A stretch of 64,000 nt of DNA from Byssovorax sp. GTDB lineage: Bacteria > Myxococcota_A > Polyangia > Polyangiales > Polyangiaceae. This document shows positions 1 through 64,000 of the stretch, piece after piece (position 1 is the stretch's first letter; each line of letters opens with the position of its first letter). A model generated the notes under the pieces. That model did not search any database. It was given only the letters and a program-made list of their open reading frames with translations, and had not been told where the DNA came from. The translations under genes were made by a program, and so were the position numbers. Location of the stretch: contig JANYGI010000094.1 of assembly GCA_025362495.1 (NCBI GenBank), positions 1-64,000 on the forward strand. Direction: 5' to 3'.

Positions 1-906
1 ATGAGCACGTCGATGTTTGGTTGGGTCAGGGCAGCTCTTCTCGGTTCCGTCGTTGCGGGCCTCGCCGCCTGCGGCTCCTCGGGTAGCTCGGACGCGACGA
101 CCTCTGGCGGCCAGGTCTGCACCCCCGGCAAGCAGGAGGAATGCGCGTGCCCGGGCGGGACGAAGGGCGTGCAAACCTGCGCGGCCGACGGCAAGGGCCT
201 GAACGCCTGCGAGTGCGGCAGCAGCACCAGCAGCGGCGGGGTGGGCGGCGCTGGAGGCACGGCGTCAGCGGGGACCATGGGACCGACGTGCGGTGACGGC
301 GTCCAGGAAGCCGGTGAGTGCGAGCCGACCAGCGAAGGCCACATCTACTGCGCGGCGGACTGCGACTCGATGACGGCCACCAGCAGCGGTACCGGCGGCG
401 CGGGCGGGAGCTGCGCGGGCCACGCGTACTACGCGGGAATGGTGCAAGACGCACAGAAGAAGCTGATCGACGTGCCTTCCGTCTGGGTTTCGGGCGGTCT
501 GACGTCCTTCTTGGCAGGGGACAACATGTGCCAGAACGCGAACCTCGGCGCGGACCACGTGTGTGATTACGAAGAGGTCCTCAAGGCACAGGCAGCCGGC
601 GAGCTCTCCGCCGTTGCCGTCGGTACGACCGCGTGGGTGCAACGCACCACGCCTGCGCTGGTCAATGGTGTGATGTCGGCACCTGGCCCCGGCGGGCGCT
701 GCAACGACTGGAAGTACGGGACCAACCATATTGCCGACGGTGAATATGCAAGTTTCGATCAGGTCGGCGTACCCACGTACTTCCTCGACAACGACACCCA
801 GTTCGAGAACTTGCCGCCGCCCGCAGTATCTCCGCATACGCAGCCCGGGCTTCCGTGCGGTGGCGTGATGCGCAATGTCATGTGCTGCTACACCAAGTGC
901 AACTGA
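1..906 (+). CDS. Cys-rich lipoprotein of unknown function
   Basis: A 301-residue protein whose ATG is the first base of the window, so a longer upstream start cannot be excluded. Residues 5-24 form a lipoprotein signal ending in the lipobox LAAC (lipidated Cys24), which predicts an outer-membrane or periplasmic lipoprotein. A Cys-containing stretch (CTPGKQEECACPGG) and a Gly/Ser/Thr-rich linker follow, typical of myxobacterial surface proteins. The C-terminal ~160 residues are a compact Cys-containing domain (motifs CNDW and CCYTKCN) with a faint resemblance to secreted C-type-lectin-like or DUF1554 folds; this is only an impression. The cytochrome gene starts about 40 bp after its stop on the same strand, so the two may be co-transcribed. 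Function unknown. Confidence 0.75.
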   Translation: MSTSMFGWVRAALLGSVVAGLAACGSSGSSDATTSGGQVCTPGKQEECACPGGTKGVQTCAADGKGLNACECGSSTSSGGVGGAGGTASAGTMGPTCGDGVQEAGECEPTSEGHIYCAADCDSMTATSSGTGGAGGSCAGHAYYAGMVQDAQKKLIDVPSVWVSGGLTSFLAGDNMCQNANLGADHVCDYEEVLKAQAAGELSAVAVGTTAWVQRTTPALVNGVMSAPGPGGRCNDWKYGTNHIADGEYASFDQVGVPTYFLDNDTQFENLPPPAVSPHTQPGLPCGGVMRNVMCCYTKCN

Positions 907-946
907 CCCGCTGACGCCGGGCCCGCCGGCGTCCAGGGTTCGCCCC

Positions 947-2425
947 GTGCCTCGTTTCCCCACCCGCCTCGCCGCCGTCGTCCTCCTCGCGGGCGCCCTC
1001 GCCCCCGGCGGCGAAGCACCTTCTCCCCTCCCGATCCCCTGGCCGCACGGCGCCGCGCCCTCCGCGGCTGAGCTCGATCGTCAGCTCGACGACGCCAGGA
1101 CCATCGAAGAGCGCGAGCGCTTCGAAGAGTTCCTCGCGGCCAGCGAGATCAACGAGGACAGCGATCACCTCCCGATCACGCAGGAAGACGTCGACGCCGA
1201 CGTCTATGACAAGAAGCTACTCTTCCAGTTCGGCGACGAGTTCTTCTCGCACGAGTTCACCCACGAAAACGGTTACGGCGACAGCAGCTACACGACGCTG
1301 AAGCGCGTGCACACCGGTGTTCGCGGAGGTCTCGATACCTTCTCGTGCGCCGGGTGCCACTCCCTCGGTGGCCCCGACGGCGCCGGATCGCCCACGCAGA
1401 ACGCCATGATCCAGGGGGACGGCGATCACGCCGACTCGGCCCTCGTGCGCAACGCGCCCGCGATGCTCGGCGTCGGCATGGTCCAGGCGCTCGGCGCCGA
1501 GATGAGCCGCGAGCTCCAGTTCCAGCGGCAAACGGCCCTCGATCAGGCCAAGTCCACCGGGCAGCCCGTCTCGGTCGCGCTCGCGACCAAAGGCATCTCG
1601 TTCGGCGCCCTCGTCGTGAAGCCGGACGCGTCGATCGACTACTCGTCGCTCGAAGGGGTCGACTTCGATCTCGTGATCAAGCCCTTTGGCCGCAAAGGCA
1701 CCATCTCGCGCCTCCGCCGCTTCGTCGAGGACGCCGCGCGCCTCCACTTCGGCGAGCAGTCCCACATCCTCGCGCTCGGTTACAAGGACAAGCCCGACGT
1801 CCCCCACCTCGGCCCCGGCCCGAGCTGGTTCGATCCCGACAACGACGGGAAGCAGCGCGAGCTCGAGGAAGGTATCCTGACGACGGTCGCGTCCTACCTG
1901 GCGATGCTCGAGGTCCCGGTGGTGCTCCCGCCCGCGGATCCCGGCCTCCGCGATCGCTGGGCCAACGGCAGCGCGCTCTTCGACAGCGTCGGCTGCTCGA
2001 ACTGCCACGTTCGCCAGATACCGCTCCTCTACACCACCTGGCACGAGACCTCGGACACCACCAAGGGCGAGGTGGTGTTGAACCTCTTCGCCGACGGCGA
2101 CCAGCCCCGCGGCTCGAACCTGATCGAGCTCTTCAGCGATCTGAAGCGGCACGACCTCGGCCCGGGCCTCGCCGATCCCCACGACGAAGAGCACCACCTG
2201 CCACGGAGCGTGTTCATCACCCGGCCGCTGTGGGGCCTGGCCGAGACGCCACCGTACCTCCACGACGGCCGGGCCGCGACGATCCCCCTGGCGATCCTGG
2301 CCCACGGCGGAGAGGCGCAGCCGGAGCGAGATGCCTTTGCCGCGCTCCCGGCCGACGATCAGGCCGATCTGCACGTGTTCCTGCTCTCGCTGACCCGCGA
2401 GCCGAAGGTGAGGGTAGGGCGATGA
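947..2425 (+). CDS. di-heme cytochrome c peroxidase-like oxidoreductase (DHOR family), first copy
   Basis: I chose the GTG at 947 because the open frame upstream runs into the preceding gene, and from here the protein begins with a signal peptide (PRFPTRLAAVVLLAGALA). The 492-residue product has two c-type heme sites, CAGCH (134-138) and CSNCH (350-354), and the C-terminal motif PYLHDGRA with a following HGGEA. This is the arrangement of the di-heme oxidoreductase/cytochrome c peroxidase (MauG-like) superfamily. Such enzymes sit in the periplasm and usually reduce peroxide or oxidise a cofactor using electrons from small cytochromes. The stop overlaps the next start by 4 bp (ATGA), so the paralogue downstream is translationally coupled. 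The substrate cannot be deduced. Confidence 0.88.
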   Translation: MPRFPTRLAAVVLLAGALAPGGEAPSPLPIPWPHGAAPSAAELDRQLDDARTIEERERFEEFLAASEINEDSDHLPITQEDVDADVYDKKLLFQFGDEFFSHEFTHENGYGDSSYTTLKRVHTGVRGGLDTFSCAGCHSLGGPDGAGSPTQNAMIQGDGDHADSALVRNAPAMLGVGMVQALGAEMSRELQFQRQTALDQAKSTGQPVSVALATKGISFGALVVKPDASIDYSSLEGVDFDLVIKPFGRKGTISRLRRFVEDAARLHFGEQSHILALGYKDKPDVPHLGPGPSWFDPDNDGKQRELEEGILTTVASYLAMLEVPVVLPPADPGLRDRWANGSALFDSVGCSNCHVRQIPLLYTTWHETSDTTKGEVVLNLFADGDQPRGSNLIELFSDLKRHDLGPGLADPHDEEHHLPRSVFITRPLWGLAETPPYLHDGRAATIPLAILAHGGEAQPERDAFAALPADDQADLHVFLLSLTREPKVRVGR

Positions 2426-3930
2426 AGGCGCGGACTCCCTTGCTCGCCGTGGTCGCGCTCGCGCTGGCGTTCGGGGCCTGCAGCGACGAGTCGCTATCGC
2501 CGGTCGGGGGCGCGACAGGCGTTGATCGGGGCGGAGGCCAGCTGCTCCACACCATCTCGACGCGCCTGCCGCTCGATCAGCGCGAGGACGCGACCGCCGC
2601 CCTCGAACGCGACGCGTTCCGCCGCGAGAGTCGCTTCCTCGACGCCGTGAGCCCAGGGCATCTGTTCCAGTCGACGCGGGTGGACGAGGCCGCGATCGAG
2701 GCCGGAGCGTGGACCCACGACGAGCTCTATCAACTCGGCGGCCAGCTCTTCAATTTCACCTTCACCCCGGAGGTGGGCTTCGGCGCCAAGGATCTCCCGG
2801 CCTATGGCCGCTTCCAGACCGGCCGTCGCGGCGGCCCGGACGCGCCCCGCTGCGCGACCTGCCACTGGCGCGGCGGCCCCGCGGGCGCCGGCGACGCCGC
2901 CGACAATGCCTATCTCCAGGGCGACGGAAACTCGCAGTCGAGCGCCCTCGCGCGCAACCCGATCTCCCTGGCCGGCGCCGGCCTCGTGGAGATCGTGGCC
3001 GCCGAGATGAGCGTCGAGCTCGCCGCGGCGCGATCGCTGCTCGCCGCGCAGGCCCGATCAAGCGGCAAGGCCGCGCGGGGCGATCTCGTGGCCAAAGGGA
3101 TCTCCTTCGGCAAGCTCACGGTGAGGCCCGACGGCAGCGTCGACGCGAGCGAGATCGTGGGTATCGATCCTGACCTCGTGGTGAAGCCCTTTGGCTGGAA
3201 GGGCAACGTGGCCACCGTCCGCGCCATGGTGGAAGACGAGCTGCTCCTCCATCATGGGATGGAGTCCGATTTCCTCGTCGCCGAGGGCGATCCCGCGCGC
3301 GTGGGGTCGTTTGGCGGCGTCGATCCCGACGGCGATCACGTCACCTCCGAGATCACCGAAGGGCAGGTGACGGCGCTGACGCTCTTCGTGGCCATGCAGG
3401 AGGCCCCGGCCGAGCTGACGTCCGACACCTCGGAGCAGACGCTCCTCACCGCCAAGGGGCGAGCCTTGATGAAGACGCTGGGCTGCGCGTCGTGCCATGT
3501 GAGCTCACTCCCGCTCTCGACTACCACGTTCACCCTCGCGAGCCGCGGCGGTGGAGCTCGGGTGACGGTCGATCTGGCGCGCGAGGGCGCCGAGCCGCGG
3601 ATCCTTCCAGACGAGGTGAGCGGCGCCTTCCGGGTCTTCCTCTTCAGCGATCTCAAGCGCCACGACGTGGGCAAGGCTCTCGCCGAAACCAGGCCAGATC
3701 GCGGCGCTCCCGCCTCGCAGTTCCTGACCAGGCCCCTCTGGGGTGTGGCGCGGAGTCGCCCGTACCTGCACGACGCGCGCGCCGCGCAGCTCGAAGACGC
3801 CATCTTGCTGCACGGCGGCGAGGCGCAGAAGGCCCGCGACGCCTATGCCGCGCTCCCCGACATCGATCGAGGCGCGGTCCGCCTGATGTTGACGACGTTG
3901 ACGAGGTCGCCGCGGATGGTGACGCAGTGA
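2422..3930 (+). CDS. di-heme cytochrome c peroxidase-like lipoprotein (DHOR family), second copy
   Basis: A 502-residue paralogue of the preceding gene, starting at the ATG inside its stop codon. It differs by having a lipoprotein signal (LAFGAC, lipidated Cys20), so it should be membrane-tethered. Heme motifs are CATCH (144-148) and CASCH (355-359). It shares the blocks KGISFG, DLVVKPFG, DLKRHD, TRPLWG and PYLHDARA with its neighbour. A tandem soluble/lipidated pair suggests a two-partner redox module, although simple duplication explains it equally well. The last bases overlap the GTG of the next gene (GTGA), making a three-gene coupled operon. Confidence 0.87.
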   Translation: MKARTPLLAVVALALAFGACSDESLSPVGGATGVDRGGGQLLHTISTRLPLDQREDATAALERDAFRRESRFLDAVSPGHLFQSTRVDEAAIEAGAWTHDELYQLGGQLFNFTFTPEVGFGAKDLPAYGRFQTGRRGGPDAPRCATCHWRGGPAGAGDAADNAYLQGDGNSQSSALARNPISLAGAGLVEIVAAEMSVELAAARSLLAAQARSSGKAARGDLVAKGISFGKLTVRPDGSVDASEIVGIDPDLVVKPFGWKGNVATVRAMVEDELLLHHGMESDFLVAEGDPARVGSFGGVDPDGDHVTSEITEGQVTALTLFVAMQEAPAELTSDTSEQTLLTAKGRALMKTLGCASCHVSSLPLSTTTFTLASRGGGARVTVDLAREGAEPRILPDEVSGAFRVFLFSDLKRHDVGKALAETRPDRGAPASQFLTRPLWGVARSRPYLHDARAAQLEDAILLHGGEAQKARDAYAALPDIDRGAVRLMLTTLTRSPRMVTQ

Positions 3931-5414
3931 GCCCCAGCAGGCCTCGACGAGGTCCGCTCGCGGCCTCTGTCGTGCTGTCGTCTCTCGTGCTCCTCGCCTG
4001 CGACGATCTGCAGCCGCTCTCTCGCCCCGCGCCGAGCCCTTCGAAGACGTGTGCTCCCTGGACCGCCGCGGACGCGAGCGGGGTTTGCCAGCCGCGCCCC
4101 TGGTTGCTGGCCGGGGCCGCAGAGGGCACTGGGCCGTCGGGCGCAAGGGCGGTGAGCGTGGCACTCGACGGCCGCGGTCGAGCGCTGCTCGGCTGGCAAG
4201 TCGACGCCCCAGGGCTCTCGGGGATTGCCGTCGCCGAGGAGACGTCCCCCGGCGTGCTCGCGCTGCGTTCGCCGACGATCGACGTGGCGACCGATCCGAT
4301 CACCGCCAGCGCCGGACAGACCCAGGTCGCCGCGGGAGCCACGGGCGAAGCGGTGGTGACGTGGTCCGAGGGCGGCGAGGGCGACACCAGCTTCATCTTC
4401 GCGAGCGAGCGCGACGCTGCTGGCCACTGGACCGATCCCCACTCGAACACCGACGCGCTCTCGTTCCAGCCGAAGGGATATCAACCGTTCGTGCTCCAGA
4501 GCCCGCGCGGCGAGTGGATCCTGGCCTGGAATCAGTGGTACGACGTCCACTTCGGCGTCGCGGTCGCGCAGCGCGGGCCCGGTGTCGTCGCCTGGACGCG
4601 GCCGAACCAGGGCGACGACGTGCTCTCGGTGCCAATCTTCTACTCCAACGCTCCCCGGGTCGCGCTGGACTCGCGGGGCGCGGGCCTCATCGTGTGGTTC
4701 CAGTCCACCGGCGGCCCGCTGATGGTCTATGCGAGCGAGCGCGCCACGGCCGAAGGCTCGTTTTCCAGGCCCGCGAAGGAAGATACCCTCTCTGCCGCCG
4801 GGGCGCCGGTGGACAGCCACCCGATCGCCAACCCGCGCCCCGCGCTCTCGGAGACGGGCGAGGCCGCCGTCACCTGGACGCAGGAGGACGGTAAAGGCGC
4901 CATCGCCGTCTTCCTGGCCACGCGCGATCGTCAAGGCATCTGGACGCGCCCGGCCAGCCTCGACGACAGCTTCTCTCCCGCCGTGGGCACCGCGCGCTGC
5001 GCCCAGCTCGCCTTCGGCCCCGCGGGCGAGCTGACCGTGATCTGGTATCAGGATCTCGGCGAAGGAGACGCGGTGTTCGCCGCCCGTCGCGACGCCGCGG
5101 GCCGCTGGCTCGAGGACGGCAAGCACCCGACGCGCCTCTCGGCCATCGACGCGATCGCCTACGCCCCCGCGCTCGCCGTCGGCCCGGGAGGAGGCGTGAT
5201 CGCCGTGTTCACCGAGGAGGCCAAAGGCCAGGCCTGGATCGCGGCGCGCCGCGCCGGAGGCGACCTGCCCTGGGGCGACGAAGAGCGGCTGTCGCCGCCC
5301 GGCGAGGCCGTCAGCGATCCTGCGGTCGCCCTCGGGCCAGGCGATCGCGCCGTCGTGGCCTGGGCGCAAGGGCCTTTCGGCAAAGCCCGCATCGCGACCG
5401 CACGCGTCGAGTGA
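3927..5414 (+). CDS. beta-propeller-like lipoprotein linked to the cytochrome pair
   Basis: The GTG at 3927 overlaps the previous stop by 4 bp and gives a 495-residue protein that opens with a lipoprotein signal ending LVLLAC. The body has repeated units with a hydrophobic strand, a Trp and the pattern DaaGxW or DRQGxW (for example DAAGHW, DRQGIW, DAAGRW). Spacing of about 50-60 residues suggests a six- or seven-bladed sialidase/BNR-type propeller. No catalytic residues of sialidases were recognised. Coupling to two periplasmic di-heme proteins suggests a docking or accessory role at the outer membrane, which is inference. Function otherwise unknown. Confidence 0.75.
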   Translation: MSPSRPRRGPLAASVVLSSLVLLACDDLQPLSRPAPSPSKTCAPWTAADASGVCQPRPWLLAGAAEGTGPSGARAVSVALDGRGRALLGWQVDAPGLSGIAVAEETSPGVLALRSPTIDVATDPITASAGQTQVAAGATGEAVVTWSEGGEGDTSFIFASERDAAGHWTDPHSNTDALSFQPKGYQPFVLQSPRGEWILAWNQWYDVHFGVAVAQRGPGVVAWTRPNQGDDVLSVPIFYSNAPRVALDSRGAGLIVWFQSTGGPLMVYASERATAEGSFSRPAKEDTLSAAGAPVDSHPIANPRPALSETGEAAVTWTQEDGKGAIAVFLATRDRQGIWTRPASLDDSFSPAVGTARCAQLAFGPAGELTVIWYQDLGEGDAVFAARRDAAGRWLEDGKHPTRLSAIDAIAYAPALAVGPGGGVIAVFTEEAKGQAWIAARRAGGDLPWGDEERLSPPGEAVSDPAVALGPGDRAVVAWAQGPFGKARIATARVE

Positions 5415-5500
5415 GCCCCGCTCCGGGAGAGCGTGTCAGTGACCGATCCCCTGGATTTCGGCGAGGTCGGCGAGCTTCGTCGGAACGCGGGCGGCGCCGG

Positions 5501-5983
5501 TCATCGCGGTTCTTCGCGCCGCGGGGCGCCGGCGACAGGCGCGGCTCCAGGCCGCGCCGGCCTTCGTTCCGCGCGCGGATCGAGCGCCGCCGCCAGCGTG
5601 ACGTCGCACGAGAGCACGCCCTTGGTCCCCGCGAGGCGGCCGGCGAACGCGGCGATCACCTCTGCCGTGCCGCGGACGACCAGCGCTTCGAGCGTGCGAT
5701 CGGCGTCGATCGGCGTGCGCAGGCTGGAGACGACGAGCGCGGCGTGCTCGCCCTCGGCGTCGGCGAGGCGCGTCACCAGCTCGCGCGCGCGCGTGCTGTA
5801 CACGAGCGTCACCGTCGCGAGGACGACGACGCCGGCTTCGCCCGCCTCGCGGGTGAGATCGGCGCGGATCAGATCGCGAAGAGCCTCGGATCGGTTCTCG
5901 TAGCCGCGCGCGGCGATGCGCCGGTCGAACTCGGCCAGGAGGGCCCGATCCATGGCGACGCCGAAGCGGACGAGATCGCTCAT
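5501..5983 (-). CDS. NikR-fold ribbon-helix-helix regulator lacking nickel ligands
   Basis: A 160-residue protein. Residues 4-45 are a ribbon-helix-helix DNA-binding domain (VRFGVAMDRALL then YENRSEALRDLIR). Residues 51-130 match the ACT-like C-terminal domain of NikR (VVLATVTLVY, LVVSSLRTPID, LEALVVRG, KGVLSCDVTL). In Escherichia coli NikR the high-affinity nickel ligands are His76, His87, His89 and Cys95. The aligned residues here are Gly78, Arg89, Pro91 and Thr97, so the site is absent. A short Arg/Ala/Pro tail ends the protein. It should bind DNA as an oligomer but sense something other than nickel, or nothing. The gene stands alone on the minus strand, and no nickel genes are in the window. 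Confidence 0.82.
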   Translation of the reverse strand: MSDLVRFGVAMDRALLAEFDRRIAARGYENRSEALRDLIRADLTREAGEAGVVVLATVTLVYSTRARELVTRLADAEGEHAALVVSSLRTPIDADRTLEALVVRGTAEVIAAFAGRLAGTKGVLSCDVTLAAALDPRAERRPARPGAAPVAGAPRREEPR

Positions 5984-6041
5984 CAGGGCGCGAGGCTAGC
6001 AGAAAGGCGCGGGGAATGGCCAAGCCGCCGCGCGCTCGGGC

Positions 6042-7166
6042 TCAGGTCTTCCGTCGCTCGAGGTGGCGTCGCGCCGCCTCCTTCACCGCGCCGGTGATGT
6101 TCTTGCTCTTGGCGATCTGCTTGAGATCGTACTCGCGCAGCATGGGGACGATGCGCTGCGAGATCATGATCGGCGTCTTGCCGTTCTCCACCAGGTTCTT
6201 CTTCACGGTGTAGCTCTTCGACCACGCCGGCAGGGTGCCGATGATGCGGAGCACGTCCTCCGAGACGTTGCGGTTCCTGCTGATCAGCGCGGCCTCGTTC
6301 TCCTGCATCATCGGGCTGCGGACGACGGCGGCGGCGACGAGGCGGTTGGTGTCGCGCACGAGCAGCATGCGCTCCTCCTTCGATCCGAGCATCGCGCGGC
6401 GGATCTTCTGTGACACCGTCATGTTGGCGATGCGCTGGTAGAGCGGGAGGAACTTGTCCTTCACGACCTCGACGCCCTCGTCGGTCTCGACGTGGGTGTC
6501 CTCTTCCTCGGCGCTCTCTTTCTGGAGCTGATCGGCGAGCTCGCTCGTCTCCTGGAACAGCAGATCGTCCGGCGAGAGCTCGGGCGTCGCCATGGGGATG
6601 AGCTCGTCCTGGATCGCGAGCGCGGCCTCCTTGAAGGCGGCGATGCCGCTCAGCGTGATGCCGTTGCGGACCGCGAGATCGATCAGGCGGTCGGCCGTCG
6701 ACATGCGGGTGCGCTTGTTGAGGTAGAGCAGCTCGATGATGTGCGGGTGCTTGAGCAGCCGATCCTCGTTGACGGCGACGAGCTCCGTCACCTCTTCCGA
6801 GCCGTTTCGCGCGAGCGTCTCGACGGTCTCGGGCGCGGTGCGCGCCATGCTGAGGAGCCGATCGAGGACGTCGATCCGCGTGGCGTAGGTCCGGGCGAGG
6901 ACGTCGATCGCGGCGGCGGGGAGATCGCTCCCGAGGGCGCCGGCGAGGAGCGCCTCGGGCAGCGCGGCGAGGGTCTTCTCGGCGGCCTCCTTGACGGTGG
7001 GACGCTCGCTCGCGGCGAGCACGACGAGCAGCGCGACCATCTCGCCGGGCTTGATCCCGGGCGCGACGCCCTTCGCCGCCATCTCCTGCAGCTTGAGCGG
7101 AGCGGCGGCCGCGGCCATTTTCTGCGCAGGGCCGGAAAGCGAAGGGAGCTCGATCGGCTCGATCAT
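6042..7166 (-). CDS. conserved hypothetical helical-repeat protein
   Basis: A 374-residue, largely alpha-helical, soluble protein with no signal peptide or membrane segment. Helix pairs such as TRIDVLDRLLSMAR and HPHIIELLYLNKRTRMS recur and give a HEAT- or DUF2336-like impression. An acidic linker (ESAEEEDTHVETDE) separates N- and C-terminal halves. The C-terminal half contains PLYQRIANMTVSQKIRRAM and ends in a basic stretch (AARRHLERRKT). I recognise no catalytic motif. Such architecture suits a protein-interaction scaffold. The gene is divergent from the SPFH gene (starts 153 bp apart), so the two may share a regulatory region. Function unknown. Confidence 0.75.
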   Translation of the reverse strand: MIEPIELPSLSGPAQKMAAAAAPLKLQEMAAKGVAPGIKPGEMVALLVVLAASERPTVKEAAEKTLAALPEALLAGALGSDLPAAAIDVLARTYATRIDVLDRLLSMARTAPETVETLARNGSEEVTELVAVNEDRLLKHPHIIELLYLNKRTRMSTADRLIDLAVRNGITLSGIAAFKEAALAIQDELIPMATPELSPDDLLFQETSELADQLQKESAEEEDTHVETDEGVEVVKDKFLPLYQRIANMTVSQKIRRAMLGSKEERMLLVRDTNRLVAAAVVRSPMMQENEAALISRNRNVSEDVLRIIGTLPAWSKSYTVKKNLVENGKTPIMISQRIVPMLREYDLKQIAKSKNITGAVKEAARRHLERRKT

Positions 7167-7319
7167 CGGTCTGCCTTTCCGCCGCGTTGGTCATTGCTGC
7201 GACGAACGCTCGGGATTATCTTCCCGCCGCCGTGGGCTCTCGCAGAGCTCGCGGGGGCGACGTGGGTACGACGATCGGAGCGCCGACCGCCAGCGCGGGG
7301 AGCCGAGAAGGAACGCGAT

Positions 7320-8573
7320 ATGGGCATCATGGATTTCGTCAAGGGTGGCGTCCGCGAGATGATGATCGCGCGGCCCGACAACGTAAAGCACCTCGTTGTC
7401 TACAAGCACCCGGATCAGAACATCCCGATGTACTCGCAGCTCACCGTCGACAGCGACGAGTGCGCGCTGTTCTTCAAGGACGGCCAGTACAAGGGCTATC
7501 TGCCCGCCGGCCGCCACACGCTGCAGTCGCAGAACATCCCGTTCCTGAACAACCTCATCACGTCGTTCACCGGCGGGAACGTCTTCATCGCCGAGATCTT
7601 CTTCGTGAAGATGCAGCCGATCCGGGGCATCACCTTCGGCGGCCCGCTCGAGTCGATGGAAGACCCGATCCTCTTCGAGTTCGTCACCCCGCGCATCTTC
7701 GGCGAGTTCGCCATGGTGGTGACGGATCCGGTCCGCTTCGTCATCGGCTACTTCGGCCAGGCCGCCGGGAGCATGGATAACGACCAGACGCTCAAGTGGA
7801 TCAAAGACAAGTTCTTCATGAGCGTGAAGACGGTGATCGGGCAGGTCTGCGTGCAGCAGCAGAAGAGCCTGCTCAACCTCGGCGGCATGACGGGCGACAT
7901 CGCGACGGCGATCATCGCCCGCGCGCCCAGCCTGGAAGAGATCGGCGTCAAGATCACCGACGTCAACCTCGGCAACATCAGCTTCAACGCCGACGACACG
8001 ACGCTCCTCCGCGAGGCCAACAAGGAGCGCGGGGCGGCTCGTCGCGGGGTGAGCATCGCCTCGGACACGGCGCGGGCCGAGCAGTTCAAGCTCGATCAGA
8101 AATTTCAGCAGGACGCGCGCTACGTGCAGCAGCTCGCCGGCAACTGGAACAACTACGCGGCTGGCTCGGCCGTGATGGGCGCGGGCGAGGGCATGGCGAA
8201 GGGCGGCGCGAACACGGGTGTGGCCGGCCTCGGTGCGCAGATGGCCGTCGGGATGGGCATGGGCAACATGATGGCGGGCGCGCAGCAGCCGCAGGGCGCG
8301 CCGCCCCAGTTCGTGCCGCAGCATCAGCAGGCGCCCGGTGGCTACCCGCCGGCCCCCGCCGGAGGTGGCGGATACCCGAGCGCGCCCACCGCCGCCGGCG
8401 GGAAGGTGAGCTGCCCGAAGTGCAGCGCCGCCGTCCCGATGGGGAAATTCTGCGCCGAGTGCGGCACTCCGCTCGCCGCCGTCGCGGCGAAGAAGTTCTG
8501 CAGCGGCTGCGGCAGCGAGACGGGCACCGCGAAGTTCTGCGCGAACTGCGGCACCCCGGCTCCCGGTGCGTGA
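7320..8573 (+). CDS. SPFH/Band 7 domain protein with C-terminal double zinc ribbon (YdjI-like)
   Basis: I chose the ATG at 7320 because the family's N-terminal block (MGIMDFVKGG) begins there; the open frame continues upstream without homology. The 417-residue product has the long SPFH domain of the YdjI or virion-core-like group at about 20-270. A Gly/Met- and Pro/Gln-rich low-complexity linker follows. Two treble-clef zinc ribbons end the protein (CPKC...CAEC and CSGC...CANC). SPFH proteins assemble on membranes as scaffolds, and in Bacillus the YdjI family works with phage-shock-type membrane-stress proteins. No PspA homologue is adjacent here. The gene is followed by a strong terminator hairpin, so it is probably monocistronic. 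Confidence 0.88.
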   Translation: MGIMDFVKGGVREMMIARPDNVKHLVVYKHPDQNIPMYSQLTVDSDECALFFKDGQYKGYLPAGRHTLQSQNIPFLNNLITSFTGGNVFIAEIFFVKMQPIRGITFGGPLESMEDPILFEFVTPRIFGEFAMVVTDPVRFVIGYFGQAAGSMDNDQTLKWIKDKFFMSVKTVIGQVCVQQQKSLLNLGGMTGDIATAIIARAPSLEEIGVKITDVNLGNISFNADDTTLLREANKERGAARRGVSIASDTARAEQFKLDQKFQQDARYVQQLAGNWNNYAAGSAVMGAGEGMAKGGANTGVAGLGAQMAVGMGMGNMMAGAQQPQGAPPQFVPQHQQAPGGYPPAPAGGGGYPSAPTAAGGKVSCPKCSAAVPMGKFCAECGTPLAAVAAKKFCSGCGSETGTAKFCANCGTPAPGA

Positions 8574-8615
8574 CGGCTCGGCCGAGCCCTGACCGCGGGG
8601 CTCGTCGAACAGGTC

Positions 8616-8661
8616 GGGTACGTGGCTCCCTCGCACGGAGCCGCGTTACCCGGCCTTTTTT
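8616..8661 (+). terminator. rho-independent terminator after the SPFH gene
   Basis: An imperfect 14-15 bp stem (GGGTACGTGGCTCC pairing with GGAGCCGCGTTACCC, one bulge and one G-T pair) is closed by a loop of about six bases. It is followed by CCGGCC and a run of six T. It lies 42 bp past the stop at 8573 and before the kinase gene. Confidence 0.75.
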
Positions 8662-8828
8662 ATGGGATTTTCGATCAAACGTGGCCGAGGGCACGAACGC
8701 GCGCCGCGCCGTCGCGGGCTCACGGCGTCTCGGTATGTTCGGCCGAGAAAGGGTGTCCACGCCGGTCCACGTTGTGGACTTGAATCCGTGGGTTCGCTGG
8801 CCGGGATGAGTTCGGGTAGACTCGCCCT

Positions 8829-10454
8829 GTGCCGTCGACCATGCGAATGGATCCGGGGATCGAAGCGACGCCGCCGAGCGCCGACGAAGCGAAGCCGGGC
8901 GACGACACCGTCACCCGCGGCGCGCCCCCCGCCGCGCGCCGCGTGCCTGCCGCGTCGCCGAGCCAGCGCGCCCGCGGGGCCGTGAAGGCGCCGCGCGCCA
9001 AGCGTTGCCCCGCGTGCGAGCAGATGTTCTCCGGGGAGGCGCGTTTTTGCCCCTTCGACGGCGACACGCTGATCGAGACGGCCGACTACAACCCATCGGC
9101 TGATCCGTTGATCGGGCAGACGATCGACGGCCGCTACGAGGTCGTCGACGTCATCGGCGAGGGCGGCATGGGCACCGTGTACGAGGTGCGGCACGTGACG
9201 CTGGGGCGGCGCTTCGCGCTCAAGGTGCTGCGCCGGGACATCGCCGACGCCGAGCACACCGCGCGTTTTCTCCAGGAAGCGAAGGCCGCCGCGGCGATCG
9301 GGCACCCCAACATCGTGGCCGTGAGCGACTTCGGCGAGGTCCGCCTTGGCGGCCCCGACAGCGCCGCGGTGCCCTACTTCGTCATGGAATTCCTGACGGG
9401 GATCTCGCTCGCGGCGCTGCTCCGCGCCGAGAAGACGCTGTCGCCGCAGCGGGCCGCGGGCATCCTCCTGCAGTGCGCGTCGGGCCTCGCCGCGGCGCAC
9501 GCGGCCGGCGTGATTCATCGGGATCTGAAGCCCGACAACGTGTTCCTGACGCCGACGGCCGAGAAGGAGTTCGTGAAGCTCCTCGACTTCGGCGTGGCGA
9601 AGATGGTGGGGCAGGGGCGGCTCACGCGCGCCGGGATGGTGTTCGGAACGCCGCACTACATGAGCCCCGAGCAGGCGGCCGGGCAGAGCGTCGATCATCG
9701 CGCCGACGTCTACGCGCTCGGGGTGATCCTGTACGAGTGCTTCGCGGGGCACGTGCCCTTCGAGGCCGACACGTACATGGGGGTGCTCACGAAGCACATG
9801 TTCGCGACCCCGGAGCCGCTCAGCCAGGTCGCGCCCGACGCGTCGATGCTCGGCGCGCTCGAGCCGATCGCCATGCGCTGCCTCGCGAAGAGCCCCGCCG
9901 ATCGCTACGCCAGCATGGTCGAGGTCGCCGCGGCGATCGAGCAAGCGATGGGCGAGGCCGGGGCAAAGGGCGCGGGGCGCGTGGCGTCGATCGCGGCGGC
10001 GACGGTCAGCGCGTCGAGCAGGCCGCGCGAGGTGGAGTCGTTCGGCGAAATGGATCCGGCCGTGACGCCGGTGAAGCCGGTGATCGGGGCGCGCGGGATT
10101 GGCATCGGGGCGCTGATGGTCGCCGTGGCCGGCGTCGTCGGCTGGATCGAGCTGGGCGGGCCGGCGTCGGGGGCCGTCGTCGAGGGGAGGCCGACGGCCG
10201 TGGTGGCCTCGACGGTCCCGATCGACGCCGAGACCGCGGCACCGCGCGTGGCGATCGTCCCCCCGGCCGAGCTCGCCTCCGCGACGCCGACGCGGCCCAT
10301 CGCGGCGTCGGGGCCGGCGACGGCCGGGGCCGCCGTGCCCGCCCCGAGCGGCGCCGCGAAGAAGGCCGATCCGACGAGCCGCCCCGTCGTCACGCCGCCG
10401 CGTCACTCCAAGTCGCCCGGTGGGGGCGAGGTCGTCGACCCGTGGGGCCGCTGA
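8829..10454 (+). CDS. membrane Ser/Thr protein kinase with N-terminal zinc ribbon
   Basis: A 541-residue Hanks-type kinase starting at GTG. A short zinc-ribbon-like motif lies at 60-77 (CPAC...FCPFDGD), a common N-terminal module of myxobacterial kinases. The kinase domain follows at about 102-372: glycine loop GEGGMG (110-115), Lys132 in FALKVL, catalytic loop HRDLKPDN (230-237), DFG (253-255) and MSPEQ (278-282). All catalytic residues are present. A single membrane helix at about 423-441 is followed by an Ala/Pro-rich external tail, so the kinase faces the cytoplasm. The REC-DUF4388 protein lies 95 bp downstream on the same strand and is a plausible signalling partner (inference). Confidence 0.93.
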
Positions 10455-10549
10455 TTTCGCCGGTCGAGCCCGCGAAGCTGCAACCTGCTTGACCCTCCGG
10501 CCGACGATCGCCATTCTGCGCGCCTCGCAGCGGCGCGGGTAGACCCAAG

Positions 10550-12682
10550 GTGGCCAAACAACAACTCCTCCTTGTAGACGCCGACTCGCGCAGCGTCCGT
10601 GTGCTCGAAGTCAGCCTGAAGAAGGCCGGCTACAGCGTCACCACGGCGAAAGACGGCCTCGACGCGCTCCAGAAGATCGAGCTGTCGATGCCCGATCTGA
10701 TCCTGAGCGACACCCGCCTCCCGAAGATGGACGGCTACGCGCTCGTGCGTCGGCTGAAGGAGCACCCGGACTGGGGCCTGATCCCGGTGGTGTTTCTCAC
10801 GAGCCAGAAGTCGATCGAGGACAAGATCCGCGGCCTCGAGCTCGGGGTCGAGGACTACCTCACCAAGCCAATCTTCGTCCGCGAGCTGATCGCGCGGGTG
10901 AACCTCCTGCTCGCGCGACGCACGCGGGAAGGCATCGCCACGCGCGCGCACCCGACTACGGGACGCACCCGCTTCAGCGGATCGATCGCCGACATGAACG
11001 TGGTGGACTTGCTCCAGACGTTCGAGGTCAGCCGCAAGAGCGGCATCGTCCACCTGACCAACGGCGAGAGCGCGGCCGACATTTTCTTCCGCGACGGCAA
11101 GGTCGTCGACGCGGCGCTCGGCCGCCTCTGCGGCGAAGAGGCCGTGTACCGCGCGCTGATCTGGAACGACGGCGAGTTCGAGGTCGAGTTCACCAAGGTC
11201 GAGAACCCCGACGCGATCGAGTCGTCGACGCAGGGCCTCCTGATGGAAGGCATGCGCCGCGTTGACGAGTGGGGACGACTGCTCGAAGCGTTGCCGCCGT
11301 TGACGACGGTGTTCGAAGTCGACAGCGCCGAGCTGCTCGAGCGCCTCAACGAGATCCCCGACGAGCTCAACGCGATCTTGCGGCTCTTCGACGGGAAGCG
11401 GAACCTGATGTCGGTGGTCGACGCGTCCCCGTTCGAGGACCTGTCGACGCTCTCCACGATCTCCAAGCTCTACTTCGAGGGGCTGCTCGTGCCGAGCGCG
11501 GGCGAGGGCGCCGACGACGTCGTCCCGAGCATCGACGGCGAGCATCGGGCCGAGCCGGTGTCCGCGCCGACCGGCGCCGGCGCGCTCGTGCACGCCGACG
11601 ATCTCCACGAAGAGTCGGTCGTCCCGGAGCGATCGGATCCTTCGCCCGACTCGCTCCGCGTCGGCGCGAGCGTGCCTCCGCAGGGCGTGGCGTCGGACGA
11701 GGTCATCGTCCCGGCGCGGCCGAGCGTCGGCCCCCCTTCGCCGCTGAACGAGCCCGCGATCGTCGAGCTCACGCCGCTCCCGTCGCCGATGCGCGAGCAC
11801 GAGGTGCTCCCCGCCGACGTGGGGGTGATCATCGATCCAACCGACGTGCTGCCGCCGCGACCTTCGGTGCCGCACCCCGAGCCGACGCCGGAGCGCGCCG
11901 AGCTGGCGGGTGCCGCGCCGGCCACGATGCGCGCGGCCGAGACGCGCGCGCCCGCTGCAGCGGACGAGCTCGATCCCGACGAGCCCACCGACGAAGCCGA
12001 GAGCGAGCCCGGCGACGAGGACGCGGTCGAAGCCGAGGCGCCGCCGCCGGAGCGCCCGCGATCGACCCGCGCGCGCGATCTCGACGACGAGGCCGACGCC
12101 GAGCCGGTCACTCCCGCGAAGAAGCTTCCCTGGCTGGTGATCGCGGCGGCCGTCGTCGTCGTTGCCGGCGTCGGCTACTGGCTGACCAGGCCCGGCGCTC
12201 CCGCGCCCACACCCGTGAGGCCGTCGACCACCACGGAGGCGACAACGACCTCGGCGCGACCGCCGGCTCCGGCGGCTCCCCCGGCGCCGCCCGTCGATGT
12301 GGTGATGCCGCCGTCGACCTCGGTCACGCCGCCGGCGAGCGCCGTCGTCGCGCCGCCCGCGCTCTCGGGGACGCTTCACCTGGCGGATCCCGATCACACC
12401 GCGCACCCGGTGAGCTCGGCGTCGTCGCCGGCCGACGACTCGGGCCCGCTCCAGACGCGGATCATGAGGGCGCTCGAGGCCCACCAGACGACGAGGGCCG
12501 TGAACCTCGCGGTGCAGCTCACGCAGCAATCGCCGGGCAGCGCGACGTCGTGGCACCTTCGCGGCGCCGCCGAGCAGGCCTCGGGCGGCAGCGGCAAGGG
12601 ATCGTTCCGCAAGTGCGCCGAGCTCGCGGCCGTCGACTCGCCCATCGGCGCCGAGTGCCGCGCCCTCGCCGGCATGAACTGA
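10550..12682 (+). CDS. response regulator receiver-DUF4388 protein with a membrane segment
   Basis: A 710-residue protein starting at GTG. Residues 4-125 form a receiver domain with acidic Asp10/Asp12, phospho-acceptor Asp54 ([12 protein letters not shown]), Thr84 and Lys106, so phosphotransfer should work. A DUF4388 (PATAN-type) domain follows at about 135-225 ([15 protein letters not shown]...GIVHL), then a helical region. From about 320 the chain is acidic and Pro/Ala-rich, presumably disordered. A membrane helix ([19 protein letters not shown]) and a small C-terminal helical domain resembling a TPR ([17 protein letters not shown]) end the protein. A receiver fused to a transmembrane protein is unusual but seen in deltaproteobacteria. 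No cognate histidine kinase is in the window. Confidence 0.87.
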
Positions 12683-12841
12683 CAGAGTGGCCGTTTTTCG
12701 CGGCGGGCGGGGCATGGACCCTCCGTTCCGCCGCTGGTTGACGGCCGGATTTTGCAGTGCTAGACGCCGGATAGTCCCAGCATCCGCGGTCGAGTGGGAG
12801 CGAATGTGCGCTTCCCGATTGCGGCGGGGTTCTCCCCACGA

Positions 12842-12863
12842 GCCGGCCTTTTTCTGGGCCGGC
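12842..12863 (+). promoter_or_regulatory. hairpin in the leader of the HARE-HTH gene
   Basis: A perfect 7-bp inverted repeat (GCCGGCC / GGCCGGC) encloses a T-rich 8-base loop 69-90 bp upstream of the ATG at 12932. A smaller hairpin (GGGG TTCT CCCC) lies just upstream. Either may end the previous transcript or structure the leader. The 249-bp gap otherwise shows nothing recognisable. Confidence 0.35.
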
Positions 12864-12931
12864 GCGGGCCGACGGCGACTACGAGGGCGCGCCGGGCGAA
12901 TGAGCCGAGCGCGCCGAAGGACGAAGACAAG

Positions 12932-14692
12932 ATGACGTTCACGGATGCAGCGGCCGAGGTGCTTCGCCTCGTCGGAAAACCGCTTCACTACAAAGAGATC
13001 ACCGACATCGCGATCGAGAAGAACCTCCTGAGTCACGTGGGCAAGAGCCCCGAGGTGACGATGGGCGCGCGGCTCGCCGCCACCCTCAAGAAGGACTCTT
13101 CGGAGAACCCGCTGGTGCGCGTGAAGCCCGGTGTCTTCGCGCTCCGCGAGTGGGACGAGAAGACGATCAAGTCGGGCCTCGAGCCGAAGAAGGCCGGCAA
13201 GAAGGGCCCGTCGCGCAGCGAGGCGCCGCCCCCGAAGGAGCACGCCGCGAAGGACGACGACGACGAGGTGCTGATCGCCGGCGAAGAGCCGGAGGACGAC
13301 GCCGCTCGCGCCGACGACGAGGCGATGGACGACGGCTTCGAGGCGCCGAGCCACGACGACGACGTGGTCGCGCCGGTCGCGGCGGCGCCCGCGGCCCCGC
13401 CGTCGCGCGCGGCGGCTCCTCGCATCGCGCAGGACGACGGCCCGCCCGGCCCCGACGAGGCGATGCGCAACGAGGCCGCCGCCGGCGCGGCCGAGATGTT
13501 CGACGAAGAAGAAGACGACGATCAGCCGATCCTTGGCGGCGACGATCGCGCCGCTGCGGCGGGCGCCGGTGAGGTCGGAGCCGACGGCCGCCGCCGCCGC
13601 CGCCGCCGCCGCCGTGGTCGCAGCAACGGCGAGGCCGTCCCCGCAGGTCCGGGCGCGAGCGCCGGAGCGGTCACCGGCGGTGGCAGCGGCGGTCTCCCGT
13701 CGTACACCGCGACGCCGGTCTCGTTCGAGCCGCGCCGCGAGCGCAACAACGATCGCGGCGCCGACCGCGAGCGCAACGGCGAGCGCGCCCCGGAGCGCAC
13801 GGCCGACCGTGGCGACGATGCGCGCCGCGACGGCGGCGAGAGCCCGCACCGCGGCCCGCAGGTCATCGAGCTCACGGGCGGCGACGGACACGCTCTCGAC
13901 GATCTCGCCGGGCGCGAGCTGTCCGACGCGATCGCCGTCATCCTCTCGACGTTCGATCGCAACGCCGGCGCGGTCTCGCTCCGGCAGATCGCCGAGACGG
14001 CGCAGCGTCGCGGCCGCCTCTCGGGCGACGCGCAGCTCGTGCAGTCGCAGATCGCCGCGGCCGTCCGCGCCGACAACGCGCGCCGCATCGCCTCGGGCTC
14101 GCGCCCCCGCTTCCGCCTCGCCGGTGGCCGCGTCGCGCTCACCGACTGGCTGCTCTCGGGCGACCTCGCCCGCCTCGAGCAGGAGGCCCTCGCCGCCGTC
14201 GAGCGCTACCGCGACGCGGCCCGCCGCGCCTTCGCCCGCAAGCTCGGCGAGCTGCCCGGCCACGCGTTCGTCGAGATCTGCGTGCTCGCGCTCGAGAAGA
14301 TCGGCATCGGTCAGCTCCGCGCGGTTCGCCGCCCCGGCGCTGCCGGCGGCGAGACGCACCTCTCGGGCATCCTCCGCGCTGCGGGGGACGAGGTCCGCGT
14401 GGCCATCGTCATCCGCCGCGATGGCCGCGAGGTCGGCCGCGAGCGCGTGACCGAGCTCCGAGGCTCGCTCCACCACTACGGTCCGGCCACGATCGGCTGG
14501 ATCTTCACCGCCGGGCAGATGCTCTCCGGCGCTCGTGAAGAAGCGGCGATGCCGGGCACCCCGCCGATCGCGCTCCACGACGGCCTCGCCGTCGCGCGCC
14601 TCTGCGAGGACAACGACGTCGCCGTGATCCGCGCTCGGCTCCCGATCGCCATCCCGGACGTCGATCTCCTCGAAGCCCTTCGCGCTTCCTGA
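12932..14692 (+). CDS. HARE-HTH (ASXL/RNAP delta-like) protein with poly-Arg linker and degenerate Mrr-like domain
   Basis: I set the start at the ATG of MTFTDAAAEVLR, where the family begins; the frame is open upstream without homology. Residues 1-75 are a HARE-type winged helix (VLRLVGKPLHYKEITDIA...VKPGVFALREW), as in RNA polymerase delta and eukaryotic ASXL proteins. A long acidic linker then gives way to nine consecutive Arg (220-228) and an Arg/Glu/Asp-rich tract. The C-terminal ~190 residues resemble the Mrr restriction-endonuclease fold (VGRERVTELRGSLHHYG...IFTAGQMLSGAREEA). The catalytic D...QxK is not seen: the strand reads VAIVIRR. I infer a nucleic-acid-binding, chromatin- or transcription-associated protein rather than a nuclease. 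No methylase accompanies it. 586 residues. Confidence 0.8.
   Translation: MTFTDAAAEVLRLVGKPLHYKEITDIAIEKNLLSHVGKSPEVTMGARLAATLKKDSSENPLVRVKPGVFALREWDEKTIKSGLEPKKAGKKGPSRSEAPPPKEHAAKDDDDEVLIAGEEPEDDAARADDEAMDDGFEAPSHDDDVVAPVAAAPAAPPSRAAAPRIAQDDGPPGPDEAMRNEAAAGAAEMFDEEEDDDQPILGGDDRAAAAGAGEVGADGRRRRRRRRRGRSNGEAVPAGPGASAGAVTGGGSGGLPSYTATPVSFEPRRERNNDRGADRERNGERAPERTADRGDDARRDGGESPHRGPQVIELTGGDGHALDDLAGRELSDAIAVILSTFDRNAGAVSLRQIAETAQRRGRLSGDAQLVQSQIAAAVRADNARRIASGSRPRFRLAGGRVALTDWLLSGDLARLEQEALAAVERYRDAARRAFARKLGELPGHAFVEICVLALEKIGIGQLRAVRRPGAAGGETHLSGILRAAGDEVRVAIVIRRDGREVGRERVTELRGSLHHYGPATIGWIFTAGQMLSGAREEAAMPGTPPIALHDGLAVARLCEDNDVAVIRARLPIAIPDVDLLEALRAS
13587..13613 (+). repeat. perfect (GCC)9 trinucleotide tract inside a coding region
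   Basis: Nine uninterrupted GCC units, read in frame mostly as CGC codons, encode Arg220-Arg228 of the HARE-HTH protein. Unit gain or loss would change Arg number without shifting the frame. Confidence 0.9.
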
Positions 14693-14876
14693 TCCCCGCT
14701 CCACCTCGCAGCTCGGCGAGCGCTGCCGGCCCATGGTCCGGCGCTCGTCGAGCGCGCCCCCTCCAAACGATTGGTCGGTCGAACAATGACCGGGGCTGAT
14801 CCCTCGCTCGGCGCGGGATCACGTCACGTTCGCCGGTCGGCGCCTCGGTGAGGCGTGAGCCCCCGCACGCGTCGGA

Positions 14877-15890
14877 TCAGCGCTGGCGGAGGCGCGGATC
14901 GAGCACGAGGTCGACGATGTCGAGCGTCAACGTCGCCACGACCACGGCCCCCGCCGAGAACAGCACCGTGCCGAAGATGACCGGGCCGTCACGGTTCAGC
15001 ACCGCGTCGATCGCGAGCTGACCCACGCCTGGCCAGCGGAAAATCCGCTCCGTCACGACGGCGCCGCTCACCATCGTCCCGAGGTCGAGCGCGGCCAGCG
15101 TCGTCAGCGGCCCGAGCGCGTTGCGGAGAGCGTGGACGACGAGCACGCGCGCGGCCGACGCGCCCCGTGCCCGCGCCGCGCGCGCGAAGTCCTGACCGAG
15201 CGCCGAGGCCACCTCCTCGCGCGTCAGGCGAGCGTAGAGCGCGCTCCCGAAGAGGCCGAGCGTCAGCGCGGGCAGCGCCAGCGAGCGCAGGTGATCCACG
15301 CCCGTCGCGCCGTACCCGTCGAAGGGCAACAGGCCGAGCTTGTAGGCGAAAATGTACTGCAAAAGCAGGCCGATCAGGAACGTCGGGGCGCTCGCGCCGA
15401 GCAGCGACGCGCTCATCGCGGCGTCGTCCCAGGCCGTCCCGCGCTTCGCGGCGGCGCTGACGCCGAGCGACACCCCGAGCGCGAGCTGGAGGATCAGCGC
15501 CGCGAACGCCAGCTCGATCGATCGCGGGATCCGGGCGACGAGCAGATCGACCACCGCCTTGCGGTAGTAAAAGCTGTAGCCGAGATCGAGGTGCAGCCCG
15601 GCCCCGAGCGCCGCGCAGCTCCGGTGATCCCGGTCCTTCGCGGACGGGGGTGGTCCGCGGTGGACCAGGTGCGCCCAGTACTTCACGAACCGCACCGACA
15701 CCGATCGATCGAGCCCGTAGATCGCCCGCGCGCGCGTCACGTCGGCCGCGGAGGCCTGGGGGCCGAGCAGAATGCGCGCCGGATCGCCCGGCAGCACCTC
15801 GACGACCAGGAACGAGAGCGACGTCACGCCGAGCACGAGCACGATGGCCCAGGCGAAGCGCCGCGCGAGGAAGCGGAGCGTCGGCTTCAT
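14877..15890 (-). CDS. DppB-type peptide/nickel ABC transporter permease
   Basis: A 337-residue inner-membrane permease starting at the ATG of MKPTLRFLARRFAW, which overlaps the upstream stop by 4 bp. It has the DppB/OppB hallmarks: an N-terminal helix followed by VLPGDPARILLG, about six membrane helices, the EAA cytoplasmic loop (DFARAARARGASAARVLVVHALRN), and the C-terminal block VVTERIFRWPGVGQL. A polar insertion of about 20 residues (RGPPPSAKDRDHRSC) after the first helix is longer than usual. It should pair with the DppC half of the upstream fusion protein to form the membrane pore. No DppD or DppF ATPase gene lies within the window. Confidence 0.93.
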   Translation of the reverse strand: MKPTLRFLARRFAWAIVLVLGVTSLSFLVVEVLPGDPARILLGPQASAADVTRARAIYGLDRSVSVRFVKYWAHLVHRGPPPSAKDRDHRSCAALGAGLHLDLGYSFYYRKAVVDLLVARIPRSIELAFAALILQLALGVSLGVSAAAKRGTAWDDAAMSASLLGASAPTFLIGLLLQYIFAYKLGLLPFDGYGATGVDHLRSLALPALTLGLFGSALYARLTREEVASALGQDFARAARARGASAARVLVVHALRNALGPLTTLAALDLGTMVSGAVVTERIFRWPGVGQLAIDAVLNRDGPVIFGTVLFSAGAVVVATLTLDIVDLVLDPRLRQR

Positions 15891-18481
15891 CGGTGCGCCA
15901 TCGGGTGCGCGAGGGCCTCGCGCGCGGCGATCGGCGCCGGCCGGCGATCGAGCCACACGTCGTTGAAGCGCGCCTGGACCACCGCGTGCTGCACGTACCC
16001 GTGCAGGCACGGCTGCCAGATCTCGAAGCGCCGATTGCCGAAGGTGGGGATCCACGGCGCCTCGTCGCGGACGATGGCCTCGGCGCGCTCGTAGCCCGCC
16101 TTGCGACGCTCGGGATCCGCCTCGCCGTGAGCCTTCGCGAGCACGGCGTCGAGCTCGCCGTTCGAGAAGAACGCCACGTTCTCCGACCCCTCGTCCTGGA
16201 TGGCCGACGTCGCGAGGATCGGCTCGAAGAAGTTCGACGGATCGGGGAAATCGGCGTTCCAGCCGGCCTTTCCCATCACCGCGCCGTGTCGCCGCGTCGT
16301 CTCGGCCTGGAACGTCGCGTACGTCACGAGGTGGAGCCGCAGCCGGATCCCGATCCGCGCGAGCTGCTGCTGCCAGATCTCGCCGGTCTGCTGATCCCAG
16401 GTGTCGGGCACGGCGATGAAGTCGATCGGTGTCGGGTAGCCGCCCTGGCCCGTGGCCTCGTCGAACGCGTAGCCGGCCAGCGTCATCGCCGCGAGCGCGG
16501 CCGCGCGATCGTGGCGGCGCATCGGCGCGCGCGCGGCGTCGTCGGTGGCCCCCGGCACACGGATCGAAGGGGGAACGATGCGATCGGCGGCGACGACGTC
16601 GGGGCGGATCTTCTCGAGCACCGAGGGATCGAGCGCGAACGCGACGGCCCGGCGCAGCGCGCGGTTGTCGAAGGGCGGCACCTCCGTGTTGAGGAACACG
16701 CCGTTCGTCCCCTGCGTCGTCGTCCACCGATGCCGCCCGGCCCACGACGGCGTCGCGCGGTAGATGGCGCCGTCCGACGCCGTGAGATCGTGCGCGTAGT
16801 CGAGCTCGCCCCGTTCGAATTTGTAACGCTGGCTGGTGGAGGGGACGCTCACCTGCCACTCGACGCCGTCGAGGTACGGGCGCCCCGCCTGGTGATACGC
16901 CGCGTGGCGCACGAGCGAGAGGGCGTGATCCGGATCCCACGCGGCGACGCGAAATGGCCCCGCGCCGCAGGGCAGGGCGCTGCTCCGCGAGTCCGCCGAA
17001 GGGCCGGCCGACGCGCACACCGGCGCCGCGAAGGCCATCGTCAGCTTGGCGAGGAACGTCGCGTCGGGGGCGTCGAGATCGATGGCGAGGCGCAGCTCGC
17101 CGAGCACGCGCAGCCCCTCGATCGACTCGGCCTTGCCGTCGTGAAAGGCCTGCGCCCCGCGGATCCCCGTGTAGAGGCTCGCGCCGGGGCTCGGCGTCTT
17201 CGGGTGGAGCAGCCGCTCGATCGATCGCTTCACGTCGCGCGCCTGGAGCTCGGTCCCGTCGTGGAAGCGCAGGCCGGGGCGGAGCTCGAAGGTGTACGAC
17301 GCGCCGTCCGCCGCGGGGATCACCTCGCGCGCGAGATCGGGGACGATGTTGCCCATCGTGTCCCACGTGACCAGGCGAGCGAACATCAGCTCGCTCATCG
17401 AGCGCCACGCCTCCTCGTAGGCGAGCGCCGGATCGAGGCTGCGCACGTTGACCAGCGTCGCCACGTGGAGCACCCCCCCGCGCTGCGGCGCCCCGTCTTC
17501 ACCGGTCATCCCCGCGAGCAGCGGCGGACGGACGCCGTTGGGGATCGCCGCCGAGAGCAGCAGCATCGCCGCGCCCGCGAGGAGCAGATCGACCGGCAGC
17601 CGCGACGCGGGCGGGACCCCGTGGGCGCGCGGATCGAGCGCGTTGCGCAGCCCTTCGCCGACGCGGTTCCACCCGAGCACGGCGAGGAGGATCGCGAACC
17701 CGGGGATGGCGACGAGCGCGAGGCGCGTCCCCAGGTAGCCCTCGCCCTCGTGCAGCATCCGCCCCCACGTCGCGCGCGGCGGCTGGATCCCGACGGTGAG
17801 GTAGCTCAGCACCGCCTCGGCCAGGATCATCTGCGCGACCTGCGTGCCGGCGATCGCCACCAGCGTCCCGCTCAGGTTCGGCAGCACGTGGCGGAGGACG
17901 ATCCGCGGCGTCGGCGCCCCGAGCGCGCGCGCCGCCGTCACGAAGTCGAGCGCGCGGATCTGCAACGTCTGCCCGCGCACCAGGCGCGCCGTCCCGGTCC
18001 AGCCGGTGAGGCCGAGGATCAGCAAGATCGTCCCGACGTCGGCCCGCCCGACCGCGACGCCGATCGCCGTGATGAAGAGCAGGAAGGGCAGCGCCAGCAG
18101 CACGTCGACGAAGCGCATCAGGAGGCCGTCGATCGCCCGGAGGCGCGTGCCCGCCGTCATCCCCGCGGCCACGCCGACGAGCGCGCCCACCGCCGACGTC
18201 ACCGCCGTGGCCAGGACCGCGATCGCGAGCGACACGCGGGCGCCCTGCGCGAGGCGCGAGACCAGATCGCGAAAGAGCGGATCCGTCCCGAGCCAGTGGG
18301 TCGCCGAGGGACCGGGCGGCGCGCCGAAGCGATCACGCGCGACGCTGAAATCGCTGAGATCAGGATCCCACCCCGAGAGCGTCGGCCCCACCGCGGCGAA
18401 GATCGCGAGCGCGGCGACGATGCCGATCCCCACGCGCGCCCGCGGATCACGGAGCATGCGGCGCGCGACGCCCACCTCCAT
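15887..18481 (-). CDS. fused DppC-type permease and periplasmic substrate-binding protein
   Basis: One uninterrupted 864-codon frame joins two normally separate proteins. Residues 1-285 are a DppC/OppC permease: an N-terminal helix, THWLGTDPLFRDL, about five more helices and an EAA loop (DFVTAARALGAPTPRIVLRHVLPN, 179-202). Residues 296-313 are an extra hydrophobic helix (LPVDLLLAGAAMLLLSAA). Residues about 335-860 are a family-5 extracellular solute-binding protein (GGVLHVATL, LRPGLRFHDGTELQARDVKRSIERLL, NTEVPPFDNRALRRAVAFALD). The extra helix looks like the old signal peptide kept as an anchor, which would place the binding domain outside. I saw no ATG, GTG or TTG that would restart the binding protein. 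It overlaps the hydrolase stop (TGATG) and dppB (4 bp). Confidence 0.9.
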   Translation of the reverse strand: MEVGVARRMLRDPRARVGIGIVAALAIFAAVGPTLSGWDPDLSDFSVARDRFGAPPGPSATHWLGTDPLFRDLVSRLAQGARVSLAIAVLATAVTSAVGALVGVAAGMTAGTRLRAIDGLLMRFVDVLLALPFLLFITAIGVAVGRADVGTILLILGLTGWTGTARLVRGQTLQIRALDFVTAARALGAPTPRIVLRHVLPNLSGTLVAIAGTQVAQMILAEAVLSYLTVGIQPPRATWGRMLHEGEGYLGTRLALVAIPGFAILLAVLGWNRVGEGLRNALDPRAHGVPPASRLPVDLLLAGAAMLLLSAAIPNGVRPPLLAGMTGEDGAPQRGGVLHVATLVNVRSLDPALAYEEAWRSMSELMFARLVTWDTMGNIVPDLAREVIPAADGASYTFELRPGLRFHDGTELQARDVKRSIERLLHPKTPSPGASLYTGIRGAQAFHDGKAESIEGLRVLGELRLAIDLDAPDATFLAKLTMAFAAPVCASAGPSADSRSSALPCGAGPFRVAAWDPDHALSLVRHAAYHQAGRPYLDGVEWQVSVPSTSQRYKFERGELDYAHDLTASDGAIYRATPSWAGRHRWTTTQGTNGVFLNTEVPPFDNRALRRAVAFALDPSVLEKIRPDVVAADRIVPPSIRVPGATDDAARAPMRRHDRAAALAAMTLAGYAFDEATGQGGYPTPIDFIAVPDTWDQQTGEIWQQQLARIGIRLRLHLVTYATFQAETTRRHGAVMGKAGWNADFPDPSNFFEPILATSAIQDEGSENVAFFSNGELDAVLAKAHGEADPERRKAGYERAEAIVRDEAPWIPTFGNRRFEIWQPCLHGYVQHAVVQARFNDVWLDRRPAPIAAREALAHPMAHR

Positions 18482-19341
18482 CAGCGCTTGCCTTCCAGGA
18501 ACTCGACGAGCAGCGCGAGGAGCTCGCGGGGCTTTTCCTGGTGGGGCGAGTGGCCCGTGTCCATGATCTCCAGCTTGGCGTGCGGCAGCTCGCGGGCGAG
18601 GCGATTGGCGCTGGCGGCCGGGTAGAGCACGTCGTCGCGGCCCCAGATCACCAGCGTTTCGGCGGTGATCCGGCTGATGCGCGCGACGACCGGTCGCGTG
18701 TCGAGGACGGCGCGCATCACCGCGTAGGCGCTTTCGCGGGACGACGGGCTGTTGAAACAATCGAAGTGCCAGTCGATGCGCTCGAGCGGAACGTCGGCGC
18801 CGGGGCGCAGCAGCTCCTCGCGAAAATAACTTCGAAAGAGCGAGCGCCCGAGCAGCTGCTTGAAGATGAGGCCGCCCACGATCGGCGCGAGCGCGACGCG
18901 GGCGCGAAAGCTCGGTGGCACCGGGTACGCGAGCGGATCTTCGAGCACGAGGCGCTGGACGAGCTCGGGGTGCGTCGCCGCGAGCGTCATGGCGATCGCG
19001 CCGCCCATGGCGTGGCCCACGACCGAGGCTCGACCGACGCCGAAGGCCGCGATCAGATCGGCGATGGCCTCGGCGTGCGACTCGATCCCGTAGCTGTAGC
19101 GCGCCGGGTTCGGCTTCTCGCTCTCGCCGAATCCAGGCAAATCCGGGGCGATCACGTGAAATCGCTCGGCGAGATCATCGATGAGCTCGTCCCAGGTGCG
19201 CCGGCTTTCCAGGAAGCCGTGGATCAGCACCAGGGCGGGCGCGTCCTCGCGGCCCGCCTCGAGCACGCGGGTGCGAACTCCGCGCGCCGTGACGTCCCGG
19301 ATCTCGCGCTCGAACGGGCCGGTCTCCGCGTTGTTGGCCAT
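18481..19341 (-). CDS. alpha/beta-hydrolase fold protein with Ala in place of the nucleophile
   Basis: A 286-residue cytoplasmic alpha/beta-hydrolase: HGFLESRRTWDEL (oxyanion region, 41-53), DLPGFGESEKP, the nucleophile elbow GHAMGG (109-114), acid DD (236-237 in VIWGRDDVLYP), and His264 (TGHSPHQEKP). The elbow normally reads GHSMGG. The codon here is GCC, so residue 111 is Ala and the catalytic Ser is missing, while the acid and His remain. It may be a non-catalytic binding protein or use a different mechanism. It is the first gene of a coupled minus-strand operon with the peptide transporter, so a role with the imported peptide or amide is conceivable (inference). Confidence 0.88.
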   Translation of the reverse strand: MANNAETGPFEREIRDVTARGVRTRVLEAGREDAPALVLIHGFLESRRTWDELIDDLAERFHVIAPDLPGFGESEKPNPARYSYGIESHAEAIADLIAAFGVGRASVVGHAMGGAIAMTLAATHPELVQRLVLEDPLAYPVPPSFRARVALAPIVGGLIFKQLLGRSLFRSYFREELLRPGADVPLERIDWHFDCFNSPSSRESAYAVMRAVLDTRPVVARISRITAETLVIWGRDDVLYPAASANRLARELPHAKLEIMDTGHSPHQEKPRELLALLVEFLEGKR

Positions 19342-19390
19342 GCGCGCATCCTAGCAGCCATTCCCGGGATTCTGGGGCATGTAGGATAAC

Positions 19391-19403
19391 GTGGTGAAAC
19401 CAC
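19391..19403. promoter_or_regulatory. small inverted repeat upstream of the hydrolase-transporter operon
   Basis: GTGGT-GAA-ACCAC, a perfect 5-bp inverted repeat, lies 50 bp upstream of the hydrolase ATG in AT-richer DNA between two divergent genes. It could be an operator half-site pair; no factor is recognised. Confidence 0.3.
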
Positions 19404-19540
19404 CGCAAAACAGGCTAAAAGCGACCGGTCGGCGCGGTGCGACGGCGCACGGTGGCGCCAAACAATGTCCGATGCGCCGCTCGAAAGACTTGCTCCTGCC
19501 GCATTTCGGGTCGCTGGGACAATAATCGTGTACCCATGAA

Positions 19541-19570
19541 TTGACCTCGATCTACTCAGTGGAATACATT
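19541..19570 (+). promoter_or_regulatory. candidate sigma-70 promoter of the MerR-like gene
   Basis: TTGACC (19541-19546) and TACATT (19565-19570) are separated by 18 bp in a locally AT-rich stretch. This matches the primary-sigma pattern reasonably, especially the -35 box. It lies 49 bp upstream of the TTG start with a good ribosome site at 19619, and it argues against the alternative TTG start at 19541. Confidence 0.4.
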
Positions 19571-19618
19571 CACTTTCGTCGTTCGGGGCAGCTTGGCCCC
19601 CGAGCACGGAGAAGGAAA

Positions 19619-20134
19619 TTGCAGCGGATCCCCGACGACGTCTTCGACGCCCTCGAGAGAGAGCACCCCCAGGGGCTGACGTCGGTGGAGATCCTCGACA
19701 CCCTCGCCGAGCACGGAAACAAGATAAGCGAAGCCACTCTCCGGAAGTACGTGCAGCTGGGCCTGTTGCCCCGCAGCGTCCGAGTCGGGCGCAAGGGAAA
19801 ACATCAAGGCTCACAGGGGATGTACCCCTCCGGGGTGGTCCGGCAGATCCAGAAAATCCGCGAGATGATGGCGGACGATTACACGATCGAGGAGATTCAA
19901 CGAGAGTTTCTGTTCGTGAGGGGAGACATCGAGGATCTGGAGCGCTCGCTCGCAAAGGTCTTCGAGGCTCTCCGCAAAGCAGCGAAGGACGGCCGGAGCG
20001 ACACTGCAGGTCGGATCATCGGAAGCGAGATATCCGGGGCTGAAGCGCTCGCGAAGGATCTGCTCTCCAAGCTGACGATAATCGAGAAACGATTGATGTC
20101 GCAGGCCCAGCTGGCAAAGCAAGCTACGGGCTGA
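19619..20134 (+). CDS. MerR-type transcriptional regulator
   Basis: A 171-residue regulator. I chose the TTG at 19619 because GGAG lies 7 bp upstream and a promoter-like pair lies just before that. An in-frame TTG at 19541 would add 26 residues but falls in the -35 box. Residues about 15-75 form a MerR-like winged helix (LTSVEILDTLAEHGNKISEATLRKYVQLGLLPRS), and the segment GRKGKHQGSQGMYP corresponds to the wing. The rest is helical and charged, ending in a likely coiled coil (LLSKLTIIEKRLMSQAQLAKQ). No metal-binding Cys pattern is seen. Codon use is less GC-biased than in the neighbours. Target unknown. Confidence 0.8.
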   Translation: MQRIPDDVFDALEREHPQGLTSVEILDTLAEHGNKISEATLRKYVQLGLLPRSVRVGRKGKHQGSQGMYPSGVVRQIQKIREMMADDYTIEEIQREFLFVRGDIEDLERSLAKVFEALRKAAKDGRSDTAGRIIGSEISGAEALAKDLLSKLTIIEKRLMSQAQLAKQATG

Positions 20135-20457
20135 AACGTCAAAAGGCACATCCTCCGCGGGCCCGTGAAAAGCAGGCTCCGGGGTCTCCAGAGGGACCGC
20201 GAAAGCGGACCTCGAAACCAGATTTTCTCAAGAGGTCATTCGCCGCCGTCGCGGGGTCGACGGGCGTTTGATCGGCAGATTCGATGGATGCGGGTGTCTG
20301 GCAGGGCACCCGTCGTGAGGTCGCGTCCCTCGGGGCGCCCTCGCAAACCGAGGGTTGCGTATCGTGAACGGATGATCGCCCAAACCGATCATCGCAGGAC
20401 ACGTGCGTGCGCGGAGACGGGGAACGCGGGTCCGCGAGCGTAACGGAGGCAAGGCAC
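20135..20457. other. 323-bp intergenic region with several hairpins
   Basis: No convincing gene. It holds several short inverted repeats (GGGTG TCTGGCAGG GCACCC; CCCTCGG ... CCGAGGG) and the longer 8-bp inverted repeat listed separately. A structured leader or terminator/promoter zone between two regulator genes is the likely content. Confidence 0.5.
20371..20393. promoter_or_regulatory. 8-bp inverted repeat upstream of the sigma region 4-like gene
   Basis: GATGATCG and CGATCATC form a perfect 8-bp inverted repeat with a 7-base spacer (CCCAAAC), 64 bp before the ATG at 20458. The geometry fits a dimeric repressor operator or an RNA hairpin in the leader. The neighbouring MerR-like protein is one candidate binder, by proximity only. 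Confidence 0.45.
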
Positions 20458-21213
20458 ATGATTGACGGCGATCTGGACGTGTTCGGCGGCGACGAGATGG
20501 ACGAGGTTCTGCCCGCGGGAGAGCCCATGAGCGACGGCGACGGGCTCGTGCTCGACGGCGCGCTGGCCCTCAAGGCCGCGCCCAACACCTCGGCCAACGC
20601 GGTGACCCGCGAGCAGCGCCGTTCGCGCCGCAAGCGCGAGGTCCGCGCGCGGACGATCAGCGTCAAGCGCATGACCAAGCGCGAGCTGGAGATCGGCCGG
20701 ATGCTCTACCCGGAGACCGATTACTACAAGCCCGCCACTCGCGCCGAGTGCGCCGAGGGCGCGCGCCCGTGCCCGTACGTCTCGTGCCAGCACCACCTCT
20801 TCCTCGACGTCTCGTCGCGGACCGGCGCGATCAAGCTCAACTTCCCCGATCTCGAGGTCTGGGAGATGAACGAGTCGTGCGCGCTCGACATCGCCGATCG
20901 CGGCGGCACGACGCTCGAGGACGTGGGCGCGATCATGAACCTGACCCGCGAGCGCATTCGCCAGGTCGAGGTCAAGGCGCTCGCCAAGCTCGAGGCGCTG
21001 AAGGACATGTCGTCGCTGCGCGACTTCATCGACGAGGGCCCCGTCGGCAAGCGCCGCCTCCCGGTGATCGTCGCGCCGGTCGACGTCGACGACGAGGACG
21101 ACGAGGACGAAGAGATCTTCGACGACTCGGACTCCGACAACGCGCCGAGGCTCGCGGCCAACGACGACGCGCTCGCCGCGGACGCCGCCGCGTCGGTCAG
21201 CGAAGCGGAGTGA
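20458..21213 (+). CDS. sigma-70 region 4-like DNA-binding protein with four conserved-looking Cys
   Basis: A 251-residue protein. The ATG at 20458 is preceded by GGAGG at an 8-bp distance, which decides the start. Residues about 151-180 are a typical sigma-70 region 4 helix-turn-helix ([20 protein letters not shown]), but sigma regions 2 and 3 are absent. Before it come a basic segment ([19 protein letters not shown]) and a block with Cys98, Cys105, Cys110 and Cys141 ([14 protein letters not shown]), which could hold zinc or an iron-sulfur cluster. The C terminus is a long acidic tail ([17 protein letters not shown]). It is likely a -35-element or RNA-polymerase-binding regulator rather than a sigma factor. 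Its stop abuts the convergent DUF2169 gene without a gap. Confidence 0.82.
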
Positions 21214-22665
21214 TCAGCGCTTCCGGCGGATGGGCCGCGTTCGCTCGCTGAGCGCGCCGTCGCCCGAGGCGTCCCCCGAGGGAGCGGCGGCCTCGCGCGG
21301 TCCGTTCGTCGATGTCTGCTCGGCGTCGAGCAGATCCGAAGAAGATAGCTCGTCCCAGATCAACGATGCGCCGGCGGTCGGCGGCTCGGCCGTGTACTTC
21401 GCGGCGAGCTCGGCCGCGAGGCCCGGCGGCAGGCGGCGCTCGAGCGTCTTGGCCTCGCTCTCGCCCGTGGTGTCGTCGCGCGAAGGCGCCGGCTCGGGCG
21501 GCGCTGGAGGGGCCGCGCTCGGTGGATCGGGGCGGCGCGAGCTCGACGCGCCGGGCATGTCCGACGGGCTCGCCGAGGCGCGGACGTGATCGTGGCGCAG
21601 GCTGAGCGGGTGGGTCTCGCCGCCGAGATCCTCGTCGAGCGACACCGAGGCGCCGTCGCGCAGCATGCGCTGGATGTGCTTGTAACGAAGCTCTTTGCCC
21701 TTCGACTCGGCGGCGACGACGAGCGTCTCGAGGTTCAGGACCTCGGGCGTGCCGAGGCCGACGAGGCCGCGCCACGAGAGCGTCATCACGGCGCGATCGG
21801 TGTCGATCCAGAGCGTGTCGCAGCGGAGCGCGATCTCCAGCGCGCGCTCGGCGTCGGCGGAGACGAGGAACGCCCGCGGGCGCACGTGGGGCAGCTTGGC
21901 GACAAAGCGTGGGTGCTCGCGGTGGAGGTTCTCGAGGACGATCGAGGCGCTGTGGCGGAGGAGATCGATCTGCTGCTCGCGCGGCGCCGCGTTGTAGAAC
22001 GCGAAGTCGAAGCCCTTCGGCATCGGGCCCTTTTCACCTTCGGTCGCCCATGCGTACGCGTCGGGCTGGAGCAGCGCGCGTCGGGTCGCGGCGGCGGGGT
22101 GGACCGGGCCGAAGCCGAGCGTCTGGCCGGTGTCGGGCGCGTCGTCGACGGCCTCGAGGTTGGGGAGCGCGAGATCGCCGAGCGCGGGCGCGCCGGCGAG
22201 ATCGAAGCCGACCGGGTTGTCGGGCGCGCGCGCGGCGCGCTCGTAACGGAGCGGCATCGATCGAAACGGGACGGGCGCACCCGGCTCGAGCCCGTCGGGA
22301 CCGAGTGACCAGCGGCGATCGCCGATGACGCCGATCGATTTATCGAGCTCCTCGATCGTGACGCGGGCGATCAGCGCGTCGACCGGCGTCTGCTCGGGGG
22401 CGAAGGCGCTGCCGACGAGGACCACGTCCGCGCGCGGCTTGTACGGGACGAGCTCGCTCGCGGCGTAGAGGCTCGGACCGCGCGCGCCGCCGCTCTCGTG
22501 GAAGCGATCGCCGAGGACGGGCTCCTGCGCGTCGGCGAGCACCGCCTCGCGGCCGTGGACGAGAGAGAACGTCCCGCGGACGCACGCCGTGAGCGTCCAC
22601 GCGCCGTCCGGGCCTTGCCAGATCGAGGTGCCGGCGGTGAACGGGCAGAGGAGCGCGAGGTGCAC
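21214..22665 (-). CDS. DUF2169 family protein
   Basis: A 483-residue protein starting at ATG with [21 protein letters not shown]. Residues about 1-330 match the DUF2169 family ([55 protein letters not shown]). That family is often encoded next to type VI secretion genes, where it is thought to assist effector or PAAR loading. The remaining ~150 residues are Pro/Ser-rich and acidic, probably disordered. No type VI secretion gene is in the window, so this is an orphan copy. No signal peptide. It is convergent with, and directly adjacent to, the sigma region 4-like gene. Confidence 0.82.
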
Positions 22666-22725
22666 GGAGCGTGAGGATAGCGAGTCCGGCGCGCCGCGTA
22701 ACCCTTCATGAGGGCGCGCTGCGCG

Positions 22726-25182
22726 CTACTCGGGGCGGGCCTCGACGACGATCAGGGCGGCGTCGGCGAGCGCCTGGCCGAGGAACGCGCGGAAGGCAGC
22801 CAGCGGCGGCTTGACCCGGGCGACCGGGGCGCGCCCAGCCCAGAGATCGACGAGGCGGCTCCGCGGATCGGAGCGGCCGTCGCGATCGAGGCGGGCCTGC
22901 TCGGCGAAGGCGCGATCGAGATCGGCGTCGGTCGCGGCCTGCGCGAGGTGCGCGAGCATGAGCTTCACCTCGGTCACCGCGGCGGTGAGGCCGTCGGCCG
23001 GAGCGCGCACGTCGATCACCAGCGCCGGCGCGCGCGAGCCGCCGAGGATCCGCGCCGACGCGCGGCCGGCCGCTTGCTGGAATGCGCCCGCGAGCAGCCC
23101 GTGATCGCCGTCGAGGGCGAGGCGAGCGAGCTCGGCGAGATCGCGGCCGGGGGCGCCCGGGGCGGGGATCACCGCGCCGATCATCGCGCGCGCGAGCGGC
23201 GCTTCGGTCGGGAGATGGCCTTCGTAGCGGCCGGGGCGCGCGGGCAGCGGCGCAGAGGCGGCGCACGCGCGTCGCGCCGGACCGGGGGTGAGCCAGCGAT
23301 CGACCGCGTCGGCGGCGGCCTGCGCCTGCGCGGCGTCGGCGTTGGCGAGGACGGCGACGCGGAGCGGACCGCTCAGCAGCATCTGCTGGTGGAGGCGAAT
23401 GTCTTCGAGCGCGCTGCTCGCGACCTTGCTCCACAGGCCGAGGGGCTCGAGCCACGAGGGGTGATCCGGCGCGAACACGGGCGCGAACGCGGTGCTCGCG
23501 CCGCCCTCGGGCCCCTCGGCGCGGGCCAGCAGATCGAGCGAGGTGGCGCGCGCGGCGGCGGCGATCTCGGTCGTGAGGACGGGCGCCGCGAGGGCGTGGG
23601 CCGCGGCGCCCGCGACGCGGCGAGCGAGCTCGATCGGCGTCTCGCGATCATCGCGAAATGAAGCGTGAGCGAGCACGCCGAGGCCGCCTTCGGTGATCCA
23701 CGGCTCGAGCTCGGCGGCGCCGTCGTGGCGGCGCGCTTCGACCGCGGCGATCATCGCCGTCGCGCCGAGGCCGGCGTCGTCGAGGCGCTCTTCGGCGACG
23801 CCGCAGGGCGACGCGAGCAGCACCCAGAGCTCGCCCTGGCCGCGCTCGACCGCGACGCGCCGCTCGGCCGTCGGCGCGGGAGCGGCGACGCTCTGCGCGA
23901 GCGCCTGTTGAAAGCGTGAAGCAGAGACCTCGGCCGCCGACGGCGGCGCCCCGACGCGCGGCGGGACGGTGGATGCGGCGGGGACTCCGAGGACGATCGC
24001 CCACGCGCTGGGCGAGCCCGGCGCTGGCGTGGAGAGTGACCACCACGCGGCGCGCGCCGCGGCCTCGCGCGGATCGGCGGCCGTGAGGATCTGCCGACCC
24101 GAGACCGACGAGCCCGCGGCGAGGCTCAATTCCGAGGTGATCTCGGCGCGAACGAGGGCAGAGGCCTGCGCCGCGACGGGCTCGATCGCGGCGCCGTTCG
24201 GGCGCGCGGGGCCCTCGATCGTCACGCTGACGCAGCCGCCGCGCGGGCGGGCGACGCCGCTGACGTCGAGCACGCGCCAGGGCTGCGCGAGCGCGTGGAG
24301 CCGCGCCACGAGCGGCGAGTCGGCGGCGCCGAGGTGCTCGGCAGCGGCCGCGGCGGCCTGGGGATCGGCGGTGCGGACCGCGAGCGTGACGCGCGCGCCC
24401 CGGTGATCGAAGGACGGAGCGGTGAACGCGCCGCTGGTGTCGGCGATCGGCCAGGCGTCGCGCGCGGCGTCGCCGACGGGCCAGCCCTGGCTCGCGGCGA
24501 GGCCCGCGGCGACGGCGGCGGTGAAGCTCGCGGGGCCGACGGCGGCGATGGCCGTGCGGCCGGAGTGCAGCGCCTCGGCGCGGGCGATCTCGAGGGCGCG
24601 CGCGTCGTCGGCGGAGCGGGCCGGATCGACGCGGCGAGCGCCCGGGGCCACCCCGAGCGCCCCGGTGCAGGCGGCCACGGCGACGATCTCCGCGGCGTCG
24701 AACGGGTTGCGCTCGAGCGCGAGGAGGCGTGACGACGCGAGCGTGAGCTCGGGGCTGCCCGGCGCGATTGGCCGGGCGAACGCCTGCGCCACCGCCGTGA
24801 AGAACGCCGCGGCGCGCGCGGGATCAGCGAGGAGCAAGCGGACGCGAAACGCGCTGGCGTCGACGCGGGTGTCGACCGCGAAGCCCGCGGCCACGAGGCG
24901 CGCCTCGACGGTCGCGGCCAGCGCCGTCGTCAGCACCGGGCCGAGATCGGTGGCCACCGCGGCGACGATGGCCGGCGTGGGATCACCGTCGCGCGAGACC
25001 AGCGTCAGCCGCGGGCGGGCGTCGAGCTGCCGCACCTCGATGCGGCCGACGGCGCCCTCGCGCGCCGCGACGGGCTGCCCCGCGATCGGCGCGCCCGTGC
25101 CGATGGGCGAGGCCATCCCGCCGCAGGCACCGAGCGCCGCCGTGAGCACGGCCAGGGCGGCGCGGTTCGCGGGTAGCCTCAT
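22726..25182 (-). CDS. large lipoprotein with insulinase-like (M16) fold, no zinc motif
   Basis: An 818-residue protein with a lipoprotein signal ending LGAC (Cys20). The composition and the repeated alpha/beta segments resemble peptidase M16/insulinase domains; the C-terminal part (AMIGAVIPAPG, LLAGAFQQAAGRASARILGG, ALVIDVRAPADGLTAAV) is the most M16-like. The HxxEH zinc motif of active M16 enzymes was not found, so it is probably a non-catalytic partner or a divergent protein. Many M16 proteins act as an active/inactive pair, but no active partner is nearby. It is 3 bp downstream of the OB-like lipoprotein gene and surely in its operon. Confidence 0.72.
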   Translation of the reverse strand: MRLPANRAALAVLTAALGACGGMASPIGTGAPIAGQPVAAREGAVGRIEVRQLDARPRLTLVSRDGDPTPAIVAAVATDLGPVLTTALAATVEARLVAAGFAVDTRVDASAFRVRLLLADPARAAAFFTAVAQAFARPIAPGSPELTLASSRLLALERNPFDAAEIVAVAACTGALGVAPGARRVDPARSADDARALEIARAEALHSGRTAIAAVGPASFTAAVAAGLAASQGWPVGDAARDAWPIADTSGAFTAPSFDHRGARVTLAVRTADPQAAAAAAEHLGAADSPLVARLHALAQPWRVLDVSGVARPRGGCVSVTIEGPARPNGAAIEPVAAQASALVRAEITSELSLAAGSSVSGRQILTAADPREAAARAAWWSLSTPAPGSPSAWAIVLGVPAASTVPPRVGAPPSAAEVSASRFQQALAQSVAAPAPTAERRVAVERGQGELWVLLASPCGVAEERLDDAGLGATAMIAAVEARRHDGAAELEPWITEGGLGVLAHASFRDDRETPIELARRVAGAAAHALAAPVLTTEIAAAARATSLDLLARAEGPEGGASTAFAPVFAPDHPSWLEPLGLWSKVASSALEDIRLHQQMLLSGPLRVAVLANADAAQAQAAADAVDRWLTPGPARRACAASAPLPARPGRYEGHLPTEAPLARAMIGAVIPAPGAPGRDLAELARLALDGDHGLLAGAFQQAAGRASARILGGSRAPALVIDVRAPADGLTAAVTEVKLMLAHLAQAATDADLDRAFAEQARLDRDGRSDPRSRLVDLWAGRAPVARVKPPLAAFRAFLGQALADAALIVVEARPE

Positions 25183-25185
25183 CGA

Positions 25186-26034
25186 TCAGAGCTCGAAATC
25201 GGCTGCGGATCGAGGCGCGACGTGGAAGCCGCCGAAGTACGTGACGACGCCGGTGATCGACTTGAACGCCGCGCTCGCCGGCATCGGCGGCCCCAGGTTC
25301 TGCATGTCGAAGAGCTCGTTCGTCACCTGCGGCACGTCGGCCACGTTCTTGATCGACCCGACCTCGAGCCCCGAGGTGTAGCGCCCGCCGCTGCTCTTGG
25401 CGCCGGTCGCGTCGAGCTGAACGTTGACGAGCTTGATCAGCGTACCCAGGTGTGGACGCCCCGTTTCGTAGGTCTTCAGATCGTCGATCGAGACGACCTT
25501 CGGCGTGAGCGGGAGGTTGTTGTCGAAGCGGAACGTCAGCGCGCCGCTCAGCTCGGGGAGCGTGCGGCAGTACGCGAACTTGAACGTCGAGGGCCCGTTG
25601 AACTCGGTGGCCGAGCCCAGGAAATCGACGACGTCGCCCTGGGCGAGGCGGAGATCGGGCGGGCTGAACGAGGGGCGAAAGATCGTCATGCCCGAGTAGG
25701 GGAGGGGATCGCTCGACGTGTCTTCGACGTAGTAGTTGCCGCTCGATTTCCCGTCGCCCGTCTCGTCGAACGTGTCGATCGCGACGATGGTCAGGCCGCT
25801 CAGGCACACCGTCCGGTCGGCGGGGATCATCGAGCACTTGGCGCTGAGCGCGTCGTTCGGATCGAGCCAGGTGGCCGGTCCGATGGTCTTCGCGAGGCGA
25901 CCGCAGCTGCCGAGCTCGTCGGCGGTGGGCTTCGACGGCTCGTCGCCGCCGCCCGCCGTGCAGGCGCCGAGGAAGAGCGCGGCGAGGAGCAATCCGCCGG
26001 TGGAGAAGTGGGGGGCGACAAGAATTCGGCGCAA
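25186..26034 (-). CDS. lipoprotein with OB-fold-like domain (DUF5689-like)
   Basis: A 282-residue lipoprotein (lipobox FLGAC, Cys25). The TTG start at 26034 is supported by a perfect AGGAGG six bases upstream. The mature part has two similar segments of the pattern hydrophobic strand, D-x-F-x-E...YYVED, then GDVVDFLGS and a closing strand. This is the pattern of extracellular OB-fold domains in the DUF5689 group that accompany secreted nucleases or phosphatases. No catalytic motif is visible. It heads a two-gene operon with the M16-like lipoprotein and is divergent from the iron-sulfur gene at 26144. Function unknown. Confidence 0.72.
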   Translation of the reverse strand: MRRILVAPHFSTGGLLLAALFLGACTAGGGDEPSKPTADELGSCGRLAKTIGPATWLDPNDALSAKCSMIPADRTVCLSGLTIVAIDTFDETGDGKSSGNYYVEDTSSDPLPYSGMTIFRPSFSPPDLRLAQGDVVDFLGSATEFNGPSTFKFAYCRTLPELSGALTFRFDNNLPLTPKVVSIDDLKTYETGRPHLGTLIKLVNVQLDATGAKSSGGRYTSGLEVGSIKNVADVPQVTNELFDMQNLGPPMPASAAFKSITGVVTYFGGFHVAPRSAADFEL

Positions 26035-26143
26035 AACGAGCCTCCTGCCTCGCGTCTTACCACGTCCCTCCGCGGTGAGGCTCGCGTTTCTCCGCCCGCC
26101 ATCGCGGGCTCCCGCCGTCGCTTCGCCCTGCTATAGCGATCGG

Positions 26144-26575
26144 GTGCTCTTCTCTGGACGCGTCCTGGCAGCCGTCATCCTGGCGTGGTCGTTCCTGAAG
26201 GTCCTGTTTGCGCGGGCATTCTCGCGAAAATCCGGGCTCGCCCTCTTCCACGAGAACTACGATGCCGACCGGCTCCCGGCCGTCGACCCCGACGAGCGCG
26301 CGCTCATGCCGCGCTTCTCGCGCTGCATCGCCTGCGGCCGCTGCGATCTCGGCGAGGCCTCTCGCATCGCGCGGTCGAACGGCGCGTACCCCGGGCTGAT
26401 GAGCGTCGTGCTCGCCTCGTCGCGGAGCATGCCCGACCACGACGCAGCAGCGCTCGCGCTCGATCACGTGCCGGACGAGGTGCTCGCCGCCAAGGAGCGC
26501 GAGTGTCCGACGGGCGTGCCGTTCGTCGAGCTCGCGCGCTTCGTCCGCGCCAAGGCCGCGCTCTCGCGCGCGTGA
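26144..26575 (+). CDS. small membrane-anchored [4Fe-4S] protein
   Basis: A 143-residue protein with GTG start. Residues 1-24 form a membrane helix (LAAVILAWSFLKVLFARAF). A ferredoxin-type CxxCxxC follows (C61, C64, C67 in CIACGRC) and a fourth Cys comes as CP at 121 (ECPTGVPF). This is the ligand set for one [4Fe-4S] cluster with a long 53-residue insertion, as in the C-terminal clusters of succinate dehydrogenase/heterodisulfide-reductase-like subunits. It likely acts as a small electron carrier on the cytoplasmic face. No redox partner gene is adjacent, and the methyltransferase downstream is convergent. Moderately sure of the cluster, unsure of the pathway. Confidence 0.75.
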   Translation: MLFSGRVLAAVILAWSFLKVLFARAFSRKSGLALFHENYDADRLPAVDPDERALMPRFSRCIACGRCDLGEASRIARSNGAYPGLMSVVLASSRSMPDHDAAALALDHVPDEVLAAKERECPTGVPFVELARFVRAKAALSRA

Positions 26576-26585
26576 TCCGTCGGCG

Positions 26586-27191
26586 CTACGGGCCGCGCTC
26601 GAGCTCGTAGAGACGCTCCGCGGCGGCGCGCTGGATCCAGAGGCCGAAGCCGAGCGACATGAAGTGCTTCTGTAATTGCTTGCGGTAGAGCGCGCCCGGG
26701 TGGCGCTTCATCGCTCCGTCGGTCTTGTCGGTGTCGCAGAGCTCGTCGAGATCGCGCGCGGTCACGGCCTCGAGGTAGAGGAAGCCGCGGGTCATCGCCG
26801 CGAGGTTCTCGATCGACGCGACGACGCCCGCGCGGGGCAGGTACGGGAGCACGCCCTGGCAGATCACCAGATCGAATTTCGATCGCGCGCGCCAGGTCGT
26901 GATGTCGCGCTGCTCGTGGCCGTAGCGAGCGCACGCGTAGGCGCTGACGTCGGTGGAGCGGTAGGTGACGTCGGGGCGACGGCGCGCGAACCAGTCGCGC
27001 CAGAGGCCGGGGCCGGCGCCGACGTCGATGGCCGATCGCACCTCGCCTCCGGCCCACTTGATCTGCGTGAGCGCGCGCGCGCAGAGCTCGGCGACCTCGC
27101 GCGGACCCTGCACGCGCGTGGTGCGCGAGGCGTAGAAGCGAAGGTAATAGCGCTCGTCGAAGGCCTCCGGCTTGGCCGGACGGGCACTCAC
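26586..27191 (-). CDS. class I SAM-dependent methyltransferase
   Basis: A 201-residue protein with a Rossmann methyltransferase core: motif I IDVGAGPGLWRDW (about 55-67), an acidic residue in STDVSAYAC, and motif IV DLVICQGVLPYLP. This matches class I methyltransferases. The N terminus (FDERYYLRFY) resembles small-molecule or sugar methyltransferases rather than rRNA enzymes. The GTG start overlaps the upstream propeller gene stop by 4 bp (GTGA), so the pair is coupled. Substrate unknown. Confidence 0.85.
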   Translation of the reverse strand: MSARPAKPEAFDERYYLRFYASRTTRVQGPREVAELCARALTQIKWAGGEVRSAIDVGAGPGLWRDWFARRRPDVTYRSTDVSAYACARYGHEQRDITTWRARSKFDLVICQGVLPYLPRAGVVASIENLAAMTRGFLYLEAVTARDLDELCDTDKTDGAMKRHPGALYRKQLQKHFMSLGFGLWIQRAAAERLYELERGP

Positions 27192-29458
27192 GCGCGCACC
27201 AGGCTGAGCCGCGCCGCCGCCGAGTACGCGGCCATGTGGCCGCTCTCTTCCGCGACGTAGACGTCGCAGCGCTCATCGACGCGGAGCAGATCCGGGATGA
27301 TGTCGCCGGGGAGCTGGCCGAGCAGCGTCCCGTCCTGCGGGCGCACCACATGGACTTCGGTCTGAGGCACGAAGAGCGCGCCGGAGCGCAGCACCGGCTC
27401 GAGGCGGCGGGGGCGATCGCCTTCGACAGCGCCGGCGAACACGTGGCGGTAGCGCGTCGATCCGTCGCCGGCCTGGACGCCGACGAGCTCGCCGCCCTCG
27501 CTGTTGACGATCACCGTGCCGTCGACCATCAGGCACGACGCCGTGGTGCTGCACACCGCGGTGTCGAAGCGCAGCGCGCCGGTCTTGCGATCGAAGCCGG
27601 TGAGGCTCGTGCCGCGGCGACCGTGAGCGACGATGACGGCCGTCTCGGGCCCGAGCAGCGGGGCGCCGACGGGGGCGACGTGCGCGGGCAGATCCACGCT
27701 CCAGCGCACCTGACCGGACCAGGGATCCATGTGGTGGAGCCGGGTGCCGCCGCGGCCGACGAAGGCGCCGTCGCCGGCGAGGGCGAAGAGCGCGTCCTGA
27801 TCGACGGCGACATGCGAGGCGAAGCGAAGGCGATCGCAGAAGCGCCAGACCACCTCGCCCGTCGTGACGTCGAGGGCGGTGAGCGCCGGATCGCCGCTGG
27901 CGACGATCACCAGCTTGCCGGCGCGACGGATGCGGAAGCCGCCCCCGCGACGCGCTGCGAAGCGCCAGCGCACCTCGCCCGAGTGGAGATCGATCGCCGC
28001 GAGGTGCCGGGCCCCGTCGCTGACGATGAGCATCCGGGGCAGGCCCGGAGCGCTGACCACGGCGCCCGAAGCGCTGGTGCCGACGCGCGGCGCGAGCTGC
28101 GCCGACCAGATCGGATCGCCGCCGTCGAGATCGTGGAGCGTGAGCGCGCCGTCGGGCTCGAGCCGCGCGAGTCCGAGGGGCGTCATCACCGACACGGCGC
28201 GCGGGCAGACCCGTCGCCAGAGCGGCGAGCCGGTCGCGGCGTCGAGGCACGAGACCTCGCGCGTGGAGCCGACGACGAGGCGATCCCCGCAGAGGAACGT
28301 CGCGCGGAGATCGATCGAGGGGACCGCCGCCGTCCAGCGGCTCGTGAAGCGGAGCCGGGTGCGGCCGAAGGCGTCCGACTTCGAGGCGCCGCTGCGCGTG
28401 GCCTCGGCGAAGGCGCGGTAGATCTCGGGCGCCGCGTTGATCTTCGAGTCGTTCCGCGTCGCGTCGCGCAGCCGATCCGACAGCTCGCGGATCCGACCAC
28501 GGAAGGAGTGGACGCGCAGGTTCGAGGCCTGCGCGCGATCGCGGCGGAGCAGCGTCCGCGAGAGCGCGCGCCCGAAGGCGACGATCCCGTGGGCGAGCGC
28601 GCCGACGTCGACGGCGGGGAACGTCCAGGCGCTGGTGCGCGCCTCGCCCGGGGCCCGCGGGATGCCGAGCGTCAACGACGCCGCTCCCTCGGAGCCGAGC
28701 TTGACGCCGCAGATCGCGCCGCCGGCGGTGAGTCGCCGGTAGTACGGCCGGCCGCGCGTCCACGCCTCGAGCGCCTCGAGCGTCATCACGCTGAGCTGCT
28801 CGGCCACGAGGAACACGAAGACGTCGTCGGGCAGCTCGCGCTGGTGATCGCCGACCGTGATCCGGATCCGACCGCGGAACAGCAGCGCGAAGAGATCCGC
28901 GCGCAGGGCCGTGGACGCCGCCGCCGGGGGCTGCGTGCGCAGCGAGATCTCGGCGGAGATCACGATCGAGGTCTCGCTCGCCGGATCGATCGCGACCGTC
29001 TCGGCCTCGACGATCGCGGCGTCGCCGAAGGGCAGCGAGGCCTGGAGGCGCTCGATGATCGCGGTGAGCCGGCCGTCCTGCGGCAGGCGCCCCGCGGTCT
29101 CGATCACCTTGCGGGCGAGCGTGTTCCCGTCGACGCGTCGTTCGAAGACCGCGACGTCGGGATCTTGCCCGCCCTGGAACACCGAGAGCAGGAGATCGCG
29201 CCCGCTGCGCTCGATCCCGATCTCCCAGGGCTCCGGTCGAGTACACAGGCGCACGACGGCGCGCGCGCGTTGTTGCGATGCAAGCTCGGCAGTTGCGGTC
29301 CCGAGCTCACAGACGAGCTCGCGGGCCTCGACCTCGGCGAGGCGTGGGGCTAGGCGCGACCCTTCCGAAAGGAAGTCCAGCAGCGCGTGAACGGGGGAGA
29401 GATCGGGCTCCGAGGGAACCGCGGTCTGTCGAAAGGAGACGAGGGTGAGGCCAGTCAT
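27188..29458 (-). CDS. PQQ-type beta-propeller protein with helical N-terminal region
   Basis: About 756 residues from the ATG of MTGLTLVSF; a further ATG 27 bp upstream is possible. Residues ~1-360 form a mixed, mostly helical region without a known family. Residues ~370-750 are a pyrrolo-quinoline-quinone-like propeller, with blades of the type LDVTTGEVVWRF, IDLHSGEVRWRF, MDPWSGQVRWSV and LDAATGSPLWRR. These folds often serve as protein-binding platforms, as in BamB, and need no PQQ. Unusually for such propellers there is no signal peptide, so the protein is predicted cytoplasmic. It is coupled to the methyltransferase gene. Function unknown. Confidence 0.78.
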   Translation of the reverse strand: MTGLTLVSFRQTAVPSEPDLSPVHALLDFLSEGSRLAPRLAEVEARELVCELGTATAELASQQRARAVVRLCTRPEPWEIGIERSGRDLLLSVFQGGQDPDVAVFERRVDGNTLARKVIETAGRLPQDGRLTAIIERLQASLPFGDAAIVEAETVAIDPASETSIVISAEISLRTQPPAAASTALRADLFALLFRGRIRITVGDHQRELPDDVFVFLVAEQLSVMTLEALEAWTRGRPYYRRLTAGGAICGVKLGSEGAASLTLGIPRAPGEARTSAWTFPAVDVGALAHGIVAFGRALSRTLLRRDRAQASNLRVHSFRGRIRELSDRLRDATRNDSKINAAPEIYRAFAEATRSGASKSDAFGRTRLRFTSRWTAAVPSIDLRATFLCGDRLVVGSTREVSCLDAATGSPLWRRVCPRAVSVMTPLGLARLEPDGALTLHDLDGGDPIWSAQLAPRVGTSASGAVVSAPGLPRMLIVSDGARHLAAIDLHSGEVRWRFAARRGGGFRIRRAGKLVIVASGDPALTALDVTTGEVVWRFCDRLRFASHVAVDQDALFALAGDGAFVGRGGTRLHHMDPWSGQVRWSVDLPAHVAPVGAPLLGPETAVIVAHGRRGTSLTGFDRKTGALRFDTAVCSTTASCLMVDGTVIVNSEGGELVGVQAGDGSTRYRHVFAGAVEGDRPRRLEPVLRSGALFVPQTEVHVVRPQDGTLLGQLPGDIIPDLLRVDERCDVYVAEESGHMAAYSAAARLSLVRA

Positions 29459-29608
29459 CCGTGGTGTTGATGCTAGGCAGACCACCGCGTCGGCCTAAGT
29501 TTTGTGCGCCGATCGCCGCGGAGTGGACAAGCGCGAGAACCCTCACTAGGCGCCCTCGCCGCCTCGACTTGACGGACGATCGCCGCGCGGCGAAGACGAT
29601 CGCCATCC

Positions 29609-30664
29609 ATGACGGAACCCCACGCCGACCCCGCGAACGCCGCCCCGCACCGGGCTCGCGGCCCCGGGATCCTCGTCGCCGTGACCGCGGGCTACCTCGC
29701 GGCGGTCGTGCTGGTGTGGGCGCTGCTCCGCTTCTACGCCGACGTTTGGTGGCCGGCGACGCTGCTCCTCTACGGGCCCCGCTGGGTCTGCGCGGTGCCC
29801 CTCGTCGGGCTCGTGCCGCTCGCGCTGTGGCGCGATCGCCGGCTCCTCGCGCCGCTCGGCGTCGCGGCGCTGGTGCTCCTGTTCCCGATCCTCGGCTACC
29901 GCGTCGCGCTGCCGCGTGGCGCCGCTAGCCCGGCCGTAGCCCCCGGCGCGCCGCCCCCGCGTCACGTGCGCGTGATGACGTACAACGTCGGCGAAGACAC
30001 CAGTGACGGCGCCGATCTCTACCGGATCCTCGCCCAGGTCTCGCCCGACATTCTCGCGATCCAGGAGTGCGCCGCGATCGGGCGCAGCGCGACGCGGCAG
30101 GCGGGCGAGAGGTACAACGTCATGGCGCACGGCGACGCCTGCCTGCTCAGCCGATCGAAGATCGAACGCACCGAGGTCGCGGATCCCGAGGCCATCCGCG
30201 CGATCGGCGGGACGGGCACGATGATCCGCTACACGGTGCACCTCCCCGCGGGCGACGTGAGCTTCGTCAACGTGCACCTCGCGACGGTGCGCGAAGGCCT
30301 CGAGGCCGTGATGGCGCACAAGCTCGGCGGGGTCGCCAAGCTGAACGAGAACATCGCGACGCGCTCGGCGATGTCAGCGATGGCGCGGGCCTTCGTCGAC
30401 GCCACCCCGCAGCCCTTCCTCGTCGCGGGCGACTTCAACCTCCCCACCGACAGCGCGATCTACCGCCGCGACTGGGGCGCGTTCGACAACGCGTTCGACG
30501 TCGCCGGCCGCGGCTTCGGCACCTCGAAGCGCACCGGCTGGTTCGGCGTCCGCATCGATCACATCCTCTCCGGCCCCGGGTGGCGGTGCGACGGCGCCTT
30601 CATCGGCCCGCACCTCGGCGGCGATCATCGCCCGATGGTCGCGGATTTCACCTGGTCGGGCTGA
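29609..30664 (+). CDS. membrane endonuclease/exonuclease/phosphatase (EEP) family hydrolase
   Basis: A 351-residue protein. Three membrane helices occupy roughly 21-105 (ILVAVTAGYLAAVVLVWALL, CAVPLVGLVPLALW, LGVAALVLLFPILGY). The rest is an EEP domain with its key residues: Asn in MTYNVGED, metal-binding Glu in ILAIQE, GDFNLP, and the terminal RIDHIL and GGDHRP pair. The active site is thus complete and probably faces the periplasm. This layout resembles bacterial membrane-bound EEP proteins that cleave phosphodiesters in nucleic acids or lipids. The next gene begins 2 bp after its stop, so the two are co-expressed. Confidence 0.87.
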   Translation: MTEPHADPANAAPHRARGPGILVAVTAGYLAAVVLVWALLRFYADVWWPATLLLYGPRWVCAVPLVGLVPLALWRDRRLLAPLGVAALVLLFPILGYRVALPRGAASPAVAPGAPPPRHVRVMTYNVGEDTSDGADLYRILAQVSPDILAIQECAAIGRSATRQAGERYNVMAHGDACLLSRSKIERTEVADPEAIRAIGGTGTMIRYTVHLPAGDVSFVNVHLATVREGLEAVMAHKLGGVAKLNENIATRSAMSAMARAFVDATPQPFLVAGDFNLPTDSAIYRRDWGAFDNAFDVAGRGFGTSKRTGWFGVRIDHILSGPGWRCDGAFIGPHLGGDHRPMVADFTWSG

Positions 30665-30666
30665 GG

Positions 30667-32088
30667 GTGGCCGCGCGGCGCACCGCGGCTGTCGCGGCGC
30701 TGGGCGCGCTCGCGGCGCTCGGGCCCGCGCTGGCGCTCCGCGGCTTCACCGTCGACGACGCGCTGATCTCGGCGCGCTACGCGGCGAACCTCGCGCACGG
30801 CGCGGGCTATCGCTTCAACGCCCAGGGGGCGAGCACCGACGGCGTCACGCCGCTCGGGTGGCCGCTCCTTCTCGCGCCGTTCGCGTCGCGCGGCCCGCTC
30901 GCGGCGCTGCTCGCGGCGCGGATCCTCGGCGTCGGCGCCTGGATGATCGCCGCGGCCGTGCTCGCGGTGGCGATCGATCGCCTCGAGGGAAAGCGCGCGC
31001 GGTACGCGGCGCTCGGGCTGCTCGTGGCCTCGGCGCCGCTCGCGGCGTGGAGCGTCGCCGGCATGGAGACCGGCCTCGTCATCGCGTTCGCCGCGCTCGC
31101 CGCCGGGCTCGGGCGCCTCGGTCATGCGCGCGCTTCGGCTGCATTTGCCGGCATTTCCGCCGCGATGCGCCCGGAGATGATCCCCTGGGCCGCGGTCATC
31201 TCGGTCGCGCCGCCGCCGCGGGGCTCGGTCGCGGCGGCGCGTCCGCCCTGGGATCGCGCCCTCCGCGGCGCGCTCGCCGTGGGGCCGCCCGTCGCCGTCG
31301 CCCTGATCCGCCTGGCGATCTTCGGCCGCCCGGCGCCGCTGTCGCTCCTCGCCAAGCCCGCAGACGAGATGCTGGGCGCGCGCTACGCCCTCGCGTGCTT
31401 CCTCCTGACTGGCCCGCTCGCCCTGATTGCCCCGCTCGCCTGGCGGAGGCTCGATGGCTTTGCCCGCGTCCTCCTGCTCTCGATCGCCGTGCATTTCGCG
31501 GCGATCGCCGTGGCCGGCGGCGACTGGATGCCTCTCTCGCGGCTCGTCGCTCCGGTGCTCCCGGCGGTGATCCTCCTCGCCGCCGAGATCGCGGCCGTCG
31601 CCGATCTGCGTTTGACCGCTGCGAGAGTGGCCTTCGCGCTCGCGGGTGAGGTCTTTCAGCTCGTCAAGGTCGGCCCGGCCGCGGCGCGCGTCGCGCGAGA
31701 TCGCCTGGCGTTGATTGACGAGATGCGCGGGCCGCTCGCGAAATCGAGGGTCGTCGCCGCGCTCGACATCGGCTGGCTGGGCGCGGCCACCGACGCCACG
31801 ATCGTCGATCTCGCCGGCCTCACCGATCCTGCGATTGCCGTGCTCCCGGGCGGCCACACCTCCAAGGCCATTCCCGCCTCGCTCCTCGACGCGCGTGGGG
31901 TGGATACGCTGGTGCTCCAGATCAAGGAGGGTGAAGCGCGGAGAGATCCGTGGACCACGTCGTACTTCGCCAGGAACGTCGAGCTCCGGATCGCGCGGAT
32001 CCCCGGGATGGATACGGCATTCCGCGTCGAGGCCGAGAGCACGGTGCCGCACCTGGGGTATCTGGTGCTTCGAAAAGCGCCGGAGTGA
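30667..32088 (+). CDS. multi-pass membrane glycosyltransferase-like protein
   Basis: A 473-residue protein from the GTG just after the EEP stop. It has about ten membrane helices and, near the N terminus, FTVDDALISARYAANLAHGAGYRFN followed by DGVTPLGWPLLLA. The early acidic pair DD after the first helix and the (S/A)RYAxNLAxGxGYxFN block are typical of GT-C polyprenyl-phosphate-dependent sugar transferases in the arabinofuranosyltransferase-like group. The C-terminal ~120 residues form a soluble periplasmic domain. It likely transfers a sugar from a lipid carrier to a cell-envelope acceptor. It is an operon partner of the EEP gene. Confidence 0.78.
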   Translation: MAARRTAAVAALGALAALGPALALRGFTVDDALISARYAANLAHGAGYRFNAQGASTDGVTPLGWPLLLAPFASRGPLAALLAARILGVGAWMIAAAVLAVAIDRLEGKRARYAALGLLVASAPLAAWSVAGMETGLVIAFAALAAGLGRLGHARASAAFAGISAAMRPEMIPWAAVISVAPPPRGSVAAARPPWDRALRGALAVGPPVAVALIRLAIFGRPAPLSLLAKPADEMLGARYALACFLLTGPLALIAPLAWRRLDGFARVLLLSIAVHFAAIAVAGGDWMPLSRLVAPVLPAVILLAAEIAAVADLRLTAARVAFALAGEVFQLVKVGPAAARVARDRLALIDEMRGPLAKSRVVAALDIGWLGAATDATIVDLAGLTDPAIAVLPGGHTSKAIPASLLDARGVDTLVLQIKEGEARRDPWTTSYFARNVELRIARIPGMDTAFRVEAESTVPHLGYLVLRKAPE

Positions 32089-32604
32089 GAGAGTGGCCGT
32101 TCCTCGGCGAGGGATCGAGTGCAGTCAAAGGATTGGCGCTTCTCCGCCGGAACGAGCGAGGAATGACGCGGTGAAGCAACACCAATGAGGATCCTCCTGA
32201 CTTGTTCGTTCATGGTCGTCCCGGCAATGTCGGCGCTCCGGCAAAAGGGGGCAGACCATGGACGACGTCACGGCGATCATCACCCAGCTCGCGCAAGGGT
32301 TCTTCGAGAGCCTCGGAAACGGCTTGCTCCGCTCGTTGCGCGGCAAGGGCCTTGTGAAGAGCGAGCCGGCGAGCCGGCGGGGACCGGGGTTGAATTTCGG
32401 CTTCCAGCTCCGCCTGCTCCACCGGCCGACGCAGCTCCAGGACCGCCCACGGCAGCTGGCCGTGTATCGCATCGATCTTCAAGCGCAGCCTCGGCGGGTG
32501 ACGAAGACTGGATAGTCGCTCGCCGGCTCGTCACCGCCGGCCCCGGAAGCACACGCCGCCGCGAAGGTTCGACCAAGCCTCATTTCCTCGGGTATGGTGA
32601 CGCC
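32089..32604. other. 516-bp gap with at most one small ORF
   Basis: Between the glycosyltransferase-like and ATPase genes. Base composition is somewhat less GC-biased than the flanks and no codon bias is visible over most of it. The only candidate gene is an 85-codon ORF listed separately. No terminator, repeat or insertion-sequence end was recognised. Confidence 0.5.
32258..32515 (+). CDS. doubtful small ORF of 85 codons
   Basis: ATG preceded by AAAAGGGGGCAGACC, a usable ribosome site. The first ~35 residues (MDDVTAIITQLAQGFFESLG) look like a real amphipathic helix. The remainder is Arg/Gln-rich and reads like non-coding sequence, so this may be the 5' fragment of a decayed gene. Nothing was recognised. 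Confidence 0.25.
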   Translation: MDDVTAIITQLAQGFFESLGNGLLRSLRGKGLVKSEPASRRGPGLNFGFQLRLLHRPTQLQDRPRQLAVYRIDLQAQPRRVTKTG

Positions 32605-34185
32605 GTGCGCGTCTTCAACACCGCCGGCCCCTGCGATCCCGCCCGCCACTACATGGTGCCGCCGCTCGAGCGCCTCCCCTCCGCGCGTCGGCTCGTGGAG
32701 CAGGGCGATTATTTCGTCCTCCATGCGCCCAGGCAGTCGGGCAAGACAACCCTGCTGCGCGCGCTCGCACGCGCGTTGACCGCCGAAGGCAAGCTCGCGG
32801 CGCTTCAGTTCAGCGGCGAGACGGGCGAGCCGATGGGCGACGACTACGCCGAGGCGCAGCGCTCCGTGCTGTCGGACCTGCGTCGGCGCGCGCGGAATGA
32901 CCTTCCCACCGAGCTTCAGCCGCAGGATCCCTGGCCCGAGTCCCCCCCCGGGGGCCTCGTCGCGGAAGCGTTCGCCGCCTGGGCGCGCGCGTGCCCGCGC
33001 CCGCTGGCCCTGTTCTTCGATGAAATCGACGCGCTCCGCGGCGAAAGCCTCCGATCGGTCCTCCGGCAGATCCGCGCAGGCTTCCCGGACCGCCCCGGTG
33101 GCTTCCCGTGGTCGATCGTGCTTTGCGGCCTGCGGGACGTGCGCGACTACAAGGCAGCGAGCGGTGGCAACGCCGAGCGACTCGGGACGTCGAGCCCGTT
33201 CAACATCAAGGTCGACTCGCCGCTGCTCGCCGATTTCTCCGAGGAGAACGTCCGCTCTCTTTACGGACAGCACACGAGCGAGACGGCACAGCCGTTCACG
33301 GAAGAGGCTTGTTCTCTGCTCTTCGACCTGAGCCGCGGGCAACCGTGGCTCACCAACGCGCTGGCGCGCGAGATCATCGACGGAATGGCCATCGCGCCGC
33401 CCACGCCGATCACCGCAGAGCACGTTCAAACCGCGCGCGAGCGCTTGATCCTGGCCCGCGCCACACACCTCGATTCGCTCGTCGCCCGTCTCGCCGAGCC
33501 ACGCGTCCGTCGCGTCCTGGAGCCGGTCGTCGCCGGGGGCGTGATCCTCTCCGACACCTACGATGACGACGTGGCCTATGTCCGCGATCTCGGCCTGATC
33601 GCGCCGGGCAACCCGATCCGGATCGCCAACCCCATCTACCGTGAGGTCATCGTCCGGGTGATGGCCTCGTCGGTGGAAGGCAACGTCGTGGCGGATCCGA
33701 AGAGCTTCGTGGATCCCGACGGTCGATTCAACCTGAAGCGTGTTCTCACGGAGTTTGCGGCGTTCTGGAAGGAGCACGGCGAGCTGCTGGCCGGCGGGAT
33801 GACCTACCACGAGGTCGCTCCGCAGCTCGTGCTCATGGCCTATTTGCAGCGCGTGGTGAATGGCGGCGGCGTCATCGACAGGGAATATGGAGTCGGCCGC
33901 GGTCGGATCGATCTCTGTATCCGCTGGCCTCACAAGGGCGCGGGCGGCGAGCGGCTCTGGCAGAAAGAGGCCATCGAGATCAAGGTGTGGGCCAAGGGCA
34001 AGGGCGATCCGCTGGCAAAAGGCCTGGAGCAGCTCGAAGGCTACATGGACCAGATGGGCGTCGACCACGGCGTGCTGGCGATCTTCGACCGGCGACCCGA
34101 CGCCGCCGGGGTGGAGGAGCGGACTGTCTTCGAGGAGGTGCGGACCGCCGCGAAGGGCTATGCCGTGACGGTGCTACGAGGCTGA
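32605..34185 (+). CDS. AAA-type ATPase with C-terminal PD-(D/E)xK nuclease-like domain
   Basis: The GTG at 32605 starts the family's N-terminal block (VFNTAGPCDPARHYMVPP); the frame is open upstream without homology. The 526-residue protein has Walker A APRQSGKTT (41-49) and Walker B LALFFDEIDAL (about 128-138), with a helical arm following. Its C-terminal ~110 residues contain RID (Asp436), EIK (Glu458-x-Lys460) and a downstream QLEGYM, the D...ExK layout of PD-(D/E)xK nucleases in AAA_14/DUF1703-like proteins. Related ATPase-nuclease genes are scattered, multi-copy and often mobile; their biological role is not established. It stands alone here, with a long upstream gap. Confidence 0.83.
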   Translation: MRVFNTAGPCDPARHYMVPPLERLPSARRLVEQGDYFVLHAPRQSGKTTLLRALARALTAEGKLAALQFSGETGEPMGDDYAEAQRSVLSDLRRRARNDLPTELQPQDPWPESPPGGLVAEAFAAWARACPRPLALFFDEIDALRGESLRSVLRQIRAGFPDRPGGFPWSIVLCGLRDVRDYKAASGGNAERLGTSSPFNIKVDSPLLADFSEENVRSLYGQHTSETAQPFTEEACSLLFDLSRGQPWLTNALAREIIDGMAIAPPTPITAEHVQTARERLILARATHLDSLVARLAEPRVRRVLEPVVAGGVILSDTYDDDVAYVRDLGLIAPGNPIRIANPIYREVIVRVMASSVEGNVVADPKSFVDPDGRFNLKRVLTEFAAFWKEHGELLAGGMTYHEVAPQLVLMAYLQRVVNGGGVIDREYGVGRGRIDLCIRWPHKGAGGERLWQKEAIEIKVWAKGKGDPLAKGLEQLEGYMDQMGVDHGVLAIFDRRPDAAGVEERTVFEEVRTAAKGYAVTVLRG

Positions 34186-34241
34186 GGCCCGCACGCCGGC
34201 CTCGTTTCCCGCGGCGGTCCCATGCTATATGCCGCCCAGCC

Positions 34242-34811
34242 ATGAAGAAGTGGGTCCCCCTCCTCGCCGCCGCTCTCGCCCTCGCCTCGTCGAGGAACGC
34301 CCTCGCCGCCGCGCATCACGCCAGGGGGCCGAGCGTCGTGTTTCCGATGAAGCCGGACGAGTACCGCAAGCTCTCCGAGGCCCGCCTCGCGCGGATCCTC
34401 GCCGTCATCGACAAGAAGCTCGACCGCGGCACCGTCAGCCCCGAGCGCCGCAAGATCATCCACAAGATGTTCGACGACGCGGCGAAAGAAGCCCGCGCCG
34501 AGGTGGTGACGGCCACCGCCGACGGGGTCGTCACCGAGGCCGAGGCCGGCAAGGTCAAGGCCCTCGCGCTCCAGGTGCGCGTGGGCGTGCGCGAGCGCAT
34601 GGCGGCCGAGCGCAAGGGCAAGAAGTGGGAGAGCACCGGCGACGTGGCCTCGGCGAAGGACGGCAAGGGCGCCAAGGGCAAAGCCACCTCGAAGGACGCC
34701 AAGCCGACCAAGGACGCCAAGGATGCGAAGCCGGCCAAGGCCGCCAAGCCGACGAAGGACCTCGAAGACACGAAGCGCGTCAAGGAGGCCCGGTCGGCCA
34801 AGCAGGCTTGA
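34242..34811 (+). CDS. secreted protein with Lys/Ala-rich repetitive tail
   Basis: A 189-residue protein beginning MKKWVPLLAAALALASS, a Sec signal peptide cleaved near ALAAA. Residues ~30-125 are helical and charged. The C-terminal ~60 residues are an imperfect AKPTKDAKDAKPAK repeat; the DNA unit encoding AKPTKD recurs 45 bp apart. Such tails resemble histone H1-like or cell-wall-binding Lys/Ala tracts and may bind an anionic polymer. No family was recognised. The stop lies 18 bp from the convergent choice-of-anchor L gene. Confidence 0.65.
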   Translation: MKKWVPLLAAALALASSRNALAAAHHARGPSVVFPMKPDEYRKLSEARLARILAVIDKKLDRGTVSPERRKIIHKMFDDAAKEARAEVVTATADGVVTEAEAGKVKALALQVRVGVRERMAAERKGKKWESTGDVASAKDGKGAKGKATSKDAKPTKDAKDAKPAKAAKPTKDLEDTKRVKEARSAKQA

Positions 34812-34829
34812 TCGAGGCGTCGCTCGTCG

Positions 34830-36908
34830 CTACTGGTGGGTCCCGGGGGTCGAGGCGCTCACCGACCAGGTGAAGTTGTCGAGCAGCACCACCGAGTCGT
34901 ACCAGCCGTCGCCCGTGTCCCAGGTGACGAAGCGCAGCTCGATCGTCTCACCGGGCTTGACGTTACCGCCCGTCGTGAGCCACCCGGTGCCGCCGCCGGC
35001 CCGGTTGCTCGCCCCGCACACCGCGGGATCGCCGGCGAACTGCGCAGGAGGATTGATGATGTCGAAGCCGGTCCCGGCGATCTGGGTGATCCCGGCGCAG
35101 GTGTTGGTCGTCCCGGCGACAGCGCCGCTCCCGCAGCCCGTGGGGCCGTTGACGCACTGGCTGAAGAGGCCGGTATTGCCGAACGCCAGGTTGACGCCCA
35201 CCGGGTACACGGCTCCTCCGGCCGGCGGCGGATCGTAGAACGCGAGGTTCTTGTCGGTGGGATTGGCCACCTGGCCCGGGCCGGGCGTGAAGCTCGAGTC
35301 GAGCAGCGTCAGGAAGAAGTCGTTGAAGGCGCTGCAGACCCACTCGGGGTACTCGGACGAGTAGAAGAACGTCGAGACCGAGAACGAGTTGGCGTTGGTG
35401 GGCGCCCGCACCCGGAGCTTGAGCATCACCGGATCGTTGGCCGTGTTCCCGCCCTGCGGATCCGGGCAGCCAGGGGCGTTGGGGAAGTTTCCCCCGTTGG
35501 CAGCGAGCCAGTCGGCGGGGACGCCGCTCGTGACCATGCTGTTCTGGCCGCCCTGGAACGCCACCCAGCTCGGGTTCTTGTTGTTCGGCGCCGCCTGCGC
35601 CGCAGCGACGCCGGTGGAGAGCACCGCGAGGCTCGATCCGTTGAGCGGAGTCACCCCCGAGCCAAAGCCCGTTCGAATGGACTTGGCGTTCGCGGGGGGC
35701 GAGCCCGTCCCGTCGGCTTTGAAGAAATTCGCGCTGATCACGCCCCATTTCTTCAGCTGCGGGGTCGCCGGGGTCTCCACGGTGGTGGCGCAGAGATCGA
35801 TGGCCTTGGCGTAGTCGAGGGCCGTACCCGAGTTGCTGGCGAGGCCCGCGTCGCAGCCGGTGAGCACGTTGTCGACCATCCCGTCGCAGTCGTCGTCGAC
35901 CATGTTGCCGGCCACTTCGAACGCGCCCGGGTTCACCAGGTTGGGTGAGCCGCAGCCGTCAGCGGGGGAGTCGCAACAGTCACCCTGGCAGGCCGTCCAG
36001 CCGTCGCCGTCCTGATCGGGCGGGTTGTCGGCCTTGCCGTCACAGTCGTTGTCGATACCGTCGTTGCAGCTGTCGAAGGCCGGGACCGTCTCGCCGGAGC
36101 AAGGCCCCCACGAGGTGCCCGTGGGATCGCACTTCGACGTTCCCGCCACGCAGGCGCCGACTCCCTGGGTGCCCGCGGGGCCGGAGTAGCACGCCTGCGT
36201 ATCGCCCGGCTTGCAGGAGCAAGGGCCGTTGGCGGTGAGATCCCACTCGCAGCCGTCCGAGTGATCGAGGTTGCAGTCGGCGAACCCGGCGGCGCACGAG
36301 TCGAGGGTGCACATGCTCGCGGTGCAGGTGACGACGGCGTTGGGCAGCTTGTCACAGGGCTTGTCGCAGCCGCCGCAGTGGAGCGGATCGGTCTTGAGAT
36401 CGGCGCAGGCGCCGGCGCAGCAGTCCGAGCCCGCCTGGCAGGGTTGCGACGCGGAGCAGCCGATCGCGCACTCGCCCGTGGGGCCGCAGATCGATCCCGG
36501 CGCACACTGGCTGTCGGTCGCGCAGCCCGCGCACTGGTGGGTCATCGTGTTGCACACGAGAGGAGCGATGCAGTCCTTGTCGGCGGTGCAGCCGACTGCG
36601 CACGTCTTCGTGCTGGCGTCGCAGTAGTGCCCGTCGGCGCAGGTGTCGTTCTCGGGGAGGCACTGCACGCACTCGCCCGAGGCAGGATCGCAGACCGGTG
36701 CGTCCTTGTTGGCCGAGCAGTCCGTGGCGCACGCGCTGCTGGTGCCGCCGCCTTTGCCGCCGCCGCCGCTCGTGGCGCCCGAGGGCGCGCCGCCTCCGCC
36801 GCCGCACGAGGCGACGAGGCCCGCGCCGAGGGCGATCGCCGCCGAGATCGAGAGAATGCGGCCGAAGAGGACGCGGGGCGAAGGGGAAGCTACGCGAGAG
36901 AGCGACAT
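34830..36908 (-). CDS. large Cys-rich lipoprotein with choice-of-anchor L domain
   Basis: I chose the ATG at 36908 (MSLSRVASPSPR), which has GGAG seven bases upstream. The 692-residue product has a signal ending LVASC and a Gly-rich linker. About 200 residues of Cys-rich repeats follow (SANKDAPVCD, CTADKDCIAPLVCN), then MopE-type metal-binding-like motifs (DNDCDGKADNPPDQDGDG, DDDCDGMVDN). The C-terminal ~290 residues are a choice-of-anchor L domain, recognisable by FYSSEYPEWVCSAFNDFFLTLLD. These domains occur in secreted or surface proteins with varied anchors. It is the last gene of the ECF sigma/FecR-linked minus-strand block, so it may be a target of that sigma factor (inference). Confidence 0.82.
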   Translation of the reverse strand: MSLSRVASPSPRVLFGRILSISAAIALGAGLVASCGGGGGAPSGATSGGGGKGGGTSSACATDCSANKDAPVCDPASGECVQCLPENDTCADGHYCDASTKTCAVGCTADKDCIAPLVCNTMTHQCAGCATDSQCAPGSICGPTGECAIGCSASQPCQAGSDCCAGACADLKTDPLHCGGCDKPCDKLPNAVVTCTASMCTLDSCAAGFADCNLDHSDGCEWDLTANGPCSCKPGDTQACYSGPAGTQGVGACVAGTSKCDPTGTSWGPCSGETVPAFDSCNDGIDNDCDGKADNPPDQDGDGWTACQGDCCDSPADGCGSPNLVNPGAFEVAGNMVDDDCDGMVDNVLTGCDAGLASNSGTALDYAKAIDLCATTVETPATPQLKKWGVISANFFKADGTGSPPANAKSIRTGFGSGVTPLNGSSLAVLSTGVAAAQAAPNNKNPSWVAFQGGQNSMVTSGVPADWLAANGGNFPNAPGCPDPQGGNTANDPVMLKLRVRAPTNANSFSVSTFFYSSEYPEWVCSAFNDFFLTLLDSSFTPGPGQVANPTDKNLAFYDPPPAGGAVYPVGVNLAFGNTGLFSQCVNGPTGCGSGAVAGTTNTCAGITQIAGTGFDIINPPAQFAGDPAVCGASNRAGGGTGWLTTGGNVKPGETIELRFVTWDTGDGWYDSVVLLDNFTWSVSASTPGTHQ

Positions 36909-37062
36909 GAAAGTCTCCTCCGGAGGCCCGCGATCGAGGGCGTTCCTCGGGGCCTCGCAGCCGCGATGGTACATGGATCGAGCGAGCCGTGGAGGGGCGT
37001 CGACGCTCGTTTTGTGCGTACGCGCCGGGCGTTCGTGCTGATTTCGTTCAGGCGTCATCCAG

Positions 37063-38130
37063 TCAATGCAAGTCCACTTCAAGGGCCAGGGAGCCAACGA
37101 AGTAAGGAGACCCCCACGTGGCCGCGGTGCGCCCGCCGTAGTCGAGGGCGAACTGCGAGAGGGCGAGTCCGGTGACGAGATCGGCGCGGAGGCAGGTGCG
37201 ATCGCCGAGGGCGATACCGAGGCTCGACTTCAGGAAGAGGCCGGCAGATACCGTATCATGAGTGAACCCGCGCCAGACATTCGACGCCGCCGTGCCCTCG
37301 GTGTGGAGCACGAGCAGCGACGCGCCGGCGCCGAGCCGGGGATCCCAGACCGCGCCGGGGCGCGCGAGGTGCGCTGTCGCGTCGGCGGCCACCACGAAGA
37401 CTCGACTGGTCGAGGTGCCTTCGGGGCCGTCGAGGTGAGCTGCGGTGAACGGGACCACGACGCTCACGCCAGCGCTGACGCGAGGCGGAAAGAAGGCCCG
37501 CGCGCCGATGGTGAGGCCGACGAAGGGTATGAGGCCGCCGGGGCTCCCGAGGATCGCGGGGCCGACGTCGATTGAAATGCGAGGGGCGCTTGGCACTGCG
37601 ACGACGGGTGCCTCGGCTCCCGGCGCGGTCGGGGCGAGCTGGGCAATCGCGCGGATCGTCGGCGGAGCAGGGGTGTCGCCGCGAGGCGCGTGAGGAGCGT
37701 CGACTTCCATCAGGCTGGCGCTGAGGAGCTCGACGGTGCGCATCGCGGTTGTGGCGTCGCGATCGGGATCCCTGGAGGAGATGGTGACGTCGCGCAGCAC
37801 CGTCTTGCCGGTGATCCGATCGACGATCCACACCTCGACGCGATCGGGAGAGGGGGTGAGCCGGATGGCGGCGATGGCGCCGTCCTGAAGCGCGGCTTCT
37901 TCCAGCGTTCGACGCGGGCTATCCGCGGGCGGCGAGGGGAGCACCGTGACGTCGAACCCCATGGTCCGAAGCTCCGCGCGCAGGCGGCTGAAGATGGAGT
38001 CGTGCGCTCGGTCGTCGTCGGTGAGGACGACGATCCGTGGCAAGTCGGCGGACAGCGCGGTTCGTGAGCCTGAAAAGGCGACCGCGAGCGCGAGCGCCGC
38101 CCGGACTGCTGTTGCGGATCCGCGCTTCAA
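37063..38130 (-). CDS. putative outer-membrane beta-barrel protein with signal peptide
   Basis: A 355-residue protein with a signal peptide (RAALALAVAFSGSRTALSAD). Residues ~30-140 look like a small alpha/beta domain (PRIVVLTDDDRAHDSIFSRLR). From about 180 to the C terminus the sequence alternates short hydrophobic strands with Gly/Pro turns (ISIDVGPAILGS, VGLTIGARAFFP, SAGLFLKSSLGIALG) and ends in YFVGSLALEVDLH. A terminal aromatic-containing strand favours an 8-10-strand barrel. In myxobacteria this type of protein often sits beside ECF sigma/FecR pairs, as here. Confidence 0.65.
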   Translation of the reverse strand: MKRGSATAVRAALALAVAFSGSRTALSADLPRIVVLTDDDRAHDSIFSRLRAELRTMGFDVTVLPSPPADSPRRTLEEAALQDGAIAAIRLTPSPDRVEVWIVDRITGKTVLRDVTISSRDPDRDATTAMRTVELLSASLMEVDAPHAPRGDTPAPPTIRAIAQLAPTAPGAEAPVVAVPSAPRISIDVGPAILGSPGGLIPFVGLTIGARAFFPPRVSAGVSVVVPFTAAHLDGPEGTSTSRVFVVAADATAHLARPGAVWDPRLGAGASLLVLHTEGTAASNVWRGFTHDTVSAGLFLKSSLGIALGDRTCLRADLVTGLALSQFALDYGGRTAATWGSPYFVGSLALEVDLH

Positions 38131-38232
38131 GGGTTCATCACTTGCTCTAGCAGGAACAAGAGGGGAGGTACATGGGTGAGCCGAAGCAGACGTCGCGCGC
38201 CGACGAGGATGATGAGCTCCTACGAAGCTAGG

Positions 38233-38829
38233 TCAATTCGGTGAAATCACCGGGCACGCGGGCTCGCCGCCGCCGCCGCCGTCACTGGCGGACATCCATA
38301 TCCCCGGTGACTTGAGGACCGACATGCAGATCCGCGACGGAGAGGGCGAGTTCGGGACATCGACGCAGGAGAAACCGGTCGGGCACGTCGACGCGTCCTC
38401 GCAATGCAGCTCGCATGCTCCGTCTTGAGAGCACGAAGGGGTGGCGGTCCCCGTCGCCGGCGGGGGACAGTCTTCCTTCGACGTGCAAGGATGCACGCAG
38501 CTCGCGAAGGCGACGCATTCGTGGGGATCCGTTTGAGCTTGCGGTTGGACGGTGTAGTTGGGGACGAGCCATCCAGAGCAAGTTGGATGTTTGCCGAGCA
38601 CGACCATCGATTGGCAGCGGATGGTCCCATCGCCGATGTTGCCATACAGCGTGTGAGCTTCGGGTTCGTCCTGAGTGACGGGCTCGATCTCGCACGCGCC
38701 CCAGGCGCCGGCGTTCAGATTTTGCACATCGTCGATCACGCTGACGTGCGTCTCGCAGCCGAGGCTGTAGGCCGTGGCCGCGCCGGAGAGCAGCAGAATC
38801 GCGACCAGGCTCAGGTGGGATGCCTCCAT
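38233..38829 (-). CDS. Cys-rich lipoprotein
   Basis: A 198-residue protein beginning MEASHLSLVAILLLSGAATAYSLGC; the lipobox is SLGC. The mature part has about 15 Cys with spacings such as CVHPCTSKEDCPPPA and CELHCEDASTCPTGFSC, resembling extracellular EGF-like or disulfide-rich repeats. It ends in a Gly-rich tail. It lies 11 bp downstream of the FecR-like stop in the same direction, so it is co-transcribed with the sigma/anti-sigma pair. Function unknown; possibly part of the surface signal receptor. Confidence 0.7.
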   Translation of the reverse strand: MEASHLSLVAILLLSGAATAYSLGCETHVSVIDDVQNLNAGAWGACEIEPVTQDEPEAHTLYGNIGDGTIRCQSMVVLGKHPTCSGWLVPNYTVQPQAQTDPHECVAFASCVHPCTSKEDCPPPATGTATPSCSQDGACELHCEDASTCPTGFSCVDVPNSPSPSRICMSVLKSPGIWMSASDGGGGGEPACPVISPN

Positions 38830-38840
38830 GATCGTCTCTT

Positions 38841-40076
38841 TCAGTTGGCGAGCAGGCTCTTCGCTTGCTCGGCGTGGGGTCCAGTCGGGTACGTGTCGAG
38901 GTAGCGTTGCGCCGTGGCGCGGGCGGCTTCGAGAGCGCCGGTGCGCTGCTGGCATTCGAACAAGCGGCCCAGCGCCTCGCGGGCCAACGATCCGCCGGGT
39001 TGCTCGGCCAGATAAGCGGTGAACCAGGTGGCGGCCTCGCCGTAGGCGCCGCGCTGATCGAAGGCGGCGCGGCCGAGCAGGAAGGCGGCCGTGGCGGCGC
39101 GCGGATCTCCGGGAAAACGGCGTCGAAGCGCGCGGAGAGCCTCTGTCGCGCGGGCCGGCTTGCCAGCGAAGCGCGCGGCGTCGGCCAGGGCCATCAGATC
39201 GGCCGGGCCGAGGCGATCACAGGTGCTCGCGAAGCCGTCCGACTCGGCACCACGGAGGGCCTCTTCGTATTTGCCCTGCGCACTGAGATCACGAAGGCTC
39301 GGCCTCGGGGCGGACTCCATGGGGCGCGGCGAAGGTACGATGAGCGCGCTCGGGATTGCGGCGATCGGAGGCTCGGGCGCCGGCAGATCCGGTGGGGTGG
39401 CGTCGGCGACGAGGGCAGTCTCGATCGGTGTCGGATCAGCGCTGGTGAGCGCGAGCTTTCGATCCTTGCAGTCGATCGTCAGCGTCTGTCCCGCGGAGAC
39501 GGCGCGCTGGTCGCCGACGAGAGGGCCCGTGACGCGCACCGATCCTTCCTCGAGCTCGAGCTGGAAGGCCTCGGTTTCGGGGGTCCATGCGACGTGAAAG
39601 CGGGTGCCGGTGACGAGGATCTCGAACGGGCCGACGCCGAGGGTCCAGCGGGTGCCGTCGCGGTGCACCACGGACGCCGCGATCCGGCCGCGCTCGAGGA
39701 CCACGCGGGCGCCACGGGCCTCGACGGTGACGACGCGGGCGCGCGCCTCGTGATCGAGTGCCAGCACGGTGCCGTCCGAGAAGCGCAGCGGGAGGGCCTC
39801 GCCGGCGGGCGCCGCGATCCACTCGCCGACGTGGCCCTCCGCGCCGCCGCTGGCCTGGAAATGAAGGGGATGCGAGCGGGTGGCGACGAGGACCACGAGC
39901 AGCGCCGCCGCGGCCGCGAAGGCCAGGGCGAGGCCGATCCGGGCCCGCGCCGGCGCTCGATCGCGGCGCCGCAGGGCCGCAGCGAGGAGGAGCGCGCGCC
40001 CCGGATCGCGATCGCGATCCATCGGCAAAAGCTGCTCGTCCTGGGCCTCCGCGAGGGCCTTGCCCAGCGCGATCAA
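38841..40076 (-). CDS. FecR-domain anti-sigma-factor-like membrane protein with TPR-like C terminus
   Basis: A 411-residue protein with a cytoplasmic N-terminal segment of ~45 residues, one membrane helix (IGLALAFAAAAALLVVLVA) and a periplasmic FecR domain (about 85-195: GEALPLRFSDGTVLALDHEARA, LERGRIAASVVHRDG, VTGTRFHVAW, LEEGSVRVTG, VSAGQTLTI). The C-terminal ~150 residues are TPR-like (YEEALRGAES, ARATEALRALRRRFPGDPRAATAAFLLGRAAF). FecR proteins carry surface signals to ECF sigma factors. The start overlaps the sigma gene by 4 bp (ATGA). The added TPR region suggests it recruits another periplasmic protein. No TonB receptor is encoded here. Confidence 0.88.
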   Translation of the reverse strand: MIALGKALAEAQDEQLLPMDRDRDPGRALLLAAALRRRDRAPARARIGLALAFAAAAALLVVLVATRSHPLHFQASGGAEGHVGEWIAAPAGEALPLRFSDGTVLALDHEARARVVTVEARGARVVLERGRIAASVVHRDGTRWTLGVGPFEILVTGTRFHVAWTPETEAFQLELEEGSVRVTGPLVGDQRAVSAGQTLTIDCKDRKLALTSADPTPIETALVADATPPDLPAPEPPIAAIPSALIVPSPRPMESAPRPSLRDLSAQGKYEEALRGAESDGFASTCDRLGPADLMALADAARFAGKPARATEALRALRRRFPGDPRAATAAFLLGRAAFDQRGAYGEAATWFTAYLAEQPGGSLAREALGRLFECQQRTGALEAARATAQRYLDTYPTGPHAEQAKSLLAN

Positions 40077-40735
40077 AGGTCGCTCTTCGTGCCCCGTCGG
40101 GTGCCTCCTTCAAGCCAATCGCGCAAGACCGGGTGCTGCCGCGCCGCGCGGGTGAATCGCTCCTCGGCGCGCGCGAGGCGCCGCTTGATCGTCGCGAGCG
40201 ATGCCTCGGTGGCGGCGGCAATCTCGGTGAGCTCCATCCCTTCGAGGAAGCGGAGAACGAAGGCGATCCGCTCGTCGGGCGGGAGCCGGTCGAGCACGGC
40301 GTAAGTCGCGCGGAGCGCCTCGCCGTGCTCACCGCTCACGGGCGGCGCCTCGACGTCGGGCAGCGCCTCGGGTGCGAAGAACGAGAGCCAGCGACGGCGG
40401 GCGCGGCGCTGGATCGCGGTGCGCGCCGTGAAGAGCGTGACCGAGGTGATCCACGCGCCGAGCGCCGCGGGATCGCGCAGCGTCCGGAGCGAGCCGAGCG
40501 CGCGGACGAAGACGTCGTGGTGGACGTCGGCGAGCTCGCCGTCGACGCCGAGGATCCGGCCGAGCGGGCGCCTCACGTGCGCGGCGTAGCGATCGTAGAA
40601 GACGGCGATCGCCGCGGGCTGCTCGGCGCGGAGCCCCTCGACCAGCGCGGCGTCCGACGTGAACGCGACGTTCCCCGGCCCCGTCGGGCTGCGAAGGACG
40701 CGTGGTCCCGCTGGTCGCGCTGCGCTGCTGCTCAC
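40073..40735 (-). CDS. ECF-type RNA polymerase sigma factor
   Basis: About 220 residues from GTG at 40735; no ATG precedes region 2, so a downstream start is possible. Region 2 is at ~35-105 (YDRYAAHVRRPLGRIL...VHHDVFVRALGSLRTLRD, WITSVTLFTART). Region 4 is at ~145-195 (LPPDERIAFVLRFLEGMELTEIAAATEASLATIKRRLARAEERF). This is a standard ECF sigma factor. It overlaps the FecR gene, whose product likely holds it at the membrane until a surface signal arrives. The downstream lipoprotein, barrel and choice-of-anchor L genes are candidate targets. Confidence 0.93.
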   Translation of the reverse strand: MSSSAARPAGPRVLRSPTGPGNVAFTSDAALVEGLRAEQPAAIAVFYDRYAAHVRRPLGRILGVDGELADVHHDVFVRALGSLRTLRDPAALGAWITSVTLFTARTAIQRRARRRWLSFFAPEALPDVEAPPVSGEHGEALRATYAVLDRLPPDERIAFVLRFLEGMELTEIAAATEASLATIKRRLARAEERFTRAARQHPVLRDWLEGGTRRGTKSDL

Positions 40736-40862
40736 GTCGGGGATAGTCCGCGCGGGCCCCCGGGACGGCTCATTTATTCGCGGCTCGAAGGGAAGCGCCC
40801 GCGCCGGTGCGGGCGTTGCCGGTGCCACGCCGACGCCGAGGCGGCGTGGAGAGGACGACGCG

Positions 40863-42629
40863 ATGAGCGAGGTGCCCGTGAGCGAGCAGCAGGTGATTGG
40901 TCCGGCGGTCACCCGCGTTCGGATGCGGCTCGGCCGGATCGCCGGCCGCGCGCTCCTGCGTCGGCGCGCCGCGTGGGCGCTCGGCTTCGGGGCACTCCTC
41001 GCCGCGCTGCGGCCGCTGCTGTGGCCGCTCGGCGAGGACACTCCGCTCCATTTCGGCCTCGTTCGCGCGGCGATCCTGGCGATCGTCGGGTTCGCGATCG
41101 TGGCCTCGGCGCTCCTGATCCTCGGTCGTCGACGCCGCCCGTCGATGCTCGGCGCGGCGCGCGCGCTCGATGACGCGCTCGATCTCCGCGAGGTCGTCGG
41201 CAGCGGGTTCGCGTTCGAGCGCGATGGTCGCGACGAGGCTGGCGTGATCGTCGCGCGGCGTCGCGGCGCGGCCGCCGTGAAGGGGCTCGACGTCGAGGCG
41301 GCGTTCCCGCTGCCGTCGCTGCGGCCCGCGCGTCGACGGCTCGCGCAGGCCTCGATCGGCCTCGCGGCGGCGCTGGCGATCGGCGCCTACGATCCCGTGC
41401 TCGCCGCCGCGATGATGGCGCCGCCGACCGACGACGAGCGCGCAGCGGCCGCCGATCTCGACGCCGCCGCGCAAGCGCTCGCCGCGGCGATCGCGCCGTC
41501 GTCCGATCCGAGGCACCCCGAGGCGGCGAAGAGCGGCTCGGCGAAAGAGGACGAGAAGAAGGGCCCGAGCGCCGGGCCGAAGCTGGTCGAGAAGGCGCGC
41601 GAGGCCGCGAAGGCGGCGCGGCGCGGCGATCGGCAAGGCGCGCTCGGCAAGCTCGACTCGCTCCGCACCGACGGGCGCAAGCAGGCGGCGCGCGCCGCGG
41701 ATCTCAAGGCCGCGCTCCGGCAGATCGCCGACGCGCTCGATCCGCCGAAGAGCGGCGCGCGATCCGGCGCGGCCCGCGCCCTCGATCCCTCGGCGAAGGC
41801 TGCCGATTCGATGCGCCTCCTCGCGAAGAAGATGCGGTCGCCCGAGGAGACCGCGAGCGAGACGAAGGAGTCGCAAGAGCGCACGCTCGAGCGCCTGTCG
41901 CGCGCGGGCGAAGAGGCCCGCAAGGCCGGCGGCGACAAGGGCGAGAAGGGCGACGGGAAGAGCGCCGCCGAATCGCTCTCGCGCGCGGCCGAGGCGCTTT
42001 CCAGAGGCGATCGCGAGGCCGCTGCGAAGATGCTCGACGAGGCCGCGGAGCGCGCCGACGGCATGGAGCGCGAGCGCGCCGAGGCCACGGCCGAGGCCGA
42101 GGCGATCGCCGAGATGCTCGAGAAGAGCGGCATCCTCGAGGAGGCCATCGAGATGGCGATGCTCGGTCGCGAAGGCCAGGGCAAGCCGGGCGAAGGCGCC
42201 GGCACGGGCGAGGGCAAGGGCGCCGGCGAAGGCGATCAGCCGGGCACGGGGAGCGGCAAGGGCGCGGGCAAGAAGGGCCTGGATCTGCGGCGCGCGCTCG
42301 CGTCGCGCCTCGCAGCGATCGGCTTCGGCGGCGAGCCCGGCAGCGGCGTCGACGGCGGCGGATCGATCCCCGATCGCCACCGCACCAAGCGCGAAGCGAT
42401 CGAGGTGAAATCGTCGCTGCGCGCGCCGTCCGAGGTGGGCGAGGGCGAGCGCGCGATCCAGGCGATTCAAGGGCTCGGCAAGGGCTCCGAGGCGCCGAAG
42501 GCCTACCGCGAAGTCTTCCCTTCGTACGACGCCGCCGTCGAGGAGGGCCTCGCCGACGAGCGCATCCCCGCGGCGCGACGGGCGGCCGTTCGCAAGTATT
42601 TCCAGTCGATCCGGCCCGTCGATCCCTGA
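40863..42629 (+). CDS. large membrane protein of the MoxR/DUF58/vWA operon
   Basis: A 588-residue protein starting at ATG. Two membrane helices are near the N terminus (~30-75: WALGFGALLAALRPLLWPLG, AAILAIVGFAIVASALLILG) and a third lies at ~155. The rest is a long helical, Ala/Lys/Glu-rich region with coiled-coil character (DREAAAKMLDEAAERADGMERERAEATAEAEAIAEML), followed by a Gly/Lys linker (GEGAGTGEGKGAGEGDQPG). It ends in a basic-acidic domain (YREVFPSYDAAVEEGLADERIP). It matches the large proteins that open MoxR-BatA type operons (DUF4175-like). It probably organises the complex at the inner membrane. Function inferred from context only. Confidence 0.75.
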   Translation: MSEVPVSEQQVIGPAVTRVRMRLGRIAGRALLRRRAAWALGFGALLAALRPLLWPLGEDTPLHFGLVRAAILAIVGFAIVASALLILGRRRRPSMLGAARALDDALDLREVVGSGFAFERDGRDEAGVIVARRRGAAAVKGLDVEAAFPLPSLRPARRRLAQASIGLAAALAIGAYDPVLAAAMMAPPTDDERAAAADLDAAAQALAAAIAPSSDPRHPEAAKSGSAKEDEKKGPSAGPKLVEKAREAAKAARRGDRQGALGKLDSLRTDGRKQAARAADLKAALRQIADALDPPKSGARSGAARALDPSAKAADSMRLLAKKMRSPEETASETKESQERTLERLSRAGEEARKAGGDKGEKGDGKSAAESLSRAAEALSRGDREAAAKMLDEAAERADGMERERAEATAEAEAIAEMLEKSGILEEAIEMAMLGREGQGKPGEGAGTGEGKGAGEGDQPGTGSGKGAGKKGLDLRRALASRLAAIGFGGEPGSGVDGGGSIPDRHRTKREAIEVKSSLRAPSEVGEGERAIQAIQGLGKGSEAPKAYREVFPSYDAAVEEGLADERIPAARRAAVRKYFQSIRPVDP

Positions 42630-42703
42630 TCGCCGCGGGCTGATTTTTCCGAACAGAACCAACCGAACCGGCGCGGGCTCGCGCCGCCGACGACGAGGGC
42701 GTG

Positions 42704-43735
42704 ATGACGAACGAACCCTGGGCGAGCACCCCCGTGCTGCGCGTGGTGGGCGGATCCGACGTGAAGGAAAACGTGGCGGCGATCGAGGCGGCGGAGGTCG
42801 CGCTCGCGCACGCGAAGAAGGTGGGCGATCGGCTGCGCGGAGAGCTGAGCGCGGTGATCTTCGGGCAAGACGAGGTCATCACCGGAGTCGTGGTGGCGCT
42901 GCTCGCCGGCGGTCACGTGCTGCTCGAGGGCGCGCCCGGGCTCGGGAAAACGCAGATCGTGCGGACGCTGTCGAAGCTCGTCGGCGGCTCGTTCTCGCGG
43001 ATCCAGTTCACGCCCGATCTGATGCCGAGCGACATCGTCGGGACGAGCCTGGTCGTGACCACGGCGAACGGCGGCAAGGATCTCGCGTACCGGCCCGGGC
43101 CGATCTTCGCCAACCTGATCCTCGCCGACGAGATCAACCGCGCGACACCGAAGACGCAGAGCGCGCTGCTCGAAGCGATGGCGGAGCGCACCGTGTCGGT
43201 CGAGGGGCAGCCGCGCGATCTGCCGTCGCCGTTCTTCGTGCTCGCGACCGAGAACCCGATCGAGATGGAGGGCGTGTTCCCGCTGCCCGAGGCGCAGCTC
43301 GATCGCTTCCTGATGAAGCTGATCGTGAAGATGCCGGATCTGGAGACGCTCACGCGGATCGGGGCGCGCGCCGAGGAGCCGAAGCCGCCGAGCGCGGTGA
43401 CGTTCCCCGACGAATTGCTGGAGGTGCAGGCCGCGGTGCGGCAGCTCCCGTCGGCGCGCCACGTCGAGCGCTACGCGGCGAAGCTGGTGCTCGCGACCCA
43501 CACCGAGAAGGGCGTCCGCTACGGCGCGGGGCCTCGCGCCGCGCAGGCGCTGATGAGCTGCGCGCGCGCCCGCGCCGTGCTCGACGGGCGCGCCGCGGTG
43601 GCCGCCGACGACGTGAAGGCCGTCGCCGGCGACGTGCTCCGCCACCGTCTGGGGCTTCGTTTCGAGGCTGAAGCGCAGGGGATCGACGCGGACAAAATCA
43701 TCGCCCAGGCCCTCGCCCACACCAAGGTGGACTGA
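42704..43735 (+). CDS. MoxR-family AAA+ ATPase
   Basis: A 343-residue AAA+ ATPase; an in-frame GTG directly precedes the ATG. The core has Walker [10 protein letters not shown], the MoxR signature block FTPDLMPSDIVG, Walker B LILADEINRATPKTQSALLEAM, sensor 1 FVLATENPIEMEGVFPLPEAQLDRF, and a lid domain with GPRAAQALM. MoxR ATPases act as chaperones for vWA-domain proteins and metal-cofactor insertion. DUF58 and vWA genes follow immediately (2 bp to the next GTG), as expected. Confidence 0.94.
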   Translation: MTNEPWASTPVLRVVGGSDVKENVAAIEAAEVALAHAKKVGDRLRGELSAVIFGQDEVITGVVVALLAGGHVLLEGAPGLGKTQIVRTLSKLVGGSFSRIQFTPDLMPSDIVGTSLVVTTANGGKDLAYRPGPIFANLILADEINRATPKTQSALLEAMAERTVSVEGQPRDLPSPFFVLATENPIEMEGVFPLPEAQLDRFLMKLIVKMPDLETLTRIGARAEEPKPPSAVTFPDELLEVQAAVRQLPSARHVERYAAKLVLATHTEKGVRYGAGPRAAQALMSCARARAVLDGRAAVAADDVKAVAGDVLRHRLGLRFEAEAQGIDADKIIAQALAHTKVD

Positions 43736-43737
43736 CC

Positions 43738-44694
43738 GTGGACCTCGCCCTCGCGCCCGCTGTGAACGAGCCCGCGGCGTCGCCGTCGCGCGCGGAGATC
43801 TCGCCCGACGCGTCGCTGCTCTCGCCGGAGATCGCCTCGCGCCTCGCGCAGCTCTCGATCCTCTCGCGGCGCATGGCCGACGCGCGACGCCGCGGTCGCC
43901 GCAAGAACCGCCGGCCCGGCGCGGGCGTCGAGCTCCTGGATACGAGGCCGTATGTGGTCGGCGACGATCCGCGGCGGATCGCCTGGTCGGCGTACGCGCG
44001 GCTCGAGCGCCTGGTGGTGCGGCTCGCGGCCGACGAGGCGCCGCTCCGGCTCGCGCTGGTGCTCGACACCAGCGCCTCGATGCGCTTCGGCGCGCCGACC
44101 AAGCTGCGCCAGGCGACGCGGATCGCGGCGGGGCTCGCCGCGGTGGCGCTCTCCGGCGAGGATCGCGTCGCCGCGGTGGCGAGCTCGTCGCGCGAGATCG
44201 AGTCGATGCGCGCGGGCGGCGGTCGCGCCGGGATGGCGAAGCTTTTCGGGATGCTCGACGGTCTCGGCGCCGCCGGCGAGACCGATCTATCGGCGGCGGC
44301 GACGGCCGCGACCCACGCCGCGGGAGGCCGCGCGCTCTGCGTGATCCTCGGCGATCTGCTCGATCCGAAGGGCGCGCTCGCCGGCGCGCGCGCCGCGCGG
44401 GAGCGCGGCCACGAGGTGACGATCGTCGAGGTGCTCGATCCCTTCGAGATCGATCCGCCGGAGCTCGACGACCTCGATCTCGAGGACGACGAGACCGGCG
44501 AGATCGTCGTGATGCCCGCGCACGGCGCTCGCGCCGCGTACCTGGAGGCGCTCGCCGAGCACCGCGCTCGCGTCGACGAAGGCGCGGCCGAGCTCGGCGC
44601 CCCGGTGCTGCGCGTGTCGACGGCCGAGCCCTTCGACGTCGTGATCGGCGACGCGCTCGCGGCAGGTCTGCTGCGCGGTGGAGGCCTGCAATGA
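43738..44694 (+). CDS. DUF58/vWA domain protein
   Basis: A 318-residue protein starting at GTG two bases after the MoxR stop. It has the DUF58 signature (AGVELLDTRPYVVGDDPRRIAWSAYARLERLVVR), then a von Willebrand A-type domain with a MIDAS-like DTSASM and later conserved GDLLD. DUF58 proteins are usual partners of MoxR ATPases. No membrane segment was seen. The stop overlaps the next ATG by 4 bp (ATGA). Confidence 0.9.
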   Translation: MDLALAPAVNEPAASPSRAEISPDASLLSPEIASRLAQLSILSRRMADARRRGRRKNRRPGAGVELLDTRPYVVGDDPRRIAWSAYARLERLVVRLAADEAPLRLALVLDTSASMRFGAPTKLRQATRIAAGLAAVALSGEDRVAAVASSSREIESMRAGGGRAGMAKLFGMLDGLGAAGETDLSAAATAATHAAGGRALCVILGDLLDPKGALAGARAARERGHEVTIVEVLDPFEIDPPELDDLDLEDDETGEIVVMPAHGARAAYLEALAEHRARVDEGAAELGAPVLRVSTAEPFDVVIGDALAAGLLRGGGLQ

Positions 44695-46400
44695 TCTTCG
44701 CTGCGCCCCGGATCCTCGTCGCGCTCGGCCTGCTCGTGCCGGTGCTCGTGGCCTTCCTGGTTCGAAGACGCCGGAGCACAGTCCGGGTCCCCTCGACGCT
44801 GCTCTTCCGCCTCGCGGCGAAGACGACGGCGCCGAACCGGCGCGTGCGCTGGCTCCGGCGCGTGGCCTCGCTCGTCGCGTGCCTGCTCGCGGTGGCCGCG
44901 CTGGTGATCGCGGCGGCGGGCCCGTCCGCGCGAAATCGAGGCGAAACGACGGCGATCGTGATCGATCTGTCGGCGTCGATGGGCGCCGGCGGGGCGCGCT
45001 CGCCGCTGGTCGAGGCCCGTCGCTTCACGGCGCGCCTCGTCGGCGGCGCGGGCCCCGGCGATCGTTTTCTGATCGTCGGCGCCGGCGTCGTCCCGGTGCG
45101 TCTGGCCGGCCCTGTGGCGCCCGGACCCGAGATCGACGAGGCCCTCGCGGCGCTCACCGTCGAGCGCGGCGGCGCCGATCGGGAAGCGGCGATCGATCTC
45201 GCGGCGGATCTCGTCGCCGGGTCGACGCGGCCGCGGATCGTGGTGCTCCACGATGGCGGCGAGAGCCTCGGCGACGGCGGATCGCAGCACCGCGGCATCC
45301 CGGTGCGCGAGCGCGTCTTCACGCCGACTGCGCGCGACAACCTCGGCGTCACGGCGTTCGCCATGCGCGCCCCGCTCGACGCCGCCAGCGACGAGGAGTG
45401 CGAGGCGCTGATCTCGGTCGCCACGTCGTCGGATCACACCCGCTCGGCGAGGATTGTCGTCAGCGTCGAGGGCCACGAGATCCTCCGCCGATCCCTGCAA
45501 ATTCCGGCCACCGGCGAGGCCGAAGCCCGCGTGCGGGTGCGCGCCTCGGCGACGCGGCTCACCGCGCGCGTCGAGGCCGAGGACGGGATCGCCGACGCGC
45601 TCGCGGCGGACGACGAGGCCGCGCTCACGGAGGCGACGCGTCCGCTGCCGCGCGTGCTCCTGATCGGCCGCGGCACGCCGGAAGGTGACGCCGCCGGCTT
45701 CTTCGTCGAGAAGGCGATCCAGGCCGCGGGCGTTCGCGAGATCGTGGATCTGGATCAACACTTCACGCGGCGTGATCACGACGAGCACGCGGCGCCGCTC
45801 ACGGCCGAGCCCGGCGACATCGTGGTCGCGCTGGGCGTCGGCCCCGCGCGCGCCGTCCCCGTCCCCGCGCTCTACCTCGGCACGGCGTCGGGTCAGCTCC
45901 CGGTGCGCGGCCTCGGGGATCTCTACGGCGAGCGCACGCGGCTGCGATCGATGGCGGCTGGCGACGCGCTCCTCCGCGGCGTCGCGCTCGACGGGCTCAC
46001 CATCGGTCACGCGAAGAAGGCCAGCGCGCCGAGCGGAGCCCGCTCGCTCGTCGAGCTCGACGGCGGCGCGGTGCTCCTCGCGGGCGGCGCCGGCGAGAAC
46101 GCCTGGATCTGGGCCGGCATCGAGCCCGCGGCGAGCGACATGGTCCTGCGCGTCGCGTTCCCGGTGCTGATCGCCAACGCGCTGCACGCGCTTGGCGGCG
46201 CGTCGAACGTGGCGGTCGCCGACACCGTGGCGCGGAGCGAGGTCGCGCTGCGCCAGGCGAAGATCGAGCCCGGCGCCGTGGAGATCGAGCCGGCCGCGCC
46301 GTGGCGCCCAGGCGTGAGCGCGGCGGCCGTGCTGGCGGCGATCGCCGCCGTGCTGCTCGGCGTCGAGGCGTGGACGTTCCGGAAAGGCTGGGCTTCGTGA
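44691..46400 (+). CDS. BatA-like membrane vWA protein
   Basis: A 569-residue protein. The N terminus has the BatA helix and PSTLLF motif (RILVALGLLVPVLVAFLVRRR...VPSTLLFRL), with a second membrane helix at ~58-80. A vWA domain begins at AIVIDLSASMGAGG (DxSxS MIDAS) and is followed by beta-rich domains. A last helix (AAAVLAAIAAVLLGVEAWTF) anchors the C terminus. BatA proteins work with MoxR ATPases in envelope stress tolerance and assembly. Its stop overlaps the next start. The BatA-DUF58-MoxR set is complete here. Confidence 0.88.
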   Translation: MIFAAPRILVALGLLVPVLVAFLVRRRRSTVRVPSTLLFRLAAKTTAPNRRVRWLRRVASLVACLLAVAALVIAAAGPSARNRGETTAIVIDLSASMGAGGARSPLVEARRFTARLVGGAGPGDRFLIVGAGVVPVRLAGPVAPGPEIDEALAALTVERGGADREAAIDLAADLVAGSTRPRIVVLHDGGESLGDGGSQHRGIPVRERVFTPTARDNLGVTAFAMRAPLDAASDEECEALISVATSSDHTRSARIVVSVEGHEILRRSLQIPATGEAEARVRVRASATRLTARVEAEDGIADALAADDEAALTEATRPLPRVLLIGRGTPEGDAAGFFVEKAIQAAGVREIVDLDQHFTRRDHDEHAAPLTAEPGDIVVALGVGPARAVPVPALYLGTASGQLPVRGLGDLYGERTRLRSMAAGDALLRGVALDGLTIGHAKKASAPSGARSLVELDGGAVLLAGGAGENAWIWAGIEPAASDMVLRVAFPVLIANALHALGGASNVAVADTVARSEVALRQAKIEPGAVEIEPAAPWRPGVSAAAVLAAIAAVLLGVEAWTFRKGWAS

Positions 46401-49054
46401 TGCGTGGTGGAGCTTCGATCTGGGTGCGGATCCTCGCCGTGGCGACGGCGGCAGCGGCGCCGTTCGTCCCCCCGATGCACCGCGCCTCGAGCGCGCGGTC
46501 CGTCGTCTACGTCGTTGACGATTCGGCCAGCGTCGGTCGATCCGGCGTCGCGGAGGCCGAGGAAATCCTGCAGCGAGCGTGGGCCGCGCGCGGCGACGTG
46601 GAGATCGGCGTCGTCGCCTTCGCGCAGAAGCCCGAGCTGCTCTTGCCCGTCGGCGGCGTCGGCCCGCTGCCCTCGATCCCCTTGAATCACCGGGGCGGCA
46701 GCGATCTCTCGGCCGCGTTGCGCCTCGCGCGCGCCGCGCTCCCGCCCTCCGGTCAGCGACGGATCGTGCTCCTGTCCGACGGCCGCGCCACGCGGGGCGA
46801 CGCGATGAGCGACGTGATCCGCGCCGAGCAAGCCGGGATCACCGTCGACACGATCCCGATCGGATCGACCACGATCGATCAGCTGGCGTTGACGCGCGTC
46901 GCGCCGCGCGAGCCGCGGATCGCGCAGGGCGAGCCCGCGCAGCTCGCGGCCACGCTCCGCGGCGCGCCGAGCGCGAACGTCACGGTCCGCTGGAGCCGCG
47001 ACGGCCAGGAGATCTCCACGATCCGGGTGAAGCTCGACGACGCCGGCGCGGCCGAGGCGGCGATCGCCGATCCGCGCCCCGCGCCGGGGATCCACGTGTA
47101 CCGCGCCCAGGTCGTCGAGGCCTCGAAGGGCGGCCCGACGTTCGCGGCCGACGGCCCGAGCCTGACGACGGCGGTCACCGTAGGCGGCAAACCGCGCGTC
47201 GTGGTGATCACCATCGACGGCGCCTGCCCCGCGATCCTCTGCGACGCGCTCGACAGGGCCGACGTCGACAAGCAGGTGGTGACGCTGCCGGAAGGGATGC
47301 CCGACGCGGTGGCCCTCTCCGGCGCCGATCTCGTGGTCCTCGCCGACGTGCCGCTCGAGGCCGTGGGGACCGCGGCGAGCGGCGAAGGCCTCACGCCCGC
47401 CGCGCAGGCGGCGCTCATCGACTACGCGCAGAAGGGCGGCGGCGTCGTCGTCACCGGCGGCGCGTTCGGGATGGCGCCGGAGTACGCCGGCACGCCGCTC
47501 GCGCGCATGTTGCCGGTCGAGATCGAGGACAAGGGCCAGATCGAAGATCCGAAGATCGCCATGGCGATCATGCTCGATCGCTCGGGCTCGATGGGGGCGC
47601 GTGTCGGCACCCACACCAAGCTCCAGCTCGCCGTCGAGGCCGCGCTCGCGGCGGCCGCCACCCTGCGCGGCGACGATCTCCTCGCGCTCGGCAGCGTCGA
47701 CGAAGAGACGCACTGGGATCACCCGTTCGGCCCTGTTTCAGGCCTCGCCGCGCGTCGCGAGACCATCCGCTCGATTGACGTCGGCGGCGGCGGCATCCTG
47801 ATCTTCACCGCGCTCGTCGACGCGTACGGCGTGCTCCGCCACGCGCCGGCGCCGGTGCGTCACGTGATCATCTTCGCCGACACCGCCGACAGCGAGGAGC
47901 AGATCGAGAGCTGCCAGCGCGGCTGCACCGAGGCGCCGCGCACCGCGATCGAGCTCGCCGAGGCCGCGCATCGCACCGGGATCACCACCAGCGTCGTCGG
48001 CATCGGCCGCGAGGAAGACAGCGACACGCCGTTCCTGCACAAGCTCGCGGCGTCCGGCGGAGGCCGCTTCTACCGCACCGACGACGGCGCGGATCTGCGG
48101 CGGATCTTCGTCTCCGAGACCCGCGTCGCGGCGCGCTCCAACCTGCGCGACGGGCCCGTCGACGTGCGCGTGTCCGAGGATCACCCGATCCTCGCCGGCG
48201 TCGATCTCGACAAGATGCCTCCGCTCGGTGGCTTCGTGGAGACCAGGCGCCGCGCCACCGCCGCCGTCGCGCTGGCGACGCGCGAGGACGACAAACCCAT
48301 CCTGGCGTCCTGGCGTTACGGCCTCGGTCAGGTCGTGGCGATAACCACCGATCTCCGCGGCGACTGGAACGGGAGCTGGTCGCATTTCGCCGGCGCAGGC
48401 CAGGTGTTGCGGCAGATGACGCGCTTCGCGATGCGCAAACACTCGAGCGGTAGCGCCGACATGCGCGTGACCGTCGGGGACCACGGGGCCGAAGCGACTC
48501 TGGATCTCGCCGAGCCGACCGGCGAGCCGGCCGCGGCGCCGTCGACGATCGAAGCCTTCGCGGTGAGCGAGGACGGCACGGCGCACCCGCTGCCCTTCGG
48601 AGCGACGCTGGAGCGCGTCGCGCCGGGGCGATTCCGGGCTCACGCGCCGACGGCCGGAGAGCCCTTCGTGGTCGTCCGGGCGCGGGACGCGAACGGTGGT
48701 TTCGTCGGTGAGGCGATTGGCCGCCTCGACGGCGCCGAGGAGCTCGCGACCGTCGGGCCGGACACGCGCGCTCTGGAAGATCTCGCTCGGGCCGGGAGCG
48801 GCCTTTACTCGCCAGACGCCGAGCAAACGCTGCGCTCCGGCGGCCAGATCGGCAAAGCGCCGATCCCGGTGTGGCCCTGGATGCTCCTCGGAGCGGCTGC
48901 GCTGGTGTGCGTGGACCTGTGGTTGCGCCGGCTGGGGAAGGGGAGAGCGGCGTTTGCGCTCCCGGCCATGGCGGCCGCCGCGCGCGGCGCCAGAGCATCC
49001 TCTGTCGAGAGCGTCGCCGCCTTCGCGCCGGAGATCGCCGCGAAGGCCGCCTGA
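46400..49054 (+). CDS. large membrane protein with two vWA-like domains and an amidotransferase-like core
   Basis: An 884-residue protein; the ATG at 46400 shares its first base with the previous stop, and the GTG one codon earlier is an alternative. An N-terminal hydrophobic segment is followed by a first vWA-like domain with a weak MIDAS (VYVVDDSASVG). A central segment resembles class-I glutamine-amidotransferase-like domains of such proteins (LIDYAQKGGGVVVTGGAFGMAP). A second vWA domain with a full MIDAS follows (IMLDRSGSMGARVG). The C terminus has a membrane helix (VWPWMLLGAAALVCVDLWL). These proteins close MoxR/BatA operons. Metal binding at the second MIDAS is likely. Confidence 0.85.
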   Translation: MRGGASIWVRILAVATAAAAPFVPPMHRASSARSVVYVVDDSASVGRSGVAEAEEILQRAWAARGDVEIGVVAFAQKPELLLPVGGVGPLPSIPLNHRGGSDLSAALRLARAALPPSGQRRIVLLSDGRATRGDAMSDVIRAEQAGITVDTIPIGSTTIDQLALTRVAPREPRIAQGEPAQLAATLRGAPSANVTVRWSRDGQEISTIRVKLDDAGAAEAAIADPRPAPGIHVYRAQVVEASKGGPTFAADGPSLTTAVTVGGKPRVVVITIDGACPAILCDALDRADVDKQVVTLPEGMPDAVALSGADLVVLADVPLEAVGTAASGEGLTPAAQAALIDYAQKGGGVVVTGGAFGMAPEYAGTPLARMLPVEIEDKGQIEDPKIAMAIMLDRSGSMGARVGTHTKLQLAVEAALAAAATLRGDDLLALGSVDEETHWDHPFGPVSGLAARRETIRSIDVGGGGILIFTALVDAYGVLRHAPAPVRHVIIFADTADSEEQIESCQRGCTEAPRTAIELAEAAHRTGITTSVVGIGREEDSDTPFLHKLAASGGGRFYRTDDGADLRRIFVSETRVAARSNLRDGPVDVRVSEDHPILAGVDLDKMPPLGGFVETRRRATAAVALATREDDKPILASWRYGLGQVVAITTDLRGDWNGSWSHFAGAGQVLRQMTRFAMRKHSSGSADMRVTVGDHGAEATLDLAEPTGEPAAAPSTIEAFAVSEDGTAHPLPFGATLERVAPGRFRAHAPTAGEPFVVVRARDANGGFVGEAIGRLDGAEELATVGPDTRALEDLARAGSGLYSPDAEQTLRSGGQIGKAPIPVWPWMLLGAAALVCVDLWLRRLGKGRAAFALPAMAAAARGARASSVESVAAFAPEIAAKAA

Positions 49055-49078
49055 CGATCCGCCGGCGCGCGGCGCCGA

Positions 49079-49870
49079 TCACTCGCAGAGATCGAAGCCG
49101 AGCAGATCGACGTGAAAATGCGACTGGTCCTTGTGCCGCTCGGCGAAGAACACGTCGAGCGGGTACGTCTCGCCGGGCGTGAGGCCGAGATCGTCGACGG
49201 CGATCTCCGTCCCTTCGGAGCTGTGGACACCGCCCAGATCGATGGCCAGGCGACGATCGATGAAGGCCCAGAGATCGTCGTCACCGGAGAAGCGGAACAC
49301 CTCACCACCGGCGTACCGGAAGTGGATGTGAGCTTCGTAGGTGAAGTGGAAGTTGTGCGGATCTCCCTCGTTTCCGAGGAGCTGATCGTCGATCGGGAAG
49401 AAGAGATCGCTGTCGAGGCCGAGGCCGCCCTGGGTCGGGATGAGCGGGAACGACAGCGGCGCGCTCAGGTTGACGCCCGGGCTGTCGTGATACCACTGGT
49501 CGAAGTCGGCCTTTCCGGTCGTCGTCGGCGTGGTCCCGTCGGGGTGCGCATAGACCGGCTCGCCGTCGGCGCCGAGGGTGGTCTCGAGCATGCCGCGATC
49601 GTCGCCGTTGAACTTCTCGAAGTCGGGGTGCGAGGTCGGGAAATCGCGCACGGTCCCGAGGAGCATCGGTAACGCGGGGAACTGCTGGCAGCCGCCGCCG
49701 GTGCTGGCGGCGCTGCTGCTCATCACCGCGCCGCCCCCGCCACCTGCGCCGCCGAGGCCGGCGTCGGGCGGCGGCGGGACGGGCAACGAGCTGCGCGCGC
49801 CGCACGCCGCGACCGCCACGATCGCGGCGAGCAGCAGAGTCCGGGGGACGAACATGGCGAGTCGGCTCAT
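49079..49870 (-). CDS. fibro-slime domain lipoprotein
   Basis: A 263-residue protein; the ATG at 49870 has AAGGA eight bases upstream. It carries a lipoprotein signal (LLLAAIVAVAAC) and a Pro/Gly/Ser linker. From about 75 it is a fibro-slime domain: GTVRDFPTSHPDFEKF near its start, then FTYEAHIHFRYAGGEVFRFSGDDDLWAFIDRRLAIDLGGVH and LTPGETYPLDVFFAERH. Fibro-slime domains occur in secreted proteins of Dictyostelium, Fibrobacter and myxobacteria, are PA14-like, and probably bind carbohydrate. The gene is convergent with the vWA operon. Confidence 0.88.
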   Translation of the reverse strand: MSRLAMFVPRTLLLAAIVAVAACGARSSLPVPPPPDAGLGGAGGGGGAVMSSSAASTGGGCQQFPALPMLLGTVRDFPTSHPDFEKFNGDDRGMLETTLGADGEPVYAHPDGTTPTTTGKADFDQWYHDSPGVNLSAPLSFPLIPTQGGLGLDSDLFFPIDDQLLGNEGDPHNFHFTYEAHIHFRYAGGEVFRFSGDDDLWAFIDRRLAIDLGGVHSSEGTEIAVDDLGLTPGETYPLDVFFAERHKDQSHFHVDLLGFDLCE

Positions 49871-49893
49871 CGCACGATCCTTTGCATCCGGCG

Positions 49894-50367
49894 TCAGGGC
49901 TTCGGGAACGTGGCCAGCGTGAGAGCCTTCGGATCGCCGGGGATCGCGTCGATGGCCACCGGGACTCCGCGGCGGTAGCGCCACCCGGTGCCGTCGTGCG
50001 CGAACCCGGAGCGCTCGACGAACGTGAAGTCGCGGCCCCGCTCGAAGACCCTGGCGATGAACAGCACCTCGGCGACGCCCTCGGCGTTCGGCGCGGCGCG
50101 GTCGAGGATGGTGAGCCCCATGTAGCGCTGGTTGCGAGCGGCCGCTGCCAGCAGCTTGTGGAGCTCGCCCTCGGGCATCTTGCGATCGTCGTGGGCCGGA
50201 TCGAGCGTCTTGATCAGATAGCCAATCTCCTTCTTCGCGTAGGCGGCGTAGCGGGAGCGCATCATGCTCTCGGCGTCGGGGGCCTCGCGCTCCCCTTTGT
50301 GGAGCGGGGCGCAGCAGGCCTTGTAAATGAGGCCGGAGCCACAGGGGCAGTGATCGGGAGAGGCCAT
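49894..50367 (-). CDS. YchJ family SEC-C motif protein
   Basis: A 157-residue protein from the ATG at 50367 (MASPDHCPCGSG). The N-terminal SEC-C zinc motif CPCGSGLIYKACC is followed by MMRSRYAAYAKKEIGYLIKTL, the hallmark of the YchJ/UPF0225 family, and an NTF2-like fold with FIARVFERGRDFTFVERSGF and WRYRRG. YchJ proteins are small cytoplasmic zinc proteins of unclear function. It is 26 bp downstream of the hypothetical gene ending at 50394 and likely co-transcribed. Confidence 0.9.
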   Translation of the reverse strand: MASPDHCPCGSGLIYKACCAPLHKGEREAPDAESMMRSRYAAYAKKEIGYLIKTLDPAHDDRKMPEGELHKLLAAAARNQRYMGLTILDRAAPNAEGVAEVLFIARVFERGRDFTFVERSGFAHDGTGWRYRRGVPVAIDAIPGDPKALTLATFPKP

Positions 50368-50393
50368 GGCGGGGTAGGGGGCAGTCGAGGCGA

Positions 50394-50870
50394 TTATTCG
50401 GGGACGACGAGGCGCTCGGCCAGGCCGCGGACGGGAGCAGGCATGAATTTGTCCTTCGTGACGAGGACGATCTCGGCGCGGAGCTCGCGCAGCTCCGACG
50501 GCCGCAGCCACGCGAGCGCCAGGCGCGTCAGGTAGCTCGTGTGCTTGTCGAGGATGGCGCGGACCAGATCGAAGATCGGGAACGAGTCGATGAGATCGTC
50601 CTCGGGCAGCCCGTGCGCGCGAGCCGTCGCCGTCACGGCGTCGTCGAAGCGGTCGCGCTTCCACTCGAGCGCCTCGTGGAGGAGGTGGATGTTGCTCTTG
50701 ACGATCACCAGCGGCGCGGCGTCGGGCGCGGCGAGGATCCAGCGCAGCTCGGCGTCGATGCCATAGCGCGCGTCCGAGTCGAGGGTGACCAGCGGGAGGA
50801 AGCGCGGCTCTCCTTCGCCTTCCCCTCGGGCGAAAATCTCGGCGATCCGCTCGGCGAGGATGCTCTGCAT
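50394..50870 (-). CDS. conserved hypothetical cytoplasmic protein
   Basis: A 158-residue soluble protein (MQSILAERIAEIFARG...) with no signal peptide, membrane helix or recognisable motif. It is mainly helical with alternating strands (LVIVKSNIHLLHEALEWKRDRFDD). It is probably the first gene of an operon with the YchJ-family gene. No function is suggested. Confidence 0.7.
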   Translation of the reverse strand: MQSILAERIAEIFARGEGEGEPRFLPLVTLDSDARYGIDAELRWILAAPDAAPLVIVKSNIHLLHEALEWKRDRFDDAVTATARAHGLPEDDLIDSFPIFDLVRAILDKHTSYLTRLALAWLRPSELRELRAEIVLVTKDKFMPAPVRGLAERLVVPE

Positions 50871-50963
50871 AGGGGCGGCATTGTGTCATGAATCGCGGCA
50901 GGTCCGCGCCACGGTTTCGCGGTGCGCTTGACGGGGGACGAAGCCCCTGGCGACCATGCCCGC

Positions 50964-51626
50964 ATGCCCCGTCCTCGTCGCGCCGTCGCCTGTTCGCTGC
51001 TCCTCGCCGCCGTCGGCTTCGCCGCGCTCGCGGCCGCCCCCTCGCACGCGCGGGCCGGCTCGGGCGGCTCCGGTGGATCGGGCGGCGGCGGTACCGGCAC
51101 GACGGCGAGCGGCAGCGCGAGCTCGAGCGCGACGAGCACCGGCAGCGGCGTGGTGTGCGTCGATGATGGCCTGTGCGAGTCGCTGAGCGAGACGTGCGCG
51201 TGCGCCGACTGCGCCAAGCTCGCGCTGTGCATGCCGGATCAGTGCGTCGACGATCATCAGTGCACGCTCGCGGACGCGTGCACCTGCCTCGACTGCGCGA
51301 CCGACGAGTTCTGCAACGATCCGTCGCATTGCAAGAACGACGGGAAGTGCGACTCGTTCATGGAGGGCTGTCAGTGCGCGGACTGCGCGTCGAGCCCGAG
51401 CAGCGCGGGTCATCCGGGCTCGACGAGCGCGTCGGCGTCGTCGTCGTCGGCGGTGGCGGCGACGAGCGGCGCCGGCGGGACGGGCAGCGCGACGTCGACC
51501 GGCTCGGGCGGGAGCGGCGACGACGCGGGCTGCGCGCTGCGCCCCGGCAGCGCGCCGATCTCCGCGGGCGCGCTGGCGCTCGGCGCGGCCGCGCTGCTGA
51601 TGGCGACGCGCCGTCGCCGCGGCTGA
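50964..51626 (+). CDS. secreted Cys-rich protein with MYXO-CTERM-like C terminus
   Basis: A 220-residue protein. I chose the ATG at 50964 (MPRPRRAVACSLLLAAVGFAAL), which begins a signal peptide; an in-frame ATG at 50922 is less likely. A Gly/Ser/Thr-rich linker precedes a Cys-rich domain built of repeated CxCxDC and CxxxHxCxND units (TCACADCAKLALC, CTCLDCATDEFC, CQCADC). The last ~35 residues are a MYXO-CTERM-type sorting tag: a Cys (DDAGCALRPG), a short hydrophobic helix (ISAGALALGAAALLMA) and RRRR. This tag is known to direct myxobacterial proteins to a myxosortase for cleavage and surface attachment. Confidence 0.82.
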   Translation: MPRPRRAVACSLLLAAVGFAALAAAPSHARAGSGGSGGSGGGGTGTTASGSASSSATSTGSGVVCVDDGLCESLSETCACADCAKLALCMPDQCVDDHQCTLADACTCLDCATDEFCNDPSHCKNDGKCDSFMEGCQCADCASSPSSAGHPGSTSASASSSSAVAATSGAGGTGSATSTGSGGSGDDAGCALRPGSAPISAGALALGAAALLMATRRRRG

Positions 51627-51677
51627 AGAGGCGCGGGCGGCGCGATCGTTCAGGCCCGAACAATCGCGCTGTCGACG

Positions 51678-53246
51678 CTAGAAGCTCGGTGGTCCGCCGG
51701 GGCCGGGCGGCAAGGCCGGCGCCTTGGGCGCGCTGGTCGACGACGCGGCCGGCTTGACGACGGGCGCGGTGGTCGGCGCGGGCTTCACGACCGGAGCCGT
51801 CGTCGCGACGGGCTTCGCGACCGGCGCGGCGCCGACGTCGGGAACCGTCGAGCCCCGGGGGATCGCGCCCCACAGCTTCTTCGGCGGGCTCGCGGGATCC
51901 GGGCCGGGCCCGTCCTTCATGTCGAGATCGCTGGCCAAGCCTGCCGACGCGGCCGCCGAGCCCGCGATCACCGGCGCGACGCCGGCGTTCGGTGCAGTCG
52001 TCGGCGCGACCGTCGCGCTCGCGGTGACGACGGTGATCGCCGGCGCCGCGTCGGCGGTCGCGCCGGTGGCCGCGCGCGGCTTGAGCACGCCCGAGCCGAG
52101 CACGGTGCCGCCCGCGAGCGCCACGGCCATCGCGGCCACCATCACCAGGACGGGGACGCCGCCGCGCGGTGCCGCCGCCGGTCGCGCGGCCTCGGCCGGC
52201 GTCTGCAGCGGCGTGGGGAACGGAATCGAGGTGCGCGCCTCGGCGGGGCCCGAGACGGGAGCTTGCACCGAGATCGGCGCGCCCTCGACGTGCGTGGGCA
52301 AGCTCCCGCGCGGGATCGACGAGCTCATGTCGATCGTCGCGTCGATGTCGAGCTGCACGTTGACGACGCGCGCCAGATCGCGGAGCGGCACGAGCGCGTT
52401 GAGCAGCTCCTCCGCCGACTGGTACCGGTCGACCGGCTTGCGGCGCAGGGCCTTCGTCACGACCTGGATCAGCCCCTCGGCGAGCTTGTCGTTGCGCTCG
52501 AGCGTCAGCTTCGGCGCCTCGGTCATCAGCTTCTTCTGCGCGAGCTCGGCGTCCGACGCGATGTTGCCGAACGTGTGCCTGCCGGCGACGGCGCGGAAGA
52601 GGATCGCCCCCGTCGCGTAGATGTCGGAGACGCTGGTGACGGCGCGCGAGTTGAGGATCTGCTCGGGCGCCATGTACTCGATCGTGCCCACGGCCATGTC
52701 GGCGCGGGTGATCCCGGTGACCTCGTCGTCGCCGTCGGGCTCGCTCCCCGACATCAGCCGGCTCACGCCGAAGTCGACGACGACGGCGCGGGTGCGATCG
52801 CCCTGATGCGGCTGAAGGATGATGTTCCCGGGCTTGAGATCGCGGTGAACGATGTGCGCGTGGTGGAGATCGCAGAGGGCGCTGGCGATGTCGCAGCCGA
52901 GCTCGATCGTCTCCTCGACGGTGAGCATCTTCTCCTGCAAGACGCGGTTCAGCGGCTCGCCCTCGACGAGCTCCATCACCAGCACGAGGCCGTAGACGTC
53001 GTCGGCGACGAAGTCGACCACGCGCGCGACGTGGTCGCTGCGGATCTTGCCGAGGATGTAGGCTTCGCGCTTGAAGCGCGCGACGACCTCGTGGTTGAGC
53101 GCCGCAGCGGCGAGCAGCGTCTTGATGGCGACGCGCGAGCCGACAAGTCGATGCTCGCCCGCCCACACCTCGCCCATCCCGCCGGCTCCAACCTTGCGCT
53201 CGACGCGATACCGCCCAGCGATCACCGCTCCAGGGGTGAGATCCAT
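51678..53246 (-). CDS. membrane Ser/Thr protein kinase
   Basis: A 522-residue Hanks-type kinase starting at the ATG of MDLTPGAVIAGRYRVE. All motifs are present: GAGGMG (20-25), Lys42 in VAIKTL, HRDLKPGN (134-141), DFG (158-160) and MAPEQ (192-196). The kinase domain ends near 295. A Pro/Ala linker leads to a membrane helix (~364-384), then a periplasmic Ala/Pro/Thr-rich tail with repeats of KPVATTAPVVKPAPTTAPVVK. It lies divergent from the diguanylate cyclase gene (starts 126 bp apart), suggesting joint regulation. Confidence 0.93.
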   Translation of the reverse strand: MDLTPGAVIAGRYRVERKVGAGGMGEVWAGEHRLVGSRVAIKTLLAAAALNHEVVARFKREAYILGKIRSDHVARVVDFVADDVYGLVLVMELVEGEPLNRVLQEKMLTVEETIELGCDIASALCDLHHAHIVHRDLKPGNIILQPHQGDRTRAVVVDFGVSRLMSGSEPDGDDEVTGITRADMAVGTIEYMAPEQILNSRAVTSVSDIYATGAILFRAVAGRHTFGNIASDAELAQKKLMTEAPKLTLERNDKLAEGLIQVVTKALRRKPVDRYQSAEELLNALVPLRDLARVVNVQLDIDATIDMSSSIPRGSLPTHVEGAPISVQAPVSGPAEARTSIPFPTPLQTPAEAARPAAAPRGGVPVLVMVAAMAVALAGGTVLGSGVLKPRAATGATADAAPAITVVTASATVAPTTAPNAGVAPVIAGSAAASAGLASDLDMKDGPGPDPASPPKKLWGAIPRGSTVPDVGAAPVAKPVATTAPVVKPAPTTAPVVKPAASSTSAPKAPALPPGPGGPPSF

Positions 53247-53372
53247 GACCTGCGATCCTACTGTAGAGGCGGCAAAAAAGGCGAATCGCGGGCTGAGCCC
53301 GGTCGCGCGCCCGCGCTCGATCCTGCAATTGCCCTTGATCCAGAGCGTCTGCGCGCGGTACGGGAAACGATT

Positions 53373-54560
53373 GTGACGCGCCGGAAACAGCCCAGAAACA
53401 GAAAGAGCGCGCTCGAGGTCGTGGCGCTCCGGCGCGAGGTCGCGTCGCTGCGCGCGGCGATCGATCTGCTCCATCGCATCGCGAACCTGGTCGGGACCAC
53501 GCTCGAGGTCGACGCGACTTGCTACGCGATCCTCACGGGCGTGACGGCCGGCGTGGGCCTCGGGCTCAACCGCGCGATGCTGTTCCTCGTCGACGGCGGC
53601 GGTCGTCACGTGCTCACCGGCGCCGGCGCGATCGGCCCCGACGACGAGGTCGAGGCCGACCGGATCTGGCGCTCGATCGAGTCCGAGAAGCGCGATCTGA
53701 CCGAGCTCTACCAGGCCGGCCGCGGCGCCTCGACCGAGGCCGGCGCGACGGTGCGCTCGGCGCTCGACGCCCGCGTGCGCGCGACGACGATCGAGGTCAG
53801 CGGCGACACGCCCGTGGCGCTGGCGCTGCGGCGGGGCGAGCCAGTGATCGGCGGCGGCACCGACGACGCCGACGGCCTCTTTCATCTGCCGACCAGCATC
53901 GCCGTGCCGCTGCGCGATCGCCACGCGGTCTCGGGCGTGCTCTACGCCGACAACCGCTTCACGGGGCGTGCTCTCGACGCGGCGTCGACGCTGGTGTTCA
54001 CGCTCGTCGGCGAGGACGCCGGCCGCGCGATCGAGAGCGCGCAGCGCTACGAGCGGCTCGCGAGCGAGGCCAGGACCGACGCGCTCACCGGGCTCGGCCA
54101 CCACGGCGCGCTCGTCGCCGACATCGCGCGCGAGGTCGTCTCGGCCATCGCCGCGCGCCGCCCGCTCGGCCTCCTGATGATCGATCTCGACGGCTTCAAG
54201 CGGATCAACGATCACTGCGGACACCCCGCGGGCGACGCGCTCCTGGTCGAGATCGCGCTGCGCATGCGCGAGGTGATCCGCGGCGGCGAGGGCGTGTACC
54301 GCTACGGCGGCGACGAGTTCGCGGTCCTCTTGCCCGGGGCGACGCGCTCGGCCTCGGCGCTGATCGCCGGCCGCCTGCTCCGCGCCGTCGCCGGCCGCCC
54401 CTTCGCGCTCGCCCCCGGCCACACCGAGAAGATCACCTGCTCGATCGGCGCCGCGTCGATGCCCGAGGACGCCGACGACGAGGTGAGCCTCATCGCGGCC
54501 GCCGACGCCGCGCTGCTGCGCGCGAAGGCCCGCGGGAAGAACGTCGTCGAGCTCGCCTGA
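53373..54560 (+). CDS. GAF-GGDEF diguanylate cyclase
   Basis: About 395 residues from the GTG at 53373; the frame is open further upstream but overlaps the kinase promoter region and lacks homology. A GAF sensor domain at ~20-210 (LLHRIANLVGTTLEVDATCYAILTGV, STSIAVPLRDRHAVSGVLYADN) precedes a GGDEF domain with intact substrate residues (LLMIDLDGFKRINDHCGHPAGD, RYGGDEFAVLLPG). It should make cyclic di-GMP. The inhibitory RxxD site reads RGGE, so product feedback may be weak. There is no membrane helix, so it is cytoplasmic. Confidence 0.92.
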   Translation: MTRRKQPRNRKSALEVVALRREVASLRAAIDLLHRIANLVGTTLEVDATCYAILTGVTAGVGLGLNRAMLFLVDGGGRHVLTGAGAIGPDDEVEADRIWRSIESEKRDLTELYQAGRGASTEAGATVRSALDARVRATTIEVSGDTPVALALRRGEPVIGGGTDDADGLFHLPTSIAVPLRDRHAVSGVLYADNRFTGRALDAASTLVFTLVGEDAGRAIESAQRYERLASEARTDALTGLGHHGALVADIAREVVSAIAARRPLGLLMIDLDGFKRINDHCGHPAGDALLVEIALRMREVIRGGEGVYRYGGDEFAVLLPGATRSASALIAGRLLRAVAGRPFALAPGHTEKITCSIGAASMPEDADDEVSLIAAADAALLRAKARGKNVVELA

Positions 54561-54576
54561 TCGCGCCCGGATCGCG

Positions 54577-54834
54577 CTACGGCGTCTTCGTGGTGATCTT
54601 GTCGACGGCGTGCACCGGCGCGAGATCGCCGGCCATGAGGTGCGTTATCGCGCTGTAGATCAGGCGCTGGCGATCGAGCGTGCCCTTGCCGGCGAAGACC
54701 GCCGACGTCGCGGTGATCTCGTAGTGACCGCCGCCGCCGACGACCTCGACGGTGCAGCCCTCGATCTTCTCTTCGATCGCGGCGCGGATGGCGTCGGTGA
54801 TGGAGCCCTGAAACGACGTGGGGTGGGAGGACAT
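54577..54834 (-). CDS. BolA family protein (IbaG/BolA3-like)
   Basis: An 85-residue protein: MSSHPTSFQG, then IEGCTVEVVGGGGHYEITATSAVFAGKGTLDRQRLIYSAITHLM and a closing PVHAVDKITTKTP. The H-Y-E-I strand and LDRQRLIY helix are BolA-like. The pattern is closer to IbaG or BolA3 than to E. coli BolA. The family binds [2Fe-2S] clusters with monothiol glutaredoxins, with His ligands. It lies just downstream of the lipoprotein gene on the minus strand. An in-frame ATG slightly upstream is possible. Confidence 0.9.
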   Translation of the reverse strand: MSSHPTSFQGSITDAIRAAIEEKIEGCTVEVVGGGGHYEITATSAVFAGKGTLDRQRLIYSAITHLMAGDLAPVHAVDKITTKTP

Positions 54835-54866
54835 GGCGCTTCCATAAAGCATCGCCGCGCGGCCGG

Positions 54867-55739
54867 CTACGGCGTGCAGCCGAGGGGCACGTCGGCCTTC
54901 TCGCCGGTGGTCTCGTTGGTCGCGTGGGCAGCGGCGCCGCCGTCGAACGCGAGGGTCACCCGCTCGCCGAGCGCGACCTGGATCGTCGCGCCCGCCGCCG
55001 GACACGCGGCAGCGCAGCGGTGGTAGCCGCTCACGTCGATCGTCCAGGCCTCGGCGTCGTCGACGCTGACGAGGCCGTGCGCCGCGGTGATCCCCGCGGG
55101 ATCCTGCTCGTGCCCCGCCGGAGCGCCGCAGCCGTGATCGGTGAAGTCGCCGACGAGCGCGAGCAGCGCGTCGCGGTCCTCGGCGTTGCTCGCGGCCGGC
55201 GACGTCTCGGCGAGGTGGAATGTGACGCGGTTCGCGGGCGGCATCGACCACGCCGTCGCCGGGAACGCGTTGCCCCCGGCGAGCGCGAGATCCCGCATTT
55301 GATCGCCGAGACGGAGGCCCCGCGCCGTGAACGTCACCCCGATCGTGTCGCCGCTGAGATCGTCGAGCGCGTACGTCGCCGTGACCGTCCCGTCGAAGGC
55401 TGCGATGCCGCGCGCGGCCTGGCACTGCTTGAACGTGTACGTGTCGGTGGCGTCGCTCGTCGTCGTCGTCGCGCAGGGGCCGAGGCGCGCCTTCACGTCC
55501 GTCGTCGCGGCGACGGCGTAGTCGTCGCTCGAGGTGAGGTTGAAGCCCCCCGAGCCGGGGCCGGGGACGGTGGCCACGCCGTAGAGCAGCACGAACAGCG
55601 AAGCGTCGGCCTCGGCGTTCCGGGCCCAGATCACGGCTTTTTCGGCCGATGTCGTCCAGTCGTCGCTGCTGCACGCCGGGAGCGAGGCCGCGGCGAGCGC
55701 TGTCACGATCGCGCCGACGAGCGCGCCCCGGCGCCGCAC
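54867..55739 (-). CDS. lipoprotein of unknown function
   Basis: About 290 residues from the GTG at 55739, 5 bp after the malQ stop, with GGAG in the malQ end as ribosome site. A lipoprotein signal (LVGAIVTALAAASLPAC) leads a beta-rich protein with scattered Cys (ARLGPCATTT, FKQCQAARG, YHRCAAACPAAG). No family was recognised. It is coupled to malQ and followed by the bolA-like gene, so the three are likely one transcript. Confidence 0.68.
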   Translation of the reverse strand: MRRRGALVGAIVTALAAASLPACSSDDWTTSAEKAVIWARNAEADASLFVLLYGVATVPGPGSGGFNLTSSDDYAVAATTDVKARLGPCATTTTSDATDTYTFKQCQAARGIAAFDGTVTATYALDDLSGDTIGVTFTARGLRLGDQMRDLALAGGNAFPATAWSMPPANRVTFHLAETSPAASNAEDRDALLALVGDFTDHGCGAPAGHEQDPAGITAAHGLVSVDDAEAWTIDVSGYHRCAAACPAAGATIQVALGERVTLAFDGGAAAHATNETTGEKADVPLGCTP

Positions 55740-55744
55740 CGAGG

Positions 55745-57349
55745 TCAGCTCCGCCCGCTGCGCTCGACGCGCTCGCGCACCATCGTCATCGCGGCGGCGA
55801 CGGCGGGATCGCGCACGAGATTCTCCACCGACGCGGGCAGGCGGTAGGTCCAGTTGGCGGTGCCCGTCGTGCCCGGCGTGTTGATCCGATCGCGCGTCGC
55901 GAGCACGTCTTGCAGCAGGAAGAGCACGAGATCGCTCCCGGCCGCGCAGATCTGATCGACGAGAGCGCGGTGCACCGCGGGCGTGAACGCCGCGCCGAGC
56001 TCGCGCGCGACGGGCGCGAGGAGCGGCAGCTTCTTCACGGCCTCGCGCTCGGCGACGCCGAGCGCCTCCCACCAGACGGCCACGGGATCGGTGTCGTGCG
56101 TCCCGAAGCACGCCAGCGAAACCGGCGAGAATTTCGCGGGATCGCGGAACACCGCGCCGTCCTTCTCCCAGATGAGGACCTTGTATCCGGGCACGCCGAG
56201 CCGCGCGAGCGACAGGCGAACGAAGTCGGGGATGACGCCGAGATCCTCGGCGATGAGCTGCGCGCCGGTGCTCTTCGCGCCCGCGAGCATCGCGCCGATC
56301 ACCCGCTCGCCGTGCGCGAGCTGCGCCGGCTCTTCGCCGGGATCGAAGAAGCCCTTCGCGAGCCGCCCCTTGGCGTCGCGCAGGCCGGCCACGGGCCGCA
56401 TGTACGTGCGGTAGAAGCCGACCAGGTGATCGATGCGGAAGCGATCGTAGAGCGACGCCGTGTACCGCGCGCGGCGGTCGAGCCACGCGTACCCGTTGGC
56501 GCGCATGCGCTCCCAGTCGTACGGCGGGAGGCCCCACTCTTGACCGTCTTCGCTGAAGGCGTCGGGCGGGCAGCCGACCGAGCAATCACCCCGGAACTCG
56601 TCCTGGTGGGCCCACACGTCGGAGCTGTCGCGGCCGACCATGAACGGGAGATCGCCCATGATCTCCACGCCCATCGCCGCGAGGCGCGCGCGCGCGTCGG
56701 CCCACTGCGCGTGAGCGAGCCACTGCTGGTACGCGTGCGCGGTGACGCCCTCTTCGAGGCGCGACGCGGCCTCGGCGAGCGCGGCGGGATCGCGATGCTG
56801 GAGCGGCGCCGACCACTCCCACCAGGCGCTGCCGCCGTGCGCGTCCTTGAGCGCGCGGAAGAGCGCGTAGTCGTCGAGCCAGTCGCGGTGGGCCACGCGA
56901 AACGCGGCGAGCTCCTGCGCGCGCGGCGTGCCAAAGGCGATCTCGTGCTCGCGGAAACGGCGGAACGCGCGCGCGATCGCCTCGCGCTTGAGCGCGCGGA
57001 CGGCCTCGTAGTCGATGGTGGCGCTGGCGCGAGCGCGGGAGAGGAGCAACGCGCCCGCGTCGCCGAGCCCCGCGGCGTCGCCCTCGAGATCGGGGACGAG
57101 CGTCATCGAGAGGTACATCGGATCGATGCCGAAGGCGCTCAGCGCCGAGTACGGCGACGTCTCGCCGCCGGAGATCTCGCCGAGCGGGAGGATCTGCACG
57201 AGCCGCAGCGCAGCCGCCCGCGCGAACCCGGCGAAGTCCGCGAGATCGCCGATCTCGCCGATCCCCCAGGATCGCGCGCTGCGCAGCGAGAAGAGCGGGA
57301 CGGTGACGCCGGCGATTCTGCGGCGGTTCTGGCTGGAGGCTTCAGACAT
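55745..57349 (-). CDS. malQ: 4-alpha-glucanotransferase (amylomaltase)
   Basis: A 534-residue GH77 enzyme starting at ATG. It transfers alpha-1,4-glucan segments between maltodextrins. Landmarks: the N-terminal block FSLRSARSWGIGEIGDLADF and PLGEISGGETSPYSALSAFG, substrate loop NGYAWLDRR, the nucleophile in RFRIDHLVGFYRTYMRP, the acid/base Glu in LIAEDLGVIPDFV, and the third acid in CFGTHDTDPVAVWW. All are intact and the length is normal for the family. It is divergent from treY-treZ (135-bp gap), consistent with coordinated glycogen or maltodextrin turnover. Confidence 0.96.
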   Translation of the reverse strand: MSEASSQNRRRIAGVTVPLFSLRSARSWGIGEIGDLADFAGFARAAALRLVQILPLGEISGGETSPYSALSAFGIDPMYLSMTLVPDLEGDAAGLGDAGALLLSRARASATIDYEAVRALKREAIARAFRRFREHEIAFGTPRAQELAAFRVAHRDWLDDYALFRALKDAHGGSAWWEWSAPLQHRDPAALAEAASRLEEGVTAHAYQQWLAHAQWADARARLAAMGVEIMGDLPFMVGRDSSDVWAHQDEFRGDCSVGCPPDAFSEDGQEWGLPPYDWERMRANGYAWLDRRARYTASLYDRFRIDHLVGFYRTYMRPVAGLRDAKGRLAKGFFDPGEEPAQLAHGERVIGAMLAGAKSTGAQLIAEDLGVIPDFVRLSLARLGVPGYKVLIWEKDGAVFRDPAKFSPVSLACFGTHDTDPVAVWWEALGVAEREAVKKLPLLAPVARELGAAFTPAVHRALVDQICAAGSDLVLFLLQDVLATRDRINTPGTTGTANWTYRLPASVENLVRDPAVAAAMTMVRERVERSGRS

Positions 57350-57484
57350 GGTCGGGCGCGTCTCTCCGCTTCGGTTTGTTCAGGAATTATCACGTCCTCT
57401 CGATCTCGCTCAAGCGCGCGGGCGGCGAGCGACGAAGGTGCGTGCCCGACTACCGGTGCGCCGTCTGCGGCGCAGCTTACCCGG

Positions 57485-60400
57485 GTGGGAACCGCCGAGC
57501 CTCCGCGGGCGCCGAGCGAGCGCGACCTCGACGCGATCTTCGCGGCTGCGCTCGAGTCCGCGCGCGTGCCGCGCGCCACCTACCGCGTGCAGCTCCAGCC
57601 GGCGTTCGGCTTCGAGGCGGCGGCCGAGCTCGTCGACTACCTCGACACGCTCGGCATCAGCGATCTCTACACGTCGCCGTTCTTCAAGGCCGTGTCGGGC
57701 AGCCTCCACGGCTACGATCTCGTCGATCCCAACCGCCTCAACCCGGAGCTCGGATCGCCCGAGGCGTTCGACGATCTCACGCGCCGGCTCCACGCGCGCG
57801 GGATGGGGCTCTTGCTCGACTTCGTGCCCAACCATATGGGCGTCGCCCAGGGCGCGAACGCCTACTGGACCGACGTGCTCGAGAACGGGCCGAGCTCGAT
57901 CCACGCGCCGATGTTCGACATCGACTGGGCGCCGCTGAAGAGCGAGCTCGCGCGCAAGGTGCTGCTCCCGGTGCTCGACGCGCCCTTCGGCAAGGCGCTC
58001 GAGCGCGGCGATCTCCGCCCCGCGTTCGAGGACGGCGCGTTCGTCGTCGAGCTGCACGGCGCGAAATTGCCCCTGGATCCTCGGTCGTTTCTGCTGATCC
58101 TCGGCCCGCTCTTGCCGGGCCTCATCGCCGAGCTCGGCGAGGAGAGCGACGCGGTGCTCGAGCTCCGGAGCGTCATCACGGGCCTCGCGCACCTGCCCGC
58201 GGTCGACGACACGCGCCGCGACAAGAGCGCCGAGCGCCGGCGCGAGAAGGAGATCTTGAAGCGCCGCCTCGCCGCGCTGGCCGCGGGCTCGCCCGCCGTG
58301 GAGGCCGCGGTGAGCGCGCGGATGGTCGCGCTGGCCGGAAAACAAGGCGATCCGCGCAGCTTCGACGAGCTCGAGGCGCTGCTCGACAAGCAGGCGTACC
58401 GCCTCGGCTACTTCCGCGTCGCGGCCGAGGAGATCAACTACCGCCGCTTCTTCGACGTCAACGAGCTGGTGGCGATCCGCGTGGAGAACCCGGCGGTCTT
58501 CGCCGAGACGCACCGCCTCCTGTTCGAGCTCCTCGCGGCGGGGACGGTGACCGGCCTCCGCGTCGATCACCCCGACGGGCTCTGGGAGCCTTCACGCTAT
58601 TTTTCTCGGGTCCAGCGCGGGGTGTTCCTCGATCGCGCCCGGCTCGCCGACGCCGATCCCGCGCTGCTCGAGCGGCTGGCCGAGCGCTACGATCGCCAGG
58701 CCGCCGAGAGGCCGCTCCGGCCGCTCTACATCGTGGCGGAGAAGATCCTCGCGCGCGGCGAGGAGCTGCCGGCGGACTGGGCGATCGACGGGACGAGCGG
58801 CTACGACGTCGCGGCGCTGCTCGGCGGCGTCTTCGTCGACCGGTCGACCGAGCGCGAGATGACGCGGATCTACGAGCACTTCGTCGCGTCGCGCCCCGAG
58901 CTCTCGGCGCTGATCCACGACGGCAAGCGGCTGATCCTCGCGACGGCGCTCGCGGGCGAGCTCAACGTTCTTGCGCACGCGCTGAACCGTCTGTCGGAGC
59001 GCAACCGGCACACGCGCGACTTCACGCTGGGCACGCTCACGACGGCGCTGCGCGAGGTCTGCTCGTGCTTCCCCGTGTACCGAACCTACGTGGGTGAAGA
59101 GACGACCGAGCTCGCGCCCGGGGACCGCGCGGCGATCGGCGTGGCGATCCGCCTCGCGCGGCGGCGCGATCCCACGACCGACGCGTCGGTCTACGATTTC
59201 GTGCGATCGGTCCTCCTGCGCGAGCTGCCCGACGCCATCGCCGAGGCCGATCGCCGGCTGTTCTTCCCCTTCGTGATGAAGCTCCAGCAGCTCACGTCGG
59301 CGGTGATGGCCAAGGGCGTCGAGGACACGGCGTTCTACGCGTACAACCGCCTCGTGTCGCTCAACGAGGTCGGCGGCGAGCCCGATCGCTTCGGCGTCGA
59401 TCCCTCCGAGCTGCACCGGGAGAACCTCGATCGTCTCGCGCGGTGGCCGCGATCGCTGCTGACGACGTCGACGCACGACACCAAGCGGAGCGAGGACGTG
59501 CGCGCGCGGATCAGCGTGCTCTCGGAGATCCCCGGGGCGTGGGAGGGTGCGCTCCTTTCGATGGCGCGCGCGGCGCGGCCGTTCAAGACCGCGCGCGACG
59601 GCCCGGCGGCGCCCGACGCCAACGAGGAGATCCTGCTCTACCAGACGCTGCTGGGGACCTGGCCGGACGGCCTGGTGCGCGCGCCCGCGGCCTACGTCGA
59701 GCGCATCGCCGCGTACCTCCGCAAGGCGACCAAGGAGGCCAAGATCAACACCGCGTGGGTCGACGCGGATCCGGCTTACGACGCGGCCGTCGAGCGCTTC
59801 GTCCGCGGGATCCTCGGCGACGGCGAGCGCGCCGAGGCCTTCCGCGAGGCGCTGCTCCCGCTGGCGCGCAAGGTGGCGTTCTTCGGCCGGTGGAGCTCGC
59901 TCGCGCAGCTGGTGCTCAAGCTCGGCTCGCCGGGCGTCCCGGATTTCTACCAGGGGAACGAGCTCTGGGACGACAGCCTCGTCGATCCCGACAACCGGCG
60001 CCTCGTGGACTTCGCGTCGCGTCGGCGGGCGCTCGACGAGCTCGTCGCGCGGCGCGACGAGGGCGTCACGCTGGCGCGCGAGCTCGGCCGCGAGGCCGCG
60101 GACGGGCGGATCAAGCTCTTCGTGACCTGGGTCGGACTCCAGGTGCGTCGACGCTTCCCGGAGGCCTTCGCGGAGCGCAGCGGCTACGTGCCGATCCACG
60201 CCGAGGGCGAGGCGCGCGATCACGTCGTCGCGTTCGCGCGCACGTCGGGCGAGACGGTGATCCTGTTCGTGGTCGCTCGCCTCGTCGCGCGGCGCCTCGG
60301 CGGCCATGTCGCGCCGCCGACCGGAGCGGTCTGGGCCGACACGCACCTCGTCCTGCCGCCGCAGCTCTCGCCCGCCCGCTACCGCGACGGGTTCACGGGC

Positions 60401-60514
60401 GTGGTGCTCGAGGTCGACGACGGCGACGGATCGGCCACGATCCCGCTCGATCGCGCTCTCGCCGAGCTCCCTTTCGCGCTCCTGATCGGTGAGCCGCCGG
60501 GGCCTGCACCCTGA
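57485..60514 (+). CDS. treY: malto-oligosyltrehalose synthase
   Basis: A 1009-residue GH13 enzyme from the GTG at 57485, the only in-frame start I found before the family's first block (PRATYRVQLQPAFGFEAAAELVDYL). It rearranges the reducing-end alpha-1,4 bond of maltodextrins to alpha,alpha-1,1. Motifs: LLDFVPNHMGV, the nucleophile in LRVDHPDGLWEPSRYF, Glu in IVAEKIL, GTSGYDV, and the third Asp in STHDTKRSEDVRAR; the C terminus has SPGVPDFYQGNELWD. The length exceeds the ~700-800 residues of many TreY proteins but matches long proteobacterial ones. TreZ follows 33 bp downstream. Confidence 0.95.
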   Translation: MGTAEPPRAPSERDLDAIFAAALESARVPRATYRVQLQPAFGFEAAAELVDYLDTLGISDLYTSPFFKAVSGSLHGYDLVDPNRLNPELGSPEAFDDLTRRLHARGMGLLLDFVPNHMGVAQGANAYWTDVLENGPSSIHAPMFDIDWAPLKSELARKVLLPVLDAPFGKALERGDLRPAFEDGAFVVELHGAKLPLDPRSFLLILGPLLPGLIAELGEESDAVLELRSVITGLAHLPAVDDTRRDKSAERRREKEILKRRLAALAAGSPAVEAAVSARMVALAGKQGDPRSFDELEALLDKQAYRLGYFRVAAEEINYRRFFDVNELVAIRVENPAVFAETHRLLFELLAAGTVTGLRVDHPDGLWEPSRYFSRVQRGVFLDRARLADADPALLERLAERYDRQAAERPLRPLYIVAEKILARGEELPADWAIDGTSGYDVAALLGGVFVDRSTEREMTRIYEHFVASRPELSALIHDGKRLILATALAGELNVLAHALNRLSERNRHTRDFTLGTLTTALREVCSCFPVYRTYVGEETTELAPGDRAAIGVAIRLARRRDPTTDASVYDFVRSVLLRELPDAIAEADRRLFFPFVMKLQQLTSAVMAKGVEDTAFYAYNRLVSLNEVGGEPDRFGVDPSELHRENLDRLARWPRSLLTTSTHDTKRSEDVRARISVLSEIPGAWEGALLSMARAARPFKTARDGPAAPDANEEILLYQTLLGTWPDGLVRAPAAYVERIAAYLRKATKEAKINTAWVDADPAYDAAVERFVRGILGDGERAEAFREALLPLARKVAFFGRWSSLAQLVLKLGSPGVPDFYQGNELWDDSLVDPDNRRLVDFASRRRALDELVARRDEGVTLARELGREAADGRIKLFVTWVGLQVRRRFPEAFAERSGYVPIHAEGEARDHVVAFARTSGETVILFVVARLVARRLGGHVAPPTGAVWADTHLVLPPQLSPARYRDGFTGVVLEVDDGDGSATIPLDRALAELPFALLIGEPPGPAP

Positions 60515-60547
60515 GAGACGCTGACGAAACCGTTGGAGGTCCAACGA

Positions 60548-62389
<1,842 letters not shown>

Positions 62390-62400
62390 GCGGCTGACAA

Positions 62401-62475
62401 AAACGGCGAAGCCGCCCCGGCGTTCCGGAGCGGCTTCGTCGCGTCGCTCTAGGCGACGTCGCCTGTCCTCGTTCT
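62401..62475 (-). repeat. two-hairpin intergenic element, copy 1
   Basis: The first hairpin is a 9-bp stem (CGAAGCCGC at 62407-62415 / GCGGCTTCG at 62430-62438) with an inner CCGG-CGTT-CCGG. A second hairpin pairs CGTCGC with GCGACG (62442-62458). Read on the minus strand the first hairpin is followed by CCGTTTTTG, so it resembles a rho-independent terminator in that direction; on the plus strand it directly follows the treZ stop. A second copy lies at 63039. Confidence 0.7.
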
Positions 62476-62594
62476 CGCTTCATGCCAGCGTGCGCGACGG
62501 GTCTCGATGAGCGACGAAGGCCATGCAGGAGTGAACTGTGCTGCTGGAGGACGCTGTCTTCGTGGGCTACCGACGCGCACATTGGAGCATGTGA

Positions 62595-62738
62595 ATGACG
62601 TCCACTGACCAGAGCAAATCCAAGTTTCCCTGCTTGGGCGGGCTTGCGAGCGCCCATTGTGTGGAGCGCAACGGCCCGGGGGACATGGACTGTGCGTTCG
62701 TGACCTGCCCGATTGACGGCGGTCCGTACGGTCAGTGA
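62595..62738 (+). CDS. candidate 47-residue Cys-containing small protein
   Basis: An ATG with GGAG seven bases upstream opens a 47-codon frame ending TGA. The product starts MTSTDQSKSKFPCLGGLASA and ends in CPIDGGPYGQ, with Cys at 13, 22, 33 and 38. It has no signal peptide or membrane helix. Codon use (AAA, TTT, TTG, ATT) differs from the neighbours. A short Cys-bearing peptide could be a structured small protein, a peptide precursor or a chance frame; no maturation gene is nearby. I cannot tell which. Confidence 0.35.
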   Translation: MTSTDQSKSKFPCLGGLASAHCVERNGPGDMDCAFVTCPIDGGPYGQ

Positions 62739-62779
62739 TCCGCGACGCGCACGCGCGTGACACGGAGTGATCCGCGACG
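62734..62779. repeat. 14-bp direct repeats, possible operator
   Basis: AGTGATCCGCGACG occurs at 62734-62747 and 62766-62779, exactly 32 bp apart (about three helical turns). A shorter copy, GATCCGCGAC, lies at 62899-62908. Same-face direct repeats fit a cooperative DNA-binding site. The first copy overlaps the stop of the small ORF. Confidence 0.45.
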
Positions 62780-63038
62780 GGTCGGATCATGGGCTCGTGC
62801 GACGGCACATATCCGGCTCTTCGGGCTCGCCCCAGCGACACTCCCTCCGCCTCCGAGCCCCGCTCTCGCGCCGATAACCATCGTCGGCGAACGTATCCGA
62901 TCCGCGACAACAAAGGTCTTGACTCGCGGCACCGTTGCGCGGGCCTGAAGGATGTGGCGGCGTCCCCGGCTCGTGCTGACTCGGTCGTCGCCTCGTACCG
63001 AGGGGAGTCAGGTCCGAGCTACTCGAGCGCAGCCCCAG

Positions 63039-63107
63039 AAACGGCAAAGCCGCCCCGGTGTTCCGGAGCGGCCTTGTCTCGTCGCCAGAGGCGACGTTCT
63101 GTCGTCG
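63039..63107 (-). repeat. two-hairpin intergenic element, copy 2 (terminator-like)
   Basis: It closely matches copy 1 at 62401: the same AAACGGC leader, CCGCCCCGG-TGTT-CCGGAGCGGC core and second hairpin (GTCGCC AGA GGCGAC). On the minus strand it begins 4 bp past the stop of the partial gene at 63111 and ends in GCCGTTTC, so it is positioned as its terminator. Differences are single substitutions plus a 2-bp indel near the end. Confidence 0.7.
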
Positions 63108-63110
63108 TGA

Positions 63111-64000
63111 CTACGGCGCGGCCGCGGTCAACTTGCAAGCGTCCACCTTCGCGTCCCAGCCGGGATCGAGAGCGGGCAGCTTCGTCGGATCGCTGATGTT
63201 GAGAGCGCAGCGGTACGTCCCATCCTGGGCGATCTGCTGGCAGCTCACCGGGAAGTCCGGGTTGATGCCCGAGCCCGTGACGCGGCCGCCGAGCGGATCC
63301 GCGGTGGGGCAACAGGCCGCCTGAACCGGCTGCGCCTTCATGTCCGTTCCGAGCACCGGACTGCCGTTCGCGTCACGAGCGGTGCAGTCGACCGAGGGCC
63401 AGACGGCGGCGACGTTGTACTCGGCGGTACACGCGTTGTCGGTGAACTTCACGTGCCCCGAGAACTGAGTACCTTGAGCGGCGGCCGTGGCGTAGACCTT
63501 CACGTTCGACCACTCGTACTTCACCGTCTCGGCTTCCACCGCAGGCGCGCCCGGGTCCGGCGGCATCGCCGTCGGATCCGGAGCAATCGCGGCTTCCGCC
63601 GGGAAGTCCTGCACGGCCGGCGCGGGCGCCGTCACGATGCAGAAGCCGTCCGCGTCCGGCTCGACGGCCGTGAACGGCCCGAGCGCGTACGGGGGGTGCT
63701 TTGCGAGCGTGTGAGTCCCGTCCTTGTTCTCGACGTTGGTGCCGTCGGGATCGATGGAGGCATTCGGCAGGCTCGCCTTGTTCGCGATGAGGACGCCCAT
63801 CGCGTCCGTCTGGATCGCGAGGATCGCAGGCACGCTGAAGTCGGGCTGCTTGCCATCGTCGCCACCGCCCGGCGGGTGGTACGTCTCGAGCCCGATCTCG
63901 TCACCGGATGCAGTGCAGGCTGCACCCGGTGCTCCGACGGGGAAGTACTTCGCTGCGAAGGCGAAGCCCGACCCCGCGTGTCCCGCCTGGCACGCGACCA
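63111..64000 (-). CDS. Cys-containing secreted protein, 5' end beyond the window
   Basis: An open minus-strand frame runs without a stop from the stop codon at 63111 to the window edge (about 296 codons), so the N terminus and any signal peptide lie outside. The visible part is beta-rich, with Cys (FTDNACTAEYN, QAACCPTADPLGG, FPVSCQQIAQDGTYRC) and Ala/Pro-rich turns. This resembles the other surface lipoproteins of the window. No family was recognised. It is followed by repeat copy 2. Confidence 0.7.
   Translation of the reverse strand, partial: VACQAGHAGSGFAFAAKYFPVGAPGAACTASGDEIGLETYHPPGGGDDGKQPDFSVPAILAIQTDAMGVLIANKASLPNASIDPDGTNVENKDGTHTLAKHPPYALGPFTAVEPDADGFCIVTAPAPAVQDFPAEAAIAPDPTAMPPDPGAPAVEAETVKYEWSNVKVYATAAAQGTQFSGHVKFTDNACTAEYNVAAVWPSVDCTARDANGSPVLGTDMKAQPVQAACCPTADPLGGRVTGSGINPDFPVSCQQIAQDGTYRCALNISDPTKLPALDPGWDAKVDACKLTAAAP

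Follow-up and report, generated by a model that had tools for sequence, protein, structure and literature searches.

A DppC-type permease fused in frame to a family-5 substrate-binding protein in a Dpp/Opp-type ABC importer

In the 64,000-nt stretch of Byssovorax sp. DNA analysed here (the window), the DppC permease and the family-5 substrate-binding protein (SBP) of a Dpp/Opp-type ABC importer are predicted from the sequence to be a single polypeptide. The fused gene, dppC::SBP (15887..18481, minus strand), encodes 864 amino acids in a single open frame, which runs uninterrupted from an ATG at 18481 to a stop at 15887 when both strands are translated and is matched by full-length homologues. 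An initial annotation of this DNA had described the continuous frame and the domain order, and both hold: there are 864 codons on the minus strand, Pfam recognizes DppC and then a family-5 SBP, and the coordinates given were correct. We consider it likely that the product forms part of a peptide importer with one receptor, permanently attached to DppC, in a layout like that of OpuA, with an unlinked DppD/DppF pair as the probable motor.

Pfam assigned OppC_N to residues 6–48, BPD_transp_1 to residues 103–286 and SBP_bac_5 to residues 378–760 (E 1e-62), all above cut-off. The permease features tested, OppC_N and BPD_transp_1, are thus both present, as in a DppC-type protein, and SBP_bac_5 was the sole binding-protein family that Pfam found in the fusion; NCBIfam recovered the same two halves, with neither reaching an equivalog cut-off. 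These matches and the alignment to E. coli DppC define a complete DppC/OppC-type permease domain (residues 1–284; 17630..18481, minus strand), and Pfam, a fold match and the alignment around the D436 position define a complete family-5 substrate-binding domain (residues 335–848; 15938..17479, minus strand). The segment between them starts where E. coli DppC ends in the alignment, and it carries a seventh hydrophobic helix, putatively an anchor, which hydropathy and alignments place at residues 297–313 (17543..17593, minus strand). The single extra helix of the initial annotation is visible both by hydropathy (residues 295–313, mean 2.1) and in an AlphaFold2 model (residues 297–310). This model, computed with an alignment of 75 window and locus proteins, has a mean pLDDT of 93.1 and a pTM of 0.90; DppC and the SBP are modelled very well, helix 297–310 well, and residues 281–300 and 321–330 less so.

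E. coli DppC is a protein of six transmembrane helices (PMC12136057), and the topology proposed for the fusion proved self-consistent, with six DppC helices, a seventh running from inside to outside, and the receptor outside. In the mechanism we propose, DppC would cross the membrane six times and end in the cytoplasm, a short positive segment and the seventh helix would bring the chain out of the cell, and a linker of about 20 residues would keep the receptor beside the pore formed by DppC and DppB. As DppB carries no receptor, each transporter would have one. Tethering in vivo, this stoichiometry, the ATPase partner and the cargo are all features that we infer from sequence.

By fold, the SBP domain matches DppE (Z 37.1, 2.5 Å over 489 residues) and MppA (Z 37.0), in VIA-align rows that cover residues 329–846 only and leave out the helix and the permease; the closest structure by sequence is 8upi. 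In E. coli DppA, D436 holds the amino group of the peptide and R383 its carboxyl group (PMC12136057). The amino-clamp Asp is conserved in 55/55 sequences, and alignment identifies Asp744 of the fusion as its equivalent. In every fused row the R383 position reads I, V or L, in an alignment that is distant at that site, and the DppB scoop residues E41 and R42 are not conserved here. Since R383 is not conserved, a dipeptide cargo, or strict dipeptide specificity, is unsupported, and the transporter probably takes up a short peptide or some other molecule that bears a free amino group.

Operon context and candidate ATPase

Three genes on the minus strand form the operon, and the fusion lies between the other two. 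It is preceded by an alpha/beta-hydrolase-fold gene (18481..19341, minus strand), assigned by Pfam and operon conservation, and followed by dppB (14877..15890, minus strand), which Pfam identifies as a second permease, of DppB type. The genes are tightly packed: hydrolase and fusion overlap as TGATG, and the ATG of dppB overlaps the stop of the fusion by 4 nt (ATGA), an overlap that holds a start codon in 28/28 fused loci. No ABC ATPase gene is present in the three-gene operon.

The operon hydrolase lacks the catalytic nucleophile Ser, with Ala111 (19009–19011, minus strand) changing the usual GHSMGG to GHAMGG. Among 48 operon homologues (L036–L117), the nucleophile column holds Ala in 15, Gly in 26 and Ser in 7, and the triad Asp and His are mostly kept; the outgroup families f6 and f8 retain the Ser. 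Judged by these residues, the hydrolase is a predicted pseudo-enzyme, conserved and travelling with the peptide transporter. Convergent with the operon is a plus-strand gene (12794–14692) whose product has a HARE-HTH domain at its N terminus and an Mrr-type restriction endonuclease domain at its C terminus, separated by a long stretch matching no family.

The genome from which the window comes is a 10.8-Mb draft in 240 contigs, and the oligo_HPY signature of DppD/DppF occurs in it at four places. Two of these are on contig C213, where a receptor and two permeases are encoded next to them. Contig C10 carries an orphan DppD/DppF pair with oligo_HPY (57876–60487, L104), with no permease or receptor match adjoining. 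This unlinked C10 pair is most likely what would supply ATP hydrolysis to the fused transporter. A DppF orthologue (53%–76% identity) was found away from the operon in 24/24 operon-bearing genomes examined, and in many of them it is the only close one. The pairing of DppDF and operon is not exclusive, as the complete genome G031 keeps the orphan DppF and gave no match to the operon; several operon-negative genomes also keep a DppF of similar identity, in an operon search that scored few candidates per genome.

Two further receptor genes were noted in this genome. The receptor of the C213 dpp operon (64258–66000; L003, L004) occupies one 783-codon frame, in which the family match is broken into two pieces about 550 bases apart; the break, at profile position 61, points to a large insertion. 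Contig C77 encodes another family-5 SBP (59704–61134, L001), a possible orphan receptor on a contig without a BPD_transp_1 match.

Fused and split relatives and the origin of the fusion

A search for full-length homologues spanning both domains, the check that the initial annotation had suggested, recovered the same open fusion from 27 further genomes. Related genomes contain 24 full-length fusions, that of the window included, and a wider search of the order added four, giving a set of 28, of which 26 are in the window's own family (f1) and two in another family (f3). The fused sequences are 36%–63% identical to the window protein, and four of the fusion-bearing genomes (G038, G086, G077 and G181) are single-contig. 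In genome G044, too, the genes are fused as far as the contig extends. Beyond the order, none of the matches in 377 genomes sampled from the phylum reached E 1e-75; a protein scan of genome contigs gave one distant locus, and all 20 matches listed in a plasmid search were joined from two or three pieces and were separate genes where annotated.

In split relatives of the same order, dppC and the SBP gene stand side by side in the same operon and often overlap, and the split f1, f6 and f8 relatives have the order hydrolase-dppC-SBP-dppB, as in the fused operon. At 13 of the 27 split loci the SBP has a +1-frame ATG 26 bases upstream of the end of the dppC stop codon, and at the split locus of G035 the frames of the two genes agree. 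Fusing the genes would take no more than a small indel or, with the frames in agreement as in G035, the loss of a stop, and the exact event is one that we infer.

To place the fusions relative to these split loci, we built a quick tree from concatenated DppC, SBP and DppB (1154 columns, with most of the junction omitted). The 26 f1 fusions form one clade (SH-aLRT 100), and the two f3 fusions fall elsewhere, with split sister lines. Forcing all fusions into one common clade costs 458 log units (AU p 1.3e-6), and we rejected that arrangement. The tree indicates two independent gains of the fusion and no loss or reversal; having arisen twice, the fusion has been retained in the lineage. Because the outgroups are split, the split arrangement would have come first. 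We propose that dppC and the adjacent SBP gene, which in relatives share a few bases, were joined in frame, and that in the main (f1) fusion the lipoprotein signal peptide of the SBP lost its Cys and so would have become an uncleaved membrane anchor. The split SBPs of f3 and f5 (L075 in G119 and L107 in G146) have a long hydrophobic N-terminal stretch and no lipobox Cys, so that helix anchoring of the receptor may predate the f3 fusion.

The junction and alternative readings

Comparison of the fused and split proteins supports a change at the junction from a lipoprotein signal to a predicted transmembrane-type helix. A lipobox-type Cys closes the hydrophobic stretch in 25/25 split SBPs of f1, f6 and f8, and a Cys at the helix end is found in 0/28 fused proteins, three of which have a Cys elsewhere within the helix. 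The median 19-residue hydropathy is 2.09 for the fused helices versus 1.55 for the split signals. Ahead of the helix, 27/28 fusions have a net positive segment, which by the positive-inside rule puts the beginning of the helix on the cytoplasmic side. Asp298 (17588–17590, minus strand), at the start of the seventh helix, is invariant in alignments of the fused rows (28/28, across both fusions) and is the sole invariant residue between positions 279 and 350; it is also present in G044. Over the helix and linker, dN/dS is 0.26–0.53 (two genera), indicating that both are under purifying selection.

A more elaborate arrangement, which we put forward only tentatively, is that on two occasions a peptide-family importer replaced its separate receptor by one tethered to one half of the pore, that the anchor helix with its Asp298 is a working part coupling the receptor to DppC, and that the nucleophile-less hydrolase is a further non-catalytic partner.

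The main rival, which we consider unlikely, is a polyprotein, in which signal peptidase I would cut after the seventh helix and free a soluble periplasmic SBP. Such processing has a precedent in the cytochrome b/c1 precursor (fbcH) of Bradyrhizobium. The f1 helix occupies the former place of the signal peptide, and its uninterrupted hydrophobic run is just 14–15 residues in most f1 fusions, a length that is low for a membrane anchor and that would suit a signal peptide; the window protein also has one plausible, if permissive, cleavage site, SAA↓IP. However, strict AxA sites occur in 8/28 fusions, against 8.2 expected by shuffling, so that there is no sign of a selected signal-peptidase site; the six fusions of genus g14 have none, and no cleavage site is conserved in the 28 fused sequences. 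The split f1 relatives are, moreover, lipoprotein-like and would be cut by a different peptidase, one that requires the lost Cys, and the higher hydropathy of the fused helices likewise argues against a cleaved signal.

A separate SBP could also arise alongside the fusion by an internal translation restart, which we regard as very unlikely. Here the initial annotation, which saw no ATG, GTG or TTG at the junction, needs correcting: the window protein has in-frame ATG codons at residues 306 (17566) and 325 (17509) and GTG codons at residues 337 (17473) and 340 (17464), and both f3 fusions have an ATG at residue 300. In the window, though, these codons fall mid-helix or past the helix, none is conserved across the fusions, and no in-frame start codon occurs between the end of DppC and the helix. 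In any one column of the junction, at most 13/28 fusions have a start codon, and the commonest such column (residue 333) is past the helix, which means that a protein begun there could not be exported. The +1-frame SBP ATG of 13 split relatives is absent from the window, which reads AACGCG, and from most fusions, which read GACGCG.

We give as little credence to the DppB/DppC-SBP pair being a peptide sensor, working with the nucleophile-less hydrolase, and not a pump. The operon without an ATPase would fit a sensor, as would the loss of the catalytic Ser from the partner hydrolase in most members, but the permease domains score well above the Pfam cut-off, an orphan DppD/DppF pair is encoded in the same genome, and a DppF orthologue is present in every operon-bearing genome examined. 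Lastly, a missed stop or frameshift at 17550–17650, conceivable in a 240-contig draft, is ruled out as a sequencing or assembly artefact by the same continuous frame in 27 other genomes, several of them single-contig, and by purifying selection on the junction. The initial annotation had named a combination that would speak against its reading, namely exclusively split homologues plus a stop or frameshift where the two domains meet; we did not find it.

Comparison with known importers and significance

Receptors fused to translocators are known in other ABC importer families. The closest parallel in layout to the importer we propose, with its receptor tethered to DppC, is OpuA, the glycine betaine importer of Lactococcus lactis, in which permease, anchoring helix, 11-residue linker and C-terminal receptor form one chain (PMC11065425); the fusion has the same order of permease, predicted anchoring helix, short linker and SBP. 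OpuA, however, has two identical translocator chains and thus two receptors, whereas here DppC alone of the DppB/DppC pair carries one. OpuA also belongs to the osmoprotectant family and comes from a Gram-positive bacterium, whereas the fused receptor is of family 5 and the ATPases are unlinked. By Pfam, an OpuAC-type (glycine-betaine) receptor is absent from the fusion, which is OpuA-like in layout and not a member of that family. In the glutamine/glutamate importer GlnPQ, receptor domains are covalently joined to the transmembrane domain (PMC8025302), the kind of attachment predicted for the fusion. GlnPQ differs in having two tandem receptor domains, in its transporter family and in its Gram-positive origin. 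Its receptors are in the N-terminal position.

Relative to E. coli DppABCDF, the system has homologous DppC, DppB and SBP and the amino-clamp Asp of DppA; DppD/DppF-type ATPases, its candidate partners, are encoded elsewhere in the genome. In E. coli, DppA exists as a protein of its own and the five genes are neighbours (PMC12136057), whereas here the SBP is fused and dppDF lie elsewhere, and neither R383 of DppA nor E41/R42 of DppB is conserved in the fused operon. In the open-licence literature, which we covered in part, we found no report of such a fusion in the Dpp/Opp family.

Receptors are usually made in excess over translocators (PMC9045158), and several of them can serve a single Dpp translocator, as five do in Pseudomonas aeruginosa (PMC4206461). 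Fusing the receptor would fix the receptor:translocator ratio at one to one and dedicate the pore to one specificity. The junction suggests a concrete route to this state, from a lipoprotein signal peptide to a transmembrane anchor. With close relatives that keep a split, lipid-anchored form of the operon and a fusion that arose twice, the lineage is a natural experiment in which the effects of tethering on a peptide importer can be studied. If the more elaborate arrangement outlined above is true, it would be a natural one-receptor-per-transporter counterpart, in a Gram-negative lineage, to the two-receptor OpuA.
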